A stretch of DNA of 64,000 bases from Anaerolineales bacterium (GTDB taxonomy: Bacteria > Chloroflexota > Anaerolineae > Anaerolineales > UBA11579). Made by a program: the position numbers and the translations under genes. Below the pieces are notes generated by a model. It saw only the letters and a list, made by a program, of their open reading frames with translations, was not told the DNA's origin and did no database searches. The stretch covers positions 575,981-639,980 of the forward strand of contig JAHBVB010000002.1 in the NCBI GenBank assembly GCA_019637805.1, in the 5' to 3' direction. Positions 1 through 64,000 of the stretch are shown here, piece after piece (positions within the stretch are counted from its first letter, which is position 1; each line of letters begins with the position of its first letter).

Positions 1-491
1 CCGGCACGGCGATTGGCGCCTACATCGTCGTGAATCTGGACCAGGAGCGCATTAATGTGCGCACCGGCCCCGGCACGGATTACCCGGCTGTCGGCATCCT
101 GCTCCCTGGCGAGCAGGCCGCCGCCCGCGGCCGCTCAGTGGGCGGCGACTGGATCCAGGTCGCCTATGCGCCTGCGGATACTGGGCTCGGCTGGGTGTTT
201 GCGCCGCTGGTGACCATGTTCAACGTGATCAGCCTGCCGATCATTGAGCCGCCTTCCACGCCGACCCCGCGCGTGACCCCCACGATTGACCCGACCCTGG
301 CGGCCCAGTTTGTCTTGGAGATCCCGGCCACGCGCCTGCCCACCTACACTGCCGTGGAACCGCTGGAGATCCCGCAGTTTGAACAGGCCGCCACCGGGCG
401 AGTGGGCGGCATTCCGATCGGCATGTTCATTACCGGCTTGGGTCTGATGGGCCTGTTTGCCACGGTAGTGGCCTATCTACGCGAACGCTAG
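1..491 (+). CDS. SH3b-domain protein with C-terminal membrane anchor (5' partial)
   Basis: The reading frame is already open at the window edge (first full codon at base 3), so the N-terminus is missing. The visible part begins with a bacterial SH3-like segment containing the characteristic INVRTGPGTDYPAVGILLPG pattern and a following GGDWIQVAY strand. Such domains usually bind cell-wall or extracellular ligands. A Pro/Thr-rich linker follows (IEPPSTPTPRVTPTIDPT). The protein ends in one hydrophobic helix (IGMFITGLGLMGLFATVVAYL) and a short basic tail, which suggests an extracytoplasmic domain held by a C-terminal anchor. An intrinsic terminator follows 26 bp after the stop. The exact role is unknown. 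Confidence 0.75.
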   Translation, partial: GTAIGAYIVVNLDQERINVRTGPGTDYPAVGILLPGEQAAARGRSVGGDWIQVAYAPADTGLGWVFAPLVTMFNVISLPIIEPPSTPTPRVTPTIDPTLAAQFVLEIPATRLPTYTAVEPLEIPQFEQAATGRVGGIPIGMFITGLGLMGLFATVVAYLRER

Positions 492-517
492 ATCCCTAAA
501 ATTCCGTTCTTGCAAAC

Positions 518-550
518 AAAAAGAGGACTGCTGATGCAGTCCTCTTTTTT
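518..550. terminator. Bidirectional intrinsic terminator
   Basis: A perfect 14-bp stem (AAAAAGAGGACTGC with its complement) closes a TGAT loop and is flanked by A and T tracts. It can therefore end transcription from both the SH3 gene on the plus strand and the convergent erpA-like gene on the minus strand. Confidence 0.85.
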
Positions 551-570
551 TATTAACTTGGTGAGCTGTT

Positions 571-984
571 TTAGCAGCCGCAGCCCGCGCCGTGGGCATG
601 TTCCGGGGCGTCTTGGCCGTCGGTGCGGAAGGAGTGGCCACAACCGCAGGCCGAGCTGGCGTTGGGGTTGTCGATCTTGAAACCACTGGCCATGACATCA
701 TTGACGTAGTCAATGTTGGCGCCGCGCAGGTAGCCCATCGAAACCTCGTCCACCACCACGCGCACGCCGTGCTGCTCGAGCACGAAGTCATTCTCGCGCG
801 GGCTGGGTTCCAGCGCCATGCCATATTGGAAGCCGGAGCAACCGCCGCCCTGGATGAAGACGCGCAGAGCGTGGTCTTCCACTTGGCGTTGTTGCAGCAA
901 ACCACGCACGGCCTCCGCGGCCGAGGCGGTCAGCGTGATCGTTTCAGTCATAATATCTGCGGTTTTTACGTCAGCAAGAGCCAT
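571..984 (-). CDS. erpA: Iron-sulfur cluster insertion protein, ErpA/IscA (HesB) family
   Basis: A-type carrier that passes Fe-S clusters to apo-proteins. The core (TITLTASAAEAVRGLLQQR, then FIQGGGCSGFQYGMAL and ASSACGCGHSF) carries the three family cysteines: one in the GGCSGFQY loop and two in the CGC pair. The start at 984 (MALADVK) is preferred because the AAAGGA site sits directly against an ATG at 996 but at a workable distance from 984; MTETITL at 951 is also possible. A tail of about 16 residues rich in His and Gly, ending GAGCGC, extends past the usual end and adds two extra cysteines. It is the last gene of a minus-strand group with hutH and smpB, but it also has its own strong promoter. 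Confidence 0.88.
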   Translation of the reverse strand: MALADVKTADIMTETITLTASAAEAVRGLLQQRQVEDHALRVFIQGGGCSGFQYGMALEPSPRENDFVLEQHGVRVVVDEVSMGYLRGANIDYVNDVMASGFKIDNPNASSACGCGHSFRTDGQDAPEHAHGAGCGC

Positions 985-1021
985 TTGTATGCTCATCCTT
1001 TCTTGCAGCGAATACTGGTCT

Positions 1022-1051
1022 ATTCTATCAAAGAAGAAAGACCTGTGTCAA
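1022..1051 (-). promoter_or_regulatory. Sigma-70-type promoter of the erpA-like gene
   Basis: On the minus strand there is TTGACA (1046-1051), an 18-bp spacer and TAGAAT (1022-1027), placed about 40 bp before the start codon. The match to consensus is strong. Confidence 0.7.
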
Positions 1052-1067
1052 ACAGAGATGACGGGAA

Positions 1068-2600
1068 TTAGGTCGTCAATTCGCCAGCCAGCAACTGGGA
1101 ACGAATGGCATCCACTTCGACGCTCCACAGCGTGTCATCTTCCTTGAAAGGCGCCGCGGCGCGGATGCGCTGGTGCACGGTGGCCACGCCGCGGCCCGGC
1201 TGTGCGCCCGGCATTTGCGCTAAGCGCAGATCCAGGGCGCGGGCGGCGCAGGCCAGTTCCAGCGCCAGCACCTGGGCCGTATTGTAAGCCACCTGCCAGG
1301 CGTGGCGGGCGGCGGTCATGGCGTTGGCATTGTGGTCCTCTTTGCCTGCTGAAGTGGGCAAAGAGCGCACCGAGTCCGGCGCGGCCAGGCCCTGGTTCTC
1401 CAGCACCAGCGAGGCGGCTGTGTACTGCAGCAGCATCAGGCCGGAATTGAGCCCGGCGGCCGCGCCGCCGGCTACCAGCATAGGCGGCAGGCCGCTCAGG
1501 CTACCGTCCAGCAGGTGGTAGCTGCGCCGTTCGGAAATGGCGGCCACTTCGCTCAAGGCGATGGCCAGGAAATCCATGGCCATGCCTACCGGCTCGCCAT
1601 GGAAGTTGCCGCCGGACAAGCTTTCGCCGGGACCGAACAGCAGAGGATTGTCGGTGGCGGCGTTGATCTCTTTTTCGATGATGCCGCGCACATACACCAG
1701 GGTCTCGCGTGCCGGGCCTTGCACTTGCGGGGCGCAGCGCAGTGAATAGACGTCTTGCACACGGCCCGCCGCATCCAACAACGTGCTGCCGGCGGTCAGG
1801 GTGCGGATGCGGGCAGCGACTTCGATCTGGCCCAGGTGGCGACGGGCGGTGTGCAGCCGCTCGTCGAAGGCGGCCGAGGCACCTAACACGGCCTCGAGCG
1901 ACATGGCCGCCGAGAGTTCTGCCGCGTCCAACAGGGTTTCAGCCACCTGGATGGTTAGCGCAGCCAGGGCGGCGGAGAAGGTGGCGCCGTTGGTCACCGC
2001 CAGCGCTTCTTTCGGCCCCAGCACGAGGCGCGGGATGCCGGCGGCGGCCATGGCCACCGCGCCGCGCAGCCGCTGGCCTTCGTATTCAGCCCAGCCGGAT
2101 TCGCCTTCGCGCTCATGCTCGTCGGTAGTCATCACTAGGGCCAGGTGAGAGAGAGGCGCGAGGTCGCCGGAGGACCCCAGCGAACCCTGCGAAGGGATGC
2201 AAGCAGTCACGCCCTTGTTTAACATTTGCAGCAGTGTCTGCACCAACTCTGGTCTGGCTCCGGAGACACCGGCTGCCAGGGTGTTGGCCCTGATCAGCAT
2301 GGCGGCCCGCACGACTTCCGTGGGCAGCTCCGGCCCGGTGCCCATGGCGTGGCTTAGGATCAAGTTGCGGTTGAGCTTGGCAATGTCCGCCGGGCTGATC
2401 TGTTTGTCGGCAAAGATGCCGAAACCCGTGTTGATACCGTAAACCGGTTTGCCCGCGGCAACGATCTCGTTCAGCCAAGTGTGGCTGGCCTGCATGCGCT
2501 TTAGCGCATCGGGAGCCAGGCTCACTGGATGGCGAGTTGTGGCGACGCGCTGCACGTCCGCCAGGCTGAGTTGTTCGCCGTCAATGATCAGATCGCTCAT
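1068..2600 (-). CDS. hutH: Histidine ammonia-lyase
   Basis: Removes ammonia from L-histidine to give trans-urocanate, the first step of histidine breakdown. Length (510 aa) and motifs fit HutH: VYGINTGFG with the catalytic Tyr54, LSHAMGTG with the histidine-selective His84, and SGGNFHGEP near residue 330. The segment that makes the MIO electrophile reads GSLGSSGDLAPLSH, so the triad is Ser143-Ser144-Gly145 rather than the textbook Ala-Ser-Gly. The start is set by CCGGAGG eight bases upstream. It sits 30 bp after smpB; no hutU, hutI or regulator is in the window, so the rest of the pathway must be elsewhere. An aromatic lyase or mutase is less likely given His84. Confidence 0.92.
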   Translation of the reverse strand: MSDLIIDGEQLSLADVQRVATTRHPVSLAPDALKRMQASHTWLNEIVAAGKPVYGINTGFGIFADKQISPADIAKLNRNLILSHAMGTGPELPTEVVRAAMLIRANTLAAGVSGARPELVQTLLQMLNKGVTACIPSQGSLGSSGDLAPLSHLALVMTTDEHEREGESGWAEYEGQRLRGAVAMAAAGIPRLVLGPKEALAVTNGATFSAALAALTIQVAETLLDAAELSAAMSLEAVLGASAAFDERLHTARRHLGQIEVAARIRTLTAGSTLLDAAGRVQDVYSLRCAPQVQGPARETLVYVRGIIEKEINAATDNPLLFGPGESLSGGNFHGEPVGMAMDFLAIALSEVAAISERRSYHLLDGSLSGLPPMLVAGGAAAGLNSGLMLLQYTAASLVLENQGLAAPDSVRSLPTSAGKEDHNANAMTAARHAWQVAYNTAQVLALELACAARALDLRLAQMPGAQPGRGVATVHQRIRAAAPFKEDDTLWSVEVDAIRSQLLAGELTT

Positions 2601-2630
2601 GCGTGAGCCTCCGGAAAGAGATGAGTTGGG

Positions 2631-3083
2631 TCAGTCGCTCTGTTTCAGAGCGCGGGCCATGTCACGTTCTGCATCGCGTTTGGCGATGTCCTGACGTTTG
2701 TCCCACTTCTTTTTGCCACGTGCCACGGCGATTTCCAGTTTGGCGCGGCCACCCTTGAGATAAATACGCAGAGGCACGATGGTATTGCCTTTACGCTGGG
2801 TTTCATCCCACAGTTCAGCGATTTGCTTGCGGTGCAGCAATAACTTGCGCTCTCGCAGGGGTTTGTGGTTCTCCGCGCTGGCTGGGTTATAGGGGGCAAT
2901 ATGCGCGTTGACTAGCCAGGCTTCGTACCCGTCTGTGCGCACATAGGCTTCTTTTAGGGATACTTGTCCGGCGCGGATCGACTTGATCTCGCTGCCTTGC
3001 AGCACCAGGCCGGCTTCATACTTCTCGAGTAGGAAGAAATCGTGACTGGCTTTGCGGTTGCTGGCCAGGACTTTGTCATTCAT
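2631..3083 (-). CDS. smpB: SsrA-binding protein SmpB
   Basis: Partner of tmRNA in trans-translation, which frees stalled ribosomes and tags the nascent chain. The 150-residue length and the family landmarks match: ASNRKASHDFFLLEKYEAGL at the N-terminus, LQGSEIKSIRAGQVSL, and a basic C-terminal tail (KKKWDKRQDIAKRDAERDMARALKQ) that enters the ribosomal decoding site. No tmRNA gene is in this window. A TAGAAT box (minus strand, 3090-3095) lies only 6 bp before the ATG, which suggests a leaderless transcript that may continue into hutH. Confidence 0.95.
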   Translation of the reverse strand: MNDKVLASNRKASHDFFLLEKYEAGLVLQGSEIKSIRAGQVSLKEAYVRTDGYEAWLVNAHIAPYNPASAENHKPLRERKLLLHRKQIAELWDETQRKGNTIVPLRIYLKGGRAKLEIAVARGKKKWDKRQDIAKRDAERDMARALKQSD

Positions 3084-3127
3084 GCGCCGATTCTAGCATG
3101 GACTGAATGAGGTTCGACCATGGATGA

Positions 3128-3155
3128 AAAAGAGGCGAGTTCGCTCGCCTCTTTT
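3128..3155. terminator. Intrinsic terminator after the TPR/peptidase cluster
   Basis: A 12-bp perfect stem (AAAAGAGGCGAG and complement) with a TTCG tetraloop and flanking T and A tracts lies between the stop of the gingipain-like gene and smpB. It separates the two minus-strand units. Confidence 0.85.
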
Positions 3156-3157
3156 GT

Positions 3158-5812
3158 TTAGCGGGACACGGCCATCTTGACCACTTTGCCTTGGGCGTCC
3201 ATGGTGATGCGGGCATATTGCTGATGCACTAGGTTGCCCGCCGGGATTTTCTTGCTCAGGGTTACCAGGCTGCGAGTGGGCATCAATCCGGCCGATTTGC
3301 TGTGCAGATGCGGCAGCGTGCAGTCGTGGCCGCGGCAATCGGTGTGCTCATGGCTGAGGCTGACCTGGCTGCCTTGCATGCCGGGCAGGTACTCGGCCAC
3401 CACCGACTTGATCGTGGCCAGTGTGTTTTCGGGCAAGCGTTCCATGGGCACGGCTTCACTCTCGCTCAGATCGCAAATGGCTTTGAGTTCGCTGGCTTGG
3501 TCTTCCACACGCAGGATGCGCTTAGGAGTCTCGCCCTCGGCGGTTACATGCGCCAGCGGGTCGCCGTACAGCACGAACGAGATCAGCGTCTTCTGGTCTT
3601 CACCGTCCAGGTAGCCCTGGCGGCGATGCATGGTCTGAGCCATGGCGATCTTGGCGCGGCGCAGCGCTTCGCCCACCGGGTGGCCCTCATTCAACAGCTT
3701 CCAGAAAGCCTGCCCGAGCAGGTCGGCAGCGATCAGCGGCGTGGTTACCGAGCCGTAGGAAGTTACTGTGGACCCGATGACGGCTTTGCTGCCTGAGTCC
3801 AGAAATTTGAGCGAGAGGGCATTCTCCACGGTCTTATCGTAAATGTGCGCACCAAAGCAGGCTTCGCTGAAGACCACCTGTGGGGCGCGGCCGCTGTTGA
3901 TCACATCGCTGGGGCGCAGCGCCACCGGATAGTCCGGACCGCTGGGGGTGCTGAACGGGTCACGCTGACCGTACCATTCAGCCGTTTCCGCCAAGCCGTG
4001 CAGGTTGAAATAGGCCAGCTGCAGGGGTCTGTTGGCCTCTTTAGGCAATTGTCCTGTGCCGGTGGGCGGGCTGATCGAGAGCTGGCTGGGATCGCTGATG
4101 GTGCGGTAGACGGAGTGCGAGGCACGCTGCCAAATCTCGGCGCTGTAGCCAAAGCTGCTGCGCTTGGGCCGCCACAGGCCGAAGAAGGCCAGCAGGCGGT
4201 TAACCATCCCCTGCACGCGGGCCGCCGGGCTGGGCGTCTGCCCGCGCACCACCACGATCTGGTTGAGTTTCTTGACCAGCATGGCCGGGTCGCTGCCTTC
4301 GCCGTTGGGCAGGCGGCCCAGCGGCCAGGTCGGTACAAAATAGTTCTCATCCAGGCTGGCATACGGGTTGTCCGAAGGGACATCAGCATCTTCATCGTCC
4401 ACCGGATTGGGCAGGCGGTGGAAGGGGATGATCTGCGGCCCGCCGACGATCAGCACCGCGCCGACCATCTCGCCCTTTTGGCGCAGGGTTTCATCCAGAT
4501 CGGCCAGCAAGTGCTTGATCGCCCAGGGGTCATTGGTATCCACAGCTTGCAGCTCGAATGGTTGCAAACTGTCGCCGCGGTCGGCGTAGACCAGATGGCT
4601 GGTCCAGTAAGGCAGCGCTTCGGTGGCGGCCACCACGGCCTTCAGCGCCTGGTCCACTTTGGCCAGACCTTCGGGGCCGTACTGTTCCTGTAGAGCTTCC
4701 TGCGAAGTCAGCACCACATAGGCAGGACGGCGACCATCAGCGCGCAGCAGTAGATCTTCCGCCTTGGTGGTGATGTCTTCCAATTCCACCGGCATTTCTG
4801 TTTGCACGGACTTGGCTTCCTGGTCCTCCGGCAGCGCATACTCCACGCCCAATTCGTCCACATATGTGTTGGCCGCCTGCTTGGGCGGCACGCGCTGGAC
4901 TTTGGGGCGGCGCAGCTTGGGCAGCTCTGCTTCTGTCTGCACGGGCTGCTTGGAGGTTGGTTGCACGGTTTTGGCCGCGGCCAGATTACCATCCCCGGCG
5001 GGCAGCTGGTTCCAGTGCAAAGCGGCGGCCACTGCGGCGGGGATCGCAACGCCGATGGGGTGGCTGAGCTGCTCCGGCCAAATGGCGGCAAAGCGATGCG
5101 CGGCGCCCCATAGCCGGGCCGGCACCTGGCCGCTAATGTCTTCGGCCGCGCAGCCGTGCAGCAGGTCGATGGCTTCGTCTCCCAGGCCGCTCTCCATGCG
5201 GTTTGCGGCGGCCAGCAGGCGGAACTGCAGGCAGCTCGGCCAGCGCTCGCGGTAGAGCTCCACCAGGTTGTGGCGCGCCTGCCAGGAAAGCTGCTGGGTC
5301 TCTGCGATCTTGAGGTGCAGCAAAGCGGGCAGGGGCGAAGGCGGCTGGTTGAGCAGGGCACCCTGGATGTGCTTTTCGGCAGCCTGCAGGTCCCCTGCGG
5401 CCAGCGCTTGCTGGGCGCCGATCAAGCCCTGCGCCCAGGGTTGGATGTCCGCAGGAGCTTCTACGAGCCCGCGCAAAACCATGACTGCCGCACGGGCCTC
5501 TTCGGCCAGTTCGGGTTTGAGGCGGCGGGCCATGCTGGCCAGCAGTTCCTGCGCTTGGATGAATTCGGGATCGACTTCGACCAAATGGATCAGTCCAGCC
5601 AATGCTTTTTCCGGCTTGGCCTCTTTGGCGTAGGCCTGCGCCGCGATGAATTCGATGAACAGATCATGTGGATAGCTTTGCAGCCAGTCCTGGGCCAGGC
5701 TGCGCACGAAGCGGGGTTCGCCCGCATCCAGAGCCGCCTGCAGCAGATGCAGTAGGCCGTTGCGGGTGATTTGCTTGCCGGCGCTCAGGGCGTGGTGAAG
5801 TTCGTGGGTCAT
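3158..5812 (-). CDS. TPR protein with C25 (gingipain)/caspase-like peptidase domain
   Basis: An 884-residue protein, third in its cluster. Residues 1-250 are helical repeats of TPR type. Residues about 280-345 are a proline- and charge-rich linker. Residues about 360-755 resemble clan CD peptidases, closest to the C25 gingipain layout: AVLIVGGPQIIPF (about 452-464), SDNPYASLDENYFVPTWPLGR (about 480-500), a His motif YFNLHGLAE with His605, a Cys motif VVFSEACFGAH with Cys652, and the closing SFVLYGDPLAHV. His605 and Cys652 would form the catalytic dyad. After the domain comes a His/Cys-dense stretch (about 820-838). No signal peptide is seen, so it is probably cytoplasmic. The start shares one base with the stop of the upstream TPR gene (TAATG), so the two are translationally coupled. 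The substrate is unknown; a CHAT-type assignment is an alternative. Confidence 0.75.
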   Translation of the reverse strand: MTHELHHALSAGKQITRNGLLHLLQAALDAGEPRFVRSLAQDWLQSYPHDLFIEFIAAQAYAKEAKPEKALAGLIHLVEVDPEFIQAQELLASMARRLKPELAEEARAAVMVLRGLVEAPADIQPWAQGLIGAQQALAAGDLQAAEKHIQGALLNQPPSPLPALLHLKIAETQQLSWQARHNLVELYRERWPSCLQFRLLAAANRMESGLGDEAIDLLHGCAAEDISGQVPARLWGAAHRFAAIWPEQLSHPIGVAIPAAVAAALHWNQLPAGDGNLAAAKTVQPTSKQPVQTEAELPKLRRPKVQRVPPKQAANTYVDELGVEYALPEDQEAKSVQTEMPVELEDITTKAEDLLLRADGRRPAYVVLTSQEALQEQYGPEGLAKVDQALKAVVAATEALPYWTSHLVYADRGDSLQPFELQAVDTNDPWAIKHLLADLDETLRQKGEMVGAVLIVGGPQIIPFHRLPNPVDDEDADVPSDNPYASLDENYFVPTWPLGRLPNGEGSDPAMLVKKLNQIVVVRGQTPSPAARVQGMVNRLLAFFGLWRPKRSSFGYSAEIWQRASHSVYRTISDPSQLSISPPTGTGQLPKEANRPLQLAYFNLHGLAETAEWYGQRDPFSTPSGPDYPVALRPSDVINSGRAPQVVFSEACFGAHIYDKTVENALSLKFLDSGSKAVIGSTVTSYGSVTTPLIAADLLGQAFWKLLNEGHPVGEALRRAKIAMAQTMHRRQGYLDGEDQKTLISFVLYGDPLAHVTAEGETPKRILRVEDQASELKAICDLSESEAVPMERLPENTLATIKSVVAEYLPGMQGSQVSLSHEHTDCRGHDCTLPHLHSKSAGLMPTRSLVTLSKKIPAGNLVHQQYARITMDAQGKVVKMAVSR

Positions 5813-8800
5813 TAGCCGGCTCCTATAGTTTGCGGTTGCTGCACCAGGTTCATGGCCATCACCGCCGCCAGCTGGCGTTGGATGTCTCGGTCACGCGGGG
5901 CCAGGTTGGCAGCCCGGCGCAGCGCTTGTTCGGCGGCAGGGTAGTCCTTGGCGTCTTTGAGCGCCAAGGCGGCTTCATAATGCGGAGCAGCGGCTTGCGG
6001 GGCGGCCTTGGCCGCCTGCTCGAAGGCATTCAACGCGGCAGTGTGTTGGCGGCGTGCCAGAAAGACGCGGGCGCGCTCCATATGGGCATCGAACAGTTGC
6101 GGGGCCAGACGAGCGGCTTCATCCAGATGGTGCAGCGCCTGGTCCAGGTTGCCGGCTTGCTTGAGCAGCTGTCCCAGATGGAATTCGATCGAGGCCAACA
6201 GATTACTGGCACTGCCTGCAGCCGCTTTCAGGGCACTTTGCGCCGATTGGACGGCGGCCGGCAGGTCCCCCATCAAGGCCAACATTTGCGAAAGGGCGAA
6301 CTGCACCTCGACGCGGTCGGCATGTTTCCGGGCCAGCTGCTTCAGGGCCTGCAGTCCTTCAGACTGGGCCAGCAGTTGGGCGCGGCGCAGCAGCAGCGGT
6401 ACTTCGTCCGCTGCGTGCTGGGCGGCGCGTTCCAACACCGCGACAGCGTCCGAGCTTTGTCCCAGGGCATACAGCGCTTCACCAAAGATGCGCAAGGCAT
6501 CCGCATCCCGCGGGGCCAGCTCCAAGGCTTGTTGGATGATGTTCTTGGCGCGCGGCGCGTCGTCGCCTTCTAGGGTCAGTTGGGCTTGCAGGATAAGGGC
6601 TGCCGGGTCTTGCGGCGCGGCCTGCTGGGCACGTTCGGCCAGGGACTTGGCCGCGACTGCATCGCCTGACTGGCGCTTGGCCTGGGCCAGGGTCAGCAGA
6701 TAACTGGCCTGGTCTGGGGCCAGCTCCACGGCCTTTTCCAGATTGTCGATTGCAGCAGGCAGCAGCCTGGCTTCGGACTGGGCCATCCCGAGGGAGAAGA
6801 AGTGTTCAGCTTGCTCCGGCTCCAGCTCTGCGGCTAGTTGGAAGTGCTGGCTGGCCTCAGCCAGGCGGCCCTGGCTGTGCTGCAGCTTGCCTGCCAGAGC
6901 TTGCCAAGCGGGCTGCTCTGGCCAGAGGGATAGCGCAACTTGGATATAGTGCAAAGCGCGCTCGGTCTCTCCAGCCTGAAGTGCTTGCTGGGCGGCCAGC
7001 GCTTGAACCGGCGCCACACGGGGCATTTGGCTGGCGGCGGCTTGCAGTAATCCGTAGCTGTCGCCGCTGTCCGGGCTGAGGGCGCGCTGCAGTAAGACTT
7101 CAGGGGCGTCCCAATGGGGCTGCAGCAGGTATTGGACCTGGTGGCTTTGCTCGCCCAGGGCGAAAAGCAGGGCGGCCGCTTCGCCGGCGCAGGCCGGGTA
7201 TTCGGCGGGCAGCCCTTGCAGGTCTACGGCTTGGCCGAAGCGCAGCGCGGCGCGCTGCAGCCAGCCCGCCAAGTGAGCTTGCATGCGCGGATCATTATTG
7301 GCCAGCCCGGCGGCTTGGAACGCCTTGCTGGCGGTTCCGTAGGCTTCTTCATTCAGCGTTGCGGCTGGCAGGCCGCGGGTGGCGCCGGCTGCGCGGCACA
7401 GGTGCTGCCATTCCGCTTGGCGCACCAGCGCACGGCCCAGGCCAAACTGAGCGGCGGGCAATCCCGGGTGCTCTTTGCCCAGGCGGTTATGCAGGTCAAT
7501 GCTGGTGTCCCAGTCGTTGAGGCTTTCTGCCGCGGCGGCCAGCCCCAGCAGGCTGAAGACGTCTGGCGTGCGGCTTGGCTGGCTGGCTTGGCCGAACTCG
7601 GCGCGGGCTGTGCTCAGGTCACCGCGGGCGGCGGCCAGGCGCACTTGCAGGGCCAGCAGGCGGGCGCTGTCGAGTGGCACCAGGGTGTGCAGGGCGGTCA
7701 GCTGCTCGGTGGCGGCCACTTCCATCCCAGCGGACAGGTGCAACTCTGCTTGCAGGTAGAGCAGATCTGCGCTTTCACTCAGGTCCGTGCCTGCCAAAAT
7801 TTCAGCAGCGCGCTGGTCGTACAGGTTGAGTAATGCCAATTCCGCCGCATTCTGGATATAGTCCGCCTGGCCCGGATGGTGCTGCAAGGCCGCTTCGGCC
7901 GCCTGGAGGGCGCCGAACCAATCGGCTTGCTGGCGCAGCAGTTGGGCTTTGGCGTGCAATAAGCTGGCATCGCTCGGGCGCAGTTCCAATGCAGCGCTGA
8001 GCGCTTCCAGGGCGGCCTGGGGCCGGTCCAGTTGCAGCAAAACCCCGGCCTTAGCGGAGAGCAGAGCCGGCTTGGCAGGTGCAATGTCCAAGGCTTTTTC
8101 TAGAGCGCTAAGCGCTTTGCCAGGCTGCTCTGCCCGAGAATAAGCCTGGCTGAGCCCAAGCAGCCAATCGGCATTGAGGGGTTCCAACTTCAGGGCCTTT
8201 TGATAATAGGCAATGCTCTCTTTGGCCTGGCCATTTTGGCGCAGAAATTCAGCCGTTTGGCTGAGGATCTGGCTGTCACCACTGTCCAAAATAGACTTGA
8301 AGGTGGACAGGGCGATTGCTTGGGTGGCGCCGTTCCATTGCAGCTTGCCCAGCCCAAAGGCCAGGCGCGGGCTGGGCGATCCGGCAACCACCTGCTTGCT
8401 CAAGGCCCGGCAAGCCTCAGCGCTCTTGCCCAGGGCATCCATCTGCTCGGCAAACCACAGGATGGTTTCTTCGTCTTCGGGTTGACCCAGGTAGACCTTT
8501 TGGGCCAGCAGGGCTGCCTGTTCGGGACGCCCCGCCAATTGGTTGGCAGCGCATAGCGCCTGCAGAACCTGCAAGTCGCCAGGTTCGTGGATATCCAAAA
8601 TTTCCAGCGTATCAATGGCGGCTTTGGCGTCGCCCTGCTTCATCTCTGCCTGGGCCTTGCCCAGCAGCAGGCGTTTGCGCCAATCAGCCTGCTTGCCCAG
8701 TTCGGTTTGTTGGGCGGCATCGTATTGGGTGATGGCTTCGGTCTGGCGGCCCTGGGTGGCCAGCGCCTCGGCCAGCAGGCCAGCGGCTTCGGCGGGTGCA

Positions 8801-10923
8801 CCCGGCAGAGCCAGGGCGGCGCGCAGGCTGCTTTCGGCGGCGGGGATTTGAGAGTCCAGCGCCAGCTGGGCGCGGGCCAGGTCCAGCAGCAATTGCGCAT
8901 CTTGCGGATAGGCCGCCTGCGCCAGACTGAGCGCGGAGAGGGCCAGTTGGTGTTCCCCGGTTTGCAGCCACAGCTGGCCCAACTGGCGGGCGATCTGCGC
9001 ATTCTCTGGGAACACATTGTGGGCCGCCTGCAGGCATAGGCGCGCCTCTTCGGATTGGTCAAGCTGCAAGTACAGCTCTGCGCGTTGCAGGGCGATTTCC
9101 TGGGCCAGTTTTCCCTCAGCCTCGTCTTGCGCCAGTTGTGCGGCCAGCTCCAAGGCTTGCAGGGCGGGGTGCTGCTGGCCGAGAGCCAGATAAATGCCGG
9201 CCAGCCTGGCTTGCAGCCCGGCAGTCACCGGGCAATATTGCAGAGCAGTCGTCAGGCTGGCCAGGGCGGCCTCATGGCGGTCTTTGGCTTGCTGCAGATC
9301 GACCAGCGCCACCCAGGCATCCAACTGGGTGGGCGATAATTCCGTAGCGCGCTGCAGGTACTCTGCCGCGCTTTCTTCGTCGCCTTCGGTCAGCAGGGCG
9401 CGACCCATCAAGGCCAGGGCGCGACCGCTGCCCGGGCGCAGGGCCAGAGCCTGCTGGCTGGCGGCCAGAGTTTCCGCAGGTTGGCCGGCGGCCAAAGCAA
9501 CCGCGGCCAGCGCCAGCCAATCTTCGAAAGTGGGTTGGTCGGCATGCTCCAGCGCGGCTTTCCATTCGATCAGTGCATCTTCGGGCGCGTCTTCCTGCAG
9601 CGCCTCAGCCAGCAAGCGGCGGATGGCGCTGTCTTCTGGGGCCAGGGCGCTGGCCAATTGGGCATGGGCCAGTCCTTCTGCCTGGTCGCCGTTCTCGAAG
9701 AGCAGCTTGCTGAGCAAAGCGGCATTTTGAGCATCGTTGCCTTGCAGCTCCAGCGCAGCCTTGGCGGCCGACTCAGCCTCGAGGCGCAGGTCCATGCTAA
9801 CGAAGAATTCGCCCAGTTCATGCAGTAGGCGCACCTTTTCCATGTCTTCGGCGGTGCTGCCTTTTTTGCCGGCGGCTTGCAGGGCTGCCAGCGCCATTTC
9901 TTTGGCTTCGTCCTCCTCGCCGGACTTTAGCGAGACCTTGGCGGCAGACAATAAGGCCGCTGGGCGGCGGGAGACTTGCTTGGCAGCCGCCAGTATCTTG
10001 GGGTCTGCCATCTGGGCGCTGACCTGCACGAAGGCCAGGGTTTCGGCATCTTCGCCATTGGCTTCAGCCACTTTGGCGGCCAGATCCATTTGCAGCTGCT
10101 GTGAGACTTCCCAGGCGGCTTGCAGCAGGGGGGCGGCGCGCTCGGCCTGCCCACCGATCTGGTAGACCTCGGCTTGCAACAAGAGGCGCTGGATCTCGCT
10201 GAGATCGTCGCTGCGCTCTCCTGCAGCCACCAGATCGTCCAGCATGAATTGGGCGGCCTGCTGGGCCAGCTCGGGAGCATAGGGCGCCAGGGCACGCAGC
10301 AGGTCGATCAACTGGGTCAGTGGATACCCCTGGATGATCTCCAGCAAGTGAGCTGCTTGCACATCCAGCGGGTAGGGGTTGGCGATCAACGCATGCAACC
10401 CGATGGGATGCAGGGCAGCCTGGGAGGGCGCCAGCAGCGTTTCCAGCAGTTCGTGCGAGCGTGGCGTGACGCCCAACAAGCAGGCGGCAGGCAGCAGCCA
10501 GTAGTCTGCTTGGGCGATGCTCAGGTCATGCGGCAGTTGTTCCCAGCTGTTGAGCAGGCGGCGGCGCTCGCGCAGGGCCAGGGCCAACAGGGTGGCCTGG
10601 CGCAGGTCCGGCGCACTGGCAGCCGTCGGGTCGGCGGCCAGTTGTTCATAGGCAGCCGCGGCTTGGTAACGCAGCTTCTCGCTGACGGGCTGCATAGGGT
10701 CAGCGCGCAGTGCGTCAAACTGATCTGCGTGACCCAGTTGCAACAGTCCAAGGAAGGCAGGCGCCCAACGGCTGCGCTCGCCAGCGGCCGCATCCAGTGC
10801 GGCCGCACCCAGCGCACCCTGCAGCTCTGCCCACACCTGGGCATTGTTGCGCAGGGCGGCCACCACCACCGGCCAATCAGCCTGCGGCAGGCGCTTTTTG
10901 ATGTCAGCGATGAAGGCGGTCAT
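5812..10923 (-). CDS. Giant TPR alpha-solenoid protein (1703 aa)
   Basis: Essentially the whole length is tetratricopeptide-like helical pairs, recognisable from repeated patterns such as ALEKAVELAPDQASYLLTLA and AEQALRRAANLAPRDRDIQR. I see no enzymatic domain, signal peptide or membrane segment, so it should be a large scaffold for protein binding. The frame is open further upstream, to a GTG at 11217, but that part overlaps the preceding gene in another frame and is His/Arg-rich nonsense. The ATG at 10923 (MTAFIADIKKRLPQADWP) is the sensible start, 26 bp after the membrane gene. It is coupled to the downstream gingipain-like gene by TAATG. The function is unknown; the pairing suggests it recruits or restrains the peptidase. 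Confidence 0.85.
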   Translation of the reverse strand: MTAFIADIKKRLPQADWPVVVAALRNNAQVWAELQGALGAAALDAAAGERSRWAPAFLGLLQLGHADQFDALRADPMQPVSEKLRYQAAAAYEQLAADPTAASAPDLRQATLLALALRERRRLLNSWEQLPHDLSIAQADYWLLPAACLLGVTPRSHELLETLLAPSQAALHPIGLHALIANPYPLDVQAAHLLEIIQGYPLTQLIDLLRALAPYAPELAQQAAQFMLDDLVAAGERSDDLSEIQRLLLQAEVYQIGGQAERAAPLLQAAWEVSQQLQMDLAAKVAEANGEDAETLAFVQVSAQMADPKILAAAKQVSRRPAALLSAAKVSLKSGEEDEAKEMALAALQAAGKKGSTAEDMEKVRLLHELGEFFVSMDLRLEAESAAKAALELQGNDAQNAALLSKLLFENGDQAEGLAHAQLASALAPEDSAIRRLLAEALQEDAPEDALIEWKAALEHADQPTFEDWLALAAVALAAGQPAETLAASQQALALRPGSGRALALMGRALLTEGDEESAAEYLQRATELSPTQLDAWVALVDLQQAKDRHEAALASLTTALQYCPVTAGLQARLAGIYLALGQQHPALQALELAAQLAQDEAEGKLAQEIALQRAELYLQLDQSEEARLCLQAAHNVFPENAQIARQLGQLWLQTGEHQLALSALSLAQAAYPQDAQLLLDLARAQLALDSQIPAAESSLRAALALPGAPAEAAGLLAEALATQGRQTEAITQYDAAQQTELGKQADWRKRLLLGKAQAEMKQGDAKAAIDTLEILDIHEPGDLQVLQALCAANQLAGRPEQAALLAQKVYLGQPEDEETILWFAEQMDALGKSAEACRALSKQVVAGSPSPRLAFGLGKLQWNGATQAIALSTFKSILDSGDSQILSQTAEFLRQNGQAKESIAYYQKALKLEPLNADWLLGLSQAYSRAEQPGKALSALEKALDIAPAKPALLSAKAGVLLQLDRPQAALEALSAALELRPSDASLLHAKAQLLRQQADWFGALQAAEAALQHHPGQADYIQNAAELALLNLYDQRAAEILAGTDLSESADLLYLQAELHLSAGMEVAATEQLTALHTLVPLDSARLLALQVRLAAARGDLSTARAEFGQASQPSRTPDVFSLLGLAAAAESLNDWDTSIDLHNRLGKEHPGLPAAQFGLGRALVRQAEWQHLCRAAGATRGLPAATLNEEAYGTASKAFQAAGLANNDPRMQAHLAGWLQRAALRFGQAVDLQGLPAEYPACAGEAAALLFALGEQSHQVQYLLQPHWDAPEVLLQRALSPDSGDSYGLLQAAASQMPRVAPVQALAAQQALQAGETERALHYIQVALSLWPEQPAWQALAGKLQHSQGRLAEASQHFQLAAELEPEQAEHFFSLGMAQSEARLLPAAIDNLEKAVELAPDQASYLLTLAQAKRQSGDAVAAKSLAERAQQAAPQDPAALILQAQLTLEGDDAPRAKNIIQQALELAPRDADALRIFGEALYALGQSSDAVAVLERAAQHAADEVPLLLRRAQLLAQSEGLQALKQLARKHADRVEVQFALSQMLALMGDLPAAVQSAQSALKAAAGSASNLLASIEFHLGQLLKQAGNLDQALHHLDEAARLAPQLFDAHMERARVFLARRQHTAALNAFEQAAKAAPQAAAPHYEAALALKDAKDYPAAEQALRRAANLAPRDRDIQRQLAAVMAMNLVQQPQTIGAG

Positions 10924-10949
10924 GAGCGCCGTTCCGATGCCAGCGCGGC

Positions 10950-11282
10950 TTAGCCGGCCCAGTTGACTTGCAGCACGACCCAGTAGGCAGCGGCCATCAT
11001 GCCCAGGCCCAGCGCAGTCATGAAAATGCCTACGCCAGCGGCCGTGCGCACCAGGGTCGAAACCGTGTCCAGCAGGGCGGTGGCGTTGCTGACCAGGGCG
11101 GAGACATCTTCGGCGATGCCCTTCTGGACCATCTTGGTGGCCGTGTTGCTGATGTTCTTGATGTCTTTGTTCATGGTGCGGGTCAGCAGCACGAACAAAC
11201 CAATGGTGAGCGTGCACATGCCCAGAAAGAACATGGCGGCGCCCATGACCAGCAGCGTATCGGTTTGGGTGATTTCGTACAT
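10950..11282 (-). CDS. Small two-helix membrane protein, first gene of the TPR/peptidase cluster
   Basis: A 110-residue protein with one hydrophobic helix near the N-terminus (LLVMGAAMFFLGMCTLTIGL), a central polar amphipathic region (about residues 37-80, rich in Asn, Thr and Asp) and a second hydrophobic helix near the C-terminus (GIFMTALGLGMMAAAYWVVL). The start at 11282 (MYEITQ) is chosen because AGGAG is seven bases upstream of it, while the other ATG at 11288 lies almost on top of that site. It is the first gene of the unit, followed by the giant TPR gene. I do not recognise the family. It may anchor the TPR scaffold to the membrane. Confidence 0.75.
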   Translation of the reverse strand: MYEITQTDTLLVMGAAMFFLGMCTLTIGLFVLLTRTMNKDIKNISNTATKMVQKGIAEDVSALVSNATALLDTVSTLVRTAAGVGIFMTALGLGMMAAAYWVVLQVNWAG

Positions 11283-11380
11283 CGTCATTCTCCTGTCAAA
11301 GGTTTGCCTGCAGAAGCAGACAAATGCCTAGTTGCAAGATGCATGCCTAAATTTGCTTTCGGCGGCAAGCACAGGAAGGA

Positions 11381-11409
11381 TTGACGTAAGTTACGCTTGA
11401 AGCTACAAT
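11381..11409 (+). promoter_or_regulatory. Strong sigma-70-type promoter for rplY
   Basis: TTGACG (11381-11386), a 17-bp spacer and TACAAT (11404-11409). The start of transcription should fall near 11416, giving a leader of about 145 nt before rplY. The divergent TPR/peptidase cluster begins 99 bp away on the other side. Confidence 0.75.
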
Positions 11410-11415
11410 TTGGAC

Positions 11416-11559
11416 CGAAACGTCTCCGGCTGGAGGCGTTTTTGGCGGATGGCGGCAGTGGTTGCCCCTGAAGCTTAGTGTGCAACCGGCAACCGTGCCG
11501 GACCTGTCGGGACGAAGGTAACCGATCTCGGTGAGAGGCGTCCCCAAGGAAGGTTTTTG
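11416..11559 (+). promoter_or_regulatory. Structured 5' leader of rplY with early terminator-like hairpin
   Basis: The first element is an 8-bp stem (ACGTCTCC, 11420-11427, with GGAGGCGT, 11432-11439) followed by TTTTT, which looks like an attenuator right at the transcript start. Further stems can be drawn: GGTTGC/GCAACC, CCGGCA/TGCCGG, and GGGACG/CGTCCC enclosing ACCG-ATCT-CGGT just before the AAGGAAGG ribosome site (11546-11553). I could not match it to a riboswitch class I know. It is probably a control region for L25 synthesis. Confidence 0.5.
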
Positions 11560-12180
11560 ATGGAAGATTTTTATGTAAAGGCCACTCGGCGCACATTGAC
11601 TGGCAAGAAGGTCAGCCAGCTGCGCACCCAAGGCAAAACCCCGGCGATCATCTACGGGCGTACTGTGGAAAAGCCGATTGCGATCACACTGGACCGCTTG
11701 GATCTGGCCAAGGTGCTGCGCAAGGCGAGCTATTCCAGCTTGATCACGATTGATCTGGAAGGCGAGAAGTACAGCGCACTAGTGCGTGACTTCCAGATGG
11801 ATAAGATCCTGGGCGACTTGACCCATGTGGATTTCCTGGCTGTCTCCCTCACGGACAAGGTGCGTACGGAAGTGCGCATCATCCTGGAAGGCAAAGCCCC
11901 AGTGGTCAGCAACCTGAATGGTATGCTGGTGACTGGCTTGGAATCGGTGGAAGTAGAGAGCCTGCCCCAGGACCTGCCGGATCACTTTGTGGTCGATGTG
12001 TCCACCCTGGTGGAATACGGCGATACGATCTTTGTACGCGACCTGGTGGCCCCGGCAAACGTCGAAATTCTGACCGACCCGGACGAGCTGATCGTGGTGA
12101 GCGCTGCCCCGGCAGTCGAAGAAACCAGCAGAAGCGAAGGCCTGGCCCCGGCCGCAGAAGCCGAGAAATCCGAAGAGTAA
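11560..12180 (+). CDS. rplY: 50S ribosomal protein L25 / general stress protein Ctc
   Basis: Binds 5S rRNA in the large subunit. The N-terminal L25 domain (about residues 1-90) shows the family run VKATRRTLTGKKVSQLR, GKTPAIIYG and YSSLITIDLEG. The long beta-rich C-terminal TL5/Ctc domain follows, with the usual acidic Glu/Ala tail (206 aa in all, typical of the long form). The ATG at 11560 follows AAGGAAGG; a TTG one codon earlier is less likely. It is transcribed alone from a strong promoter through a structured leader and ends at a strong terminator. Confidence 0.93.
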   Translation: MEDFYVKATRRTLTGKKVSQLRTQGKTPAIIYGRTVEKPIAITLDRLDLAKVLRKASYSSLITIDLEGEKYSALVRDFQMDKILGDLTHVDFLAVSLTDKVRTEVRIILEGKAPVVSNLNGMLVTGLESVEVESLPQDLPDHFVVDVSTLVEYGDTIFVRDLVAPANVEILTDPDELIVVSAAPAVEETSRSEGLAPAAEAEKSEE

Positions 12181-12193
12181 GTCTGTTAGTCTG

Positions 12194-12226
12194 AAAAAGA
12201 GCCCGCCAATTAGGCGGGCTCTTTTT
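12194..12226. terminator. Bidirectional intrinsic terminator
   Basis: A 14-bp perfect stem (AAAAAGAGCCCGCC and complement) closes an AATTA loop, with T tracts on both strands. It lies between convergent rplY and the NUDIX gene. Confidence 0.9.
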
Positions 12227-12228
12227 GT

Positions 12229-12828
12229 TCACGACCCCAACGCGTCGAGGAAATTCAGTGTGATGCGGGCAGTCAGCCCCCAAAGCAATTCGCGGTCATA
12301 TTCGGTGAAGTAGACCACGTTGAGTGTATGCCCATCCGGCGCGATGCGCTGGCGTTCTTCACGGTTGGCCGGGTCTGCCAGCCAGGCCAGCGGGATGGTG
12401 AAAGCGCGCTGCACCTCACTGCCTTGCAGATGCAGCTCAAAGGGCCAGGGGATCACGCCCACAACCGGGGTGACCCGGTAGTTGCTGATCGTGATGAATT
12501 CCTCCATGTGGCCCAGCAGGCGCACGCCGCTGGGTTCCAGGCCGATCTCTTCCTGAGCCTCGCGCAGCGCGGCTTGTTCGGGTTGAGTTTCATGCGGATC
12601 CAGGCGGCCGCCGGGGAAGGCCACCTGACCGCTGTGCATGTCGCCCTGCACCTGGGCGCGCAAAATGTAAAGCAGGTGCCATTCGTCATTTTGGCGCAGG
12701 AGCGGGATGAGCACCGCCGCGGGACGCGGCTCGGTTTCGCCGTGCAGCTCGCGATAGGGGCTGATATACGGGTCGGCGGCGCGCGTCGCCAAGCGCTGGC
12801 GGATGGTGTCTTCGCTGAGGTTATGCAT
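12229..12828 (-). CDS. NUDIX hydrolase, CoA-diphosphatase-like (NudL/YeaB type)
   Basis: A 199-residue NUDIX protein. The NUDIX box runs from GGRLDPHE through AALREAQEEIGL and keeps the REUXEEXGU metal ligands. Just before it is HSGQVAFPGG, the extra signature of coenzyme A pyrophosphatases, which split CoA into 4'-phosphopantetheine and 3',5'-ADP. It is the last gene of the minus-strand operon that starts with the cysteine desulfurase, and it overlaps the zinc-ribbon gene by 8 bp. Substrate choice within the NUDIX family is inferred from that one motif. Confidence 0.82.
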   Translation of the reverse strand: MHNLSEDTIRQRLATRAADPYISPYRELHGETEPRPAAVLIPLLRQNDEWHLLYILRAQVQGDMHSGQVAFPGGRLDPHETQPEQAALREAQEEIGLEPSGVRLLGHMEEFITISNYRVTPVVGVIPWPFELHLQGSEVQRAFTIPLAWLADPANREERQRIAPDGHTLNVVYFTEYDRELLWGLTARITLNFLDALGS

Positions 12829-13390
12829 CGGGCAACACCAGGATGCTGGCGCAGTAACTGCATTGGCTGGCCTGGCCGCGCCGAACCGGCAGCGGGCTCA
12901 GGCTGGCGTTGGCTCCGCAGTAGGGGCAGGTCTGGGCCGGTGGGGCTGCGTCGCCAGCGGGTTGCTGCGCCAGCCAAGTTGCAAGCTCTTTTACGGCTTC
13001 AGGGGCGGCTTCGCCTTCTTGCGCATCCTGCAAGTAGCGTTGGCCCTGGCTGTGCAGCAGCGGCCCGCGCTCCTGGGCCGAGAGCAGTTCCAGGCCGCGG
13101 CGGGCCTGAGCCAGCGAAGCCGCCGCATCGCCCGCCAAGAGCAGGGCATGGGCGGCCTGCAAATGCAGCATCGGGGCCGGGTAGACAATGCCGAGGTCGT
13201 GGGCTTTGACAGCGATGTCTGTGAAGATTTCCGCGGCGCGGCGGTGCTCTCCGAGGGTCAGCAGGTGATTGGCATGGTGCAGCTCGCGCTGGATGCGCGG
13301 ATTGAGGGCGCGTCCCGGCAGCATGCGGCGAGGGTTTTTGTCTTGCTGCGGGCGGCCAAATGGGCCGGGACGTTCGTAGCGTTTGCGCAT
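12821..13390 (-). CDS. Helical-repeat protein with C-terminal zinc ribbon, unknown function
   Basis: A 189-residue protein. A basic Arg-rich start (MRKRYERPGPFGRP) is followed by helix pairs resembling TPR units (HHANHLLTLGEHRRAAEIF, LHLQAAHALLLAGDAAASLA). The C-terminus is a four-cysteine knuckle: CPYCGA, a spacer of about 18 residues, then CSYCAS, which probably binds one zinc. The start overlaps the stop of trmI (ATGA) and the end overlaps the NUDIX gene, so it is translated from the same operon message. I do not recognise the family. Confidence 0.75.
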   Translation of the reverse strand: MRKRYERPGPFGRPQQDKNPRRMLPGRALNPRIQRELHHANHLLTLGEHRRAAEIFTDIAVKAHDLGIVYPAPMLHLQAAHALLLAGDAAASLAQARRGLELLSAQERGPLLHSQGQRYLQDAQEGEAAPEAVKELATWLAQQPAGDAAPPAQTCPYCGANASLSPLPVRRGQASQCSYCASILVLPDA

Positions 13391-14193
13391 CAGTCCTCTG
13401 CCTCATTTTGGCCGGCGACCAACTTGCGGGCGAAGATGAGGAAACCGGTGTGGCCGGTCATATTGTCCACGGGTCGCAGGCGGGCGGCGATGGGTTGGTA
13501 ATAGCGGTGCAAGATCTCTGAAACTTCCAGAAAGCCGAAATCGTGCTGTTTCAGCGCCGTGATCAGCAGGCTGACCTGGTTGGTGGTGGGCAGCAGGCTG
13601 CCAAAGAAGCCGCCGGACTGCAGGGCGGCGCGCACCTGGGCCAGATAATCCTCCGGGTTGGGCAGATCCAGGAAGACGGCTTGCAGGTCCTGTTCGCCAA
13701 ACCCATCGGCGGCGTCGCCCACTTGAAAGGTGACGCGTTGGGCCAGACCAAGCTGTTCCAGGTTCCTGCGGGCCGCCGCCTGGGTCTCGGCGCGGCGTTC
13801 GTAGCTGAAGACATGGCCCTGGTCGCCCACGGCGTGGGCCAAAGCGGCGGTCAGCGCGCCCGAGCCGGTGCCGGCTTCCAATACGCGACTGCCCGGACCG
13901 ATGCCGAGACTGAGCAATGTGTAGCCGATGTCCTTGGGGTAGACCACTTGAGTGACGCGCTCTATGTCGCGGAGAACATCGTCCAGCGCCGGCTGCAAGA
14001 GGATGAAGTGCTTGCCCAAGTGGCTGAAGACACGGCTGCCCCATTCCTGGCCGATCAGATCGTCGTGGGCCAGAATGCCGTGCATGGTTTCGATGCGGCC
14101 GCCGGGAGCAAGCTGGGCAGTCATGGTTTGGCCGCGCGGGCCGAGCAAATGGGCCAGGTCGCCGGCCTGGGCGTGGCTATGACGGGTGGCCAT
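13390..14193 (-). CDS. trmI: tRNA (adenine-58-N1)-methyltransferase TrmI
   Basis: Methylates A58 in the T loop of tRNA using S-adenosylmethionine. The N-terminal beta domain (MHGILAHDDLIGQEWGSRV) is followed by a Rossmann methyltransferase: VYPKDIGYTLLSLGIGPGSRVLEAGTG with the SAM-binding GTGSGALT loop, an acidic SYE strand end, and the family motif DLPNPEDYL in place of the more usual DLPxPW. The 267-residue length is normal. It lies in one operon with mnmA and the cysteine desulfurase, so tRNA modification is the shared theme. Confidence 0.92.
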   Translation of the reverse strand: MATRHSHAQAGDLAHLLGPRGQTMTAQLAPGGRIETMHGILAHDDLIGQEWGSRVFSHLGKHFILLQPALDDVLRDIERVTQVVYPKDIGYTLLSLGIGPGSRVLEAGTGSGALTAALAHAVGDQGHVFSYERRAETQAAARRNLEQLGLAQRVTFQVGDAADGFGEQDLQAVFLDLPNPEDYLAQVRAALQSGGFFGSLLPTTNQVSLLITALKQHDFGFLEVSEILHRYYQPIAARLRPVDNMTGHTGFLIFARKLVAGQNEAED

Positions 14194-14194
14194 G

Positions 14195-14461
14195 CTAATA
14201 GCCCGGCTGGATCACGAAGAGCCAGTAGCCCAGGAACAAGGCGCCCAGCCCTCCCAGCACGCCTAAGCCGGCATAGAGTGGGCCGATCTGGAAAAGGCCG
14301 AGATCGAATTGGGCGGCCAGGCTGTGGCCGACCCAAAAGCCGCCCCAGGCCAGGCCCAGATAGAGCAGCAACCGGCCCAGGCTGCCGCCGCGCCAGAGAT
14401 GGAAGGCGGCGCCCAGCAGAGTGGCCAAGGTAGCGCCAAGGAGAAATGAAGGCAGTGTCAT
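14195..14461 (-). CDS. Small three-helix membrane protein, unknown function
   Basis: An 88-residue, very hydrophobic protein with about three membrane segments (SFLLGATLATLLGAAFHL; LLLYLGLAWGGFWVGHSLAA; AGLGVLGGLGALFLGYWLFVI). It starts inside the stop codon of mnmA (ATGA overlap) and ends 1 bp before trmI, so it is part of that operon. It resembles the short, poorly conserved membrane proteins common in this phylum; no function can be read from it. Confidence 0.7.
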   Translation of the reverse strand: MTLPSFLLGATLATLLGAAFHLWRGGSLGRLLLYLGLAWGGFWVGHSLAAQFDLGLFQIGPLYAGLGVLGGLGALFLGYWLFVIQPGY

Positions 14462-15576
14462 TCGACGGCGACAGCGATCGGGCTGACGGGATGGGTTTGA
14501 GGTGATGGCTGGGCGATTAGGCCGCCGCCCAACACTTCCCCTTTAACGTAAAAGACCGCAGCCTGACCCGGCGTAATGTCGCGCAGGGGCTGGGCAAAGT
14601 CCACTTGGGCGCCGCCGTCTAGCAACGGAGTAACCCAGCCGGCGGCTTTGCGGGCACTGTAACGTATCTTGACCTCGGCTTCGAAGGGTGTTTGCGGCGC
14701 CATGCCGGACAGCCAGTTCACTGGGCCAGTCAACAGGCTGCGGCCGCCAAGCTCATCCTCAGAGCCGACCACCAGCGTGTTGCTGGCGATGTGCTTGGCG
14801 AGCACGTACAGCGGTTGGGCGGCGGGGATGCCCAGCCCCTTGCGCTGGCCGATGGTGTAGTGGGCCAGGCCGGTGTGCTCGCCGAGCTTGTGGCCGGCGC
14901 GGTCGGTGATCGGGCCGGGCTGGCTCAGCTGCGGCTGGTGGCGCCCTAAGAAGTCCCGGTAATCCTGGCCGGCCAGGAAGCATAGATCCTGGCTTTCCTT
15001 GGATGTGGCCGCCGGCAGGTTGAGATCGGCGGCGATTTGGCGTACTTCGGTTTTGGGCATGTCTCCCAAGGGAAAGAGGGCATGCTTGAGCTTGGCCTGG
15101 TTGAGCACATGCAGCACATAGGACTGGTCTTTGTGCTGGTCTACCGCCTCGAACAGACGCACTGGCTCTCCGGGTTGGCGCTGCAGCCGTACATAGTGCC
15201 CAGTGGCCAGGTAATCGGCGCCCAGCGCCAGGGCGCGTTCCAGCAGGAACTCCCAGCGGATCTGGCGGTTGCAGGCCAGGCAGGGGTTGGGTGTGCCGCC
15301 GGCGGCATAGCCGTCCAGAAAGGATTGCACCACGATGTTGCGAAAGCTTTCCTGGGCATTGACGGCGTAAAAGGGGATGCCAAGCTGGCCGGCGACGCGG
15401 CGGGCGATGGCCATCGATTCCGGCGTACAGCAGCGGTTGCTGGCTTCGCGGCCGGGCTCAGACCACAGGCGCAGCATCATGCCGCTGACCTGGTAGCCCT
15501 GCTGCTGGAGCAGGGCGGCCACCACGGAGCTGTCCACCCCGCCGCTCATGGCCACGACGACTTTGCCTTTGCTCAT
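14458..15576 (-). CDS. mnmA: tRNA-specific 2-thiouridylase MnmA
   Basis: Installs sulfur at C2 of the wobble uridine (s2U34) in tRNAs for Lys, Glu and Gln. The ATP-pyrophosphatase P-loop is SGGVDSS at residues 10-16. The two catalytic cysteines sit in TPNPCLACN and SQDLCFLAG, and YTIGQRKGLG is the typical tRNA-contact motif. The longer upstream frame overlaps the preceding gene, so the ATG at 15576 is chosen; it overlaps the desulfurase stop by 4 bp. The neighbouring desulfurase is the obvious sulfur donor. It is 372 aa, normal for the family. Confidence 0.95.
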   Translation of the reverse strand: MSKGKVVVAMSGGVDSSVVAALLQQQGYQVSGMMLRLWSEPGREASNRCCTPESMAIARRVAGQLGIPFYAVNAQESFRNIVVQSFLDGYAAGGTPNPCLACNRQIRWEFLLERALALGADYLATGHYVRLQRQPGEPVRLFEAVDQHKDQSYVLHVLNQAKLKHALFPLGDMPKTEVRQIAADLNLPAATSKESQDLCFLAGQDYRDFLGRHQPQLSQPGPITDRAGHKLGEHTGLAHYTIGQRKGLGIPAAQPLYVLAKHIASNTLVVGSEDELGGRSLLTGPVNWLSGMAPQTPFEAEVKIRYSARKAAGWVTPLLDGGAQVDFAQPLRDITPGQAAVFYVKGEVLGGGLIAQPSPQTHPVSPIAVAVE

Positions 15577-16742
15577 GCCAACTCCAGCTGGCGGGCACGG
15601 GCCACTAGCGCCGGCAGAACGGACAGCAGGGCTTGCACCTGCTCTGGCGTGCTCTCCCTGCCTAAAGTGACGCGCAGCGAACCCAGCGCCCACTGTGGTG
15701 TGAGACCCAGGGCCAGCAGCACCTGGCTAGGCTCCGGGTTGGCGGTCTTGCAGGCCGAGCCGGAGGAGCAGGCGAAACCGGCGTCATCCAGCAGCATCAG
15801 CAGCGCGTTGCCGTCCACGCCTTCGAATACGAAGCTGGCATGGTTGGCCATGCGCTCCCTGGGGTGCCCGGTGAGCTGGGCATCAGGGATGGCGTTGAGT
15901 ACGCCCTGAATAAGTTCATCTTGCAGCGGCCGCAGCCGCTGGCCTTGTTCTTCCATCTCGTTTTTGGTCAGTTCCAGAGCCTTGGCCATGCCGACGATGA
16001 GCGGCACGTTGAGGGTGCCGGCGCGGCGGCCTTCTTCATGGCTGCCGCCGATTTGCTGCGGCAGGAGCGGCGTGCCCTGGCGCACATACAAGACGCCGGT
16101 GCCTTTGGGTCCGTAAAATTTGTGGGCGCTGATCGAGAGCAGGTCGACTTGCAGGCCGCTGACATCGATGGGCAGGTGGGCTGCCGCCTGCACCGCATCG
16201 CTGTGCAGCGGGACACCGCGTTCGCGGCAAATCGCCCCGATCTCGGCCAGCGGATTGAGGCTGCCGATCTCGTTGTTGCCCAGGATCACGGAGACCAGGG
16301 CCGTTTCCGGACGCAGGCGACGGGCAACATCCGCCGGGTCGACGCGCCCAAAGCCATCCACCGGCAGCCATTCCAGTTCAAAGTCGAATTGTTCCGCCAA
16401 AGCGCGCGCCGTTTTGGCGACGGCGTCGTGCTCCACTGGGCTGACCAGCAGATGGCGGGCACCGCGCTGCTGGCGGGCGGCAAGAGCTGCGCCGCGCAGG
16501 GCCAGGTTGTTGCTCTCGGTGCCGCCGGAGGTGAAGACCAGCTCGTGCGAGGCACAATGCAGGTGCGCGGCCAAGTTGGCCCGGGCTGCTTCCACGGCGG
16601 CCTCGGCGCGCTGGCCATAACCGTGCACCGAGGCGGGGTTGCCATAGTCTTCATTGAAATAGGGCAACATGGCCTGCAGGACGCGGGGGTCCAGCGGTGT
16701 GGTGGCGGCGTGGTCCAGGTAGGCCCATTGACGAGCGGACAT
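15573..16742 (-). CDS. Cysteine desulfurase (NifS/IscS-type), probable sulfur donor to MnmA
   Basis: PLP enzyme that converts cysteine to alanine plus an enzyme-bound persulfide. Motifs: YLDHAATTPLDPRV at the start, TSGGTESNNLA, the PLP-lysine in SISAHKFYGPKG, and the persulfide cysteine in FACSSGSACKT. Length is 389 aa. It is a group I enzyme, distinct from the suf-operon SufS in this window. It heads the operon and overlaps mnmA by 4 bp, which supports a role in tRNA thiolation rather than bulk Fe-S assembly. The start codon follows a TATAAT box by 7 bp. Confidence 0.93.
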   Translation of the reverse strand: MSARQWAYLDHAATTPLDPRVLQAMLPYFNEDYGNPASVHGYGQRAEAAVEAARANLAAHLHCASHELVFTSGGTESNNLALRGAALAARQQRGARHLLVSPVEHDAVAKTARALAEQFDFELEWLPVDGFGRVDPADVARRLRPETALVSVILGNNEIGSLNPLAEIGAICRERGVPLHSDAVQAAAHLPIDVSGLQVDLLSISAHKFYGPKGTGVLYVRQGTPLLPQQIGGSHEEGRRAGTLNVPLIVGMAKALELTKNEMEEQGQRLRPLQDELIQGVLNAIPDAQLTGHPRERMANHASFVFEGVDGNALLMLLDDAGFACSSGSACKTANPEPSQVLLALGLTPQWALGSLRVTLGRESTPEQVQALLSVLPALVARARQLELA

Positions 16743-16749
16743 GCTGGCG

Positions 16750-16755
16750 ATTATA
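16750..16755 (-). promoter_or_regulatory. -10 box of the desulfurase-mnmA operon, leaderless type
   Basis: TATAAT on the minus strand ends 7 bp before the ATG, so transcription should start at or next to the start codon. No convincing -35 box is visible. Confidence 0.55.
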
Positions 16756-16850
16756 GCGCGTTCATCAAATCGGCTTTTTCTCGGAGTTCCGCCTCTGAAA
16801 TGAGATAATCAGGCCTGTCCGCACCCCTTAAAATGTCGGGTGGGGATTGC

Positions 16851-16859
16851 TGTTATAAT
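16851..16859 (+). promoter_or_regulatory. Extended -10 promoter of the phosphohexomutase gene
   Basis: TGTTATAAT gives an extended -10 (TG at 16851-16852, TATAAT at 16854-16859) without a good -35. The start codon lies 49 bp further on, behind an AAAGGAA ribosome site (16899-16905), so this transcript has an ordinary leader. Confidence 0.6.
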
Positions 16860-16908
16860 CGCTTTGTACTAATTATCACATTGTATTGCGCGCTCAAAAA
16901 AGGAAATC

Positions 16909-18330
16909 ATGGCCAAAGATATCATTTTCGGAACTGACGGTTGGCGAGGGGAGATCGCCCGGGACTACACCTTCGCTACCTTACAGCGGGCGGCCCAGGG
17001 TTTTGCCACATACATGAAGCAGCAGGGCAAGGCAGAGGTGGGCGTGGTGGTGGGCCATGACAAGCGTTTCCACTCTGAGAATTTCGCCGCGGCCGTGGCT
17101 GAAGTGTTGGCTGGCAACGGGGTGCGAGTCTATTTGACGCAGGAAGCTACGCCAACCCCGGTGATTTCTTTTGCGGTGGTCTCTCTGAAAGCGGGCGGCG
17201 CGGTCAACATTACCGCTTCGCACAATCCGCCCACCGATAACGGCTTTAAGGTGCGCGATGAGACCGGTGGGGCGATTGACCCTGAAGGCCTAGCTCAAAT
17301 CGAGGCGGCCATCCCGGAGAGTGCAGATGGCGTGCAACGCATGCCGCTGCAGGAAGCGCTAGACGCCGGCCTGGTGACCATCTTTGATGCAGCGCCTGCC
17401 TACATTGAACATCTCAAGGATCTAATTGATCTGCAGCCTATCAAAGATGCCGGCCTGACGGTCATGGTAGACGCCATGTGGGGCAACGGCGCCGGCTGGT
17501 TCCCGCGCCTGTTGGAAGGTGGCAAGACCCGCGTCCTCGAGATCCATAACGAGCGCAACCCAATCTTCCCCGAGATGCTGCGTCCCGAGCCGATCCGTCC
17601 GAATGTCGACGCGGGTCTGAAGGCTACCGTGGACAACAATGCTGATGTGCTGCTGATCACCGATGGCGACGCCGACCGTGTGGGTCTGGGCGATGAGAAT
17701 GGCGTGTTTATTGACCAGCTGCGTGCTTTTGGCTTGCTGGCCTATTACCTGCTGGAAGTGCGCGGCGAGCGCGGCGATATTGTCAAGACGCTCTCCACCA
17801 CGACCATGCTGAACAAACTGGGCAAGATCTATGACGTGCCAGTGCATGAGACTGGTGTGGGCTTCAAGTTTGTGGCCCCCAAATTCTCCGAGACCAATGC
17901 GCTGATCGGCGGCGAAGAGTCCGGCGGCTATGCTTTCCGCGGCAACGTACCTGAGCGTGACGGCATTTTGGGCGGGCTCTATTTTCTGGATCTGATGGTC
18001 AAGACCGGCAAGAAACCCAGCGAGCTGGTGGAATGGCTGTTTGAGAAGGTCGGCGCGCACTATTACGACCGCATCGACACCTTGTTCAGCGGCGACCGCG
18101 CCGCCCGCGAAGAGATCATCCTCAACGCCGATCCTGAAACGATCGGCGGCCTGAAAGTGACCGGCCTGGAAACTGTGGACGGCTTCAAATTTAACCTGGA
18201 AGATGGCGGTTGGCTGTTGATCCGCTTCTCTGGCACCGAGCCCAAACTGCGTGTGTACACGGAAACCACCCATGAGGACAAACTTCAGGCCATTTTGCAA
18301 GACGGCCTGAAGGTCGCTGGGTTGGCTTAA
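16909..18330 (+). CDS. Phosphoglucomutase/phosphomannomutase
   Basis: Alpha-D-phosphohexomutase that interconverts hexose 1- and 6-phosphates. All four family loops are present: the catalytic phosphoserine in [13 protein letters not shown], the metal loop TDGDADRVG, the sugar-binding [10 protein letters not shown], and the phosphate-binding [12 protein letters not shown] near the C-terminus. At 473 aa it is of normal length. Glucose versus mannose specificity cannot be settled from these motifs. It is followed 6 bp later by the TatD gene, so the two probably share a message. Confidence 0.93.
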
Positions 18331-18336
18331 GCTGCT

Positions 18337-19137
18337 GTGCTGGTCGACACGCACTGCCATCTCGATTTCGAAGCCTTTGACGATGACCGTGAAACGGTCA
18401 TCGCAGCGGCGCAGGCAGCCGGCGTGACCAGGATGTTGAACCCCGGGGTGGACTTGCAAAACAGCGCGGCCGTGGCCGCGCTGGCTGCGTCTCAACCTGG
18501 GGTGTACGCCGCGGTAGGTGTGCACCCCAACGACAGCGCGAGCTGGGACGATAGCAGCCCCGGCCGCTTGGCCGAGCTGGCGGGCCGCCCGAAGGTTGTG
18601 GCGATTGGCGAGATCGGCCTGGATTATTATTGGGACAAGGCCCCCAAGCCGCAGCAGCACAAAGTGCTGCAGGCGCAGTTGGCGCTGGCGGCAGAGCTGG
18701 GGCTGCCGGTGATCATTCACAATCGGGAAGCCAGCCAGGATGTCTTGGCGATCTTGCTGGAATGGCAGGCTGGGCTGGCTGCAGCGGGTTCACCGCTGGC
18801 AGAACGCCCGGGCGTTTTGCACTCCTTTTCTGGCGACCGACATATGGCGGAAAAGGCAGTGGCTGCCGCCTTTTTTGTGGGGCTGACTGGCCCTTTGACC
18901 TTCAAAAAGGCCACAGAGTTGCAAACCCTGGCGGCCGAGCTGCCCTTGGAGAAACTGTTGGTCGAGACTGACAGCCCTTTCCTTTCCCCACACCCGCGGC
19001 GCGGCCAGCGCAACCATCCGGCGCAGGTGTGCTTGGTGGCCGAGAAATTGGCCGAACTGCGCGGATTACCTTTTGAGCAAGTGGCCCAGGCCACGACGGC
19101 GAATGCCGAACGACTTTTTCGTTTTGAGGCTGCATGA
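18337..19137 (+). CDS. TatD-family metal-dependent deoxyribonuclease
   Basis: A TIM-barrel amidohydrolase-like nuclease of 266 aa. Metal ligands are visible in order: DTHCHLDF at the N-terminus, the Glu in GEIGLDYYW, His in VIIHNREAS, His in VLHSFSG, and Asp in LLVETDSPFLSPHP. It begins with GTG at 18337, just after the mutase stop, and its end overlaps the polyprenyl synthase start (ATGA). TatD proteins act as 3'-5' exonucleases in DNA and RNA quality control. Confidence 0.92.
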   Translation: MLVDTHCHLDFEAFDDDRETVIAAAQAAGVTRMLNPGVDLQNSAAVAALAASQPGVYAAVGVHPNDSASWDDSSPGRLAELAGRPKVVAIGEIGLDYYWDKAPKPQQHKVLQAQLALAAELGLPVIIHNREASQDVLAILLEWQAGLAAAGSPLAERPGVLHSFSGDRHMAEKAVAAAFFVGLTGPLTFKKATELQTLAAELPLEKLLVETDSPFLSPHPRRGQRNHPAQVCLVAEKLAELRGLPFEQVAQATTANAERLFRFEAA

Positions 19138-20099
19138 CCACGCTGACTTTCCAAACCCAAATTCAGGATCTGCTGCTAGAGGTGGAGGCGCGCATGCGCG
19201 CCCAGGGCGACGGCTATCATCCGATTTTGAAGGAGGCGCTGGACCAGCTGCTGGGGTCCGGCGGCAAACGCGTGCGGCCTACGGTGGTGCTGTTGGTCAG
19301 CGGCATGTTGGGGGTGGATGATTACCGTAGTACCAGCCTGGCGGCAGCGGTGGAACTGTTGCATACGGCCACACTGGTGCACGATGATTTGATTGATGAT
19401 TCAAAACTGCGCCGCGGCCAGCCGACGATCAACTCCACCCTAAGCACACCTGCCACAATCTTGACCGGTGACTTTCTCTTTTCGCAGTCAGCCGGCTTGG
19501 GGGCCCAGGTCGGCTCGCCGGAAGTGATGCACTTCTTCGCTCAAACCCTGTCCACGATCGTCAATGGCGAGATCGCCCAGATCTTCCAGCGCAACGCATT
19601 GACCGACCGCGATATCTACCAGGAGCGCATTTACGCCAAGACCGCCTCAATGTTTGAGCTGGCCGCCAAGGCGCCTAGCGTGCTGGTTGAGGGCCACCGG
19701 CATCACCTGGAGCCGCTGCGGGCTTACGGCTACGGCATCGGCATGGCTTTCCAGATGGTGGACGATATTTTGGACTTCTCTTCCAGCGCCGATGACCTGG
19801 GCAAACCTGCCGCCAGTGATCTGCGCTTGGGCCTGGTGACGCTGCCTTCTTTGTATTGGCTCGAAGCCAATCCGGGCGATGGGCGCCTGGCCACGCTGCA
19901 AGCGGGTCAGCGCCTACCCGAGGCCGAGCTGGATGCGCTGGTGGATGACATCCGCCACAGCGAAGCGATGCAGCTCGCCAATCGGGAAGCCAAGCAGCAC
20001 GTGCAAGACGCCAAGGATATGCTGGAGGGCTTGCCGGATCGCCCGGAGCGCGACGCGCTGCTGCAGCTGGCTGACTATGTGGTCGAGCGTTTAAACTAA
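19134..20099 (+). CDS. Trans-polyprenyl diphosphate synthase (long chain)
   Basis: Condenses isopentenyl diphosphate onto allylic diphosphates to make a polyprenyl chain, probably for a quinone side chain. The first aspartate-rich motif is DDLIDDSKLRRG and the second is QMVDDILDFSS; GGKRVRPTVVLL and GDFLFSQSAGL are further family blocks. It is 321 aa and starts within the TatD stop. Chain length cannot be set reliably from sequence alone, but the residues before the first DDxxD are small, which fits long products. Confidence 0.92.
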   Translation: MTTLTFQTQIQDLLLEVEARMRAQGDGYHPILKEALDQLLGSGGKRVRPTVVLLVSGMLGVDDYRSTSLAAAVELLHTATLVHDDLIDDSKLRRGQPTINSTLSTPATILTGDFLFSQSAGLGAQVGSPEVMHFFAQTLSTIVNGEIAQIFQRNALTDRDIYQERIYAKTASMFELAAKAPSVLVEGHRHHLEPLRAYGYGIGMAFQMVDDILDFSSSADDLGKPAASDLRLGLVTLPSLYWLEANPGDGRLATLQAGQRLPEAELDALVDDIRHSEAMQLANREAKQHVQDAKDMLEGLPDRPERDALLQLADYVVERLN

Positions 20100-20151
20100 C
20101 TCGACTTGGTGTACACTATCCGCAATTCGTCTTTTTAACACAGGAGTAACC

Positions 20152-20745
20152 ATGAGCATTCAGAAAACCCTCAATGAACGTATTCAGGCTTGGAACTTGT
20201 TGAGCCATCCGTTTTATCAGGCGTGGGAGTCCGGCGACCTTCCCGTGGAAGCCTTGCAGACCTATGCGGCCGAGTATGGCGCCTTTATCCACCATATTCC
20301 GGCGGGCTGGGAAGTGCAGGGCGATGCCGAAACCACACAAGAAGAGCATGAGCACGCTGAGCTGTGGGATGCTTTCGCCGCGGGTCTGGCGACCCGTGTG
20401 GGTGAGGCCAAGCTGCCCGCCACCGCTGAACTGATCGCCACCGCCAAGCGCTTGTTCGCCAAGCCGGCCACGGCGCTGGGTGCGCTGTATGCCTTTGAGG
20501 TGCAGCAGCCCGCTACCGCCAAGAGCAAGCTGGAGGGCCTGCGTGCTCATTACAGCCTGCCGGCCACGGTGGAGCCGTACTTCGAAGTACACTCCCACAA
20601 CGAACACGAGGCCGAAAAGCTGTTGGCCCGCATGGCGGTCCTTTCGGTGGAAGAGCAAGCTGAGGCGGCTGAAGCCTGCGAGCAGATGGCCACCGCGCTG
20701 TGGAATGCGCTGACCGACATTTACGACACGCACTGCGAGATGTAA
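20152..20745 (+). CDS. CADD/TenA/PqqC-like heme-oxygenase-fold protein (probable diiron oxidase)
   Basis: A 197-residue all-helical protein. Motifs (HPFYQAWESGDLPVEALQTYAAEYGAF, then EEHEHAELWDAFA, ALYAFEVQQPATAKSKLEGL and YFEVHSHNEHEAEKLL) match the TenA/PqqC superfamily. They are closest to the iron-containing branch that includes chlamydial CADD, a self-sacrificing enzyme that makes p-aminobenzoate. The spaced Glu and His residues in helices 3, 5 and 6 could bind two irons. An AGGAG site precedes the ATG. The family placement is fairly firm; a folate-related role is inference. Confidence 0.72.
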   Translation: MSIQKTLNERIQAWNLLSHPFYQAWESGDLPVEALQTYAAEYGAFIHHIPAGWEVQGDAETTQEEHEHAELWDAFAAGLATRVGEAKLPATAELIATAKRLFAKPATALGALYAFEVQQPATAKSKLEGLRAHYSLPATVEPYFEVHSHNEHEAEKLLARMAVLSVEEQAEAAEACEQMATALWNALTDIYDTHCEM

Positions 20746-21158
20746 TGGTCGCTAGCAATCGGTCCATGCCGGCCAGCACGGTGATCCCCGTGTTGAGTTA
20801 TCCGGATGTGTCCGAGGCAGTGATCTGGTTGTGCAAGGCTTTCGGGTTCACCCTGCGCTGGCAGGCTGGCGATCATCGTGCCCAATTGAACATTGGCCAG
20901 GATGGCGCACTCGCCATCGCACAAGGCGCCGGTGGAAGTGAAGGACATTCGGTAATGGTGCGCATCGAAGATGTCGATTCCCATTATCAGAGCGTCAAAG
21001 CCTTCGGCGCTGAGATCTTGGCCGAGCCAGCAGACTATGCGTACGGTGAGCGACAATACACCGTGAAGGATGTGGCTGGGCACGTCTGGACGTTTCCCAA
21101 ACGGTGGCCGATAAGGCACCGGAGGACTGGGGCGGCACATCCAGCAACTTATGAATAA
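20745..21158 (+). CDS. VOC/glyoxalase-fold protein with a C-terminal frameshift
   Basis: A single VOC domain: VIPVLSYPDVSEAVIWLCKAFGF at the N-terminus, then AQLNIGQDGALAIAQG and MVRIEDVDSHYQSVKAFGAEI. The ATG at 20745 shares a base with the preceding stop (TAATG). The end is odd. The open frame runs WTFPKRWPIRHRRTG to a TAA at 21158, but the shifted frame from 21095 encodes SQTVADKAPEDWGGTSSNL and ends at 21154. That is exactly the tail expected after WTF in this family. One base seems to be missing in the GTTTCCCAAACG tract (about 21092-21103). This is a real frameshift or a sequencing error; most of the domain is intact. Confidence 0.8.
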   Translation: MVASNRSMPASTVIPVLSYPDVSEAVIWLCKAFGFTLRWQAGDHRAQLNIGQDGALAIAQGAGGSEGHSVMVRIEDVDSHYQSVKAFGAEILAEPADYAYGERQYTVKDVAGHVWTFPKRWPIRHRRTGAAHPATYE

Positions 21159-21195
21159 AACAACGGCGAGGCCAACAGCTTCGCCGTTGTTTTTT
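21157..21195. terminator. Intrinsic terminator after the VOC gene
   Basis: A 13-bp stem (AAAACAACGGCGA with TCGCCGTTGTTTT) around an 11-nt loop, followed by TTTTTT. Confidence 0.85.
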
Positions 21196-21305
21196 ATTGC
21201 AGTTTGTGTGTCCTGTAAATATGGAACGGTTTTCTGGACATTTGCCACTGCTGCGGAACAGCCCGCTTGGTGAAAATAAGTGTAGCTAAAACCAAGGAGG
21301 CTGAC

Positions 21306-21746
21306 ATGATCAACGAGAAGGTAATGGATTGGATGTCCCGGACTGTCCTGACGATAAACGCTGACCAGACCCTGCCTGAAGCCCATGCGCTGATGAAGGA
21401 ATACAATGTGCGTCGTTTGCCTGTGTTGGAGCAGGGCCGTCTGGTAGGGATTGTGACCCTAGGCGATCTGCGTGAGGCCAGCCCTTCGGATGCCACGTCA
21501 CTGAGCATCTTTGAGCTGAACTACCTGCTCGCCCGTCTGACCATGCAAGACATCATGACGCGCGATCCGCTGACTGTGGCACCAAACACCCGGCTGGCCG
21601 AAGCCGCCAAGCTGATGCTGCATCACAAGGTGGGGGGGCTGCCCGTAATGGAAGGTGGCTCGCTGGTGGGCATCATCACCGAGACCGACATTTTCCGGGC
21701 TTACGTACATCTGGCTGAAGAGCCAGCCAGCGAAGTGGCTGCCTAA
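21306..21746 (+). CDS. CBS-domain-pair protein
   Basis: A 146-residue Bateman module made of two CBS units. The first covers about residues 1-60 (VMDWMSRTVLTINADQTLPEAHALM, then RRLPVLEQGRLVGIVTLGDLR). The second covers about residues 78-140 (MTRDPLTVAPNTRLAEAAKLML, then GGLPVMEGGSLVGIITETDIFRA). Such stand-alone pairs bind adenine nucleotides and act as energy sensors. The start at 21306 is fixed by AAGGAGG six bases upstream. There is nothing else in its transcription unit to suggest a partner. Confidence 0.9.
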   Translation: MINEKVMDWMSRTVLTINADQTLPEAHALMKEYNVRRLPVLEQGRLVGIVTLGDLREASPSDATSLSIFELNYLLARLTMQDIMTRDPLTVAPNTRLAEAAKLMLHHKVGGLPVMEGGSLVGIITETDIFRAYVHLAEEPASEVAA

Positions 21747-21748
21747 AG

Positions 21749-21778
21749 CATTTTGGCGGCTACTCAGCCGCCAAAATG
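21749..21778. terminator. Palindromic terminator shared by convergent genes, partly inside the SulP coding end
   Basis: A perfect 13-bp stem (CATTTTGGCGGCT, 21749-21761, and complement 21766-21778) with an ACTC loop lies right after the CBS gene. Its right half encodes the last residues of the SulP protein on the other strand. It lacks a long T tract. Confidence 0.55.
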
Positions 21779-23391
21779 GCTTGGTCGCTGCTCCAAAAGA
21801 CGTTCTCTTCTCCTACTTCTTCCACCAAGCCAGCGCGCTCGAACATGGCGCGCACACTTGGGTTAAGCCCGGCAAACATAAGCTGGCCGCCTTTGGCGCC
21901 CAACTTCTCGTGCAGTTGGCGCAAGGCTTCGATCCCGGCCGTGTCCACCAGGGGCACTCCGCGCATCGAGAGAATAAGCGTGCGCACTGGGCTGAGGTCG
22001 GCCAAGGCTTCATTGAAGCTGCCCATGGCGGCGAAGAATAGTGGGCCGGTGATGAAGGCCACATACATGCCTTCGCAATCCGTGCGCGGCTGCAGGCCGC
22101 GGGCGCGCAGCTTGCTGGGGTCCACCGGGCTGACTTCGACCTCGAGGTGGGCAATGCGGTTGAGGAAGATCGCCCCGACCATGAAGGTGCCGATGAGAAT
22201 GGCCTGGGTCAGGTCCAGGCTGATGGTGGCCAGCATGGTAATGGCGAAGGCGGCCATGTCTGTTTTGAAGCGCTTGTTGAACATGAAGCGAATGGCGGAC
22301 CACTCGTTCATGCGCCAGGCCGTCACCATCAGCACTCCGGCCAGGGCCGCCAGCGGGATGCGTGCCATGATGGGTGCCAACAGGAACATGGACAGCAGCA
22401 AGCCGATGGCGTGGATGATGCTGACCAGGCGGGTTTGCCCGCCGGACTTGATGCCGACGCTGGAACGAGCGATGGCGGCCGTGGCGGGCACGCCGCCGAA
22501 GAAGGGGATCAGCATATTGCCAACGCCCTGGGCGACCAGCTCCTGGTTGGCCTGCAAGCGGATGCCGGTCATGTTGGAGGCCACCGCGCCGCACAGCAGG
22601 GATTCGATGGCCCCAAGGGCGGTGATGGTTAACGTAGGGGCCACGAACTCCGGCAGGCGACTCCAGTCGAAAGCCAGTGGATTGAAACGATCCTGCAGCA
22701 GCAAAGTTTGCGGAATTTCGCCGATCTGGGCCACGTCTGGATTAAGCAGCACAACGATCAGGGTGGCCAGGATGATGCCGAGCAGCGAAGAGGGAAAGCG
22801 GGCGCTGATCCTCTTGGGCAGCAACAGCATGGCGCCAACCACCACCAGCCCCAGGGCAAGAGCAGTCCAGTCGGGAGCCAGACTGACCTGGGTGTAGCCG
22901 ATCAGCTTTTGCAGCGCAGTTTCTGTGGCGGGAGTGGTGATGCCGAGGAAATTGTCTATCTGGCCGATGAAAATGATCAGGGCGATGCCGGACGTAAAGC
23001 CGGTGATCACCGGGGCGGGGATAAAGGCGATGAAGCGACCGAGCTTGAACAGGCCGATCAGCAGGAGCAGCAGACCGGAGAGCAGCCCGGCCACCCATAT
23101 CCCTTCCAGCCCGTAACGGGCGACCAGCACGATCAGCACCGCGCTCATAGCGCCGGTAGGTCCGCTGATCTGATAGGGCGCGCCGGAGAGCGCGCCGATG
23201 ATCAGCCCGGCCAGGATAGCGGTGACCAGGCCTGCCGCGGCGGTGGAGCCGGAGGCGACGCCGAAAGCCAGCGCCAGCGGCAGAGCCACTGCCGCCACGG
23301 TGAGACCCGCCAAGAGGTCTTGCTGAAACTTGGCGAGAGAATAATTGTTAAATTCGTCTTGATAGAGTCTTTTTAGACTGCGCCGCGGCAT
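21760..23391 (-). CDS. SulP-family anion transporter with STAS domain
   Basis: A 543-residue inner-membrane SLC26/SulP carrier. About 11-14 hydrophobic segments cover residues 25-400, with family marks GLTVAAVALPLALAFGVASG, PYQISGPTGAMSAVL and the TSGIALIIFIGQ segment. The last 115 residues form a cytoplasmic STAS domain (VAFITGPLFFAAMGSFNEAL, LSMRGVPLVDTAGIEAL). Likely substrates are sulfate or bicarbonate, which the sequence does not settle. The GAGGAG site is well placed before the ATG. It is convergent with the CBS gene. Confidence 0.92.
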   Translation of the reverse strand: MPRRSLKRLYQDEFNNYSLAKFQQDLLAGLTVAAVALPLALAFGVASGSTAAAGLVTAILAGLIIGALSGAPYQISGPTGAMSAVLIVLVARYGLEGIWVAGLLSGLLLLLIGLFKLGRFIAFIPAPVITGFTSGIALIIFIGQIDNFLGITTPATETALQKLIGYTQVSLAPDWTALALGLVVVGAMLLLPKRISARFPSSLLGIILATLIVVLLNPDVAQIGEIPQTLLLQDRFNPLAFDWSRLPEFVAPTLTITALGAIESLLCGAVASNMTGIRLQANQELVAQGVGNMLIPFFGGVPATAAIARSSVGIKSGGQTRLVSIIHAIGLLLSMFLLAPIMARIPLAALAGVLMVTAWRMNEWSAIRFMFNKRFKTDMAAFAITMLATISLDLTQAILIGTFMVGAIFLNRIAHLEVEVSPVDPSKLRARGLQPRTDCEGMYVAFITGPLFFAAMGSFNEALADLSPVRTLILSMRGVPLVDTAGIEALRQLHEKLGAKGGQLMFAGLNPSVRAMFERAGLVEEVGEENVFWSSDQAILAAE

Positions 23392-23475
23392 GCTGTTCTC
23401 CTCGGGTTGGGCGCTTAAGCGTCCGAGCTCGAAGCCGCACTATATCATGAGGCATGTTTTCTGGCGCGGTGAAAT

Positions 23476-23988
23476 CTACCACTTCTCCCAGTGCACGACT
23501 TCATCCAGCTTCTTGCGGCCGCCCACCAGTGGGCGGAAATGGAGACCGCGCTTGTCCGCCGGGTAGCCAAAGGAGATCGCCATCAGGATCTGCCATTCGC
23601 GGGGAATGCCCAGCAGGTCGTAGCCCTTATCGGCTTTGTACAGAGTGGCCAGGCAGGAGGCGACGCCCAACTCCCAGGCGGCCAGCTGCATGTAGGCTGC
23701 CGCTTGGCCGGCGTCGAACAGCGCCCCGTAGAATTCTTCCGGCGGGGGTGTAAGGATCAGCACGCCCAGGGCGGCGCCTGCCAAATGCCCGGCGAACATG
23801 CCGTATTTGGAGACTTTCTTGAGCGTGGCTTTGTCCTGCACGGCCAGGAACTGCCAGCTCTGGCGGTTCTTGGAGCTTTGAGCGCGGCGGCCGGCGTTGA
23901 GGATGGCCAGCACTTCGGATTCTTTGAGCGCTTCCTGGCGGAACTCGCGCACGGCGCGCTTGGTGCGGATGGCTTCGGATACGTTCAT
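23476..23988 (-). CDS. Nitroreductase-family FMN oxidoreductase
   Basis: A 170-residue protein with the FMN-binding start AIRTKRAVREFRQEAL and RRAQSSKNRQSWQFLAVQD, followed by AAAYMQLAAWELGVASCLATLY and the closing IPREWQILMAISFGYP. The upstream part of the open frame overlaps the LLM gene and is not coding, so the ATG at 23988 behind GAAGGGAA is used. It lies 10 bp after the LLM oxidoreductase and probably shares its message. The physiological substrate is unknown. Confidence 0.88.
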   Translation of the reverse strand: MNVSEAIRTKRAVREFRQEALKESEVLAILNAGRRAQSSKNRQSWQFLAVQDKATLKKVSKYGMFAGHLAGAALGVLILTPPPEEFYGALFDAGQAAAYMQLAAWELGVASCLATLYKADKGYDLLGIPREWQILMAISFGYPADKRGLHFRPLVGGRKKLDEVVHWEKW

Positions 23989-23998
23989 TTTGTTCCCT

Positions 23999-24916
23999 TC
24001 ATGCGACCTGAGGCAGCACTTGCTTGGCGATAGTTTCCAGGCCGGCGATGTCGTCCTGGTCCAGCCACTGCAGCATGACGCGCTGGCAGCCGGCTTCTTT
24101 GAAGGCCGCCAGCTGCTCGACGACTTGGGCGGGTTCGCCAAGCAGACGGCCCTGGGCGCGCAGCTCGTCCTGGCTGCGGCCCGCCGCCTCCGCCTGCTGC
24201 TTGGCGCGACCTGCGCCCAGGTGCAGGCTGGTCATTAGGCTGCGGCGCAGGTCGTCGGGTCGGCGGCCGTGCTCGCTCAGGTATTCGTCGAGCACCTGGC
24301 AGCGCTGGCGGTATTGGTCGGCGGGCAGAAAGACGCCGTTCCATTCGTCGGCGTATTGGGCGGCCAGCCGCAGCGTGCGCTGGATGCCGTTGCCGCCCAC
24401 CAGGATGGCCGGCCCGCCCGGTCGCAGTGGGCGGGGCAGCAGGATGGCCTGGTTGAGTTGGTAGAACTCGCCCGCGTAATTAACGGGCACATCGCTGCTG
24501 AGCAGCAGTGTGACCACTTGCAAACCTTCTTCAAAGCGCTGCATGCGTTCAGTGAGGTCGAGCAGATCCAGGCCGAACATGGTGTGTTCGCGTTCCTGCC
24601 AGCCGGCCCCCAGTCCGAGCTGCAGGCGGCCGCCGGAGAGGTCGTCTACCCCGGCGGCCATGCGGGCGGTGATGCTGGGGTGGCGGAAGGAGAACGGCGA
24701 GACCAGCGGACCGAATTGGATGCGCTGCGTGTGGCTGGCCAGGTAAGTGAGCGAGACCCACAGTTCCAGCGAGTCCTTTTCTGGCGGCCGGGCATTGGTG
24801 TAATGGTCGGAACGGTAGAGGCCGGCGAAGCCGAAGTCTTCGGCGGCCGCCGCCAGGCGCTTCCAACGCTCCCAGGTCAGGCCGTCCTGGCCTTCGATCA
24901 TGATGGCGAGTTCCAT
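23999..24916 (-). CDS. LLM-class (F420-dependent type) oxidoreductase
   Basis: A luciferase-like TIM-barrel flavin or F420 oxidoreductase of 305 aa: MELAIMIEGQDGLTWERW at the start, FAGLYRSDHY, then RIQFGPLVSPFSFRHPSITARMA, GGRLQLGLGAGWQEREH and PAILVGGNGIQRTLRLAAQYAD. The start at 24916 has a strong GGAGGAG site. The order deacetylase, LLM, nitroreductase with 10-13 bp gaps suggests one catabolic unit. Dependence on F420 rather than FMN is inferred from the family branch. Confidence 0.88.
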   Translation of the reverse strand: MELAIMIEGQDGLTWERWKRLAAAAEDFGFAGLYRSDHYTNARPPEKDSLELWVSLTYLASHTQRIQFGPLVSPFSFRHPSITARMAAGVDDLSGGRLQLGLGAGWQEREHTMFGLDLLDLTERMQRFEEGLQVVTLLLSSDVPVNYAGEFYQLNQAILLPRPLRPGGPAILVGGNGIQRTLRLAAQYADEWNGVFLPADQYRQRCQVLDEYLSEHGRRPDDLRRSLMTSLHLGAGRAKQQAEAAGRSQDELRAQGRLLGEPAQVVEQLAAFKEAGCQRVMLQWLDQDDIAGLETIAKQVLPQVA

Positions 24917-24929
24917 GCTATTACTCCTC

Positions 24930-25955
24930 CTACAGGTTCCAGAGACGGCGCACCTGGTCGAAGACAGGCAGCCAGCCGTCGTTTTCGGGGTCAGGGCCGG
25001 GGCCGAGCGGGTCGCGGATCTCTTCGCCCAGCAATGCCTGTACGGCGCACAGGCTGCTGGCGGCCAGGCCGTCCAGGTCATAGCCGCCCTCGAGGATCAG
25101 GGCGATGCGGCCGCCGCAGTGCTGGCTGGCCCAGCGCTGCAGGCTGTGCACGGCGGCCCCATAGCCCGCGGCGCTGACGCGCAGTTCCGCCAGCGGGTCT
25201 TGCCAGTGGGCATCCAGCCCCAGGCTGACCAACAGCATCTCGGGTTGGAAGCGGTCCAACAGGCTGGGCACGATCTCGTCATAGGCGACCCGGAAAGCTG
25301 CATCCCCGGATCCGGGGGGCAGCGGCAGGTTCACTGTAAAGCCATCGCCCGGGCCGCGGCCGCGCTCGTCCAGCGAGCCGCTGCCGGGATAGAGCGGTAT
25401 CTGGTGGCTGGAGATGAAGAGCACGTCCTCGCGTTCGTAGAAAATGTCTTGTGTGCCGTTGCCGTGATGCACGTCCAGATCGATGATCGCCAGGCGTTGG
25501 GCGCCCTGGTGCTGCAATAGGTGCTGGGCGGCCAGGGCGATGTTGTTGAGGATGCAGAAGCCCATCGCCCGCTCAGGGGTGGCGTGGTGGCCAGGCGGGC
25601 GGGTGAGCGCCAAGCCGCCCGCTGCCTCACGCCGCCAGACCGCCGCAGCCAGCGCGGCAGCCGCGCCGGCGGTGCGCAGCGCCAGCGGCCAGCTGGCCGG
25701 GTTGAGGTAAGTGTCCTCATCGAAGGGGCGGTGGTGTTGGGCGTATTCTGGCAGGCTGGCCAACAGGTGCGGGGTGTGAATGGCGGTCAGCACGGACGGG
25801 TCGAGTTCGATGGGTGACAGCAGCGACCCGCGGGCCCAATAGCCGGCGGCCTGCAGCGCGGCCTGCAGGGCTTCAATACGTTCGGGCCGCTCAGCATGGC
25901 CGGGTTGGTGGTGGGCCTGGTGGCCTTCGGGATAGGTGAAGGCGATGGGGTGCAT
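24930..25955 (-). CDS. Histone-deacetylase-fold hydrolase (acetoin utilization/acetylpolyamine amidohydrolase family)
   Basis: A zinc-dependent deacetylase fold, 341 aa. Active-site motifs: RPPGHHATPERAMGFCILNN with the His pair, DLDVHHGNGTQDIFY with the zinc Asp and His, SLGLDAHWQDPLAEL with the second zinc Asp, and EGGYDLDGLA with the catalytic Tyr. In bacteria such enzymes remove acetyl groups from lysine side chains or polyamines; which one applies here is open. It heads the three-gene unit. A TATAAT box lies 6 bp before its ATG, back to back with the similar promoter of the next plus-strand gene. Confidence 0.92.
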   Translation of the reverse strand: MHPIAFTYPEGHQAHHQPGHAERPERIEALQAALQAAGYWARGSLLSPIELDPSVLTAIHTPHLLASLPEYAQHHRPFDEDTYLNPASWPLALRTAGAAAALAAAVWRREAAGGLALTRPPGHHATPERAMGFCILNNIALAAQHLLQHQGAQRLAIIDLDVHHGNGTQDIFYEREDVLFISSHQIPLYPGSGSLDERGRGPGDGFTVNLPLPPGSGDAAFRVAYDEIVPSLLDRFQPEMLLVSLGLDAHWQDPLAELRVSAAGYGAAVHSLQRWASQHCGGRIALILEGGYDLDGLAASSLCAVQALLGEEIRDPLGPGPDPENDGWLPVFDQVRRLWNL

Positions 25956-25961
25956 GGCTTG

Positions 25962-26015
25962 ATTATACGGGACTGAGTGGGCGCAAATCGTTGGCGGAGT
26001 GCGCTGGACTATAAT
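25962..26015. promoter_or_regulatory. Divergent leaderless-type promoter pair
   Basis: A minus-strand TATAAT (25962-25967) lies 6 bp from the deacetylase ATG. A plus-strand TATAAT (26010-26015) lies 6 bp from the sucrase/ferredoxin-like ATG. The two boxes are 42 bp apart and point away from each other; no clear -35 elements are visible. Confidence 0.6.
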
Positions 26016-26021
26016 GCCCGC

Positions 26022-26912
26022 ATGGCAGAAGCAACCCTTGATTTCTTTTGTTCAATTGAATCGCAAGAGGCACAAGAAGACCTGGCGGGCAGTGCCCCGC
26101 GGGCGGATGTGTGGTTCTTGCTGGAGTACAACGGCAAATGGGGCAAGGCGGCACTTAAAGAGAGCCCCATCCCTGAGGACGTTAAGATCCATTTAGATGC
26201 CATGCTGGCCACCGTGCCCAAGTCGCGTTTGCTTCTGATCAAGAACCGTCAGGCGCGCCAGGGCATCGCCTTTTTCGCCGCTTTGGCCGCCGAAGACCCG
26301 CCCGCTCTGTACGAGTTCAGCCTGGAGAGCTACCGCGACCTGCTGGCGCTGGATCTGGCGGCGCTGGCTGAACTAGACCCGGCTTTTGATGCGCAGCGCA
26401 GCAAGCAGACCTTGTTCGTGGTGTGCACGAATGGCCTGCGCGACCGCTGCTGCGCGGTGCATGGCCTGGTTGCCTATCAGGCCTTGGCGGCAGAGGTCCC
26501 GGGGCAGGTGTGGGAGAGCACGCATCACGGTGGGCACCGCTTCGCGGCCAATCTGCTGCAAATGCCGCAGGGACTGTCTTACGGGCGGCTGGGGGCCGAA
26601 CCAGCGCGGGCCTTGCTGGCTGCCGCCGGGCGCGGCGAACTACTGCTGGAGCATTTGCGCGGCCGCTCACGTTTTGGTGAGCCGCAGCAGGCGGCCGAGA
26701 TCCTGCTGCGGCGCCTGCTGAACGTGGCCGCAGACGAGGGGCTGACCTTTGTGGACAGCCAGGAGCTGGGGCCGAACCGTTGGAAGATGCATTTCAGCCA
26801 GCAAGGGCAGCCGCATGTGGTCACCGTGCAGCGCAGTGAGACCGGACGACAAGTACACCTGTCTTGTGGCGACGAAGCTACCGGGCCGGTGGTGCAATAT
26901 ACTTTGGTGTAG
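26022..26912 (+). CDS. Sucrase/ferredoxin-like family protein (thioredoxin-fold ferredoxin type)
   Basis: A 296-residue member of the Suc_Fer-like family. Diagnostic stretches are FVVCTNGLRDRCCAVHGLVAY and VWESTHHGGHRFAANLLQMP, followed by YGRLGAEPARALL. The CCAVHG region and an earlier FFCSIES cysteine could be cluster ligands, as expected for a thioredoxin-like [2Fe-2S] protein, although the name 'sucrase' has no functional basis. The frame is open 45 bp upstream, but the ATG at 26022 directly behind the TATAAT box is the plausible start. It precedes the aldehyde dehydrogenase by 21 bp. Confidence 0.82.
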   Translation: MAEATLDFFCSIESQEAQEDLAGSAPRADVWFLLEYNGKWGKAALKESPIPEDVKIHLDAMLATVPKSRLLLIKNRQARQGIAFFAALAAEDPPALYEFSLESYRDLLALDLAALAELDPAFDAQRSKQTLFVVCTNGLRDRCCAVHGLVAYQALAAEVPGQVWESTHHGGHRFAANLLQMPQGLSYGRLGAEPARALLAAAGRGELLLEHLRGRSRFGEPQQAAEILLRRLLNVAADEGLTFVDSQELGPNRWKMHFSQQGQPHVVTVQRSETGRQVHLSCGDEATGPVVQYTLV

Positions 26913-26933
26913 TTTATCTATCAGGAGAGATGC

Positions 26934-28457
26934 ATGAACGCTTTGCTCAAGAAACTCAATATTGCGGAAGTCAACCCTGGCGCCAGTTTTGGCGCCGATC
27001 ATTGGATCACGGATGCCAAGGGCAGCGAGCTGGTCTCGTACAACCCGGCCACCGGTGAGCCGATCGCCAAGGTGATCCAGGCCACTCCGGCCTCGTATGA
27101 CCAGGTGGTGGCGGCCTCTCAGGCGGCCTTCGAGCGCTGGCGCAATGTGCCGGCGCCGAAGCGCGGCCAGGTGGTGCGTGATCTGGGCGAAGCCGTGCGC
27201 CAGCTGAAAGAGCCGTTGGGCGAACTGGTCTCGCTGGAGATGGGCAAGATCCGCGCCGAGGGTTTGGGCGAAGTGCAGGAGATGATCGACATCTGCGAGT
27301 TCGCCCTGGGGCTGAGCCGCCAGCTGTACGGCCTGACAATGCACAGCGAGCGCGCCAGCCACCGCATGTACGAGCAGTGGCATCCGTTGGGGCCGGTGGG
27401 CGTGATCACGGCTTTCAACTTCCCGATCGCGGTCTGGTCGTGGAACTCGACCCTGGCCAGTGTGTGCGGTGACACGGTGATCTGGAAGCCGTCTGAGCTG
27501 GCGCCGCTGACCGCCATCGCCACCCAGCACATCTGCAACCAGGTGATGGCGGACCATGGGCTGAGCGGCGTGTTCAGCCTGGTGATCGGCACCGGCCAGG
27601 AAGTCGGCGAGCTGATGATCAACGACCCACGCGTGCCGCTGGTTTCCTTCACCGGCTCGACCAAGGTCGGCCGGCACGTCTCGCAGACGGTGGCAGGGCG
27701 CTTTGGCAAGACCCTGCTGGAACTGGGCGGCAACAACGCCATCATCGTGGCCGAGGACGCCAACCTGGATCTGGCGGTGCGCGGCATTCTGTTTGGCGCG
27801 GTGGGCACGGCCGGGCAGCGCTGCACCAGCACGCGGCGCATCCTGGCGCACAAGAGCGTGGTGGACGAGTTGACCGCCCGCCTGGTGAAAGCCTATGGCC
27901 AGGTGCAGATCGGTGATCCGCTGGAAGACGGCACCCTGATGGGGCCGCTGGTGACAGATGTGGCTGTGGAGAAAATGGAAGCCGCGCTGCAGCAGGCGCA
28001 GGCGGAGGGCGGCACGGTGCTGACCGGCGGCAAGCGGGTGGACGGCCCCGGCAACTTCGTGGAGCCGACCATCGTGCGTATGCCGGCGCAAAGCGGCGTG
28101 GTGAAGGAAGAGACCTTTGCCCCGGTGCTGTACATTTTGGACTATGAGGATATTGATGAGGCGCTGCGCATTCACAATGATGTGCCGCAAGGCCTGAGCA
28201 GCGCCATCTTCACCGACAGCATGCAGACCGCCGAGCGCTTCCTGTCGGCGATGGGCAGCGACTGCGGTATCGCCAACGTCAACATCGGCACCTCCGGCGC
28301 CGAGATCGGCGGGGCGTTTGGCGGCGAGAAGGAGACCGGCGGCGGCCGCGAGAGCGGCAGCGACGCCTGGCGGGCCTACATGCGCCGCCAGACCAACACG
28401 ATCAACTGGGGCCGGGATCTGCCGCTGGCCCAGGGCATCAAGTTCGGCGAGGATTAG
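26934..28457 (+). CDS. Aldehyde dehydrogenase, ALDH7 type (aminoadipate-semialdehyde dehydrogenase-like)
   Basis: NAD(P)-dependent oxidation of an aldehyde to an acid, 507 aa. Motifs: GVITAFNFPIAVWSWNS, VIWKPSELAPLTAIA, FTGSTKVGRHVSQ, the general base in LLELGGNNAIIV and the catalytic Cys in GTAGQRCTSTRRI. The variants FNFPIAVWSWN and GGNNAIIV are typical of the ALDH7/AmaB branch, which acts on L-alpha-aminoadipate semialdehyde in lysine breakdown. No other lysine genes are nearby, so the substrate remains an inference. An AGGAGAG site precedes the ATG. Confidence 0.9.
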   Translation: MNALLKKLNIAEVNPGASFGADHWITDAKGSELVSYNPATGEPIAKVIQATPASYDQVVAASQAAFERWRNVPAPKRGQVVRDLGEAVRQLKEPLGELVSLEMGKIRAEGLGEVQEMIDICEFALGLSRQLYGLTMHSERASHRMYEQWHPLGPVGVITAFNFPIAVWSWNSTLASVCGDTVIWKPSELAPLTAIATQHICNQVMADHGLSGVFSLVIGTGQEVGELMINDPRVPLVSFTGSTKVGRHVSQTVAGRFGKTLLELGGNNAIIVAEDANLDLAVRGILFGAVGTAGQRCTSTRRILAHKSVVDELTARLVKAYGQVQIGDPLEDGTLMGPLVTDVAVEKMEAALQQAQAEGGTVLTGGKRVDGPGNFVEPTIVRMPAQSGVVKEETFAPVLYILDYEDIDEALRIHNDVPQGLSSAIFTDSMQTAERFLSAMGSDCGIANVNIGTSGAEIGGAFGGEKETGGGRESGSDAWRAYMRRQTNTINWGRDLPLAQGIKFGED

Positions 28458-28477
28458 CCGAGGGGTTAATGCATACA

Positions 28478-28510
28478 AAAGAGGCCAAGCATTTGCCTGG
28501 CCTCTTTATT
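28478..28510. terminator. Bidirectional intrinsic terminator
   Basis: A 10-bp stem (AAAGAGGCCA with TGGCCTCTTT) around a 10-nt loop, with A and T tracts on both sides. It lies between the aldehyde dehydrogenase gene and the convergent 62-residue gene. Confidence 0.85.
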
Positions 28511-28514
28511 TTTT

Positions 28515-28703
28515 TTATTGGACAGCCTGGGTTTTCATCAGCTCGCGGTAGGCCTGCAGCAGTTGCGTGACTTGCGAAGTGTGCTGCTGGCGGCGGTCTG
28601 GTTGGCGGCTTTCCGGCCGGGCGACCAGGTTGACCAAGGCGCTCTGCAGGCGTTGTGCGGCGGCGGTCTGGGGGTGGTTGCGGTGGGTATGTTTGGGTGA
28701 CAT
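28515..28703 (-). CDS. Small basic protein (62 aa), unknown function
   Basis: MSPKHTHRNHPQTAAAQRLQ opens a short basic protein rich in Gln, His, Arg and Ala, with helical heptad-like stretches (LQSALVNLVARPE, VTQLLQAYRELMK). The longer open frame upstream runs into repeat DNA and is not credible. Evidence that it is a real gene: GGAGGC six bases before the ATG, a consensus promoter directly upstream (TTGACA, 17 bp, TATACT) and a terminator just after the stop. I recognise no family. Confidence 0.65.
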   Translation of the reverse strand: MSPKHTHRNHPQTAAAQRLQSALVNLVARPESRQPDRRQQHTSQVTQLLQAYRELMKTQAVQ

Positions 28704-28730
28704 GTTCTGCCTCCGGTCTAGGATAGCCAC

Positions 28731-28759
28731 AGTATATAGAACATGCGTGCTATTGTCAA
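28731..28759 (-). promoter_or_regulatory. Consensus sigma-70 promoter for the 62-aa gene
   Basis: Minus strand: TTGACA (28754-28759), a 17-bp spacer and TATACT (28731-28736). The 5' untranslated region would be about 20 nt and contain the GGAGG site. Confidence 0.75.
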
Positions 28760-28878
28760 GAAGCAGGAATATCAATTCTCGCCAAAAATGACAAGCAACT
28801 AGGGGAGATTGATCGGAACAATATTCTGGGTAGACCTCGCGTGCTATTGCATCGGTTTGGCCTGTCCACTCTACGTCC

Positions 28879-29053
28879 ATCGTGTCGCTCTGAGCTGGCA
28901 ACGCAGTTGCCTGCGCAGAGCTTTCGGTGCGTGATTGAAAGAGAACAGGCTGGCTGATTAAGTACTTGCGCATCAGCATGCGGGGTTTCTCTTTTAGCAC
29001 CACGAAACTTCTTCGCCAGGCAGCTGCACTGCCGGCTCAGTATGACACTGTTG
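28879..29053. repeat. Large imperfect nested inverted repeat (MITE-like)
   Basis: Arms mirror around about 28965. The outer pair is 28890-28911 (CTGAGCTGGCAACGCAGTTG...) against 29019-29040, with 18 of 22 bases complementary. Next come GGTGC (28926-28930) against GCACC (28997-29001), AAAGAGAA (28938-28945) against TTCTCTTT (28987-28994), and GCTGAT (28953-28958) against ATCAGC (28972-28977). The arms are themselves partly palindromic. No coding sequence is credible here. It resembles a small non-autonomous mobile element or its remnant. Confidence 0.6.
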
Positions 29054-29093
29054 GCAGTAGCTGTCAGCAGTCTGGATCTATGGCTAAGATTTC

Positions 29094-29160
29094 AGATTGC
29101 TTCGTCCGCTACGCCGTAATGCCTATTCATGCATCACGGCGTGTGCTCCTCGCAATGACG
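29094..29160. repeat. REP-like palindrome
   Basis: ATTGC (29096-29100) pairs with GCAAT (29152-29156), and ACGCCGT pairs with ACGGCGT inside it. The sequence style (GATTGCTTCGTC ... CTCCTCGCAATGACGG) resembles dispersed intergenic palindromes that I know from several bacterial genomes, including Chloroflexota. Confidence 0.55.
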
Positions 29161-29182
29161 GGTGTTTTCGCCCAAACTAGGC

Positions 29183-29283
29183 TATAATCCTGCCCGTTCG
29201 GGGCGTGTTGCGAATGGCTTCGCCACTCGCGTTGGAGTTCGCAAAGCAGCGAACTCCACTTTGTAAGCTATAATTCTTTTCTT

Positions 29284-29292
<9 letters not shown>
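29183..29292 (+). repeat. Duplicated tRNA promoter/5' end enclosing two hairpins
   Basis: The string CTATAAT followed after a few bases by TTCGGGGCGTG occurs twice: TATAAT 29183-29188 with TTCGGGGCGTG 29197-29207, and TATAAT 29269-29274 with TTCGGGGCGTG 29282-29292. Only the second continues into an intact tRNA. Between them are GCGA-TGGC/GCCA-TCGC (about 29210-29230) and GGAGTTCGC/GCGAACTCC (29234-29257). The second TATAAT is the presumed tRNA promoter. Confidence 0.6.
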
Positions 29293-29360
<68 letters not shown>

Positions 29361-29387
29361 AAAAGAACTGCCAGCGGCAGTTCTTTT
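29361..29387 (+). terminator. Terminator after tRNA-Pro
   Basis: A 12-bp perfect stem (AAAAGAACTGCC and complement) with an AGC loop and a TTTT end, directly after the CCA. Confidence 0.85.
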
Positions 29388-29411
29388 GATTTAAGCGTAC
29401 GTCTCGTTTAG

Positions 29412-29774
29412 CTAGAACAAACCCCAGTCAGCGCCGGCGCCTTCTTCCATATAGGTGAGGTCCCACAGCTCGGTGCCCATTTGGATCTGGGTGTGGTGGC
29501 CGATGGCTTCGGCAGCCTTTTGGCGGGTCATCTCCAGCAGGGCCGGGGCGTAGGGGCAGAAAGGCGTGGTCATGATCATGGTGACCATGGCCTTCTTCTC
29601 GTCTTCGTTGATCTGCACATTGCGCACCAGGCCCAGTTCGATCACGTTGAGGCCGATCTCCGGGTCTACCACCTGGCGCAGCGAGGCGTCCACGGCTTCC
29701 AGCAGCTGGGGGTGGGTGCTTTCAATTTCCCAGATGGCTTGCTTGGCGGGGTCTTGGGAGGCTACAGGGCTCAT
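29412..29774 (-). CDS. SufT-like MIP18/DUF59 iron-sulfur assembly protein
   Basis: A 120-residue DUF59 protein: VDASLRQVVDPEIGLNVIELGLVR at the N-terminus, then MVTMIMTTPFCPYAP with the family cysteine in the TTPFCPYA loop. Relatives (SufT, PaaD, MIP18) help deliver Fe-S clusters. It lies 21 bp downstream of the SufR-like regulator on the same strand and close to the suf operon, which supports the Fe-S role. It ends DWGLF, an aromatic tail of the kind seen in Fe-S delivery partners; that last point is only suggestive. Confidence 0.85.
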   Translation of the reverse strand: MSPVASQDPAKQAIWEIESTHPQLLEAVDASLRQVVDPEIGLNVIELGLVRNVQINEDEKKAMVTMIMTTPFCPYAPALLEMTRQKAAEAIGHHTQIQMGTELWDLTYMEEGAGADWGLF

Positions 29775-29795
29775 TCACTTAACTCCATTAAAAAA

Positions 29796-30434
29796 TTATC
29801 CAGATATGGCTTGCTGAGCGGCGGCCAGCGGCACCACATAGGTGCAGTGGCTGTCGCCGCTGAGCAGGCAGGAACTGCGGCGGGGTTCCACGGCTAGGAT
29901 GCGCGAGATAAGCGCTTTGTCGATGCCGCAGACCTCGCGGTGGGTTTGGCCGACATGGTAATAGGGGCAGCCCGTCTCGCGGATGATGATCTCGTCGGCG
30001 GTCTGCTCTACGTGCGCCAGGAAGCCTTCGTTGTTGAGGCATTCTTCCAGCAGGCTGAGGCGTTGCGGAATGCTGAGGTCGGTCAGATCCTGGTCGGCGT
30101 ACTTGGCCGAGATCGACTCGGCCATGCGCACGAAGATGCGGTTGTATTCTTCGACCGGGAGATGTTCTTTGATTTCGGCCAGCAAGTGGTTGGTGAAGCG
30201 AATAGTGTGGGTGGGGAAATGCTCGCGGCCGGCCTGGGTCAGGAAATATTGGCGGCGCGGGCGGCCGACACCGTGGCGCTCCTCGGCTGAGTCGACCAGC
30301 CCCTGGGCCTGCATGCGGCTGATGTGGTGGCGCACGGAGACGGGGTTAATGCTGACCGCTTCGGCCAGGTCATTGATCGTGCAGCGCTGGGCGGTGCGCA
30401 GGTGCTCCAGGACGAGATTGCGGGTGCTGCTCAT
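29796..30434 (-). CDS. sufR: SufR-like winged-helix Fe-S regulator of the suf genes
   Basis: A 212-residue DeoR/ArsR-type regulator. The N-terminal winged helix (VLEHLRTAQRCTINDLAEAV, VSVRHHISRMQAQGLV, GRPRRQYFLT) binds DNA. The C-terminal half has four cysteines able to hold a cluster, in GCPYYH, REVCGID, RSSCLLS and SHCTYVV. SufR proteins use a [4Fe-4S] cluster to repress suf genes when clusters are plentiful. Neighbours (sufT-like gene 21 bp downstream, sufCBD 1.5 kb away) and a shared 29-bp upstream sequence support this. ATG 30434 is used; two -10 candidates lie at 30445-30450 and 30475-30480. Confidence 0.82.
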   Translation of the reverse strand: MSSTRNLVLEHLRTAQRCTINDLAEAVSINPVSVRHHISRMQAQGLVDSAEERHGVGRPRRQYFLTQAGREHFPTHTIRFTNHLLAEIKEHLPVEEYNRIFVRMAESISAKYADQDLTDLSIPQRLSLLEECLNNEGFLAHVEQTADEIIIRETGCPYYHVGQTHREVCGIDKALISRILAVEPRRSSCLLSGDSHCTYVVPLAAAQQAISG

Positions 30435-30470
30435 GGGTAGCGGCAGTATATCATCGGCCCTCGCGAGCGT

Positions 30471-30500
30471 CAATATTATAGAATTTGTTCATAAATATTG
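30471..30500. promoter_or_regulatory. Predicted SufR operator and sufR promoter region
   Basis: A 30-bp dyad: CAATATT at 30471-30477 mirrors AATATTG at 30494-30500, and GAA mirrors TTC around a TTTG centre. Bases 30472-30500 recur without change at 31804-31832 before sufC. On the minus strand the element contains TATAAT (30475-30480), so a bound regulator would cover the sufR -10 box. Confidence 0.65.
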
Positions 30501-30504
30501 GCGG

Positions 30505-31098
30505 CTAAACCAGGCCAACCATATCGGCCGCGGAATAGACCAGCATCAGGGCGAGGACCACGTTTACCGCCAGCCGAATGCGCGGGAAGGCCAGATATTT
30601 CTTGATCAAGGTGCCGAACAGGGTCCAGGTGGAGATGGCCGCAAAGCAGCTGAACGTGAGCGGGATCAGAATCAGCAATAAGAACGGAATGTCCTTGGTG
30701 AACCCGGCCAGGAAGGTGGAGAACAAAGTCAGCGCGTAGATCAGCACTTTGGGATTGACGATCTGGAACAAGAAACCTTGCACGAAGCCCATCGGCTGCG
30801 CCTGGTCGTCTTCAAACTTGTAGGTGGTCTTCAAAATGCTGTAGGCCAGGTACAGGATGTAGAGCGAGCCCACATAACGCAGCACAGGCTCGATGCCGGG
30901 GATGGCGGTCAGCAGCGTGGCGGACACCAGCGCGGCGGCGAGCAAGACCAGATAGAAGCCGGCCGCACAGCCAAGCAGGAAGGGCAGCGAGCGCCGGTAG
31001 CCATACAGCACGCCCATGGCGGCGCTGGTGATGTTGTTGGGCCCGGGGGTGAAGTTCGCTACCAGGGCATAGGTGATGGTGGGCAGCCAGTTGAACAT
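30505..31098 (-). CDS. LysE/RhtB-family amino acid exporter
   Basis: A 197-residue membrane protein of about six segments. The family signature NFTPGPNNITSAAMGVLYGYRRSLPFLLGCAAGF is at the N-terminus, then LRYVGSLYILYLAYSILKT and FLFQIVNPKVLIYALTLFSTF. Such carriers export amino acids or homoserine-like compounds by proton exchange. It sits between the dinB-like gene and sufR, all on the minus strand; it has no evident link to Fe-S assembly. The substrate is unknown. Confidence 0.88.
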   Translation of the reverse strand: MFNWLPTITYALVANFTPGPNNITSAAMGVLYGYRRSLPFLLGCAAGFYLVLLAAALVSATLLTAIPGIEPVLRYVGSLYILYLAYSILKTTYKFEDDQAQPMGFVQGFLFQIVNPKVLIYALTLFSTFLAGFTKDIPFLLLILIPLTFSCFAAISTWTLFGTLIKKYLAFPRIRLAVNVVLALMLVYSAADMVGLV

Positions 31099-31130
31099 GA
31101 TGGCCTAAAGACGGCTGATCTGTGTTTTGC

Positions 31131-31601
31131 TCACTTCTGCAGCACGCACAGCGCCTGGCGGATCTCGCCCAGGTGGTAGGCAGAGTGGACCACGATGCTC
31201 AGTGCGCCGCCCATGGTGTCTTGATTCCACAAAGGATTGCGCTCAAACAGCCCGCGCATGCGCTCGTAGACCGTGCGCAACTGGTCTTTGTAGGCCTGCC
31301 ATTCTTCTTCGCTTACCTTTTCCACCGTGCGCCAGACGTGGCCCCAGTCCGGCGGGGTCTGATCGCCTTGCAGCGCGTAGCGCTCGAAAGATTCAATGTA
31401 GAAGATGACATGGGCCACTTGGGCGGCCAGAGAGCCGCACTTGCCGCCGACCGGGATGGAGGCTTCGGCGGCGCTGACGGTATCCAGCGTCTCCAGCAGG
31501 GAGTTCTTTTTGTCGAGGTAGATGCCCTTGTGGACAGCAAAGGTTTCGTCGAGCAGCTGGGTGATGGTGTTAACGAATTCCTGAGGTTCAATTGCGGTCA
31601 T
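31131..31601 (-). CDS. DinB-like (DUF664) four-helix-bundle protein
   Basis: A 156-residue helical protein: EPQEFVNTITQLLDETFAVH, AAQVAHVIFYIESFERYAL, then DTMGGALSIVVHSAYHLGEIRQ at the C-terminus. Spaced histidines (AHVIFY and HSAYHLGEI) fit the DinB/YfiT metal triad, which in relatives supports thiol-dependent transfer reactions. The ATG at 31601 follows CAGGAGC. The open frame extends upstream into a CA-rich stretch that I read as leader rather than coding. Confidence 0.75.
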   Translation of the reverse strand: MTAIEPQEFVNTITQLLDETFAVHKGIYLDKKNSLLETLDTVSAAEASIPVGGKCGSLAAQVAHVIFYIESFERYALQGDQTPPDWGHVWRTVEKVSEEEWQAYKDQLRTVYERMRGLFERNPLWNQDTMGGALSIVVHSAYHLGEIRQALCVLQK

Positions 31602-31690
31602 TTTTAGCTCCTGGATGTGTGTAGGTTGTGTTGTTCCGGTTGGTTTGGGCGAATGTGTGGGTTGTGTCGATTGTGTTGGTTTTGTTGGCG
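31602..31690 (-). promoter_or_regulatory. CA-rich, G-poor 5' leader of the dinB-like gene
   Basis: On the minus strand this stretch is built from ACACAACC-like units with very few G residues, so its RNA would be almost unstructured. If translated in frame it would give a Thr/Pro/Gln-rich extension (QSTQPTHSPKPTG). A weak promoter (TTGTCA, 17 bp, CACAAT) can be drawn just upstream. Confidence 0.4.
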
Positions 31691-31803
31691 CTTGACAAGC
31701 GGCTTGGCGAAGCGTGCGGTTTGCTGGCACTGCATATTCTGCATCATACATCAAAGCACTCCACAGCGGTCAAGAGGCATGCTTTGTCAAGGCGCCGGCA
31801 ACG

Positions 31804-31857
31804 AATATTATAGAATTTGTTCATAAATATTGACACTCTTAGCAAACCTGCTATAAT
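31804..31857 (+). promoter_or_regulatory. suf operon promoter with predicted SufR operator
   Basis: TTGACA (31830-31835), a 16-bp spacer and TATAAT (31852-31857) form a near-consensus promoter. The 29-bp element shared with the sufR upstream region occupies 31804-31832, overlapping the -35 box by three bases. The leader from about 31864 to 31970 contains AAGGAG before sufC. Confidence 0.75.
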
Positions 31858-31970
31858 CTCCCGTAATTACAACCAGGTTGAAAAATCCAGGCTAATGGCC
31901 TGATGGGTTGTCCAAAAATACGGTCAGCCCCCGACCAGCAAAGTCATTTGTCAAGGAGAATCTGCAGTTC

Positions 31971-32747
31971 ATGTCTGACTTAGTCATCCGCGATTTGCGC
32001 GTCAACGTAGCCGACAAAGAGATCCTGAAGGGACTGACCCTGACGGTGGAGCAGGGCAAGGTGCACGCGCTGATGGGCCCGAATGGCAGCGGCAAGAGCA
32101 CGCTGGCCTACACGTTGATGGGCCATCCCAATTATGAAGTGACTGGCGGAGAAGTGATCTTCAAAGACCAGAATATTTTGGAGTTGGAGCCTGACCAGCG
32201 CTCGCATTTGGGCGTGTTCCTGGCGTTCCAGTACCCGGTGGCGATCCCGGGCGTGAGCGTGGCCAACTTCCTGCGCTCGGCGGTGAATTCGCACCGCAAA
32301 GCGGCCGACCCGGAATACAAAGGCATTCCCATCCCGGAGTTCCGCACGCTGCTGAAAGAGAAGATGGACAAGCTGAAGATGGACCACAGCTTCGCCGGGC
32401 GTTATTTGAACGACGGCTTCTCCGGCGGCGAGAAGAAGCGCGCCGAGATCTTGCAGATGGCGACGCTGATGCCGAACATGGCCATTTTGGACGAGACCGA
32501 TTCAGGCCTGGATATTGATGCCCTGCGCAACGTGGCCGAGGGCGTGGAAGCCTTGCGCGGCCCGGACTTTGGGGCGCTGATCATCACGCATTACCAACGC
32601 ATTTTGAACTATGTCAAACCGGATGTGATCCACATCATGCTCGACGGGCGCATTGCTGAGACCGGCGGGCCGGACCTGGCGCTGAAGCTGGAAGAGCATG
32701 GATATGACTGGATCCGCGAGAAGCACGGTGAGGCTGCGGCCGCTTAG
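31971..32747 (+). CDS. sufC: Fe-S assembly ATPase SufC
   Basis: The ABC-type ATPase of the SufBCD scaffold complex, 258 aa. Walker A GPNGSGKST, Q-loop region FLAFQYPVAIPGV, signature FSGGEKKRAEILQ, Walker B MAILDETDSGLD and switch His in IITHYQRIL are all present. The open frame begins 63 bp earlier, but MSDLVIRDLRV is the family-like start and has AAGGAG upstream. It is the first gene of the suf operon. Confidence 0.96.
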   Translation: MSDLVIRDLRVNVADKEILKGLTLTVEQGKVHALMGPNGSGKSTLAYTLMGHPNYEVTGGEVIFKDQNILELEPDQRSHLGVFLAFQYPVAIPGVSVANFLRSAVNSHRKAADPEYKGIPIPEFRTLLKEKMDKLKMDHSFAGRYLNDGFSGGEKKRAEILQMATLMPNMAILDETDSGLDIDALRNVAEGVEALRGPDFGALIITHYQRILNYVKPDVIHIMLDGRIAETGGPDLALKLEEHGYDWIREKHGEAAAA

Positions 32748-32762
32748 CGCAGCACGAGGTGA

Positions 32763-34202
32763 ATGATGGCTTTGGATGAAAAGTCGATCGAACGACATAA
32801 AGACGATGCCGAGCTGTTGGCCGGCATTGATGAATATCGCTGGAACTTTGTAGACGAGATCAAGCCGGTCTATCGCTCAGGAAAGGGGCTGAGCGAAGAA
32901 GTGGTACGCATGATCAGCGCCAAGAAGGAAGAGCCGCAGTGGATGCTGGACTTCCGCCTGAAGGCGCTGAAGCATTTTGAAGCGCGCCCAATGCCGACCT
33001 GGGGCGGCGACCTGGCCAGCCTGAACCTGGACGAGATCTATTTCTACAGCAAACCCTCCGAGGGTGAAGGTAAGAGCTGGGACGAAGTGCCCGATGACAT
33101 CAAGCGCACCTTTGAGCGCCTGGGCATCCCCGAGGCCGAGCAGAAGTTTCTGGCCGGCGTAGGCGCCCAGTACGAATCCGAGATGGTCTATCACAACATC
33201 CAGGAGCATTTGGCTGAGAAGGGCGTGATCTTCAAGAGCATTGAGCACGGCCTGCGTGACCATGAGGATTTGTTCCGTGAATACTTCAGCACGATCATCC
33301 CGATCGAGGACAACAAGTTCTCGGCGTTGAATTCGGCAGTTTGGTCGGGCGGTTCGTTCGTGTATGTGCCCAAGGGCGTCAAGATCGAGATGCCCCTGCA
33401 GGCCTACTTCCGCGTGAACCAGGCGGACCAGGGCCAGTTTGAGCGCACCCTGATCATCGTCGAAGAGGGCGCCGAGGCCCATTATGTGGAAGGCTGCACT
33501 GCGCCGGTCTACACCACCGACTCGTTCCACAGTGGTGTGATCGAGATCGTGGTCAAGAAGGACGCCCGTTTCCGCTACACGACCATCCAGAACTGGTCGA
33601 ACAACATGTACAACCTGGTGACGCAGCGCGCCCACGTGCACGCCAACGCCACCATGGAATGGGTGGACGCCAACCTGGGCAGCAAGCTGACCATGAAGTA
33701 CCCCTCCTGCTATCTGCTTGAGCCGGGTGCGCACGGCGAGATCCTCTCGATGGCCTTTGCTTCCGGCCATCAGCACCAGGACACCGGCGGCAAGGTGATC
33801 CACTTCGCGCCCAACACGACCAGCAAGATCACCTCTAAGTCGATCAGCAAGAGCGGCGGGCGCGCTTCGTACCGCGGCCTGCTGAAGGTGCATCCCGGCG
33901 CGGAGGGCTCCAAGTCCAACGTGGTGTGCGATGCGCTGCTGCTGGACGACGCCTCACGCTCGGACACGTATCCTTACATTGAAATTGACGCCGAGGATGT
34001 GACCATTGGCCATGAGGCCTCGGTCTCCAAGGTCGGCGAAGAGCAGCTCTTCTATTTGATGAGCCGCGGCATGAGCGAAGAGCAAGCCGCCACCATGGTG
34101 GTTTCCGGTTTCATTGAGCCGCTGGTCAAAGAGCTGCCGATGGAATACGCCATCGAGATGAATCGTCTGATTCAACTGCAGATGGAAGGCTCGATCGGCT
34201 AA
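32763..34202 (+). CDS. sufB: Fe-S cluster assembly scaffold SufB
   Basis: A 479-residue Suf[21 protein letters not shown] near the start, [65 protein letters not shown], and the C-terminal core [20 protein letters not shown] with the Glu and His of the beta-helix. The conserved Cys of VEGCTAP is part of the sulfur path to the nascent cluster. A second ATG directly follows the first (32766). It is 15 bp after sufC. Confidence 0.96.
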
Positions 34203-34223
34203 AGCCGTCGTTTGAGGATACCG

Positions 34224-35573
34224 ATGACTGATAGCCCGAAACGCGTTGTTAAACGCAGTACTTCTGCTGGGCAGAGCACGAGCCGTGACTTTGCCTTCAC
34301 CGCCGAGATGATCCCCAATGGTGTGGCAGAAGCTGCTTTCTTGCATGAGTACCGGCAAAACGCCTGGGAACACTTCCAGAAGCTGGGCGTACCACAGACC
34401 ACCGAAGAAGCCTGGCGGCGCACTGACCTGCGCGGCCTGAAGGCCGGCAGCTTTAGCCTGCCCGCCGGTAAAGCGGCAGCCCAGCTGCCTCAGCCCCCCG
34501 AGCGGCTGCTGAAGCCGCTGGTGGGCGAGGGGCACGGCGGCCAGATCGTGATGGGTCCGGGCGAGACCCAGGTGACACTGAGTGAAGCGATCGCCAAGCA
34601 GGGTGTGGTCTTCACCGATATTGCCACGGCGGCCAAGCAGCACCCTGAGCTGCTGCAGAAGGCGCTGGGCCGGGCGGTGAAGCCCGATGAAGGCAAGTTC
34701 GCGGCGATGGCGGCGGCCTTGGCCGGCCGCGGCGTGCTGCTGTATGTGCCCAAGGGCGTGCAAGTGCAAGAGCCGCTGCATTCCGTGCTGTGGGGCCCGG
34801 GCACTGACCTGGCTTACCTCTCGCACCTGCTGGTGTGGGTGGAGGACGGCGCCTCGGTGACCTATGTGCACGAGGCGGCTTCGCCGGCGGAGAACGGCCA
34901 GACCATGCACTCCGGCATTGTGGAGTTGTATGTGGGCAACGGGGCCGAACTGCGCTTTGTGGAACTGCAATCCTGGGGCGAACACGTGTGGAACTTCAGC
35001 CACGAGCGGGCCGTGCTGCAAAAGGACGCCCGCCTGGACTGGATCTTTGGGGCGCTGGGCAGCAAGCTGACTAAGAACTTCTCCGAGATGAACCTGGAGG
35101 GTGAGGGCGGCTCGGCGCGCATGTCGGGCTTCTATTTCACCGATGGCGAACAGCACCTGGACCATGACACCCAGCAGAACCACCTGGCGGCGCACACCAC
35201 CAGCGACCTGCTCTTCAAGGGCGCGCTGGAGGAGCAGAGCCGCTCGGTGTGGCAGGGCATGATCTATGTCGCCCCCGGCGCGCAGCAGACGGACGGCTAC
35301 CAGGCCAACCGCAATCTGGTGCTGAGCCAGACGGCGCGGGCCGACTCGATCCCCGGCCTGGAGATCCTGGCCGATGACGTGCGCTGCACCCACGGCGCTA
35401 CCGTGGGCAAGATCAGCGACGAAGAGCTGTTCTATCTGCTTAGCCGCGGCATTGCGCGGGAAGAAGCGCGCCGCTTGATCGTGGAAGGCTTCTTTGATCC
35501 GATCATGCAGCGCATCCCGTTCGAGGGCGTGCGTGATCGCTTCCAGCAAGCTATTGTGGACAAGCTTAAATAA
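34224..35573 (+). CDS. sufD: Fe-S cluster assembly protein SufD
   Basis: A SufB paralogue of 449 aa that completes the SufBC2D complex. Marks include WRRTDLRGLKAG, GVLLYVPKGVQVQEPLHS, LVWVEDGASVTYVHEA, RFVELQSWGEHVWNFSHERA, and the closing RCTHGATVGKISDEELFYLLSRGI with the SufD His at the SufB interface. ATG 34224 follows TTTGAGGA; the TTG four codons upstream is unlikely. Confidence 0.95.
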   Translation: MTDSPKRVVKRSTSAGQSTSRDFAFTAEMIPNGVAEAAFLHEYRQNAWEHFQKLGVPQTTEEAWRRTDLRGLKAGSFSLPAGKAAAQLPQPPERLLKPLVGEGHGGQIVMGPGETQVTLSEAIAKQGVVFTDIATAAKQHPELLQKALGRAVKPDEGKFAAMAAALAGRGVLLYVPKGVQVQEPLHSVLWGPGTDLAYLSHLLVWVEDGASVTYVHEAASPAENGQTMHSGIVELYVGNGAELRFVELQSWGEHVWNFSHERAVLQKDARLDWIFGALGSKLTKNFSEMNLEGEGGSARMSGFYFTDGEQHLDHDTQQNHLAAHTTSDLLFKGALEEQSRSVWQGMIYVAPGAQQTDGYQANRNLVLSQTARADSIPGLEILADDVRCTHGATVGKISDEELFYLLSRGIAREEARRLIVEGFFDPIMQRIPFEGVRDRFQQAIVDKLK

Positions 35574-35613
35574 GAGTATAGTTTTTAGGTATTTTTCCTA
35601 ATTGGAGGCAAAT

Positions 35614-35898
35614 TTGGTAGACCTGCGTTTTACCTCCGCTCCCGACCGTGATGATCTGTATCAGGTCGGTGACCGGGTTGAAGTGTATTGTGACCACGAA
35701 AACGAGAAGAAAGAACGCGTGCGTGGTTGGATGGAAGGTGTCGTGGTCCAGGTGGACCCCAAGATCGTGGCCGTGCAGTTTACTGAGCCGGTGTATCTGA
35801 CCGACGGCTGGATGGTGCCGGACCATGTTCTGTGGTGCCCGCCCAACTCCTCCCAGATCCGGGCTGCCCGCAAGGGCAAGCGCCGCCCGCGGAGCTAA
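35614..35898 (+). CDS. Small SH3-like barrel protein inside the suf operon, unknown function
   Basis: A 94-residue protein: LVDLRFTSAPDRDDLYQVGD at the N-terminus, VEVYCDHENEKKERVRGWMEG, then VVVQVDPKIVAVQFTEPVY and a basic end (RAARKGKRRPRS). The alternating short strands look like a Tudor/SH3 barrel, and the tail could touch nucleic acid. The start is TTG at 35614 with GGAGG six bases before it. It lies between sufD and sufS, is co-oriented and ends 2 bp before sufS, so it is translated with them. I know no named family. Confidence 0.75.
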   Translation: MVDLRFTSAPDRDDLYQVGDRVEVYCDHENEKKERVRGWMEGVVVQVDPKIVAVQFTEPVYLTDGWMVPDHVLWCPPNSSQIRAARKGKRRPRS

Positions 35899-35900
35899 AC

Positions 35901-37148
35901 ATGACGATCTCGCCCCAGGCCGGCGCACTCGACGTAGATAAGATACGGGCAGACTTCCCCATCCTGCAGATGGAAGCCAGCCCTGGTGTAAAGCTGGCCT
36001 ATCTGGATTCGGGGGCCAGCAGCCAGAAGCCCCTGGCGGTGATCGAGGCGATGAACACCTACTATCGCAGCCAGAACGCCAACATTCACCGTGCGGTGTA
36101 CACCCTGGGGGAGGTGGCCACAGAAGCGTATGAGGCCGCCCGCGCCAAGGTGGCGAAATTCATCAACGCCTCCAAGCCGCGTGAGATCATCTTCACGCGC
36201 AATGCCACCGAGTCGGTGAACCTGGTGGCGCAGACCTGGGGCCGCGCCAACCTGAAGGAAGGCGACCTGGTGGTGCTGACCGAGATGGAGCACCACGCCA
36301 ACCTGGTGCCGTGGCAGATGCTGGCGGCCGAAAAAGGCATTCGCCTGGAATTCATCCCGGTGACCGAAGAAGGTATTCTGGACCTGGCGGCCCTGCCGGC
36401 GCTGCTGGAGCAAAAGCCCAAGCTGGTCAGCTTCACGGCCATGTCGAATGTGCTAGGCACCATCACGCCAGCGGCCGAGATCGTGCGCTTGGCGCACAAA
36501 GCCGGCGCGCTGGCGATGATCGACGGCGCGCAGTCTGTGCCGCACCTGCCCACGGACGTGCAGGCGCTGGACGTCGATTTCCTGGCTTTCTCGAGCCATA
36601 AGATGCTGGGGCCGACGGGGTTGGGCGTGTTGTACGGCAAACTCGACCTGCTGAATGCCATGCCGCCGTTCATGGGCGGCGGCGACATGATCAAACGTGT
36701 CGAGCTGCGCAGCTTCACCACCAATGAAGTCCCGCAGAAATTTGAGGCCGGCACCCCGGCGATCGCCGAGGTGGTGGGCCTGGGTGCGGCGGTGGACTAT
36801 TTGATGGCGGTGGGCATGGACGTCGTGGCGGCTTATGACCACGAGTTGACCGCCTACGCCCTGGAACGGCTGGAAGAGGTGCAAGGACTGAAAGTCTTCG
36901 GCCCGGGCATCGAGCACAAGAGCTCCAACGCCTCGTTCACCTTTGAGGGCGCGCACCCGCACGACGTGGCGGAGATCCTCAACCGCCACGGCGTGGCGAC
37001 GCGCGCTGGCCACCACTGCGCCATGCCGCTGCACAACAAATTTGGCATCCCCTCGACCACAAGAGCCAGTTTTTATTTGTACAATACCAAGGAAGAGATT
37101 GACCAACTGATCGAGGCGTTGTACAAAGTGAAGGAAATTTTTGGATAA
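35901..37148 (+). CDS. sufS: Cysteine desulfurase SufS
   Basis: A group II PLP-dependent desulfurase that feeds sulfur to the SufBCD scaffold, 415 aa. Motifs: RADFPILQ, YLDSGASSQKPLAVIEAM, FTRNATESVNLVAQTWG, the PLP-lysine in AFSSHKMLGPTGLGVLYG and the active Cys in RAGHHCAMPLHNKF. The start at 35901 follows the small barrel gene by 2 bp; the longer frame overlaps that gene. The last base is shared with the sufU start (TAATG). Confidence 0.96.
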   Translation: MTISPQAGALDVDKIRADFPILQMEASPGVKLAYLDSGASSQKPLAVIEAMNTYYRSQNANIHRAVYTLGEVATEAYEAARAKVAKFINASKPREIIFTRNATESVNLVAQTWGRANLKEGDLVVLTEMEHHANLVPWQMLAAEKGIRLEFIPVTEEGILDLAALPALLEQKPKLVSFTAMSNVLGTITPAAEIVRLAHKAGALAMIDGAQSVPHLPTDVQALDVDFLAFSSHKMLGPTGLGVLYGKLDLLNAMPPFMGGGDMIKRVELRSFTTNEVPQKFEAGTPAIAEVVGLGAAVDYLMAVGMDVVAAYDHELTAYALERLEEVQGLKVFGPGIEHKSSNASFTFEGAHPHDVAEILNRHGVATRAGHHCAMPLHNKFGIPSTTRASFYLYNTKEEIDQLIEALYKVKEIFG

Positions 37149-37552
37149 TGGACGACCTGTACCGCGAAGTAATTATTGACCGCTACCAGAACCCGCGCTT
37201 CCGCGGCGAGCTGGACCCGCACGACTATTCCTATCAGGACGACAACCCGGTGTGTGGCGACCATGTGCGCATCGACCTGCGCGTGGACGAGAACGACACG
37301 ATCACCGAGGCCAAGTTCAGCGGCGAGGGCTGCTCCATCTCGCAGGCTTCGGCCGACTTGCTGGTGGAGAAGGTCACCGGTATGAAGCTGGATGATGTGC
37401 GCCAGCTGGGCAAGGCGGACGTGTTGGAGTTGCTGGGCATCGACCTGGGCCCAGTGCGCCTGAAGTGCGCGCTGCTTTCACTGAAAGTGTTGAAGGGCGG
37501 CGTGTACGGTCTGGACGATGTGATGACCTTGGACGAACTGGCCGCTTCTTAG
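37148..37552 (+). CDS. sufU: SufU-type sulfur-transfer/scaffold protein
   Basis: A 134-residue IscU-like fold with the three ligand cysteines in NPVCGD, GEGCSIS and RLKCALLSL. In Gram-positive-type suf systems SufU is a zinc-dependent sulfur acceptor for SufS, replacing SufE. The start is coupled to the sufS stop by TAATG, fitting a direct partnership. No SufE gene is present in the operon. Confidence 0.94.
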   Translation: MDDLYREVIIDRYQNPRFRGELDPHDYSYQDDNPVCGDHVRIDLRVDENDTITEAKFSGEGCSISQASADLLVEKVTGMKLDDVRQLGKADVLELLGIDLGPVRLKCALLSLKVLKGGVYGLDDVMTLDELAAS

Positions 37553-37579
37553 CGATAGCGGCTGGCCTAGAAATCGTCC

Positions 37580-37930
37580 ATGCCTGAGTTCACCTATACT
37601 CATTTAGGGCCCAAAGAAGTGGATTTCGTGGCTGTAGGGGCAGCCGATGAGTTGGCCAACGGTCAACGGCTTTTCGTCGAGATCGACGATTATTCCATTT
37701 TAGTTTTCAATATTGCTGGGGAATTCTTCGCCATCGGCGACATCTGCTCGCACGACAACGGCCCCCTGGGCGACGGCGAGCTGGAGGGCAATGAGGTCAT
37801 CTGCCCGCGGCACGGGGCGCGCTTCGATGTGCGCAACGGCGAGGTCAAGGCTTTGCCGGCCGTGGTGGACATCCCCGCCTACCCGGTGCGCGTGGTGGAT
37901 GGGCAGATCGAGGTGGGGGTGCCGGTTTAG
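37580..37930 (+). CDS. Rieske [2Fe-2S] protein ending the suf operon
   Basis: A 116-residue single-domain Rieske ferredoxin. Cluster ligands lie in CSHDNGPL and CPRHGARFD (C-x-H and C-x2-H). It is of the small soluble ferredoxin type found with ring-hydroxylating systems, here with no signal or membrane helix. As the last gene of the suf operon it may serve as an electron donor or cluster acceptor; no oxygenase is nearby. A terminator follows 39 bp later. Confidence 0.9.
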   Translation: MPEFTYTHLGPKEVDFVAVGAADELANGQRLFVEIDDYSILVFNIAGEFFAIGDICSHDNGPLGDGELEGNEVICPRHGARFDVRNGEVKALPAVVDIPAYPVRVVDGQIEVGVPV

Positions 37931-37968
37931 CGGCTAGCTGCTAGTAGATAGCTTTAGCAGTCAGATGG

Positions 37969-37999
37969 TAAGGGCGCACGACCGTGCGCCCTTATGTTT
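37969..37999. terminator. Terminator ending the suf operon
   Basis: An 11-bp stem (TAAGGGCGCAC and complement) with a GACC loop, followed by TGTTTTT on the plus strand. Confidence 0.85.
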
Positions 38000-38012
38000 T
38001 TGCTCGGGAAGA

Positions 38013-38690
38013 CTAATCCACCAGCGCCCAGCCGCGTTGCTGGGCGATGGGTTTGAGGTGTTCGTCCGGGTAGAAAGCGACCGGGCGGCCGACCAGCTCC
38101 AGCAGCTGAAGGTCAGTGCGGCTGTCGGCGTAGGCCGTGCTGGCGGCGTAGTCGATGTCGTGGCCGGCGGCTTGCATGGCGGCTTTGGCCAGCACGGCTT
38201 TCTGCTCGTCAATGCATACCGGGCCGGCCAGGCCTCCAGTGTAGCGCCCGTTGCGCAGGACAGGCTGTGTGCCCACGGCCATGTCGGCGCCCACATGGCG
38301 GGCGATGGCCGCTTGCAGCGGGGTCAGCCCGGCCGAGACCAGCACGACCAGGTCCCCAGCGGCCTTATGGTCCTTGACCAGCTGCAGCGCGTCGGCGCGC
38401 CAGAATGGCGTTAAATATTGGTTGGTCACCCAATCCCAGACAGGCTGGGCTTCTTCCAGTGTGTACCCGCGGATGAACCAAGCCAGGTGGGCGGCCCAGG
38501 CTGTGCGGAAGCGGCTTTGGCTGATCAGGCCGGCTTTGTGCAGCAGGTAGTGCGGGGCGTGATAGTACCAGAACCAACGCTGCAGAAAGCGGCGCTGGGT
38601 ATGTTGCTTGAAGTATTCCAAAATGCCCTTCCACACACGTTCGGTGGTCAGGGTGCCATCTACATCAAAGAAAGCTGCTTTGCGTGCCAT
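38013..38690 (-). CDS. HAD-superfamily (IB subfamily) phosphatase
   Basis: A SerB-like hydrolase of 225 aa. The nucleophile motif FFDVDGTLTTERV is at the start, motif II is VVLVSAGLTPL, and motif III/IV is YADSRTDLQLLELVG. A helical cap of about 90 residues (WFWYYHAPHYLLHKAGL) lies between. HAD-IB enzymes dephosphorylate small phosphoesters or lipid phosphates. The start at 38690 follows TGGAGA. It sits 37 bp downstream of miaA and is probably the last gene of that unit. Confidence 0.85.
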   Translation of the reverse strand: MARKAAFFDVDGTLTTERVWKGILEYFKQHTQRRFLQRWFWYYHAPHYLLHKAGLISQSRFRTAWAAHLAWFIRGYTLEEAQPVWDWVTNQYLTPFWRADALQLVKDHKAAGDLVVLVSAGLTPLQAAIARHVGADMAVGTQPVLRNGRYTGGLAGPVCIDEQKAVLAKAAMQAAGHDIDYAASTAYADSRTDLQLLELVGRPVAFYPDEHLKPIAQQRGWALVD

Positions 38691-38727
38691 GTTAGTGTCT
38701 CCAGCGGCAAGAGTATCACGACTATCC

Positions 38728-39672
38728 CTATCGAGCAAATATAATTTGATCCCGGCGAATGACTGCTTCAATCGCATCTACGGCATCTTCGCCTGCGTTA
38801 AACCAGTGGATCTGCGGGTCCGTGGGGCGAAACCAGGCCGCCTGGCGGCGCACGAAGAGGCGCGTGCGGCGTTTGATGTCGGCGATGGCCTCCTCCAAGC
38901 TGAGTTCCCCCTGGAGATGCTGAGCCAGCTGCGCATAGCCAATCGCCGATAGGCTGGGCAGGCTGGGGCTGTACCCCTTGTCCAGCAGGGCTTGCACTTC
39001 AGCCAGCCAGCCGGCGGCCAGCATGTCCTCTATGCGCTGGTCAATGCGGGCATACAACTCCGGCCGGGGGCGCGTCAAGCCGATCTGCAGCAGGCGGTAG
39101 GGCGGACTGCCCTGTCCGCGTTGGGCGGAGAAGCGCCGCCCGCTGGCCAGGGTCACCTCCAGGGCGCGCAGGGTGCGGCGCTGGTTGCGGGCGTCTATAT
39201 GGGCGGCGGCTGCGGGATCCAGGCGGGCCAGGCGGGCGTGCAGGCCGGCCGGCCCCAGCTCTGCCGCCCAGGCCTCCAGCGCGGCGCGCAGGGCGGGCTG
39301 GGGCGGCAGGGCCGGCGGGGTCCAGCCTTCGACGATGGCGCGCAAGTATTGGCCTGTGCCGCCGACCAGCAGCGGCAGCTTGCCGCGGCTGGTCACGGCG
39401 GCGATGGCTTCGGCCGCGGCGGTCTGGAAGCGGGCCAGGCTCCAGATTTCATCAGGGTCGGCCACGTTGATGAGATGGTGCGGCACCCGCCGCAGCTCGG
39501 CGGGGCTGGGTTTGGCGGTGCCAATATCCATGCCGCGGTAGAGCAGCCGCGAATCGGCGGAAATGATTTCGGCATCCAGCCGCCCGGCGAGCTGCAGTGC
39601 GATCTCGGTTTTGCCCACGGCGGTGGGTCCCACCAAGGCGACGAGGGCGATGCGCTTATCCTTGGACGGCAT
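38728..39672 (-). CDS. miaA: tRNA dimethylallyltransferase MiaA
   Basis: Transfers a dimethylallyl group to A37 of tRNAs reading UNN codons. The P-loop is GPTAVGKTEIALQLA; then DSRLLYRGMDIGTAKP, HHLINVADPDEIWSLARFQ, and LLVGGTGQYLRAIVEG. It has 314 residues. The start at 39672 is the family-like one (MPSKDKRIALVALVGPT), and the longer frame overlaps yraN. It overlaps the yraN-like gene by 17 bp. Confidence 0.95.
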   Translation of the reverse strand: MPSKDKRIALVALVGPTAVGKTEIALQLAGRLDAEIISADSRLLYRGMDIGTAKPSPAELRRVPHHLINVADPDEIWSLARFQTAAAEAIAAVTSRGKLPLLVGGTGQYLRAIVEGWTPPALPPQPALRAALEAWAAELGPAGLHARLARLDPAAAAHIDARNQRRTLRALEVTLASGRRFSAQRGQGSPPYRLLQIGLTRPRPELYARIDQRIEDMLAAGWLAEVQALLDKGYSPSLPSLSAIGYAQLAQHLQGELSLEEAIADIKRRTRLFVRRQAAWFRPTDPQIHWFNAGEDAVDAIEAVIRRDQIIFAR

Positions 39673-40021
39673 TTTCAAAGTGCTGGATTTGTGGCGCGCC
39701 ACCGGGCTGGCGCAGGATGGAGACGACATCAATGCGCCAGTCGCCGGCCAGCTCAGGGTGGGCTTGCAAATACTCTTCGGCGCTGTGGATGAGATGCTGC
39801 TGTTTGGCGGGAGTGATGGCTTCTTCCGGCAGGCCGAAGCGGGCCGAGGTGCGCGTCTTGACTTCAATGAAAACCAGCGTACCCTGGTGGCGGGCCAGCA
39901 GGTCAATTTCGCCGTAGGCGCCGTGCAGGTTGCGGCCCAGGATCTGATAGCCGCGCTGGGCCAGATAGTCTGCGGCTTGTTGTTCGCCCCAGCGGCCCAG
40001 GGCCTGCTTTTGACGGCTCAT
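39656..40021 (-). CDS. YraN/UPF0102-family PD-(D/E)XK nuclease-like protein
   Basis: A 121-residue protein: GRWGEQQAADYLAQRGYQIL, then GEIDLLARHQGTLVFIEVKTRTS, which holds the PD-(D/E)XK active site (Asp in GEID, Glu and Lys in FIEVK), and HLIHSAEEYL at the end. The family is widespread, and its function is thought to be nucleic-acid processing. The start overlaps the dienelactone hydrolase stop by 4 bp. Confidence 0.9.
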   Translation of the reverse strand: MSRQKQALGRWGEQQAADYLAQRGYQILGRNLHGAYGEIDLLARHQGTLVFIEVKTRTSARFGLPEEAITPAKQQHLIHSAEEYLQAHPELAGDWRIDVVSILRQPGGAPQIQHFENAVQG

Positions 40022-40695
40022 CCACCCAAATATTGTTCGAACCAAGCCAGGGTTTGTTTCCAGGCTTCCGCCGCGGCCGCGGGATGATAGACCTCTGGGC
40101 GATCTTCGTTGAAAAAAGCGTGGTCTGCCCCGGCGTAGATGTGGATGGCATGCGGTGTGCCCTGGGCGCTGAGCTGCTTCTCGAAGTCGTTGACGATGCT
40201 GGCCGGGATGCCGCCGTCATTTTCGCCGTAGAGGCCTAGCACCGGCGTGCGGATGCGGGCCGCCTCGCCGGCTTCCAGCGGACGGCCATAGAAGCAGACC
40301 ACCGCGTCCACCGGGTGGGCCGCGGCAGTGGAGAGCGCTAGGCCGCCGCCCATGCACCAGCCCACCAGGCCCACTTTGCCGGTGGTGTACTCCAGGCTGT
40401 TCAGGTAAGCGCCGGCGGCATGGATCTCCTGGATGGCCTGGGCGCGGTTGAGCGCCATGGCCAGCTTGCGGGCTTCATCCGGCTCGCTGGCCGCCTGGCC
40501 GTGATACAGGTCAGGCGCCAGGACGGCGTAACCTTCGGCGGCCAAGCGGTCGGCCACGGATTTGATATGACCCACCAGGCCCCACCATTCCTGAATGGCG
40601 ACGACCGCCGGGAAGGGACCGGGGCCGCTGGGCACGGCCAGGTAGCCGGGCGTTTGGTCTCCATTGCTGGGGTACTGGATCATCTGTGCGCTCAT
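40018..40695 (-). CDS. Dienelactone hydrolase family protein
   Basis: An alpha/beta hydrolase of 225 aa. The nucleophile is Cys in VGWCMGGGLALS rather than Ser, with Asp in YGENDGGIPA and His in AGADHAFFNEDRP, the typical DLH triad. The N-terminus MSAQMIQYPSNGDQTPGYLA is family-like. DLHs open lactone rings in aromatic degradation, but many members act on other esters. It heads the unit with yraN-like, miaA and HAD genes. TATACT lies 6 bp before the ATG (minus strand), which suggests a leaderless message. Confidence 0.9.
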   Translation of the reverse strand: MSAQMIQYPSNGDQTPGYLAVPSGPGPFPAVVAIQEWWGLVGHIKSVADRLAAEGYAVLAPDLYHGQAASEPDEARKLAMALNRAQAIQEIHAAGAYLNSLEYTTGKVGLVGWCMGGGLALSTAAAHPVDAVVCFYGRPLEAGEAARIRTPVLGLYGENDGGIPASIVNDFEKQLSAQGTPHAIHIYAGADHAFFNEDRPEVYHPAAAAEAWKQTLAWFEQYLGG

Positions 40696-40701
40696 GCGGT
40701 G

Positions 40702-40731
40702 AGTATACCTGTGGGAGGGCTGGAGTACAAT
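40702..40731. promoter_or_regulatory. Divergent leaderless-type promoter pair
   Basis: TATACT on the minus strand (40702-40707) is 6 bp before the dienelactone hydrolase ATG. TACAAT on the plus strand (40726-40731) is 7 bp before the membrane-protein ATG. Only 43 bp separate the two start codons. Confidence 0.6.
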
Positions 40732-40738
40732 CGCCGGC

Positions 40739-41548
40739 ATGCAGGCCCGACTCTTTCCCGACGGTGAACGGCTGAGTGCAGTGATGGCGATCACGCTGCT
40801 GGCCTATGCCGGTTCGCGGTTTATTCAAGCGCCGGGCCAGGTGCTGGCACTGGAACTGGCCGGCATCTATCTGCCCCTGCAAATGAGCGTGAACACCGCC
40901 GTGGCTCTGTTTGTGGCCGGGCTGACGGCGGCCGGCGTGGACTGGATGCTGCAGTCTGAGGACGGCGCGCCGAGGACTTCGCGTTTCCGGCATTGGACCC
41001 TGCCGGCAATGACGGCCTGGGTGCTCAGCCTGCTGCTGGGCAACCTGACCTTTGACCTGAATTGGTGGGCCACCTTGGCCCTGTGCACGCTGCTGCTCCT
41101 GGCAGTCATCATGGGGGAATTTGCCAGCGCGCAGCCTGAGCACCGCTATCACTGGCTGGCGAGTGTGGTGTTGCGTTTCTTGATGCTCGGGCTATTCTTG
41201 ATCCTGGCGATTACCGTGCGGGCGGTGGGCCTGCGCTTGTTCCTGGCCCTGCCCGCCGTGGCGCTGGGCGCCTTTGCCGCTTTTTCGCGCATGCAGTTGC
41301 TCCTGCCCGGGCAGGCTTGGCGACCGGTGCAGATGGCCGGCCTGACCTTCTTGTGCGTACAAGTGGCTGCCGCCTTGCATTATTTGCCGTTTTCTGCGTT
41401 GGGGTATGGCCTGGCGTTGTTGGGCCTGGTCTTTGCCCTTAACCATTTTGTCAGCGCGCTCAATCTGGAACAACCCTGGCTGGCGCCGGCGCGCGAGGGA
41501 CTGATCACGCTGGGCATCTTTTGGGCGCTGGCGCTGCTGGTACGCTGA
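40739..41548 (+). CDS. Polytopic membrane protein, unknown function
   Basis: A 269-residue protein with roughly eight hydrophobic segments (for example AVMAITLLAYAGSRFI, LPLQMSVNTAVALFVAGLTAAG, WATLALCTLLLLAVIMG, VLRFLMLGLFLILAITVRAVG). There is no recognisable motif or catalytic residue set. It is followed by a JAMM peptidase whose ATG overlaps its stop (TGATG), so the two are co-translated; this is the only clue to its role. Confidence 0.75.
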   Translation: MQARLFPDGERLSAVMAITLLAYAGSRFIQAPGQVLALELAGIYLPLQMSVNTAVALFVAGLTAAGVDWMLQSEDGAPRTSRFRHWTLPAMTAWVLSLLLGNLTFDLNWWATLALCTLLLLAVIMGEFASAQPEHRYHWLASVVLRFLMLGLFLILAITVRAVGLRLFLALPAVALGAFAAFSRMQLLLPGQAWRPVQMAGLTFLCVQVAAALHYLPFSALGYGLALLGLVFALNHFVSALNLEQPWLAPAREGLITLGIFWALALLVR

Positions 41549-41952
41549 TGGCGCTGCGCCTCCCGCGCCGCCTTTGGCAGCAGATGCGCCGGCATGTGGC
41601 CGCCGTGTCTCCGCAGGAGGCCTGCGGCTTGCTGGCCGGACGTGACGGTCAGGCCCAGGCGGTTTATGCCGTGCGCAATGAGCTGGTCAGCCCCACACAC
41701 TTCCGCATGGATGCGGCGGAACAGTGGGCGGCTTTCCAGGCGATGGAAGCAGAGGGTCTGGAACTGCTGGCCATCTATCACTCACATCCCAACGGACCCG
41801 CCGGGCCGTCCCAGCAAGACATTCTGAACGCCGGTTACCCGGGCGTGGCGCACTTGATCTGGAGCCCGGTTGGCGACGAGTGGGCTTGCCGGGCGTTTTT
41901 GTTGGACACAGGGGCCAAAATCGAATTAGAATTGCAGTTGCAAGACGAGTAA
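41548..41952 (+). CDS. JAMM/Mov34-family zinc metallopeptidase
   Basis: A 134-residue JAB1/MPN+ domain. Glu lies in SPQEACGLLAG and the zinc motif is YHSHPNGPAGPSQQDI (H-x-H-x7-S-x2-D). Bacterial members cut C-terminal extensions from ubiquitin-like sulfur carriers or process cysteine adducts. Whether this one works on a sulfur carrier is not shown by its neighbours. Confidence 0.9.
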   Translation: MALRLPRRLWQQMRRHVAAVSPQEACGLLAGRDGQAQAVYAVRNELVSPTHFRMDAAEQWAAFQAMEAEGLELLAIYHSHPNGPAGPSQQDILNAGYPGVAHLIWSPVGDEWACRAFLLDTGAKIELELQLQDE

Positions 41953-42011
41953 CTTCCCTAAAGGCTTCGTGTTTCTAAAGTACACCTTTTGCCCACCCAG
42001 GAGGCATTTGT

Positions 42012-42689
42012 ATGAATTTGCTGATTAGCATCGGCGTAGTTTTGTTTGGCTATTTACTTGGTTCCATCCCCTTTGGCTTTATTCTGGTCAAGCTGCGTAC
42101 GGGTGAAGACATTCGCCAGGTGCAGAGCGGGCGAACCGGCGGAACCAACGCCATGCGGGCGGCAGGCAAGTGGGTCGGCATCCTGACCGGCGCGTTGGAC
42201 ATTCTCAAGAGTTACTTTGCCGTACGCCTGGCGGTTGCTGTGGCACCTGAAAACTTTTGGCTGCATGTGATCACGCCGCTGGCGGTCATCCTGGGACACA
42301 ATTATTCGATCTTCCTGATGCGCCGTGAGGAAAGCGGTGTGAAATTTGGCGGCGGGGCCGGTGGGGCGACGGCCGGCGGCGGCGCCATGGGGTTGTGGTT
42401 CCCGGCCCTGTACATTATTTTGCCATTGGCTTTTGCCGTCTTCTACTTTGTAGGCTATGCCTCGATGACCACTTTGAGCATCAGCGTGTTGGCCACGATC
42501 ATTTTTGCGGTACGTGCCTATCTGGGGGCCTCGCCTTGGGAATATGTGGCCTATGGCCTGGCTTCGCTGGCCCTGGTGGCCTGGGCTTTGCGGCCCAACA
42601 TCAAGCGCCTGATGGAAGGCAATGAACGCCTGCACGGCTTCCGTGTGCGCCACCTCAAGAAGGCCGAGGGCAAAGCCGGTGGTAACTAG
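42012..42689 (+). CDS. plsY: Glycerol-3-phosphate acyltransferase PlsY
   Basis: Integral membrane enzyme that makes lysophosphatidic acid from acyl-phosphate and glycerol 3-phosphate, 225 aa with about five helices. Motifs: LLGSIPFGFILVKL, a modified SGRTGGTNAMRAAGK in place of the usual GSGNxGATN, and GHNYSIFLMRREESGVKFGGG in place of the usual FxxFKGGKGVAT. These departures are large but the order and spacing are those of PlsY. CAGGAGG precedes the ATG. Confidence 0.85.
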   Translation: MNLLISIGVVLFGYLLGSIPFGFILVKLRTGEDIRQVQSGRTGGTNAMRAAGKWVGILTGALDILKSYFAVRLAVAVAPENFWLHVITPLAVILGHNYSIFLMRREESGVKFGGGAGGATAGGGAMGLWFPALYIILPLAFAVFYFVGYASMTTLSISVLATIIFAVRAYLGASPWEYVAYGLASLALVAWALRPNIKRLMEGNERLHGFRVRHLKKAEGKAGGN

Positions 42690-42691
42690 CC

Positions 42692-42727
42692 AACAAAAAA
42701 AGACCCGCGTAGCGGGTCTTTTTTGTT
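42692..42727. terminator. Bidirectional intrinsic terminator
   Basis: A long stem (AACAAAAAAAGACCCGC against GCGGGTCTTTTTTGTT) around a GTA loop, between convergent plsY and the metallo-beta-lactamase gene. Confidence 0.9.
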
Positions 42728-43592
42728 AGCGTGTCTCGTAGACCAGTTCAGAACCTTCGGGGTTCTTGCCGTACTCCTGGCGGAAGAGGGCGATCAGGTT
42801 GCTGCGGTGCAGCTGCTCTGCCAGGCCGGCGATGAGCACGCGGCTCTTGCCGCAATCCTCGATCTGGACGGTCTCCAGCAGGTCGAGAGGATAGCGGCGG
42901 CGGGCGGCTTTGCGAACCACCTTGCGGATTTCGGTCAGGTAATTGATGTTGGACTTGACCGCGCCCTCGATCTCACCCCGCAGCACAATCTCGCCGTGGC
43001 CGGGTACCAGATTCTCCAGGCTCATTTTAGGGATCTTCTTCTGCGAGGCAATCGTGTCGTCGATGTCGCCGTCCATCAGGGTCGGCACGGCCATAAAGGT
43101 ATCGCCGCTGAACAGGATGCGGTCCTCTTCGACCAATACTGCGATGGAGTCGGCGCTGTGGCCGGGCAGGGGGAAGATGTTGAGGGCTTTCTTGCCCACT
43201 TGCAAGGTCATCTCTCCTGTTTCGAGGCTGAAGTGCGGCAGCACGATCTCCACCTCCCGCAGGCTGCTGTTCTCGCGCTTTTCGGCTTCCAGCGAAGGAA
43301 TGCCGCGGGTCTTGAGCATGTCGTAGCAGCGCTGGTGGGCGATGATCTGCGCTTCGGGGAAGAAACAATTGCCCCAGCTGTGATCCGCATGGTAATGGGT
43401 GTTGATCACATAACGGACGGGGACGCGCAGCTCTCGGTCGATGAAACGCCGCAGCTGCAAAGTCTCTTCGGGCAGCGCCAGGGTGTCGATCACCACGGCC
43501 ATGTCTGGGCCGGCAACCACGCCGGCGGTGACTTGCGCATAGAGGCTGCTTTGAAAGAAATAGACGTTTTCGGCAATGCGTTCGTGTTGCAT
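42726..43592 (-). CDS. Metallo-beta-lactamase-fold hydrolase
   Basis: A 288-residue MBL-fold protein. The metal motif is INTHYHADHSWGN, followed by PLPGHSADSIAVLV, LFSGDTFMA and VPGHGEIVL, with all expected His and Asp ligands. The start at 43592 (MQHERIAENVYFFQ) is chosen because the longer frame runs into the intergenic region. It resembles the glyoxalase-II/quinoprotein-relay branch; the substrate is unknown. Confidence 0.88.
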   Translation of the reverse strand: MQHERIAENVYFFQSSLYAQVTAGVVAGPDMAVVIDTLALPEETLQLRRFIDRELRVPVRYVINTHYHADHSWGNCFFPEAQIIAHQRCYDMLKTRGIPSLEAEKRENSSLREVEIVLPHFSLETGEMTLQVGKKALNIFPLPGHSADSIAVLVEEDRILFSGDTFMAVPTLMDGDIDDTIASQKKIPKMSLENLVPGHGEIVLRGEIEGAVKSNINYLTEIRKVVRKAARRRYPLDLLETVQIEDCGKSRVLIAGLAEQLHRSNLIALFRQEYGKNPEGSELVYETR

Positions 43593-43687
43593 AGAGCGTG
43601 AAGAATAGCACACAGGTTTGCCAGAAGTCAAGAAATGTGAAACATTGCACAATGTCAGTTGATTTTTGGCACTCTGCCAGCGTGAAT

Positions 43688-43716
43688 TTGACAAGCGCGG
43701 CCTGCGGCACTATAAT
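43688..43716 (+). promoter_or_regulatory. Consensus sigma-70 promoter of valS
   Basis: TTGACA (43688-43693), a 17-bp spacer and TATAAT (43711-43716): a perfect match in both boxes. Confidence 0.85.
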
Positions 43717-43739
43717 CAGCCGCACAATTGCATATTTGC

Positions 43740-43967
43740 TTCAGGAGTAGTACGCGGGCTGGTGCTCACAGAGAAGGAACGGCCATAGACTGAGAGCCTC
43801 CGGAGATCGCCGAACGCCGAAGTCGCCTGAATTGCACACCGCAGAACAGCCGCAGGCTTAGTAGACCGGTGCGGGCCAGCCCGTTACAGCGTTTGAGCGC
43901 AGCCAATGGCTGAAGCGAGGTGGTACCGCGGAACACCCTTCCGTCCTCAGTGGAGAAGGGTGTTTTT
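43740..43967 (+). promoter_or_regulatory. T-box riboswitch controlling valS
   Basis: The 3' part contains the T-box sequence GCGAGGTGGTACCGCGG (43915-43931), directly followed by a terminator stem (AACACCCTTC 43932-43941, GAAGGGTGTT 43955-43964) and a T tract. The 5' part has the AGAGAAGGAAC start of stem I and a long lower stem (GGGCTGG with CCAGCCC). Uncharged tRNA-Val would stabilise the antiterminator. A GTC at 43822-43824 is a possible specifier codon, which I could not prove by structure. Confidence 0.9.
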
Positions 43968-43984
43968 GTTTAACTGGAGGCCGT

Positions 43985-46711
<2,727 letters not shown>

Positions 46712-46719
46712 GAGCCGGG

Positions 46720-47112
46720 ATGGCTGTAATGGAACTGCGTGTGGCGATCACTGTGGACGATTGGGAAAAGGCAGTCGCTTTCTATCGCGATGGCCTGGGC
46801 TTGGATCCGGGTGAGCTATGGACCGAGCATGGCCGGGGCGCGTTGCTGCATGGGGGCAAAGCCACCTTTGAGGTCTTCGATGAGCAGCATGCCAGCGCGG
46901 TTGACGAGTTGGAGGTAGGCCAACGGGTCAGCGGATCAGTGCGCTTCGCTTTCCGGGTACTCGATGTGCATGCTGCCCTGCAGAGAGCACTTGAATACGG
47001 CGCGATCCTGGTGCACGAGCCGGTCCTGACGCCATGGAACGATCTGAACGCGCGGGTACAGGCGCCCGGTGGCATGCAGATCACTTTGTTTCAGGTGATG
47101 GCTGTAAGCTAG
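46720..47112 (+). CDS. VOC/glyoxalase-fold protein
   Basis: A 130-residue VOC domain: LRVAITVDDWEKAVAFYRDGLGLDP at the start, then RGALLHGGKATFEVFD, RFAFRVLDVHAALQRALEYGAI and DLNARVQAPGGMQITLFQ. It could bind a metal through His and Glu, but not all positions are clear. It follows valS by 8 bp behind AGGAGCC. Its stop codon overlaps the stop of the convergent membrane gene by 4 bp. Confidence 0.85.
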   Translation: MAVMELRVAITVDDWEKAVAFYRDGLGLDPGELWTEHGRGALLHGGKATFEVFDEQHASAVDELEVGQRVSGSVRFAFRVLDVHAALQRALEYGAILVHEPVLTPWNDLNARVQAPGGMQITLFQVMAVS

Positions 47113-48131
47113 AAGAACTGTGAGACTACTCGCTCCAAAATGAGCAGCAACACAGGCAGCAGGATGGCGGAGGCGAAGTTGCGGAATGCGCCGGGCCGCC
47201 AGGGCCAGGCGGGCACGTCTCTGATGTTGGTGCGCATCGTGAACAGGGCGTGCAGACCTTTCTCCAGCTTCTCTAGGTTGCCCAGCTTTTTCTTTGCCAA
47301 GTCGGCCTGCAGGTTTTGGTGTAGTTCCTCGATCTGCCTGGCGTTGTGGGTCAGCAGTTGCTGCTTGTTATTCTCTATCTTTTGGTGGATGCCCCAAAGC
47401 GGCACTACGGTAACCACTACGCCGATCACCAGGGCAAAGAAAGAGACCAGCAGCGCCGTCTCTGGGGTCATGCTGGGCGTGCCCAGCAGCACTTCCCAAA
47501 TGTAGTTCATGCTAGCCGTGATGACTGAAAAGGCGCCTATCAGCATGGTGACCCGCGCCAGGCCGTAAAAGGGCTGCAGGTCAAAGAGATTGAACTCGCC
47601 CACCTGGCGGTAGAGTTGGCTGATCTGGCTGACATGCCACCAGGCGGCATAGATCCATACCGGGGTGAAGGTGTATCCAGGGCCGGACAGCAGCGCCCAC
47701 AGGGCCTGGCTGAACTGGCTGGCGGCCATCGAATGTCCGCGGTAGACCAGCCAAACGCCGAAGATGAAGCCGGCCACGCTGAGCAGCAGAACCGGCCAAA
47801 ACGGCATGGTCAGGAAGTGGTACTTGACCGCTTCAAAGTCGTTCTTCTTGAGGGCCAGCACGGGGCGAAATTCTTCCAGTGACCTGGCTGCGGTCCTTTC
47901 CATCAGGTTGAGATACCCCAGGGCGTAAGGGACCCAGGCCATGTCAAAGAAAACCGGCGATACCCATTCGCCCCAGCCTGCACTGCCATCTGCCCACAAG
48001 GCGATGTGCACCAGCAGCACACTGGCCAGATAGAAAAGGATGTAGAACAGGGCTGGGTGGATGGGCAGCCCGTTGATCCAGTCGAGCACGAGATTGACCC
48101 AGCTAGGTGGGTAGCGCCGGAAAGTGGCCAT
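47109..48131 (-). CDS. Polytopic membrane protein with C-terminal coiled coil (paralogue A)
   Basis: A 340-residue protein. Two hydrophobic segments precede residue 110, two more are near 115-165, two near 200-250, and a last helix ends the protein. A charged coiled-coil part (about 255-305, IENNKQQLLTHNARQIEELHQNL) precedes a conserved WPWRPGAFRNFASAI block. It is a clear paralogue of the neighbouring gene at 48153-49178: shared blocks include PSWV, FYIL, PFWPVL, GYTF.P.W, HVSQI, NLF.LQP.YGLARV and FASAI. No family name is known to me. Confidence 0.75.
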   Translation of the reverse strand: MATFRRYPPSWVNLVLDWINGLPIHPALFYILFYLASVLLVHIALWADGSAGWGEWVSPVFFDMAWVPYALGYLNLMERTAARSLEEFRPVLALKKNDFEAVKYHFLTMPFWPVLLLSVAGFIFGVWLVYRGHSMAASQFSQALWALLSGPGYTFTPVWIYAAWWHVSQISQLYRQVGEFNLFDLQPFYGLARVTMLIGAFSVITASMNYIWEVLLGTPSMTPETALLVSFFALVIGVVVTVVPLWGIHQKIENNKQQLLTHNARQIEELHQNLQADLAKKKLGNLEKLEKGLHALFTMRTNIRDVPAWPWRPGAFRNFASAILLPVLLLILERVVSQFF

Positions 48132-48152
48132 TTGCCTGTCCTCAGAAGTTTT

Positions 48153-49178
48153 TTACGGCACCGCGACGAACGGCGTCAGGATGCGCTGCAGCAGCCAAAC
48201 AATGATCGGCAAAACGATGGCCGAGGCGAAGCTGCGGAAGGTGCCTGGGCTCCAGGGCCAGGTGGGGATGGCGCCCACGCTTTCGCGCACTTTCAGCAAA
48301 GCGCTCAGACCCTTTTCCAGCCCGTCAATATTTTTGAAGTTGCGGCCTTCCATGTCCTTTTGGATCTCGTTGCGCAAACCGTTGATCTGCTCCGCATTCT
48401 CCGCCAGCAGCGTGTTTTTGTCCTTTTCGATCTTGCGGTGAATGCCCAGCACCGGGATCACAAAGACCGCAACCGCCGCAGCGATGCCGCCGACAGTGAT
48501 CAGATAGGTGGTTTCAGGGGTTTGGGTGATGGACCCGTAATACGTCTCATTAAAGAAGTTGATGTTGACCACCAGGATGAGAAAAATGCCGACTGCCATG
48601 GCCACGCGTGCCAGGCCATACAGCGGCTGAAGATTGAACAGGTTGAGCTTGGTGACCCGTTTGTACAAGCTGTCAATTTGCGAGACGTGGCGGTAGGCAA
48701 CATACAGCCAGAGTGGTAGGAAGGTATAGCCCTGGCTGGAAATGAAGGACCATAGGATGGTGCTGGCCATATCAACGGAGCGCGATTGGAACGAGAAATA
48801 CAACCCCACGCTCAGCCCCAGCAGGGTGATGATCAGAACCGGCCAGAATGGCAGGGTGACAAAGCGATAGCGAATGGCATCGAACTCGCTGGCTGACAGC
48901 CCCAGCGCGGGCCGAATATCTTCAATGGAACGACGGGCCACCCGTTCCATAAAGTGAATGTAGCCCAGGGCCAGGGGCAGCCAGATGACATCAAAGAAGA
49001 CGTAGTTGTGCCAGACCCACCAATCCTGATAGCCCTCCAACCAAAGTGTCAGGTTGATAAGAAATACACTCAACAAATAGAGAAGGATGTAAAAGACTAC
49101 CGGTGGGATTTTGAGCGAACTGACCCAGTCAATAGTGGCATCTACCCAGCTGGGTTTATAGGGGCGGGTTTCCGTCAT
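48153..49178 (-). CDS. Polytopic membrane protein with C-terminal coiled coil (paralogue B)
   Basis: A 341-residue protein with the same layout as paralogue A: membrane segments FYILLYLLSVFLINLTLWL, FWPVLIITLLGLSVGLYFSF, VAMAVGIFLILVVNINFF and YLITVGGIAAAVAVFVIPVLG, a coiled coil (KIEKDKNTLLAENAEQINGLR), and WPWSPGTFRSFASAIVLP followed by a final helix. The pair is separated by 21 bp and co-transcribed, so they may form a hetero-oligomer. The function is unknown. Confidence 0.75.
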   Translation of the reverse strand: MTETRPYKPSWVDATIDWVSSLKIPPVVFYILLYLLSVFLINLTLWLEGYQDWWVWHNYVFFDVIWLPLALGYIHFMERVARRSIEDIRPALGLSASEFDAIRYRFVTLPFWPVLIITLLGLSVGLYFSFQSRSVDMASTILWSFISSQGYTFLPLWLYVAYRHVSQIDSLYKRVTKLNLFNLQPLYGLARVAMAVGIFLILVVNINFFNETYYGSITQTPETTYLITVGGIAAAVAVFVIPVLGIHRKIEKDKNTLLAENAEQINGLRNEIQKDMEGRNFKNIDGLEKGLSALLKVRESVGAIPTWPWSPGTFRSFASAIVLPIIVWLLQRILTPFVAVP

Positions 49179-49195
49179 CTTGTCTCCTCACGTTT

Positions 49196-49867
49196 TTAAG
49201 TATCTACGGGAACGATGCACTCCGGCACATCGTTGCGGGCGTTGCTGACCACTGTGCCCACCTGGTAATAGGCCATCTTTTCGGATGGGTAGGGGCGCAG
49301 GAGTGGCAGCAACGTCTTAGGATCGGCTTCGTCCGGCTGCAGCCAAATGGCATGGTCGTCTTCATCGAGGATGACGCCCATGCGGTGATGGATCTGGGCC
49401 ACGAGGTCGTTGGGTTCGCAGGTGATGAAGCAGCAGGTGTTCACTTCGGAGCCGTCCATCGAGGTCCAGCTGTCCCACAGGCCAGCAAAGGCGAAAGGGC
49501 GCTTGTCTTTCATGTGCACCCAGTACGGGATCTTCTCTTTCTTGCGCGGCAGCTTGACCCATTCGTAATAGCCATCCGCCAGCACCAGGCAGCGCCGCCG
49601 CTTGAAAGGCGAACGGAATGACGGCTTGCGCTCGATGCCCTCGGCGCGGGCATTCAGCAGGTAGCTGGTCATCTTGACCTTGGTGAAGGAGGGGATCATG
49701 CCCCAGCTAAGGAAATCCACTTTGTTCTGGCCGTCATTGAGCACCACAGCAATGGGTTGGGTGGGGGCGATGTTGTAGCGGGGGCGCAGCTCTGGCGGCA
49801 CTTGCAGCCAGGGAAAAGTCGCGGCCAGTTCCTCGGCGGTTTTGGTCAGTGTTATTCGTCCGGGCAT
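49196..49867 (-). CDS. SRAP-domain protein (YedK/HMCES family) with Pro in place of Cys2
   Basis: A 223-residue SOS-response-associated peptidase fold. In relatives the nucleophile Cys2 crosslinks to abasic sites in single-stranded DNA. Conserved parts present: PRYNIAPTQPIAVV, WGMIPSF, LNARAEGIERKPSFR with Asn72, ADGYYEWVK with Glu102, and IHHRMGVIL with His160. However, the protein starts MPGRITLT, so residue 2 is Pro and not Cys. The codon is clear (ATG CCC GGA CGA). The rest of the active site looks intact. It lies 1 bp after the MFS gene and probably shares its message. Function may be altered; see findings. Confidence 0.85.
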   Translation of the reverse strand: MPGRITLTKTAEELAATFPWLQVPPELRPRYNIAPTQPIAVVLNDGQNKVDFLSWGMIPSFTKVKMTSYLLNARAEGIERKPSFRSPFKRRRCLVLADGYYEWVKLPRKKEKIPYWVHMKDKRPFAFAGLWDSWTSMDGSEVNTCCFITCEPNDLVAQIHHRMGVILDEDDHAIWLQPDEADPKTLLPLLRPYPSEKMAYYQVGTVVSNARNDVPECIVPVDT

Positions 49868-49868
49868 A

Positions 49869-51419
49869 TCAGTGCATCCTTGGCAGAGCCTCAGTGGTCG
49901 GCGCGTGTTTGGGTTTGCCGTCTACAAAGAGCTGGGCGACCAGCGAAGCGGTGGCAACCAGGCCGGCGCAGACGTACATCACAATTTGGAAGGCGTCCAC
50001 AAAGGCCTGATCATAGACCGCGTCGATTTCCTGGCGCTGGGCGGGTGGCAGGCTGGCCGGGGCGCTGGCGTTGGCCAGGTTCTTGGTTTCGGCGCGGATC
50101 TCAGAGAGCGCCTGGGGCGTGAACTGGGCCGGGTCCACGCGGCGCTCCACAGAGCCGATGAAGACGTTGAGCGCCACCACGCCGAGGATGGCCACCGCCA
50201 GCACGTTGGCGGTGCTGTTGACGGCGGTATTGATGCCCGAAGCCGTGCCGGAGAGCCGCTTGGGGGCGGCGCCCATCACCGTGGTGGTCAGCGGGGCGAT
50301 GACCAGGGTCATGCCGAAGGCCAGCACGATCACCGCCGGGAAGAAAGTCGTCCAAAAGGAGCCGCCCAGGCCGGCCTGGCCAAACAGCACCAGCCCGGCG
50401 GCGACCACCAGCGGGCCGATGGTCAACGGCAGTTTGCTGCCGTAGCGGGCCACCAGGCCGCCGGCCCAGCCGGAGAGGGCGCCGACGATGAGCGGGAAGG
50501 GCAGGAAGCCCAGACCGGCCATGACGATGTCGTAGCCCTGGATTTGGATTAGGTTGAAGGGCAGGAAAAAGATCACGCCCGAGACGGCGCAATACATCAG
50601 CAGCGTGATCAGGTTAGCCCCGCTAAAGGTGCGCGATTTGAACAGGTCCAGCGGCAGCAGCGGGTTTTCGGTGATGCGCTGGGTGTAGAGGAACAGGGCA
50701 AACACGGCCGCCCCCAGGAAAATGCTGCCCAGCACGATCGGGCTGCCCAGACCGTAATTGGCTGACTCGATGAAGCCGAAGACGAACATGCCCAGGCCCA
50801 GGGTGGCCAGGCTGGCGCCGCGCCAGTCCAGCTTGCTGGGGGCTTTTTCGTCGCGGCTTTCCGGCACTTTCCAGAACAGCACCAGCACGGTCAGGATGCC
50901 CACGGGGACATTAATGAAGAACAACCAGTGCCAACTGGCATACTGCACGATCAGGCCGCCCACGGCCGGCCCGAGCGCCAGGGCGATGGCCGAGGCGCCG
51001 GACCAGGCGCCAAAGGCGGCGCCGCGGCGCTCGTCGTCGAAGTAAGCGGTGATGATCGCCAAGCTGGAGGGGCCAAGCAGGGCGCCGCCCAGCGCCTGCA
51101 GGATGCGGGCGCCGATCAGGAAGCCCGGCGTGGTGGCCAGGCCGCACAGCGCCGAAGCGATCGAGAAGATGACCACGCCCACGGCGAAGACGCGGCGGCG
51201 GCCCAGGCGGTCACCCAATGTGCCGCCCACCAGGATCAAGGCGGCCTGGAAAAGCACATAGGCCTCCACGATCCACTGTGCCTGAACCACCGTGGCGTTA
51301 AGGTCTTGCTGCACCACCGGCAGGGCGATATAGATCACCGTGGCGTCAATGTAGGACATGCAGGAACCCAAAATGGTGGACACCAGCACCCAAAAACCGG
51401 TATTGAACTTAGGCAACAA
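49869..51419 (-). CDS. MFS drug exporter, DHA2 (EmrB/QacA) type
   Basis: A 516-residue transporter with about 14 hydrophobic segments. Motif C-like GARILQALGGALLGPSSLAI, motif A-like GDRLGRRRVFAVG, and the N-terminal SYIDATVIYIALPVVQQDL (the D of DHA2 pumps in the first helix) are present. It probably exports hydrophobic compounds using protons. It heads a unit with the SRAP gene. Confidence 0.9.
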   Translation of the reverse strand: MLPKFNTGFWVLVSTILGSCMSYIDATVIYIALPVVQQDLNATVVQAQWIVEAYVLFQAALILVGGTLGDRLGRRRVFAVGVVIFSIASALCGLATTPGFLIGARILQALGGALLGPSSLAIITAYFDDERRGAAFGAWSGASAIALALGPAVGGLIVQYASWHWLFFINVPVGILTVLVLFWKVPESRDEKAPSKLDWRGASLATLGLGMFVFGFIESANYGLGSPIVLGSIFLGAAVFALFLYTQRITENPLLPLDLFKSRTFSGANLITLLMYCAVSGVIFFLPFNLIQIQGYDIVMAGLGFLPFPLIVGALSGWAGGLVARYGSKLPLTIGPLVVAAGLVLFGQAGLGGSFWTTFFPAVIVLAFGMTLVIAPLTTTVMGAAPKRLSGTASGINTAVNSTANVLAVAILGVVALNVFIGSVERRVDPAQFTPQALSEIRAETKNLANASAPASLPPAQRQEIDAVYDQAFVDAFQIVMYVCAGLVATASLVAQLFVDGKPKHAPTTEALPRMH

Positions 51420-51464
51420 GGCGGCTCCTCTGTGGCGATGCGGTATTTTAGCTGAAACTGGCGG

Positions 51465-53120
51465 CTAACTCAGCCAGGCCAGTACCAGCTGGGCCAGGAT
51501 GATCTTGGCGATGCTGGCGACGGGATACACAGCGGCGTAACCGATGTTGGGCAGTTCATCCCCGCTTTGCTCGGAGGCGAAGCTGAGCAGGGCGGGCTGG
51601 GTTTGCAAGCCGGAGAGCATACCGGTCAGCAAACCCATGGGAATCTTGAGCAGGCGATAGCCGGTCCACAACACCAGCCAGCCGGTGAAGAGCGTGATGC
51701 CCAGGCCGGCGGCCAGCAAGACCAGGCCTTCGCCGCTGGCCAGGGTGGTGACGAAGTCATAACCGGCGCGGGAGCCCACGCCCGCCAGAAAGAGCACCAA
51801 GCCGAACTGGCGCAGGGTGACGCTGGTGCTGTAAGGGATGGTCCAGACCAGCGGGCCGGTGCGGGCCAGGTTGCCGAGGATCAGGGCCAGGATCAGCGGG
51901 CCGCCGGCCATGCCCAGGCGCAGGGTCAGGCCGCCCGGCAGCGGGAAGGGCAGCATGCCCAGCAGCATACCCAGGGCGATGCCCAGACTGAGGGTCAGCA
52001 CATCCACTTCGCTGACAGCGCGGTACGAGTCGCCCAAATACTTGCTGACGGCGGCCATGTGCTCGCGATGGGTCAGCACGCGCACGCGGTCGCCCAATTC
52101 CAACACGGTGTTGCCCGTGGGGATCAGCTGAATATCGCCGCGGCGAATGCGCGTGATCAGCGCGCCAAACTGCTCCGGCAGGTCGATCTGGCTCAGCTTG
52201 CGGCCGACCACCTGCGGGTTGGAGACGAAGATGCGCCGGAAATCCATCTCGCGGCGGTCCAGCTCCAGGCTGGCCGGGCTGCGCTCCCCAAGAAAGGCGA
52301 TCACGGACTGCAGCTGGGCGGGGGCGCCGACCACGGTGATGTGGTCGCCCAGTTCCAGCTGGCTGTCCTTTTCAGCCAGCAGCAGTTGCTTGCCTTTCTG
52401 GATGCGGCCAAAAACCACGTTCCAATTCTGCTGCTTGACCAGTTCCACCAAGGGTTTGCCCAGCGCCGCGGGCTGAGTAACGCGGATGGTGAGATTGTCC
52501 AGCTCGACATCGGCGCCGGCCAGGTCGCCGGCGCGCAGGGCTTCGGCGCGGTAATCGATGCGCCAGATGCGCTGGGCCGTGTAGACCGCCAGGATCATGC
52601 CCAGCACGCCCAGCGGGTAGGCGATGGAATAGGCCACCACCGGTTCAGCCAGCAGGGTTTGCAGGGCGCTGCCGGCCGGTTGGTTGAGATTGATGAATTC
52701 CAGCGCGCTGGCCAGGGCGGGGGTGTTGGTCAGCGCCCCGGAGAAGAGGCCGGCGGCGCTGCCGGCGGAGAGCCCCAGCTGCCCGGCGGCCAGCACAACC
52801 AGCCCGGCGGCCGCCAGCAGGCAGAGCAGGATGAGGGCATTGTCGCGCAGGCCTTTGTGGCGCAGGGCGGCGAAGAAACTTTGGGCGCTGCTCAGGCCGA
52901 GGGCGTAGACGAAGATGACCAGCCCAAGGGTATAGACCGCTTCGGGCAAGCGCAGCTCCGGGCTGAGCGCCCCGAAGCCGAGGCCGACGAAAAGCACGGC
53001 GGCTACGCCCAGGCGGATGCCGCCCAGGGAAACCTGCCCCAAGGCCCAGCCGAGGGCGGCGATGGCGAAGAGCAGCAGCAGGGGATTGTCTCGGAGCAGG
53101 GCGATGATGTTTTGCAGCAT
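51465..53120 (-). CDS. AspT/YidE/YbjL-family transporter with two RCK_C (TrkA-C) domains
   Basis: A 551-residue membrane protein with two hydrophobic halves (about residues 1-180 and 375-551) around two cytoplasmic RCK_C domains (about 195-275 and 285-365). The domains show the patterns LELGDHITVVGAPAQLQSV and LELGDRVRVLTHREHMAAV. The family includes the aspartate:alanine exchanger AspT. The substrate is not evident here. The start at 53120 (MLQNIIALLRDNP) is family-like. It follows the radical SAM gene on the same strand. Confidence 0.88.
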   Translation of the reverse strand: MLQNIIALLRDNPLLLLFAIAALGWALGQVSLGGIRLGVAAVLFVGLGFGALSPELRLPEAVYTLGLVIFVYALGLSSAQSFFAALRHKGLRDNALILLCLLAAAGLVVLAAGQLGLSAGSAAGLFSGALTNTPALASALEFINLNQPAGSALQTLLAEPVVAYSIAYPLGVLGMILAVYTAQRIWRIDYRAEALRAGDLAGADVELDNLTIRVTQPAALGKPLVELVKQQNWNVVFGRIQKGKQLLLAEKDSQLELGDHITVVGAPAQLQSVIAFLGERSPASLELDRREMDFRRIFVSNPQVVGRKLSQIDLPEQFGALITRIRRGDIQLIPTGNTVLELGDRVRVLTHREHMAAVSKYLGDSYRAVSEVDVLTLSLGIALGMLLGMLPFPLPGGLTLRLGMAGGPLILALILGNLARTGPLVWTIPYSTSVTLRQFGLVLFLAGVGSRAGYDFVTTLASGEGLVLLAAGLGITLFTGWLVLWTGYRLLKIPMGLLTGMLSGLQTQPALLSFASEQSGDELPNIGYAAVYPVASIAKIILAQLVLAWLS

Positions 53121-53176
53121 GACGCCGCCATTATCCCTTGATTTGCAGGTTTGCGAAACCCGCCCCGCTTGCTGCA

Positions 53177-54373
53177 CTAGCCAGGGAAACGCGGGCGCAG
53201 CGGCACGGGCGGCTCGGCCGGTTCCAGCAGGCGCATTTGGTAGGCGGGCAGCTTGCCATCCAGCAGAATGTAGGGCGCGGCGCGCTGGGCGACAATGCCC
53301 AGGGCGCGCAGATCGTCCAGCGAGCGCAGTTTGCGCCCGCGGCGGGCCAGCAGGATGCTCATGGCGCCTTTGGGGCCGATGCCCGGCACCATCAGCAGCT
53401 GCTGCTTGTCGGCGGTGTTGAGCTCGATGGGGCGGTGCAGCAGGGTCTGCTCCGCCCAGGCTGTCTTGGGGTCCTTGTTGAGCGGCAAGTGGCCGTTCTG
53501 GGCGAAGGGTAGCTCTTCCATGCTGAAGCCGTAATCGCGCAGCAGGAAGGAGGCCTGGTAGAGGCGATGTTCACGCCAGGGGTTTTCGGCCGGGTGGTTC
53601 TCCAAGGGCGTGTCCAGCACCGGGGTAAAGGCCGAGTAGTAGGTGCGCTTGAGTTTGAGCTTAGAGTACAGGTATTCGGAAATGGCAACCAGCTCCACAT
53701 CGCTCTCGCCGGAGGCGCCGACCACGAACTGGGTGACCGTGCTGGCCCAGCGCCCGTTCCAGGTGCCGTGAGGCGCTTCGTTCTGGCGGATCTCCTCGGC
53801 CCACTGCAGCGGCGCCAGCAGTTCCTCGGCGAACTTCTTCATCGGCGCCAGGGCGGGCATGCGGCGGGGATTGGCCGCCTCCAGGTTGACCGAGACGCGG
53901 TCGGCCAACTGCATGGCGCGGCGCAGCTGGTCCTTCTCGGAACCGGGCATGATCTTGAGATGGATGTAGCCGCGGTAGCCGAGCTTGTTGCGTACGATGT
54001 CGACCGTGTCCAGCAGGCGATCCTGGGTGGCCACGCCGCCCTTGATGATGCCGGAACTGAGGAACAACCCTTCGACCGCGCCGGCTTTGTAGACCGCCAG
54101 GAAAGTGCGGGCCATCTCGTCCGGCTTGATCGTCGCCCGGCGCATCTTGCGCCCGGCGCGGAAGGGACAGTAGTTGCAGTTGCGCTCGCAGGCGGTGGTG
54201 AGCATGGTTTTGAGCACGTTCATCTTGCGCCCACCGGGCAGGGCCACCTGGCTGATGGGGATGCGCGGCAGGGCCTTGCCGCCAACCACCGGCTGGCAAT
54301 CCTGCTCGCGGGTGCTCTCGATTTCGATGCCCATGTCCTGCGAGACCAGGCTGAGTTTGGCGAAGGTGTCCAT
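53177..54373 (-). CDS. Radical SAM protein with C-terminal helix-hairpin-helix (putative DNA modification/repair type)
   Basis: A 398-residue protein. The Fe-S motif is CERNCNYCPFRAGRKM (C-x3-C-x2-C), followed by LFLSSGIIKGG, YIHLKIMPGSEKDQL and RVSVNLEAANPRRM. The C-terminus has a helix-hairpin-helix unit (IELNTADKQQLLMVPGIGPKGAMSIL), which usually contacts DNA. It matches the radical SAM subfamily that often lies beside a uracil-DNA-glycosylase-like gene and is named for presumed DNA modification or repair; no such partner is adjacent here. The reaction is unknown. Confidence 0.85.
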   Translation of the reverse strand: MDTFAKLSLVSQDMGIEIESTREQDCQPVVGGKALPRIPISQVALPGGRKMNVLKTMLTTACERNCNYCPFRAGRKMRRATIKPDEMARTFLAVYKAGAVEGLFLSSGIIKGGVATQDRLLDTVDIVRNKLGYRGYIHLKIMPGSEKDQLRRAMQLADRVSVNLEAANPRRMPALAPMKKFAEELLAPLQWAEEIRQNEAPHGTWNGRWASTVTQFVVGASGESDVELVAISEYLYSKLKLKRTYYSAFTPVLDTPLENHPAENPWREHRLYQASFLLRDYGFSMEELPFAQNGHLPLNKDPKTAWAEQTLLHRPIELNTADKQQLLMVPGIGPKGAMSILLARRGRKLRSLDDLRALGIVAQRAAPYILLDGKLPAYQMRLLEPAEPPVPLRPRFPG

Positions 54374-54437
54374 GCAGTGATATTAGAACGTATGGTCTAT
54401 ATTGACAAGGGGGTGTCAAGTGGTTGGGGTTTTTCAC

Positions 54438-54461
54438 CACAAAGGCACAAAGACACAAAGG
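54438..54461 (+). repeat. Short tandem CACAAAG(G/A) repeat
   Basis: Three 8-bp units (CACAAAGG, CACAAAGA, CACAAAGG) stand at the left edge of the AT-richer patch. Similar strings are common dispersed intergenic sequences in several phyla. Confidence 0.5.
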
Positions 54462-54533
54462 GATACGATATAAGTTTATGTAGTAGGGGAGAAGGATGCT
54501 ACGATAGAATTAAACGTGTACTGAATCTCAAAA

Positions 54534-55370
54534 TTACTGTTCATTCGAACTAGATTCTTCGAGCCTTTTTTGCTTTACTACATCAATAAACTCCTTATAC
54601 GAGGAAGGCTTTAGCCAGGCAGGCGAATCTGCTGATTTGTTACCCTTAGGAATTGGCTTGCAATATAATTTGTACCATTGTGGTGAAACAACATCCCCAC
54701 TTCCATCCCCGTAGATAGCGATTTGGAGAAAATACAAACCTGCAGTTAGCACGGGTTCAACACCTGGTGAAACCGAATCAGGAGTACCCTTCTCTAAATT
54801 CATTTGTGGTGGAATATACACCCGTAGCCAAATTGGCTCCTTGCCTTCGCCTCTGTTTTTTATCTGTGCAATATCAAGGAAATTAAAATCGCCCCCGCCA
54901 TGTAATCCTACAGGCAAATACCTGGTGTAATGACTCTTGCCATCTTGCCTTGTCCAAAATAGATCTAATGCGTCAAATTTTGTGACTCTTTTTCCGCTCT
55001 GATCCCAAACACCAAGCAATTTACCCTTGCAATTTTTTACCACAGACAGTCCCACATTTGCCACAGCTAGCCTCACAAACCAACTAGGGGTATCGCCGTC
55101 TACGGGAGATTCGGAATATCTTGGCGGATTTTCCTCGAACACTTCCAACTTAGATCTTGTTGCGTGCGAGTTTATGTAAGCAAACAACAAAGTGAGCAGT
55201 GACAGTAGTATGGCAATTAGTTCGAGCGTGAATTCGAAATGGAATATAAAAAATATGGTGATGATTATTAAGGCGAAAATATCAAAGGCTCTCCACCTTT
55301 TTTGATATTCGGTTTTCCTCTTGATGTCGTCGTGAAGTTTACCCCTTAGGTCATTATGGTTTGTGTTCAT
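54534..55370 (-). CDS. Two-helix membrane protein of the AT-rich patch, unknown function
   Basis: A 278-residue protein. Two close hydrophobic segments (FDIFALIIITIFFIFHF and LIAILLSLLTLLFAYINS) near residues 25-70 are followed by a 200-residue soluble, beta-rich domain (WFVRLAVANVGLSVVKNCKG, LYFLQIAIYGDGSGDVVSPQWYKLYCKPIP). A TTG three codons upstream is another possible start, with no clear ribosome site for either. Base composition and codon use are clearly AT-richer than the flanking genes, which suggests recent transfer. I do not recognise the family. Confidence 0.65.
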   Translation of the reverse strand: MNTNHNDLRGKLHDDIKRKTEYQKRWRAFDIFALIIITIFFIFHFEFTLELIAILLSLLTLLFAYINSHATRSKLEVFEENPPRYSESPVDGDTPSWFVRLAVANVGLSVVKNCKGKLLGVWDQSGKRVTKFDALDLFWTRQDGKSHYTRYLPVGLHGGGDFNFLDIAQIKNRGEGKEPIWLRVYIPPQMNLEKGTPDSVSPGVEPVLTAGLYFLQIAIYGDGSGDVVSPQWYKLYCKPIPKGNKSADSPAWLKPSSYKEFIDVVKQKRLEESSSNEQ

Positions 55371-55500
55371 ATCTGCCAACGTTCGGCTTGAAATTGCCGA
55401 GTTCTAAAAATACTGCATCTATCACAGAAGTCTTTATTACCTATGTTATAGTCTAAACTATCTAAAGGTAATTGGAACTGAATTTAATTAGGAGGAAATC

Positions 55501-56466
55501 ATAGATAAAATCCACCAGCTGCAAAACGAGATTGACGATTTAGAAAAAGAATTGCGTCAATACGAAGCAATGGGCGGCAGCAGCGGATGTGGATGCTCCT
55601 TCATCTTTTTTGTTATCGGTGGTTTTGTACTTTTCTTTGTTGCTTGGCCAATCGGGGTGATTATTCTGTCTTTGGCTGCCCTTATTTTTATGTCAGGTGG
55701 AGGCAGGAAAAGCGCTAACAAGCAAGCAGCAGTTGTTAGACAAAAATTATCTGGAAAAAGGATTGAATTGTGGGGTGAGAATGCTTTCCGGGCCGCCGTG
55801 AGAATGAAGAATTGGTTTGGCCGTCAATCTCGTACAGTCAAAATAGTTTTACTCATTAGTGCAGTGGCACTGAGTTGTTACTGTGTAATGTTTTTGCGTC
55901 AAGAAATCGGAGTTTCAAATCAAAATCCTTCTGCAACGGAGCAAATCCAAACTGCAGTCGCTGCCCTGTTCTCTCAACGTGAGACAGCAGCGGTTTTAGA
56001 AAACCAAACACAAACGCCGATACCAAATCAAACTGATCTGCCACTTTCATCAGAGACAACTAACTACGAGATTGTCTTTGAGATACCAAACCACAGATAT
56101 GATGGCGGTAAGACTCTTTATGTATTAATTAATCAAATTGATCTTTCTTCTGATGATTTTAAGAATGATATCAGAATCATCTTGCAAGATATCGTTGCTC
56201 AGGAAGGCAACAAAATTTCAGTAGAAATCCATGACAGCAGAGCAACCTTGGATTTGTCCTATAAGCAATATGGGGATTTTTCTTTGGGTCGCCCCCTTAC
56301 ACAAAGTGAACTGGACAACAGGGCCATACACCTAATTGCAAGTTATGACGGAGACTTGGAAACAATGATTTATGTCAATACTTTAATGTTTTTTCCTGGA
56401 GCGTTCACTGATACACCGAATGTAGGAATATATGTTGAAGAAATTGAATTTGACGCGCGCAAATGA
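55501..56466 (+). CDS. Membrane protein with N-terminal coiled coil; probable AUA start
   Basis: A 321-residue protein if counted from the ATA at 55501. An ideal AGGAGG (55490-55495) lies five bases before that ATA, and the frame from it encodes a coiled coil (IDKIHQLQNEIDDLEKELRQ) that leads without break into the rest. The next usable codons are TTG 55552 and ATG 55570, and neither has a ribosome site. Then come a CGCS motif, two adjacent hydrophobic helices (IFFVIGGFVLFFVAWPIGVII), a further helix (IVLLISAVALSCYCVMF), a Gln/Thr-rich linker and a soluble C-terminal domain. AT-rich, part of the accessory patch. The family is unknown. Confidence 0.65.
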   Translation: MDKIHQLQNEIDDLEKELRQYEAMGGSSGCGCSFIFFVIGGFVLFFVAWPIGVIILSLAALIFMSGGGRKSANKQAAVVRQKLSGKRIELWGENAFRAAVRMKNWFGRQSRTVKIVLLISAVALSCYCVMFLRQEIGVSNQNPSATEQIQTAVAALFSQRETAAVLENQTQTPIPNQTDLPLSSETTNYEIVFEIPNHRYDGGKTLYVLINQIDLSSDDFKNDIRIILQDIVAQEGNKISVEIHDSRATLDLSYKQYGDFSLGRPLTQSELDNRAIHLIASYDGDLETMIYVNTLMFFPGAFTDTPNVGIYVEEIEFDARK

Positions 56467-56537
56467 GCAAACAAATTCATAGATCTGAAGGTCGCATTCT
56501 GCTTCCCTGCCAGGTGAATGTCAGGTCTCTTTAGGAG

Positions 56538-57617
56538 ATGACAAAACCCTTGGGAAACCATTCGCCAAGTTTGCTCATCAAACGCTATGTTCCCTGGCTG
56601 GCGCTGCTGGCCGTGCTGGCGCTGGCGGCCTGGCCGCGACCGGCCGCCGCGCCTGCGCCAGCGGCAACGGCTGCGCCTACGCCGCAGCCGCAAGCCGACG
56701 CGGCCTTGCTGGCCGCGCTGAACGCCGCCGGCGAGGCTGAGAGCGGGGCGGTACAGTTCTTCGAGAGCGTGCGCTATCGCGTCAGCCAGCAGATGGCGGT
56801 GGTCAATGAAGGGCCAGGCATGGCCAGCAAGCAAAATCTTTGGATCGCACTGATTCAGACGCGCTGGCCTTACCAGCAGGTGCATTCCGTGGCCATTACT
56901 CCAGGCGAATACCAACTGGCGCGGGATGAATACGGCAACCTCTACGCCGAATTCGATTTCAGCCACATTCAGCCCGGCGAGCGCATCGAAGTGCGCCTGG
57001 AATACGAGGTCGAGGTGCGTCGGGTGGTCTTCGACTTTGGTACCTGCCTGGGCCTGCTGCCCAGCGAGCATACCCGCGCCGAGCTGCACATCGAGGCCAA
57101 TAACCCGCAGGTGCAGGCGCTGTCCGCGCAGCTGGCCGCCGGACGGGCCACCGCTTGCGAGCAGGCGCGCGCCTTCTACGATTACACCGCCGAAAATTTG
57201 ATATACACCTTCAACGCCGGCAATTGGGGGGCGCAGGCCGCCCTAGGCGAAATGGGCGCGGACTGCACGGAATACGCTTCGCTGTTCGTGGCGCTGAGCC
57301 GCGCCGCGGGCATTCCGGCGCGCTACTTCGAGGGCCTGCGCTACGGCCCGGGCGATGAGGAGCCGCCGGAGCACGCCTGGGCGGAGTTCTACGCGCCTAG
57401 CGCGGGCTGGATACCGTCCGACCCCACGCTGGGCCGCCATGAGCACAGCCGGGAGCAGTACTTCGCCCGGCTGCCCGCCAGCCACATCGTGGTTACTGAG
57501 GGGCGCAGCCCGTCCACGCTGCGGGGTGGCAGCTACATCGCCCACCTGTATTGGGCGGCGGGGCAGGCGCGGCTGCGGGTGGTCGATTTTGCCTGGGGAA
57601 TGAAACCGCTGCACTAG
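56538..57617 (+). CDS. Transglutaminase-like cysteine protein, exported
   Basis: A 359-residue protein with an N-terminal signal or anchor helix (YVPWLALLAVLALAAWP) and an Ala/Pro-rich linker. A beta domain (about 70-200) precedes a transglutaminase core. Its triad is visible: Cys in GADCTEYASLFVALSRAAGIPARY, His in EHAWAEFY and Asp in WIPSDPT. Bacterial members mostly act as proteases or peptidases outside the membrane. GC content returns to the level of the genome here, so the AT-rich patch ends before this gene. Confidence 0.88.
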   Translation: MTKPLGNHSPSLLIKRYVPWLALLAVLALAAWPRPAAAPAPAATAAPTPQPQADAALLAALNAAGEAESGAVQFFESVRYRVSQQMAVVNEGPGMASKQNLWIALIQTRWPYQQVHSVAITPGEYQLARDEYGNLYAEFDFSHIQPGERIEVRLEYEVEVRRVVFDFGTCLGLLPSEHTRAELHIEANNPQVQALSAQLAAGRATACEQARAFYDYTAENLIYTFNAGNWGAQAALGEMGADCTEYASLFVALSRAAGIPARYFEGLRYGPGDEEPPEHAWAEFYAPSAGWIPSDPTLGRHEHSREQYFARLPASHIVVTEGRSPSTLRGGSYIAHLYWAAGQARLRVVDFAWGMKPLH

Positions 57618-57621
57618 CGCA

Positions 57622-57648
57622 GCAGGGCGGGTTTCAAACCCGCCCCTG
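57622..57648. terminator. GC-rich hairpin after the transglutaminase gene
   Basis: GGGCGGGTTT and AAACCCGCCC pair around a single C, within a longer imperfect palindrome. No T tract follows. Confidence 0.5.
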
Positions 57649-57675
57649 CGGCCCTCTGGCAAACCTGCTTCCTAT

Positions 57676-57710
57676 AAAATACAGAGCGCCGAAAGGCGCT
57701 CTGTATTTTT
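57676..57710. terminator. Bidirectional intrinsic terminator
   Basis: A 15-bp perfect stem (AAAATACAGAGCGCC and complement) with a GAAA loop and A/T tracts. It ends the amino acid ABC operon on the minus strand and backs up the transglutaminase gene on the plus strand. Confidence 0.9.
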
Positions 57711-58464
57711 AGTGGTGCAGGATCTGCGAGAGGAAGAGCTTGGTGCGGTCTTCCTTGGGTTTCTTGAAGAGCGCCTCGGGCGTGCCACTCTCCACGATCT
57801 CGCCTTTGTCGAAGAAGAACATGCGGTCCGCCACGGCGCGGGCAAAGCCCATTTCATGGGTGACCACCAGCATGGTCATGCCGGTCTTGGCCAGCTCGAT
57901 CATCACGTCCAGCACTTCTTTGATCATCTCGGGGTCGAGGGCGGAAGTCGGTTCGTCGAAAAGCATGATCTTGGGTTCCATGGCCAGGGCGCGGGCGATG
58001 GCCACACGCTGCTGCTGGCCGCCGGAGAGCTGGCCGGGGTACTTGCTGGCCTGCTCAGGGATGCCGACGCGCTTGAGCAGCTCCATGGCCTTTTCCTCGG
58101 CCTGCTGCTTGGACCACTTGCGCACCCACATGGGGGCCAGGGTGATGTTCTGCAGCACGGTCAGGTGCGGGAACAGGTTGAACTGCTGGAAGACCATGCC
58201 GGTCTCCTCGCGGATCTTCTCGATGTTGCGCACATCATGGCTGAGCTCAATGCCGTCGACGGTGATGTCGCCGCGCTGGTGCTCTTCCAGGCGGTTGATG
58301 GTGCGGATGAAAGTGGACTTGCCGGACCCGGAAGGCCCGAAGATGACGATGACCTCACCGCGCTGTACTTCCATGCTTACGCCGCGCAGGGCGTGAAAGT
58401 CGCCAAACCACTTGTGCACGTCTTTGCAGACGATGATCGGTTGCTGGGTTGTTTTTGCACTCAT
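57709..58464 (-). CDS. Polar amino acid ABC transporter, ATPase
   Basis: A GlnQ/AapP-type ATPase of 251 aa. Walker [14 protein letters not shown]-loop [13 protein letters not shown], signature [16 protein letters not shown], Walker [15 protein letters not shown] and switch [12 protein letters not shown] are all present. The start at 58464 (MSAKTTQQ) is placed seven bases after GGAGG; an ATG at 58470 is too close. It is the last gene of the operon with two permeases and a binding protein. Confidence 0.95.
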
Positions 58465-58479
58465 TGTCATTCCTCCAAA

Positions 58480-59676
58480 TTATCGCTCACCCACGCCCAG
58501 CGAAACTTCCAGACGCTGGCTGACATACGCCATGGCGTAACTAATCACCCAATACAGCATGGAGATAAACGCGTACACTTCGCGCTGCAGGCCCAGGAAT
58601 TCCGGCTGGGCCAGTACGGTCTTGCCGATGCCGACCAGATCCATCAGGCCGACGATGGAGACCAGGGCGGTGTCCTTGAACAAAGCAATGAACTGGCCCA
58701 CCAGGATGGGGATGACCAGGCGCAGCGCCTGGGGCATGATGATCAGCCCCATGGACTGGATGTTGTTCAAGCCCATGGCGTAGGCCGCCTCGTATTGGCC
58801 CTTGGGGATGGCTTGCAGGCCGCCGCGCACATTCTCGGCCAGATAGGCGGCGCTGAACAGCGTGATGGCCACCATGGCGCGCAGCACACGGTCGATGTTG
58901 ACGCCGGTGGGCAGGAAGAGCGGCAGCATCAGCTGGGCCATGAAGAGCAGCGTGATCAGCGGCACGCCGCGGATGAGTTCGATGTAGGCGACGCTGAACC
59001 AGCGCACGATGGGCAGCGACGAGCGCCGGCCCAGCGCCAACAGCACGCCCAGCGGGAATGAAAAGACAATGCCCACGATGGTGAGCAGCAGGGTCAGCAG
59101 CAGGCCGCCCCACAGATTGGTGCCCACCAGAGGCAGCACTTCATTGCCGGCGCCCAGGCCGCGCAGCAGCAGGATGAAGATGGGCGGCCAGATCACCCAA
59201 CCGGTGATGACCACCCGCTCCAGGCCTTTGCCGGCGGAGCGGCCGACCCACCAGCCGAAGCCCAGCAAGCCCGCCATGCCCAATAGCCACAGCTGCGACT
59301 GACCAGAAGTGATGGTGGCCAGCCCAAGCAGCAGCGCGAGCAAGCCGATGGTGACCCGCCCGGCGCCGCGAGCCTTGCGGCCCCAGATACCCAGCGAATT
59401 GCCCGCGATGAGGGCCAGCAGAGCCAGGCCCAGCCATACGCGCCAGACCTCGCTGATCGGGAACTGGCCCAGCATGATCAGGCGCAGGTTGGTCACGATC
59501 ACGCGCCACTGGGCCACTTCGAGCAGCCAGATGACCACGGCGCGCACGATCCAGAAGATCAGCGCGCCGGAGAGCAGGCTGAGCAGCGCGTTGTACCAGG
59601 TGTTAAAGAGATTCTTGTAGATCCAGCTCAGCAGCGAAGGGCGCTCAATGAGCGGGGGGAGGATGTTGTCGCTCAT
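58480..59676 (-). CDS. Polar amino acid ABC transporter, permease (AapM-like)
   Basis: A 398-residue membrane protein, longer than the usual 220-residue HisM type, as in the Aap/Bzt general L-amino acid family. Five or more extra helices precede the standard permease core, which shows the EAA-type loop ENVRGGLQAIPKGQYEAAYAMGL. It follows the other permease gene directly, with stop and start abutting. It pairs with the ATPase below it. Confidence 0.92.
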   Translation of the reverse strand: MSDNILPPLIERPSLLSWIYKNLFNTWYNALLSLLSGALIFWIVRAVVIWLLEVAQWRVIVTNLRLIMLGQFPISEVWRVWLGLALLALIAGNSLGIWGRKARGAGRVTIGLLALLLGLATITSGQSQLWLLGMAGLLGFGWWVGRSAGKGLERVVITGWVIWPPIFILLLRGLGAGNEVLPLVGTNLWGGLLLTLLLTIVGIVFSFPLGVLLALGRRSSLPIVRWFSVAYIELIRGVPLITLLFMAQLMLPLFLPTGVNIDRVLRAMVAITLFSAAYLAENVRGGLQAIPKGQYEAAYAMGLNNIQSMGLIIMPQALRLVIPILVGQFIALFKDTALVSIVGLMDLVGIGKTVLAQPEFLGLQREVYAFISMLYWVISYAMAYVSQRLEVSLGVGER

Positions 59677-60852
59677 TTAGCGCTCCACCAGTTGGGCTCG
59701 TTGGTTGTACCAGTTCATGAACCAGGAAGTCACCAGGCTAAAGGTCAGGTAGGTGAGCATGACCAGGCTGATCATTTCCACCGCCCGGCCGCTTTGGTTC
59801 AGGATGGTGTTGGATACGTAGAACATGTCTGGGAAGCCCACGGCAATCGCCAGGGACGAGTTCTTGGTCAGGTTGAGGTATTGGCTGGTGAGTGGCGGGA
59901 TGATGACGCGCATGGCTTGCGGAAAGACCACCAGGCGCAGGGTTTGGAAGCCGGTCAGGCCGATGGCCCGGGAGGCTTCCACCTGGCCTTTGGAGACGGC
60001 CTGCAGACCGGCGCGCACCACTTCGCCGATGAAGGCGGCTGTGTAGAGCACCAGGCCGGAGAGCAGCGCCATGAATTCGGGCGTGACGACTTTGCCGCCC
60101 ACCATGTTGAGGCCTTGCACGCTGGGGTAATCCAGCGAGAGAGGGGCACTGGGGACGACGAACCAACCCACCACGGCAAAGGCCGCGAAGGTGAGCAGCG
60201 CCCACAGGGCGGTCAGCGGCGGCTTGCCGGTGCGCTTGCCGATGTAGTGCAGCACCAAGGCCACCAGAACTGCCGCAGCCAGGCCGGCCCATAAGATCCA
60301 ACGATAGGGCTCGTAGGTTTCGGTGGGCAGGCCCCAGGGCAGGCCAATGCCGCGGTTGGTCAGATGGATCTGGCCGGGCCAGATGACGGCTTCAGCCACG
60401 CGGGGCAGTTTGAGGAAAACGGCCAAGTACCAGAAGATAAGGAAGACCAGCAGGGAAAGATTGCGCATCAATTCCAGGTAGGCAGCCGACAGGTTGCGCA
60501 CCAATAGGTTGCTGGACATGCGTGCAACGCCCAGAATAGTGCCAAGAATGGTAGAGAGAATGATGCCGACAAGGCTGACCTGCAGCGTGTTAAGCAGACC
60601 TACCAGAAACGCCTGCGCATAGGTGGAGGTGCGGCTGTATGTGATCGAGGTTTCAGCGATATCAAAACCGGCGGTGCCCTGCAAAAAGGAGAAGCCCAGG
60701 GTGGTGCCTTGGCGCTGCAGGCCGGTGACCATGTTTTGGATCAGGATGTAAAAGAAGAAAATGACTGCGGCAGCAAAAGCGACTTGCCCAAGAACTTGCA
60801 GGACGCGTTCGTCACGCCAAAAAGGGATAGACGTGTGTTTTTGATTTCTCAT
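59677..60852 (-). CDS. Polar amino acid ABC transporter, permease (AapQ-like)
   Basis: A 391-residue membrane protein with eight or so helices. The permease loop is GEVVRAGLQAVSKGQVEASRAIGL, followed by PQAMRVIIPPLTSQYLNLTKNSSLA, as in AapQ/BztB. The long insert between helices 2 and 3 is typical of the family. The start at 60852 (MRNQKHTSIPFWRDERV) follows AGGAGAG. A strong hairpin separates it from the binding-protein gene. Confidence 0.92.
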   Translation of the reverse strand: MRNQKHTSIPFWRDERVLQVLGQVAFAAAVIFFFYILIQNMVTGLQRQGTTLGFSFLQGTAGFDIAETSITYSRTSTYAQAFLVGLLNTLQVSLVGIILSTILGTILGVARMSSNLLVRNLSAAYLELMRNLSLLVFLIFWYLAVFLKLPRVAEAVIWPGQIHLTNRGIGLPWGLPTETYEPYRWILWAGLAAAVLVALVLHYIGKRTGKPPLTALWALLTFAAFAVVGWFVVPSAPLSLDYPSVQGLNMVGGKVVTPEFMALLSGLVLYTAAFIGEVVRAGLQAVSKGQVEASRAIGLTGFQTLRLVVFPQAMRVIIPPLTSQYLNLTKNSSLAIAVGFPDMFYVSNTILNQSGRAVEMISLVMLTYLTFSLVTSWFMNWYNQRAQLVER

Positions 60853-60879
60853 CCCTAGATCTCTCCTGCGTGATACAGG

Positions 60880-60915
60880 CCGGGGGTGGGCTGCCCTAAG
60901 GCTGCCCACCCCCGG
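60880..60915 (-). promoter_or_regulatory. Intercistronic hairpin between binding protein and permease genes
   Basis: A 12-bp perfect GC stem (60880-60891 with 60904-60915) continues after one T-T mismatch into GCC/GGC with a CTAA loop. No T tract follows, so it is more likely a stability or processing element that keeps binding-protein mRNA more abundant than permease mRNA. Confidence 0.65.
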
Positions 60916-60936
60916 CAGGGTGTAAAACGGTGGTGC

Positions 60937-62064
60937 TTAGTTGAAAGGCGGGGCGAAGAGCAAGCCACCTTCGGTGTAGATGCTGTTGTAACCGCGGGGG
61001 ATATGGGTCGGGGTGTCCGGACCCAAGTTGCGGTTGTAGATCTCACCGTAGTTGCCGGCCAGCTTGATCACGTTGTAGGCCCACTCGTTGCTCAGGCCCA
61101 GCTTGGCGCCGAGCTCACCCTCGTTGCCCAGCAAGCGGTTGATCTGCGGGTCGGTGTTGGAGGCCTTCACCTGGTCCACATTGGCGGAAGTGATGCCATA
61201 TTCTTCCGCGGCAATCAGAGCGAAGACAGTCCACTGGGCAATGTCGAACCACTGGTCATCACCATGGCGAACCATGGGGCCCAAGGGTTCCTTGGAGAGG
61301 GTCACGTCCAAAATGACGTGAGCGGAAGGATCGGCCAGAACCGAGCGGCGGGACACCAGACCGGACTTGTCGGTGGTGACTGCATCGCAGCGGCCTTCGC
61401 TGTAAGCGGCGAAGGTGGAGTCGGCGTCTTCAAAGACGACCGGGCTGTAGCTGATGCCGGCCGCAGAAAAGGCGTCCGCCAGGTTCAGCTCAGTGGTGGT
61501 GCCGGTCTGCACGCAGACGGAACCGCCCGCCAGGTCTTCCAGGGTGGTGAAGCCAGTGGCGCTAGGCACCATCAGGCCTTGACCATCGTAGAAGGTGGTG
61601 GCGGTGAAATTGCCAGCCAGCTCGGTGTCGCGGGTCAGGGTCCAAGTGGTGTTGCGGCTCAGCACGTCGATCTCGCCGGACTGCAGCGCAGTGAAGCGCT
61701 CAGGGGCGGTCACGGGGCGGAACTCCACGGCGTCGGCGTCACCAAAGATGGCGGCGGCCAGGGCGCGGCAGTAATCCACGTCCACGCCGGAGAAGTTGCC
61801 GTCGGCGTCGACATAGCCGAAGCCAGGCACCTGGTTGTTGGCGCCGCAGACCAGGTAACCGCGGGCAACCACGGCAGCCAGGGTTTCACCTTGGGCAGCG
61901 GTTTGGGCCGCGGGGGCCGGAGCGGCATCGTCAGCCGGGGCGGCAGTATCGGCCGTGGCTGGCTCTGAGGCGTCGCCGCTGGCGGCCGGGGCCCCACCGC
62001 AAGCGGCCAGGACCAGCGCCGCAACGATGAGAAGCCCAAAGAGAGGGTAGAACTTCTTGGACAT
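60937..62064 (-). CDS. Polar amino acid ABC transporter, lipoprotein substrate-binding protein (AapJ-like)
   Basis: A 375-residue binding protein. Lipobox LVLAACGG follows a signal helix (FYPLFGLLIVAALVLAAC), then an Ala/Asp/Glu-rich spacer. The fold begins ARGYLVCGANNQVPGFGYVD, with DVDYCRALAAAIFGD, FRPVTAPERFTALQSGEIDVLSRNTTWT and VFEDADSTFAAYSEGRCDAVTTD, all typical of the AapJ/BztA group that binds many L-amino acids. It is the first gene of the operon. Confidence 0.94.
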   Translation of the reverse strand: MSKKFYPLFGLLIVAALVLAACGGAPAASGDASEPATADTAAPADDAAPAPAAQTAAQGETLAAVVARGYLVCGANNQVPGFGYVDADGNFSGVDVDYCRALAAAIFGDADAVEFRPVTAPERFTALQSGEIDVLSRNTTWTLTRDTELAGNFTATTFYDGQGLMVPSATGFTTLEDLAGGSVCVQTGTTTELNLADAFSAAGISYSPVVFEDADSTFAAYSEGRCDAVTTDKSGLVSRRSVLADPSAHVILDVTLSKEPLGPMVRHGDDQWFDIAQWTVFALIAAEEYGITSANVDQVKASNTDPQINRLLGNEGELGAKLGLSNEWAYNVIKLAGNYGEIYNRNLGPDTPTHIPRGYNSIYTEGGLLFAPPFN

Positions 62065-62204
62065 AGGGTTTCCTCTTCCTTGCTACTGTGTATAAGGTTT
62101 GACCGGCATGGTGGCCGGCCCTGTGCTGGAGGGGGGCGCCTGGCTTGCTGATTGACTGCAAACGTCGACAACCCTCTCCGGCGCAGCAATACAAGGGGTG
62201 CAGC

Positions 62205-62233
62205 ATTATAGGCGGAAGCTTGCATCTTTACAA
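62205..62233 (-). promoter_or_regulatory. Promoter of the amino acid ABC operon
   Basis: Minus strand: TTGTAA (62228-62233), a 17-bp spacer and TATAAT (62205-62210). The leader would be about 134 nt and contains a GCCGGC/GCCGGT hairpin before the GGAAGAGG site. Confidence 0.7.
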
Positions 62234-62273
62234 GGCCTAATAAACCTATCGAATTAGTGATTTAATGCCGGCG

Positions 62274-62279
62274 TATAAT
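62274..62279 (+). promoter_or_regulatory. -10 box of the enoyl-CoA hydratase gene, leaderless type
   Basis: TATAAT ends 7 bp before the ATG at 62287, so the transcript should begin at or beside the start codon. It is divergent from the ABC operon promoter. Confidence 0.6.
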
Positions 62280-62286
62280 CGCCCGC

Positions 62287-63060
62287 ATGAGCCAACCCCT
62301 GATTTTGGTCGAGATCGACAGCGGTATTGCGCTGGTGACATTAAACCGCCCGGATGCATTGAACGCCTTGAGCCCGGAGATGCTGGGCAGCCTGGCTGAG
62401 ACCATGGAGAGCCTGGACCGCGACGAGAACGTGCGGGTGATGGTGCTGACCGGCGGCCAGAGCGTGTTTGCCGCCGGGGCGGATATTAAAGCCATGGCCA
62501 GCGCATCTCCGGTGGACATTTATTTGAGGAACACGCGCCAACTGTGGCAACGTCTGTGGGCGCTGGACAAGCCGGTAATCGCGGCGGTGAACGGGGTGGC
62601 CTTTGGCGGCGGGTGCGAACTGGCGCTGGGCTGCGACCTGATTGTGGCCGGTGAAGGCGCCCGCTTCGGCCAGCCGGAGATCAAGCTGGGTATTATGCCG
62701 GGGGCGGGCGGCAGCCAGCGGCTGGCCAAGGCCCTGGGTCCGTACCGGGCGATGGAGATGGTGCTGACCGGCGACCCGCTGCCCGCACCGGAGGCGCATG
62801 CCGCCGGGCTGGTGAACCGCCTGGTGGCGGACGACCAGGTGTTGGCGGCGGCCCGCGAGCTGGCCGCCAAGATCGCCGAACGGCCCGCCGTGGCGGTGCG
62901 CCTGGCGCGCCAGGCGCTGCGCTACGGCGTGGAGCACAGCCTGGGCGAAGGCCTGGAGATGGAGCGGCGCAACTACCGCCTGTTGTATGACACCGCCGAC
63001 CAAAAAGAAGGCATGGCGGCTTTTATTGAGAAGCGCAAACCCAAATTCTCAGGCAAGTGA
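62287..63060 (+). CDS. Enoyl-CoA hydratase (crotonase family)
   Basis: Adds water to trans-2-enoyl-CoA in fatty acid or acyl-CoA breakdown. It is 257 aa, with family motifs VTLNRPDALNALSPEML, AAGADIKAMA (oxyanion hole), IAAVNGVAFGGGCELALGCDLIVAGE (second oxyanion Gly), and FGQPEIKLGIMPGAGGSQRLAKALG with the catalytic Glu positions. It overlaps the next gene by 4 bp, which encodes the following step of the pathway. Confidence 0.93.
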   Translation: MSQPLILVEIDSGIALVTLNRPDALNALSPEMLGSLAETMESLDRDENVRVMVLTGGQSVFAAGADIKAMASASPVDIYLRNTRQLWQRLWALDKPVIAAVNGVAFGGGCELALGCDLIVAGEGARFGQPEIKLGIMPGAGGSQRLAKALGPYRAMEMVLTGDPLPAPEAHAAGLVNRLVADDQVLAAARELAAKIAERPAVAVRLARQALRYGVEHSLGEGLEMERRNYRLLYDTADQKEGMAAFIEKRKPKFSGK

Positions 63061-64000
63061 GCGCATTGAGCGACGATAAGCATCTTCCGCTGATCGGGGT
63101 GGTCGGCGCGGGCACAATGGGCTCCGGCATTGCGCTGGTGGCCCTGACCGCCGGGGCCAAGGTGATCCTGCAAGACCCCTATCCAGCCATGCTGGAGAAG
63201 GCCGCGGCCTACATCAAGAAATTCTTGGAGAAAAAGGACCAGGCAGCCTTACTGGGAAACCTGACCCTCACCGACAGCCTGGAGGCTTTTGCTCCAGCCG
63301 GCCTGGTGATCGAAGCGGCCCTGGAGCAACTGGAACTGAAGAAAGAGATCTTCGCCAAGCTCGAGGCGGTCTGCGCGCCGGAGGCCATCCTGGCGACCAA
63401 TACCAGTACACTGTCGGTGACCGCCGTGGCCGCCACCACGCAGCGCCCGCAGCGCGTGGCGGGCATGCATTTCTTCAACCCCGCCCCCGTGCTGCCGTTG
63501 GTGGAAGTGGTGCGCGCTGCGCAAACCAGCCAGGCGACCATCGAGAGATTGGTCGGCCTGACAGAAGCGCTGGGCAAGACGCCAGTGGTCACCGGCGATA
63601 CGCCGGGCTTCATCGTCAACCGCGTGGCGCGCCCGTTCTACGGCGAAGCGCTGCGCTTGCTGGGCGAGGGCGTGGCTGGCTACGAAGTCATCGACCAGAT
63701 TGTAGAGGGCGGCGGTTTTAAGATGGGGCCATTTAAATTGATGGACCTGATCGGCATCGACATCAATGCTGGAGCGATGCGCTCCATGTACGAACAGAGC
63801 TTTGGCGAGCCTCGCTATAAGCCGCACTGGATTCAGATGCAAAAGTTGGCTGAAGGCGCCCTGGGACGAAAGACGGGCAGGGGGTTTTATAAATACAATG
63901 GGGATGGCCAGCTCACCGGCCCCAGCCACCTCGACCATGAATATGAACAACCCGAGGATGCACAGCGCTCTGTTGCAGGCCCACTGGTAGCTCCTGCCGA
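63057..64000 (+). CDS. 3-hydroxyacyl-CoA dehydrogenase (3' partial)
   Basis: GTG at 63057 overlaps the hydratase stop, and the frame is open to the window edge, so the end is missing. The NAD-binding Rossmann motif is GVVGAGTMGSGIALVAL near the start. Then come NTSTLSVTAVAATTQRPQRV, GMHFFNPAPVLPLVEVVR with the catalytic His, and TPVVTGDTPGFIVNRVARPF with the C-terminal domain from about residue 190. It oxidises L-3-hydroxyacyl-CoA after the hydratase step. Sequence goes on for 30 residues past the usual FYKYN end of the single-unit enzyme, so this may be a longer, two-domain PaaH-like form. Confidence 0.9.
   Translation, partial: MSALSDDKHLPLIGVVGAGTMGSGIALVALTAGAKVILQDPYPAMLEKAAAYIKKFLEKKDQAALLGNLTLTDSLEAFAPAGLVIEAALEQLELKKEIFAKLEAVCAPEAILATNTSTLSVTAVAATTQRPQRVAGMHFFNPAPVLPLVEVVRAAQTSQATIERLVGLTEALGKTPVVTGDTPGFIVNRVARPFYGEALRLLGEGVAGYEVIDQIVEGGGFKMGPFKLMDLIGIDINAGAMRSMYEQSFGEPRYKPHWIQMQKLAEGALGRKTGRGFYKYNGDGQLTGPSHLDHEYEQPEDAQRSVAGPLVAPA

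Follow-up and report, generated by a model that had tools for sequence, protein, structure and literature searches.

A caspase-fold peptidase operon and a second FtsZ gene in a predicted sigma-54 regulon of the Anaerolineales

The window analysed here is a stretch of 64,000 nucleotides on contig 2 of a 2.34-Mb genome. It carries an operon of three genes, A, B and C, for a small membrane protein, a giant TPR protein and a predicted cysteine peptidase. We find that the operon is a conserved component of the order Anaerolineales and that it appears to be controlled together with a second FtsZ gene (FtsZ2) by sigma-54. In our estimate the chances are about even that A-B-C forms the proteolytic part of a dedicated sigma-54 regulon which acts on cell division or the septal envelope in this order. 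An earlier note on this DNA had treated the three genes as a stand-alone unit. This view has to be widened as the unit belongs to a larger regulon with the genes D, FtsZ2 and F. The sigma-54 promoter at 11333-11348 and the other genes of the regulon, which lie elsewhere in the genome, are not part of that note. The parts belong to known families and the combination is without known counterpart; it suggests that filamentous Chloroflexota have a switchable system, so far undescribed, that acts on cell division or the cell envelope.

The operon and its predicted protease

The layout of the operon given in the earlier note was correct in every detail on re-check, that is, the coordinates and lengths, the 26-bp spacing between A and B, the TAATG overlap at the B/C junction, the shared direction and a terminator of its own (Table 1). 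The open reading frame listing prolongs B to an upstream GTG within A. The terminator is absent from the output of the pattern scanner for the window.

Table 1. Coordinates of the features in the window and of gene F in genome G000
Feature	Position	Strand	Remark
Sigma-54 (-24/-12) promoter	11333-11348	-	AGGCATGCATCTTGCA; 60 bp upstream of the A start codon
A	10950-11288	-	112 aa; two-helix membrane protein, predicted membrane anchor
B	5812-10923	-	1703 aa, counted from ATG; TPR solenoid
C	3158-5812	-	884 aa; TPR and predicted C25/gingipain-fold peptidase, F-type domain at the C-terminus
C residues 15-270, TPR-like helical repeats	5003-5770	-	missing from the shorter C proteins (493-600 aa) outside the order
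C residues 358-763, caspase/gingipain-fold catalytic region	3524-4741	-	predicted model
Predicted catalytic His605 of C	3998-4000	-	invariant
Predicted catalytic Cys652 of C	3857-3859	-	invariant
C residues 797-884, helix and strands ending ARITMDAQGKVVKMAVSR	3161-3424	-	homologous to stand-alone F
Intrinsic terminator of the A-B-C operon	3127-3151	-	GAGGCGAG-CGAA-CTCGCCTC-TTTTT, perfect
F	G000:C2:874529-874768 (L116:8530-8769)		79 aa; starts three bases after FtsZ2

Protein A has no curated Pfam match. It contains two hydrophobic stretches with peaks at about residues 17-35 (2.3) and 89-107 (1.5), in agreement with the two-helix membrane protein that had been proposed to head the unit, and the loop between them is amphipathic and carries the conserved motif QSARxxQKGxxED. 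A hydropathy scan of B and C finds no stretch above 1.4 in either protein. B matches many Pfam TPR families, as expected for the giant TPR protein recognized from the letters alone.

The model of C suggests a C25/gingipain-fold cysteine peptidase of clan CD, and its activity is predicted. C scores 51.3 bits against Pfam Peptidase_C25 (cut-off 23, E = 1.4e-13), and 17.6 bits against the CHAT profile, which is under the cut-off of 24. A sequence search of the PDB with C returned nothing significant. The AlphaFold2 model (37 sequences, pLDDT 83) comprises a TPR region, a linker of low confidence (residues 270-356), the catalytic region and a small C-terminal domain. When compared by VIA-align, the model superimposes best on the gingipain RgpB (Z 32.1 over 310 residues, rmsd 2.8) and Kgp (Z 29.4), followed by separase (Z 14-16) and Csx29 (Z about 14). 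Structure prediction and fold search thus agree with the C25-like, caspase-fold core suggested before. The His605 and Cys652 residues were found exactly where the earlier note had placed them; both are unchanged in 38 of 38 homologues and in 80 of 80 GTDB loci. We also noticed a His/Cys-rich insert, HEHTDCRGHDCTLPHLH, at about residues 820-840 of C, possibly a metal site, which recurs in close relatives and is not invariant.

Distribution and origin of the module

We examined 61 genomes, the source genome and 60 relatives, 42 of which were graded good. C is present in 50 of the 61, nearly always as a single copy, and in exactly one copy in 38 of the 42 good genomes of the order; the A family is found in 37 of these 42. 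Reactors, sediments and groundwater are the origin of many of the records carrying the module. Viral contigs contained no relatives of C. Each of the 61 GTDB loci for which 7.3 kb or more of upstream sequence is available has the genes in the order A-B-C and in the same direction; in 59 of them B and C overlap or are separated by at most 18 bp. The three genes are therefore regularly together, and regular separation, a possibility raised earlier, was not seen. Two genomes (G037 and G044) have A-B and C apart. In another one (G060, L074:5454-8482) A adjoins C without B in between, though the rest of its family has B. Relatives of several families have an S41 PDZ protease gene near C (L057:1907-3067, L058:11975-13162, L061:11776-12933, L067:8703-9704), which is absent from the window.

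The module is missing from two families. In family f11 C is absent in 11 of 11 genomes of one sample and also in further genomes, in f6 it is absent in both, and the two families are without A, C, RpoN, D and the second FtsZ. For f11 the joint loss of RpoN, A, C, D and FtsZ2 was seen in three genomes (G033, G046, G058), C being absent in all those sampled. Since the losses are confined to two families, the co-occurrence of these genes rests on few independent events. The f6 and f11 genomes divide all the same, so the regulon is not essential for division. Conversely, loci from other Chloroflexota (for example L276-L279) carry A-B-C with neither D nor FtsZ2 within a 19-kb stretch and with no sigma-54 site, and A-B-C can therefore work without D and FtsZ2. 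In f71 (L280:1-18001) a short C-like protein of 558 aa is encoded near a protein with an F-type domain, and A and B are absent in the stretch.

The scaffold B gives a hint to the origin of the module. B of the window has no NACHT match and no Walker A, and the N-terminal Walker A of NACHT was not found in the B proteins of the order that we inspected. Most B proteins from outside the order, however, have a Walker A near the N-terminus; several match Pfam NACHT (L277, E = 3e-12), and TPR-S matches are found as well. Two B proteins from outside the order (L082, L084) are also without the N-terminal Walker A. Other members of the class with the NACHT form of B do carry D, FtsZ2 and F, and genes for an amidase (Amidase_2), MraZ, LysM/GH and LCP proteins lie between or beside C and FtsZ2. 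As B has a NACHT NTPase outside the order, A-B-C probably descends from a NACHT-TPR/caspase-fold pair. The simplest sequence of events, which we put forward as a proposal, would be that such a module was linked to D, FtsZ2 and F, and that NACHT was then lost and sigma-54 control fixed in the Anaerolineales. The earlier comparison of B and C with sensor/protease pairs gains weight from the NACHT NTPase of other Chloroflexota.

Such an ancestry could suggest programmed death or antiphage defence, in which an apoptosome-like NACHT/TPR-caspase module would respond to a trigger by killing or arresting the cell, and sigma-54 and FtsZ2 would serve as arrest arms further downstream. The NACHT-TPR form of B in other classes, its TPR-S matches, the caspase fold of C and the membrane partner fit this picture, and the theme resembles the conflict systems of multicellular bacteria (PMC7159879). 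However, the module is near-universal, single-copy and conserved through the order, and so it does not look like a sporadic defence island. Furthermore, the PADLOC defence models match neither A nor C and give weak TPR matches only for B, the inspected B proteins of the order are without the N-terminal Walker A, and the operon is co-regulated with FtsZ2 and D. We have therefore dropped a defence island as the main reading, and defence, left open as a role by the earlier note, is no longer the default. As an explanation for the module of the order we regard a death or antiphage effector as improbable.

Sigma-54 control and the second FtsZ

Of 45 genomes, 41 have a sigma-54 site with at least 10/12 matches at a distance of 38-66 bp upstream of A. 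Among the rpoN-positive genomes it is found in 37 of 41, versus 0.4 expected from dinucleotide shuffles. It also precedes A in 4 of 4 genomes for which no RpoN was found in the assembly. D orthologues are preceded by a sigma-54 promoter in all 17 genomes that have D at a distance from C, and in 9 of the 13 that have the two side by side. In G000 sites precede both the D-FtsZ2-F operon (C2:871841-874768) and rpoN, the first gene of an rpoN-HK-EBP operon (C2:749971-754541). The number of sites in a genome is no measure of regulon size: G033, which is without RpoN, has 12 strict matches genome-wide, as many as RpoN-positive genomes. The argument therefore comes only from the position of the sites relative to orthologous genes.

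The regulators themselves are few. The genome of the window has one RpoN, one soluble kinase and one activator without DNA-binding domain. Nearly all genomes with RpoN have a single copy of it, and as a rule one strong EBP, near rpoN; f6 and f11 are without RpoN (one f11 genome has a sub-threshold fragment). The EBP is a response-regulator AAA+ activator. HTH is absent in the seven order members scanned, and with 387-407 aa there is no room for it in 34 of 35 EBPs, the remaining one having 437 aa. The kinase HK is of PAS-type and apparently soluble in 33 of 34. HK-EBP adjoins A-B-C in 35 of 61 loci, and in three loci (L208, L234, L238) rpoN-HK-EBP-A-B-C-D-FtsZ2 is contiguous. A survey of 41 loci likewise finds an NtrC-type regulator, a histidine kinase, RpoN, D and FtsZ beside A-B-C in other families. 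In f19 a gene for a small response regulator with a single domain extends as far as the A start (L077:1318-1737, L080:2063-2491), possibly a second regulatory input. Taken together, promoters and gene neighbourhoods support well that A-B-C and D-FtsZ2-F share one sigma-54 regulon. That a second FtsZ is in the regulon along with A-B-C suggests a role in division or the envelope; the co-regulation does not prove that A-B-C and FtsZ2 form a joint complex.

Genomes with the module have two FtsZ proteins, those of f6 and f11 only one (with single exceptions in drafts). The canonical FtsZ1, encoded in the dcw cluster, follows ftsQ and ftsA in G000 and in f11, which rules out that FtsZ2 is the sole FtsZ. 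FtsZ1 forms one clade (support 100/100) and FtsZ2 falls outside of it. FtsZ2 has the Tubulin and FtsZ_C domains, the GGGTG[ST]G box and the C-terminal peptide. In Escherichia coli FtsZ, Asp212 in the T7 loop is needed for GTP hydrolysis. The equivalent residue is Asp in 19 of 19 FtsZ1 sequences and is replaced in 30 of 33 well-framed FtsZ2 sequences, in 23 of them by His (the mis-framed open reading frame of G051 was left out of these counts). The C-terminal peptide, which binds FtsA or SepF in other bacteria, is retained as a DxPxFLR-type peptide in 33 of 33. FtsZ2 thus is apparently GTPase-impaired and, with the T7-loop Asp lost and the C-terminal peptide kept, its filaments should be long-lived and lie within or next to the Z-ring.

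F lies directly 3' of FtsZ2 in 16-17 of 18 cases, is mostly 74-90 aa long and has no credible Pfam match. It is homologous to the last approximately 85 residues of C (hhalign probability 98.1%, E = 8.8e-14). This common domain is a link between the protease and the FtsZ2 operon that does not depend on the promoters.

For D no Pfam family was found. The best fold match of its model (pLDDT 78) is a Pseudomonas glycosyl hydrolase (4zn2), a likeness to glycosidases at the fold level only. The Glu of the NEP-like motif is intact in a duplicated domain of some relatives and variable in D, and D may therefore bind glycan rather than cleave it.

The regulon could also serve to sense wall damage, with C processing an envelope or membrane regulator and FtsZ2 and D aiding the repair of septal or side-wall peptidoglycan. 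Such an envelope-stress or wall-remodelling protease would suit the Amidase_2, LysM-GH and LCP genes of the other class members and the general link of sigma-54 with the bacterial exterior (PMC3162934). C, B and HK look cytosolic, however, FtsZ2 has retained the divisome C-terminal peptide, and D has no evident signal peptide nor a conserved putative catalytic Glu. We consider this explanation unlikely. That FtsZ2 remodels internal membranes or forms vesicles or compartments with A-B-C as a coat or scaffold instead of a protease switch, in the way proposed for the membrane-remodelling FtsZl1 systems (PMC2875224), is very doubtful since FtsZ2, even if a GTPase-impaired paralogue could be structural, is a true FtsZ with FtsZ_C and DxPxFLR, since the FtsZl1 paper mentions neither caspase nor TPR and since the invariant dyad of C argues for catalysis.

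A possible mechanism and known systems

We suggest that a proteolytic arm acting on division or the septal envelope, as a membrane-tethered switch of a conditional programme of division or septation based on FtsZ2, could operate in the following steps. The soluble PAS kinase would phosphorylate the single sigma-54 activator, and the RpoN polymerase would then produce three transcripts, rpoN-HK-EBP, A-B-C and D-FtsZ2-F. A might anchor a complex in the membrane, with B as the scaffold and probable sensor of the trigger and C kept in check until B changes its state. FtsZ2, presumably the slow FtsZ of the pair, would form its long-lived filaments in or beside the Z-ring, where its C-terminal peptide could serve the normal membrane tethers. 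Finally C, docked via its F-type domain or regulated by free F, would cleave a division-site or membrane substrate and thereby change or end the state of the FtsZ2 filament. The sequences establish which genes are present, their conservation, promoters, domain architecture and co-occurrence; phosphorelay, complex formation, a slow FtsZ2 and the site of action are what we infer.

A bolder version is tentative and in our opinion has the odds against it. In this version the Anaerolineales would have domesticated a NACHT-TPR/caspase-fold conflict module and put it to use in a developmental programme of division under sigma-54 control. The GTPase-impaired FtsZ2 would mark or stabilize a special septum, and the membrane-tethered protease would carry out its resolution, for instance as a fragmentation of the filament or a terminal division. 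This would be a bacterial counterpart of the separation controlled by separase. This would describe a possible route from a NACHT-type conflict module to a housekeeping role.

The regulon joins three usually separate subjects, caspase-fold proteases with solenoid sensors, FtsZ paralogues and sigma-54 control, and provides a concrete gene set for studying the division or break-up of Anaerolineae. Isolates that carry it exist, among them Leptolinea tardivitalis YMTK-2, Ornatilinea apprima P3M-1 and Bellilinea caldifistulae GOMI-1, and transcription and localization are therefore testable.

The earlier note knew of no described system with this composition, and we likewise found none with the make-up of A-B-C/FtsZ2 in the open-licence literature. 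Partial likenesses exist. The HTH-less EBP and the -24/-12 promoters before the target operons recall the regulons of group 5 bEBPs such as FlgR of Helicobacter and CtcC of Chlamydia, which are response-regulator AAA+ proteins without HTH (PMC7175178). FlgR and CtcC, however, control flagella or developmental secretion genes, and here the targets are a protease complex and a second FtsZ. The gingipains and PorU (C25) share the catalytic fold and His-Cys dyad and are the best Pfam and structure match to C; they are secreted, whereas C has no signal sequence, begins with TPR, ends in an F-type domain and is paired with a giant protein. TPR-CHAT/Csx29 (Craspase) also combines TPR with a caspase-fold protease. 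Csx29 is guided by a type III-E CRISPR effector, but neither a gRAMP/Cas7-11 partner nor a CRISPR array is a recurrent neighbour across the 41 surveyed loci, and A-B-C is a conserved core module. In the NACHT/STAND-caspase conflict systems (PMC7159879) we recognize the B form from outside the order, a NACHT-TPR protein beside a caspase-fold protease and a membrane protein. The sporadic, variable distribution to be expected of such a system is not seen for the single-copy C. Here no EACC, MoxR-vWA or death-domain parts were seen, the order is without NACHT, and sigma-54 and FtsZ2 are added. Separase likewise joins a caspase-fold clan CD core to a long helical solenoid, but it is eukaryotic, has the solenoid in cis and cuts cohesin, whereas the scaffold and the protease are encoded by two genes here, with a core nearer to the gingipains (Z 29-32).

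In functional terms the nearest parallel is HetF of filamentous Anabaena, a membrane protein with CHAT and TPR parts which belongs to the divisome (PMC8406250); a protein of the HetF kind would be expected at midcell and to interact with FtsI. Both cases combine a caspase-fold protease domain with TPR, membrane association, a filamentous bacterium and a link to division, which for A-B-C is a predicted one. HetF, however, unites CHAT, transmembrane and TPR parts in one polypeptide, whereas here three proteins are found, with a C25-type core in a protein without a TM-like stretch, a giant scaffold, a second FtsZ and sigma-54 control. If A-B-C indeed acts on division, the Anaerolineales would be, besides the cyanobacteria with HetF, the second bacterial lineage that ties a caspase-like protein to division.

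Follow-up and report, generated by a model that had tools for sequence, protein, structure and literature searches.

SufR-type regulators control iron-sulfur (Fe-S) cluster assembly genes, and the available part of a 2021 review describes this control only from Cyanobacteria and some Actinobacteria (PMC8593673). In the accessible accounts, cluster-bearing SufR binds DNA and lowers expression of sufR and suf, and it releases the DNA when the cluster is lost (PMC8593673, PMC13421787, PMC11995493). The SufR site published there is CAAC-N6-GTTG (PMC8593673, PMC13421787). Synechocystis is reported to have a high-affinity SufR site for sufBCDS and a low-affinity site for sufR (PMC6034842). For S. 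avermitilis, the portion of the source at hand places CAAC-N6-GTTG over the -10 box and sufR at the head of the operon (PMC11995493). The literature matches listed included no work on a Chloroflexota SufR operator, curated regulon databases apart.

A perfect 29-bp direct repeat in an Anaerolineales bacterium (Chloroflexota) is probably the two-copy operator of the adjoining SufR-like Fe-S regulator, serving both its own gene and the suf operon. The window, meaning the whole 64,000-nucleotide stretch of DNA that was analyzed, carries the sufR-like gene and sufCBDSU in one neighborhood, so that the gene lies beside suf. The regulator gene (29796..30434, minus strand) encodes a winged-helix protein of 212 amino acids. 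Its start at ATG 30434 is backed by relatives, and the longest open reading frame opens at TTG 30473. Downstream of sufR is a gene for a SufT-like Fe-S assembly protein (PF01883; 29412..29774, minus strand). The plus strand carries sufC (31971..32747; TIGR01978), sufB (32763..34202; TIGR01980), sufD (34212..35573; TIGR01981), the cysteine desulfurase gene sufS (35832..37148; TIGR01979), and sufU (37148..37552; TIGR01994), all above the cut-offs of these models, and a Rieske-type ferredoxin gene comes after sufU. Two genes reading in the sufR direction lie between the operator copies: a LysE-type transporter gene (30505..31098, minus strand; PF01810, 60.7 bits) and a DinB-like gene (31131..31601, minus strand; PF12867, 21.2 bits with a cut-off of 24.8).

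The regulator resembles SufR in domain structure and cysteine pattern. It has an N-terminal winged helix and three C-terminal cysteines arranged as C156-X12-C169-X27-C197, the same spacing as C203/C216/C244 of M. tuberculosis Rv1460 in the available account of that protein (PMC6034842). Together with C189 these cysteines are of the Fe-S ligand type, and each of the 21 aligned sequences has all four. The best curated match is SufR_cyano (TIGR02702), which spans positions 1-208 of 208 at 79.4 bits. The protein is called SufR-like because this score falls below the equivalog cut-off of 178.8. The matches from fold comparison were all generic winged-helix ones of the MarR/PadR kind (TM-score about 0.3 by query length), and those from searching solved structures by sequence were weak and of the ArsR type; neither search returned a SufR structure. 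The nearest named locus, among the best 80 of 323, is that of Anaerolineales bacterium TGS_CHL2, whose SufR-like protein is 100% identical.

The locus shares its general plan with cyanobacterial SufR but has a different site. As in Synechocystis PCC 6803, a winged-helix regulator with C-terminal cysteines is encoded next to suf, and autoregulation plus suf control is predicted here. The genes are divergent in most relatives: sufC is divergently oriented within 3 kb of sufR in 43 of the 48 genomes with a SufR match at E <=1e-40. CAAC-N6-GTTG, however, occurs neither in the window nor in any of the 44 sufR-sufC intervals, and one of 80 named upstream regions has it. An earlier note on this DNA had claimed that the repeat differs from the SufR sites of cyanobacteria and mycobacteria. 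The claim holds for cyanobacteria, and for Streptomyces as well, while its mycobacterial part rests on a SufR motif ascribed to M. tuberculosis. Unlike Synechocystis, with its two sites of differing affinity, many Anaerolineales have a single dyad that lies between the two -35 boxes. The SufR of Actinobacteria represses suf, as is proposed for the protein described here. In contrast to S. avermitilis, the dyad abuts the -35 box and the genes diverge. IscR is also an Fe-S-sensing regulator of Fe-S assembly genes, and the available text of the review places some of its sites within the -35 box (PMC8593673). It belongs to a different protein family, Rrf2, against which the window's regulator scores 19.8 bits with a cut-off of 30.

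The two copies of the repeat are identical and are unique in the genome. Direct comparison bore out the identity of bases 30472-30500 and 31804-31832 over 29 bases (AATATTATAGAATTTGTTCATAAATATTG). This is the longest exact direct repeat of the window, which has no repeated 30-mer, and the only other repeat of at least 18 bases is an 18-mer at 6514 and 9142. The predicted operator copies, to which no strand is assigned, occupy the first 28 bases of each repeat (30472..30499 and 31804..31831). With up to three mismatches, this 28-bp dyad matches the window only at the two copies, and 100 shuffles gave no match. When the symmetric bases were scored across the genome (2.34 Mb), only the two copies matched perfectly. 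One further place had three mismatches, and a reversed-pattern control likewise gave one place. The dyad is imperfect, with nine of 14 pairs symmetric. Dyad symmetry alone was rejected as evidence, as 340 of the 63,973 segments of 28 bp are equally symmetric.

A sigma-70-like promoter follows directly after each copy, its -35 box overlapping the copy by two bases. The sufR promoter (30445..30473, minus strand) has the -35 box TTGACG at 30473-30468, a 17-nt spacer, and the -10 box TATACT at 30450-30445; TTGAC and the -10 box are kept in relatives. The suf promoter (31830..31857, plus strand) has TTGACA at 31830-31835, a 16-nt spacer, and TATAAT at 31852-31857, matching the consensus at 12 of 12 positions. 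The second copy had been described as abutting the TTGACA of the suf promoter, and it does so. The first had been placed over the -10 box of sufR, which proved wrong, since it lies upstream of the sufR promoter and reaches only into its -35 box. As direct repeats in front of divergent genes, the copies face the two promoters in opposite senses.

The dyad is conserved in relatives. This had been set beforehand as the test of the operator proposal, and it was run with 61 genomes, the window's own and 60 relatives (48 with a SufR match at E <=1e-40, 49 genes), and with named sufR loci, of which the best 80 of 323 were compared. The dyad lies beside the sufR -35 box in 79 of the 80 named loci, and the copies away from sufR precede sufC-sufB, the place of the window's second copy. 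In 78 loci the AT-rich dyad directly precedes a TTGAC -35 box; their ungapped consensus is close to AATATTTATGATAATTATCTAATATATTGAC. The 79th locus (L134) has the dyad with a divergent -10 box, and the remaining one (L110) has no dyad in the 149 upstream bases that are visible. Across the dyad from the sufR -35 box, 41 of the 78 loci have an inverted -35 box (GTCAA), accompanied by a divergent -10 box in 40. By this arrangement of promoter boxes, a single dyad is predicted to serve two divergent promoters, those of sufR and sufC, in many relatives. Where sufR and suf are apart (1 to 195 kb, or on separate contigs), each usually retains a copy.

Similar elements occur beyond the order. Locus L190 of G192, a genome of the same class but not of the order, carries a dyad much like that of the Anaerolineales. 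In family f29, from another class of Chloroflexota, eight sufR-like promoters have a different dyad, AATAAA...GGTTTT...TTTATT, directly before TTGACA (L191, L193, L194, L195, L197, L199, L202, and L203). Judged by eye, the other 12 of the 20 distant upstream regions, G192 apart, have no such element. The place therefore seems more conserved than the sequence, because the f29 dyad differs and yet likewise precedes TTGACA.

Pattern searches placed the dyad beside sufR or sufC. A pattern derived from the relatives, allowed up to three mismatches, gave 31 matches in the 61 genomes, representing 29 distinct places in 23 genomes. Each of the 31 adjoins sufR or sufC; with the pattern reversed there was no match. 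As the pattern came from these same genomes, the search tests where else the dyad occurs and not its existence. A related pattern in 12 genomes (11 of family f11 and G035) gave 20 matches: 11 beside sufR, seven beside sufC-sufB, and two elsewhere. For the seven sufC-sufB matches, the distance to sufR is 3 to 195 kb, or sufR is on a different contig. Two stray sites have three mismatches each, the genes being named by eye. One is a dyad just upstream of a gene for an Fe/Mn superoxide dismutase-like protein (L234, G121:C29:23678-23704), and the other is just upstream of a DtxR/MntR-like regulator gene (L239, G097:C8:247938-247964).

Profile models of the operator recovered most sufR-sufC intervals. 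Five of the 48 sufR genomes were left out before the 44 intervals were set: G046 and G058, in which the genes are far apart and the ends were read separately, and G034, G040, and G054, with contig ends. A held-out operator HMM was trained on 57 loci whose operators do not occur in the numbered genomes, and 1750 shuffles were scored with it. It put 31 of the 44 intervals above the shuffle maximum of 6.9 bits, and it missed the window's own interval and that of G010 (5.9 bits). It was therefore rejected as an independent detector, and conservation of the dyad in the window rests on position, flanks, and close relatives. A model that included the same genomes put 36 of 43 intervals above its shuffle maximum of 6.6 bits, with the window's sufR copy at 17.2; G026, G027, G032, G038, G047, G057, and G059 fell below. 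Seven loci of distant SufR paralogs all scored at most 2.4 bits in the held-out model.

Co-occurrence with sufR also supports the proposal of the earlier note, a SufR operator with autoregulation and suf control. Besides being conserved beside sufR and before sufC-sufB, the dyad is absent at suf in five of five genomes without a close SufR (G031, G037, G044, G050, and G060), which scored at most 2.4 bits against the held-out shuffle maximum of 6.9, although there are only five such loci. This reading is well supported but unproven, and the operator remains a predicted one.

A different reader of the site appears improbable. The dyad could serve a different iron or Fe-S regulator, of the Fur family or the Rrf2/IscR type, as the operator through which it controls suf, and merely adjoin sufR. 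The genome does encode one Fur and one Rrf2 protein above cut-off, the stray sites precede superoxide dismutase and DtxR-like genes, and the order consensus core TGATAATTATC resembles Fur-box hexamers. The window's core GAACAAATTC, however, departs from the hexamer, and the pattern matches in the 61 genomes are always beside sufR or suf. Nor does the site accompany Fur regardless of SufR: among the five SufR-less suf genomes, three (G044, G050, and G060) have Fur yet no dyad, which disfavors Fur as the reader of the site, albeit from three genomes only. Conversely, no Fur match was obtained in G053, an 83% complete genome that carries sufR and the dyad.

It is unlikely that the SufR-like protein binds the dyad but activates sufR and suf, despite a suggestive geometry. 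The center of the dyad is about 47 bases upstream of the expected transcription starts, directly upstream of the -35 box at both promoters, and among IscR sites within -35 boxes the available text reports that some activate and others repress (PMC8593673). Repression is favored because the suf promoter already matches the consensus fully and would hardly need an activator. The SufR proteins in the accessible parts of the studies also repress (PMC8593673, PMC13421787, PMC6034842). Very improbable indeed is that the repeat was merely left by the lysE-dinB insertion, as a target-site duplication or recombination scar, and has no part in regulation. Perfect direct repeats do flank the inserted genes, and the order of these genes varies among relatives. 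Genomes free of the insert nevertheless carry the dyad once, always beside a -35 box, and it has been retained where sufR and suf are separated by 3 to 195 kb. An origin as a scar and a function as an operator are not mutually exclusive.

The reading that best fits the repeat is that of a formerly shared SufR-like operator duplicated around the dinB/lysE insert. Within the genus, sufR is present in eight of 11 genomes. The dinB gene is found in seven of the 11, always inside the sufR-sufC interval, and lysE occurs only in such intervals. Seven of the eight sufR-bearing genomes have inserted genes with a dyad on either side, both dyads in one absolute orientation, and the eighth (G004) has no inserted genes, a sufR-sufC gap of 175 bp, and one dyad. 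The change from a shared to a double operator can thus be followed in the sequences themselves, as can the repeat, its placement at the promoters, its conservation, and its co-occurrence with SufR. Two dyads of at least 7 bits are present in 11 of the 44 intervals, the window's included. G042 (375 bp) and G053 (203 bp) have two dyads with a gap too short for inserted genes and may be intermediates.

Within one genome the two copies resemble each other more closely than do copies taken from different genomes. The summed identity of the within-genome pairs, 97, was reached by four of 5040 re-pairings, for seven lineages that are not all independent. In a tree of SufR, SufC, SufB, and SufD, the insert-free G004 is nested among insert-bearing genomes with 57% support, and a history in which the insert was gained once is not rejected (p-AU 0.26). 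A tree of SufR and SufC alone gave 85% support. Duplication of one shared operator around inserted genes would explain why the copies are direct repeats. By these comparisons the repeat is a real, conserved, predicted operator, and its duplication is well explained. The order of the inserted genes is permuted in the genus (30505-31601, L100-L103), being lysE-dinB, lysE-araC-dinB, dinB-lysE-araC, or dinB alone. No transposase or integrase gene was seen among them in the open reading frame lists.

A mechanism can be proposed by analogy with cyanobacterial and actinobacterial SufR, from which binding, repression over activation, and the cluster signal are inferred. The cluster-bearing protein would probably bind to each dyad in dimeric form, immediately upstream of the -35 box and partly within it, and would keep RNA polymerase off, lowering sufR and suf. 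When clusters are lost through iron shortage or oxidative damage, the protein would release the DNA and both would be transcribed. One dyad between the divergent sufR and sufC promoters would serve both in relatives. Here dinB and lysE would have come between the genes and the operator been duplicated, so that each promoter kept a copy. If confirmed, this extends SufR-type control of Fe-S assembly, with a different operator, to a large and mostly uncultured group of Chloroflexota, and it provides a motif for tracing the regulon in that group. It would also be an unusually clear case of one shared operator becoming two upon gene insertion between divergent promoters.

A broader proposal is possible but doubtful. 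Anaerolineales may have an order-wide SufR-like operator of a new sequence class that acts as one symmetric switch between divergent -35 boxes. Where genes land between these, the operator would be duplicated, the copies would evolve together, and one regulator would read both. The superoxide dismutase and DtxR-like stray sites would then be a first extension of the regulon. If true, the locus would show a natural sequence of stages leading from one shared operator to two.

Further observations concern the 5' ends of the two transcripts. With the start set 7 nt past the -10 box, leaders of at most 5 nt are predicted in 28 of 78 sufR transcripts (for example L149, L151, and L158; 30432-30450 in the window), and the sufR mRNA may therefore be near-leaderless. 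The accessible part of one study reports the Rv1460 mRNA as near-leaderless (PMC6034842). The suf leader contains a small dyad at 31868-31880, CAACCAGGTTG, with a similar CACCCAGGTTG or CAACCTGGTTG in close relatives. Its arms are CAAC and GTTG as in known SufR sites, with a spacer of 3 nt instead of 6 nt.
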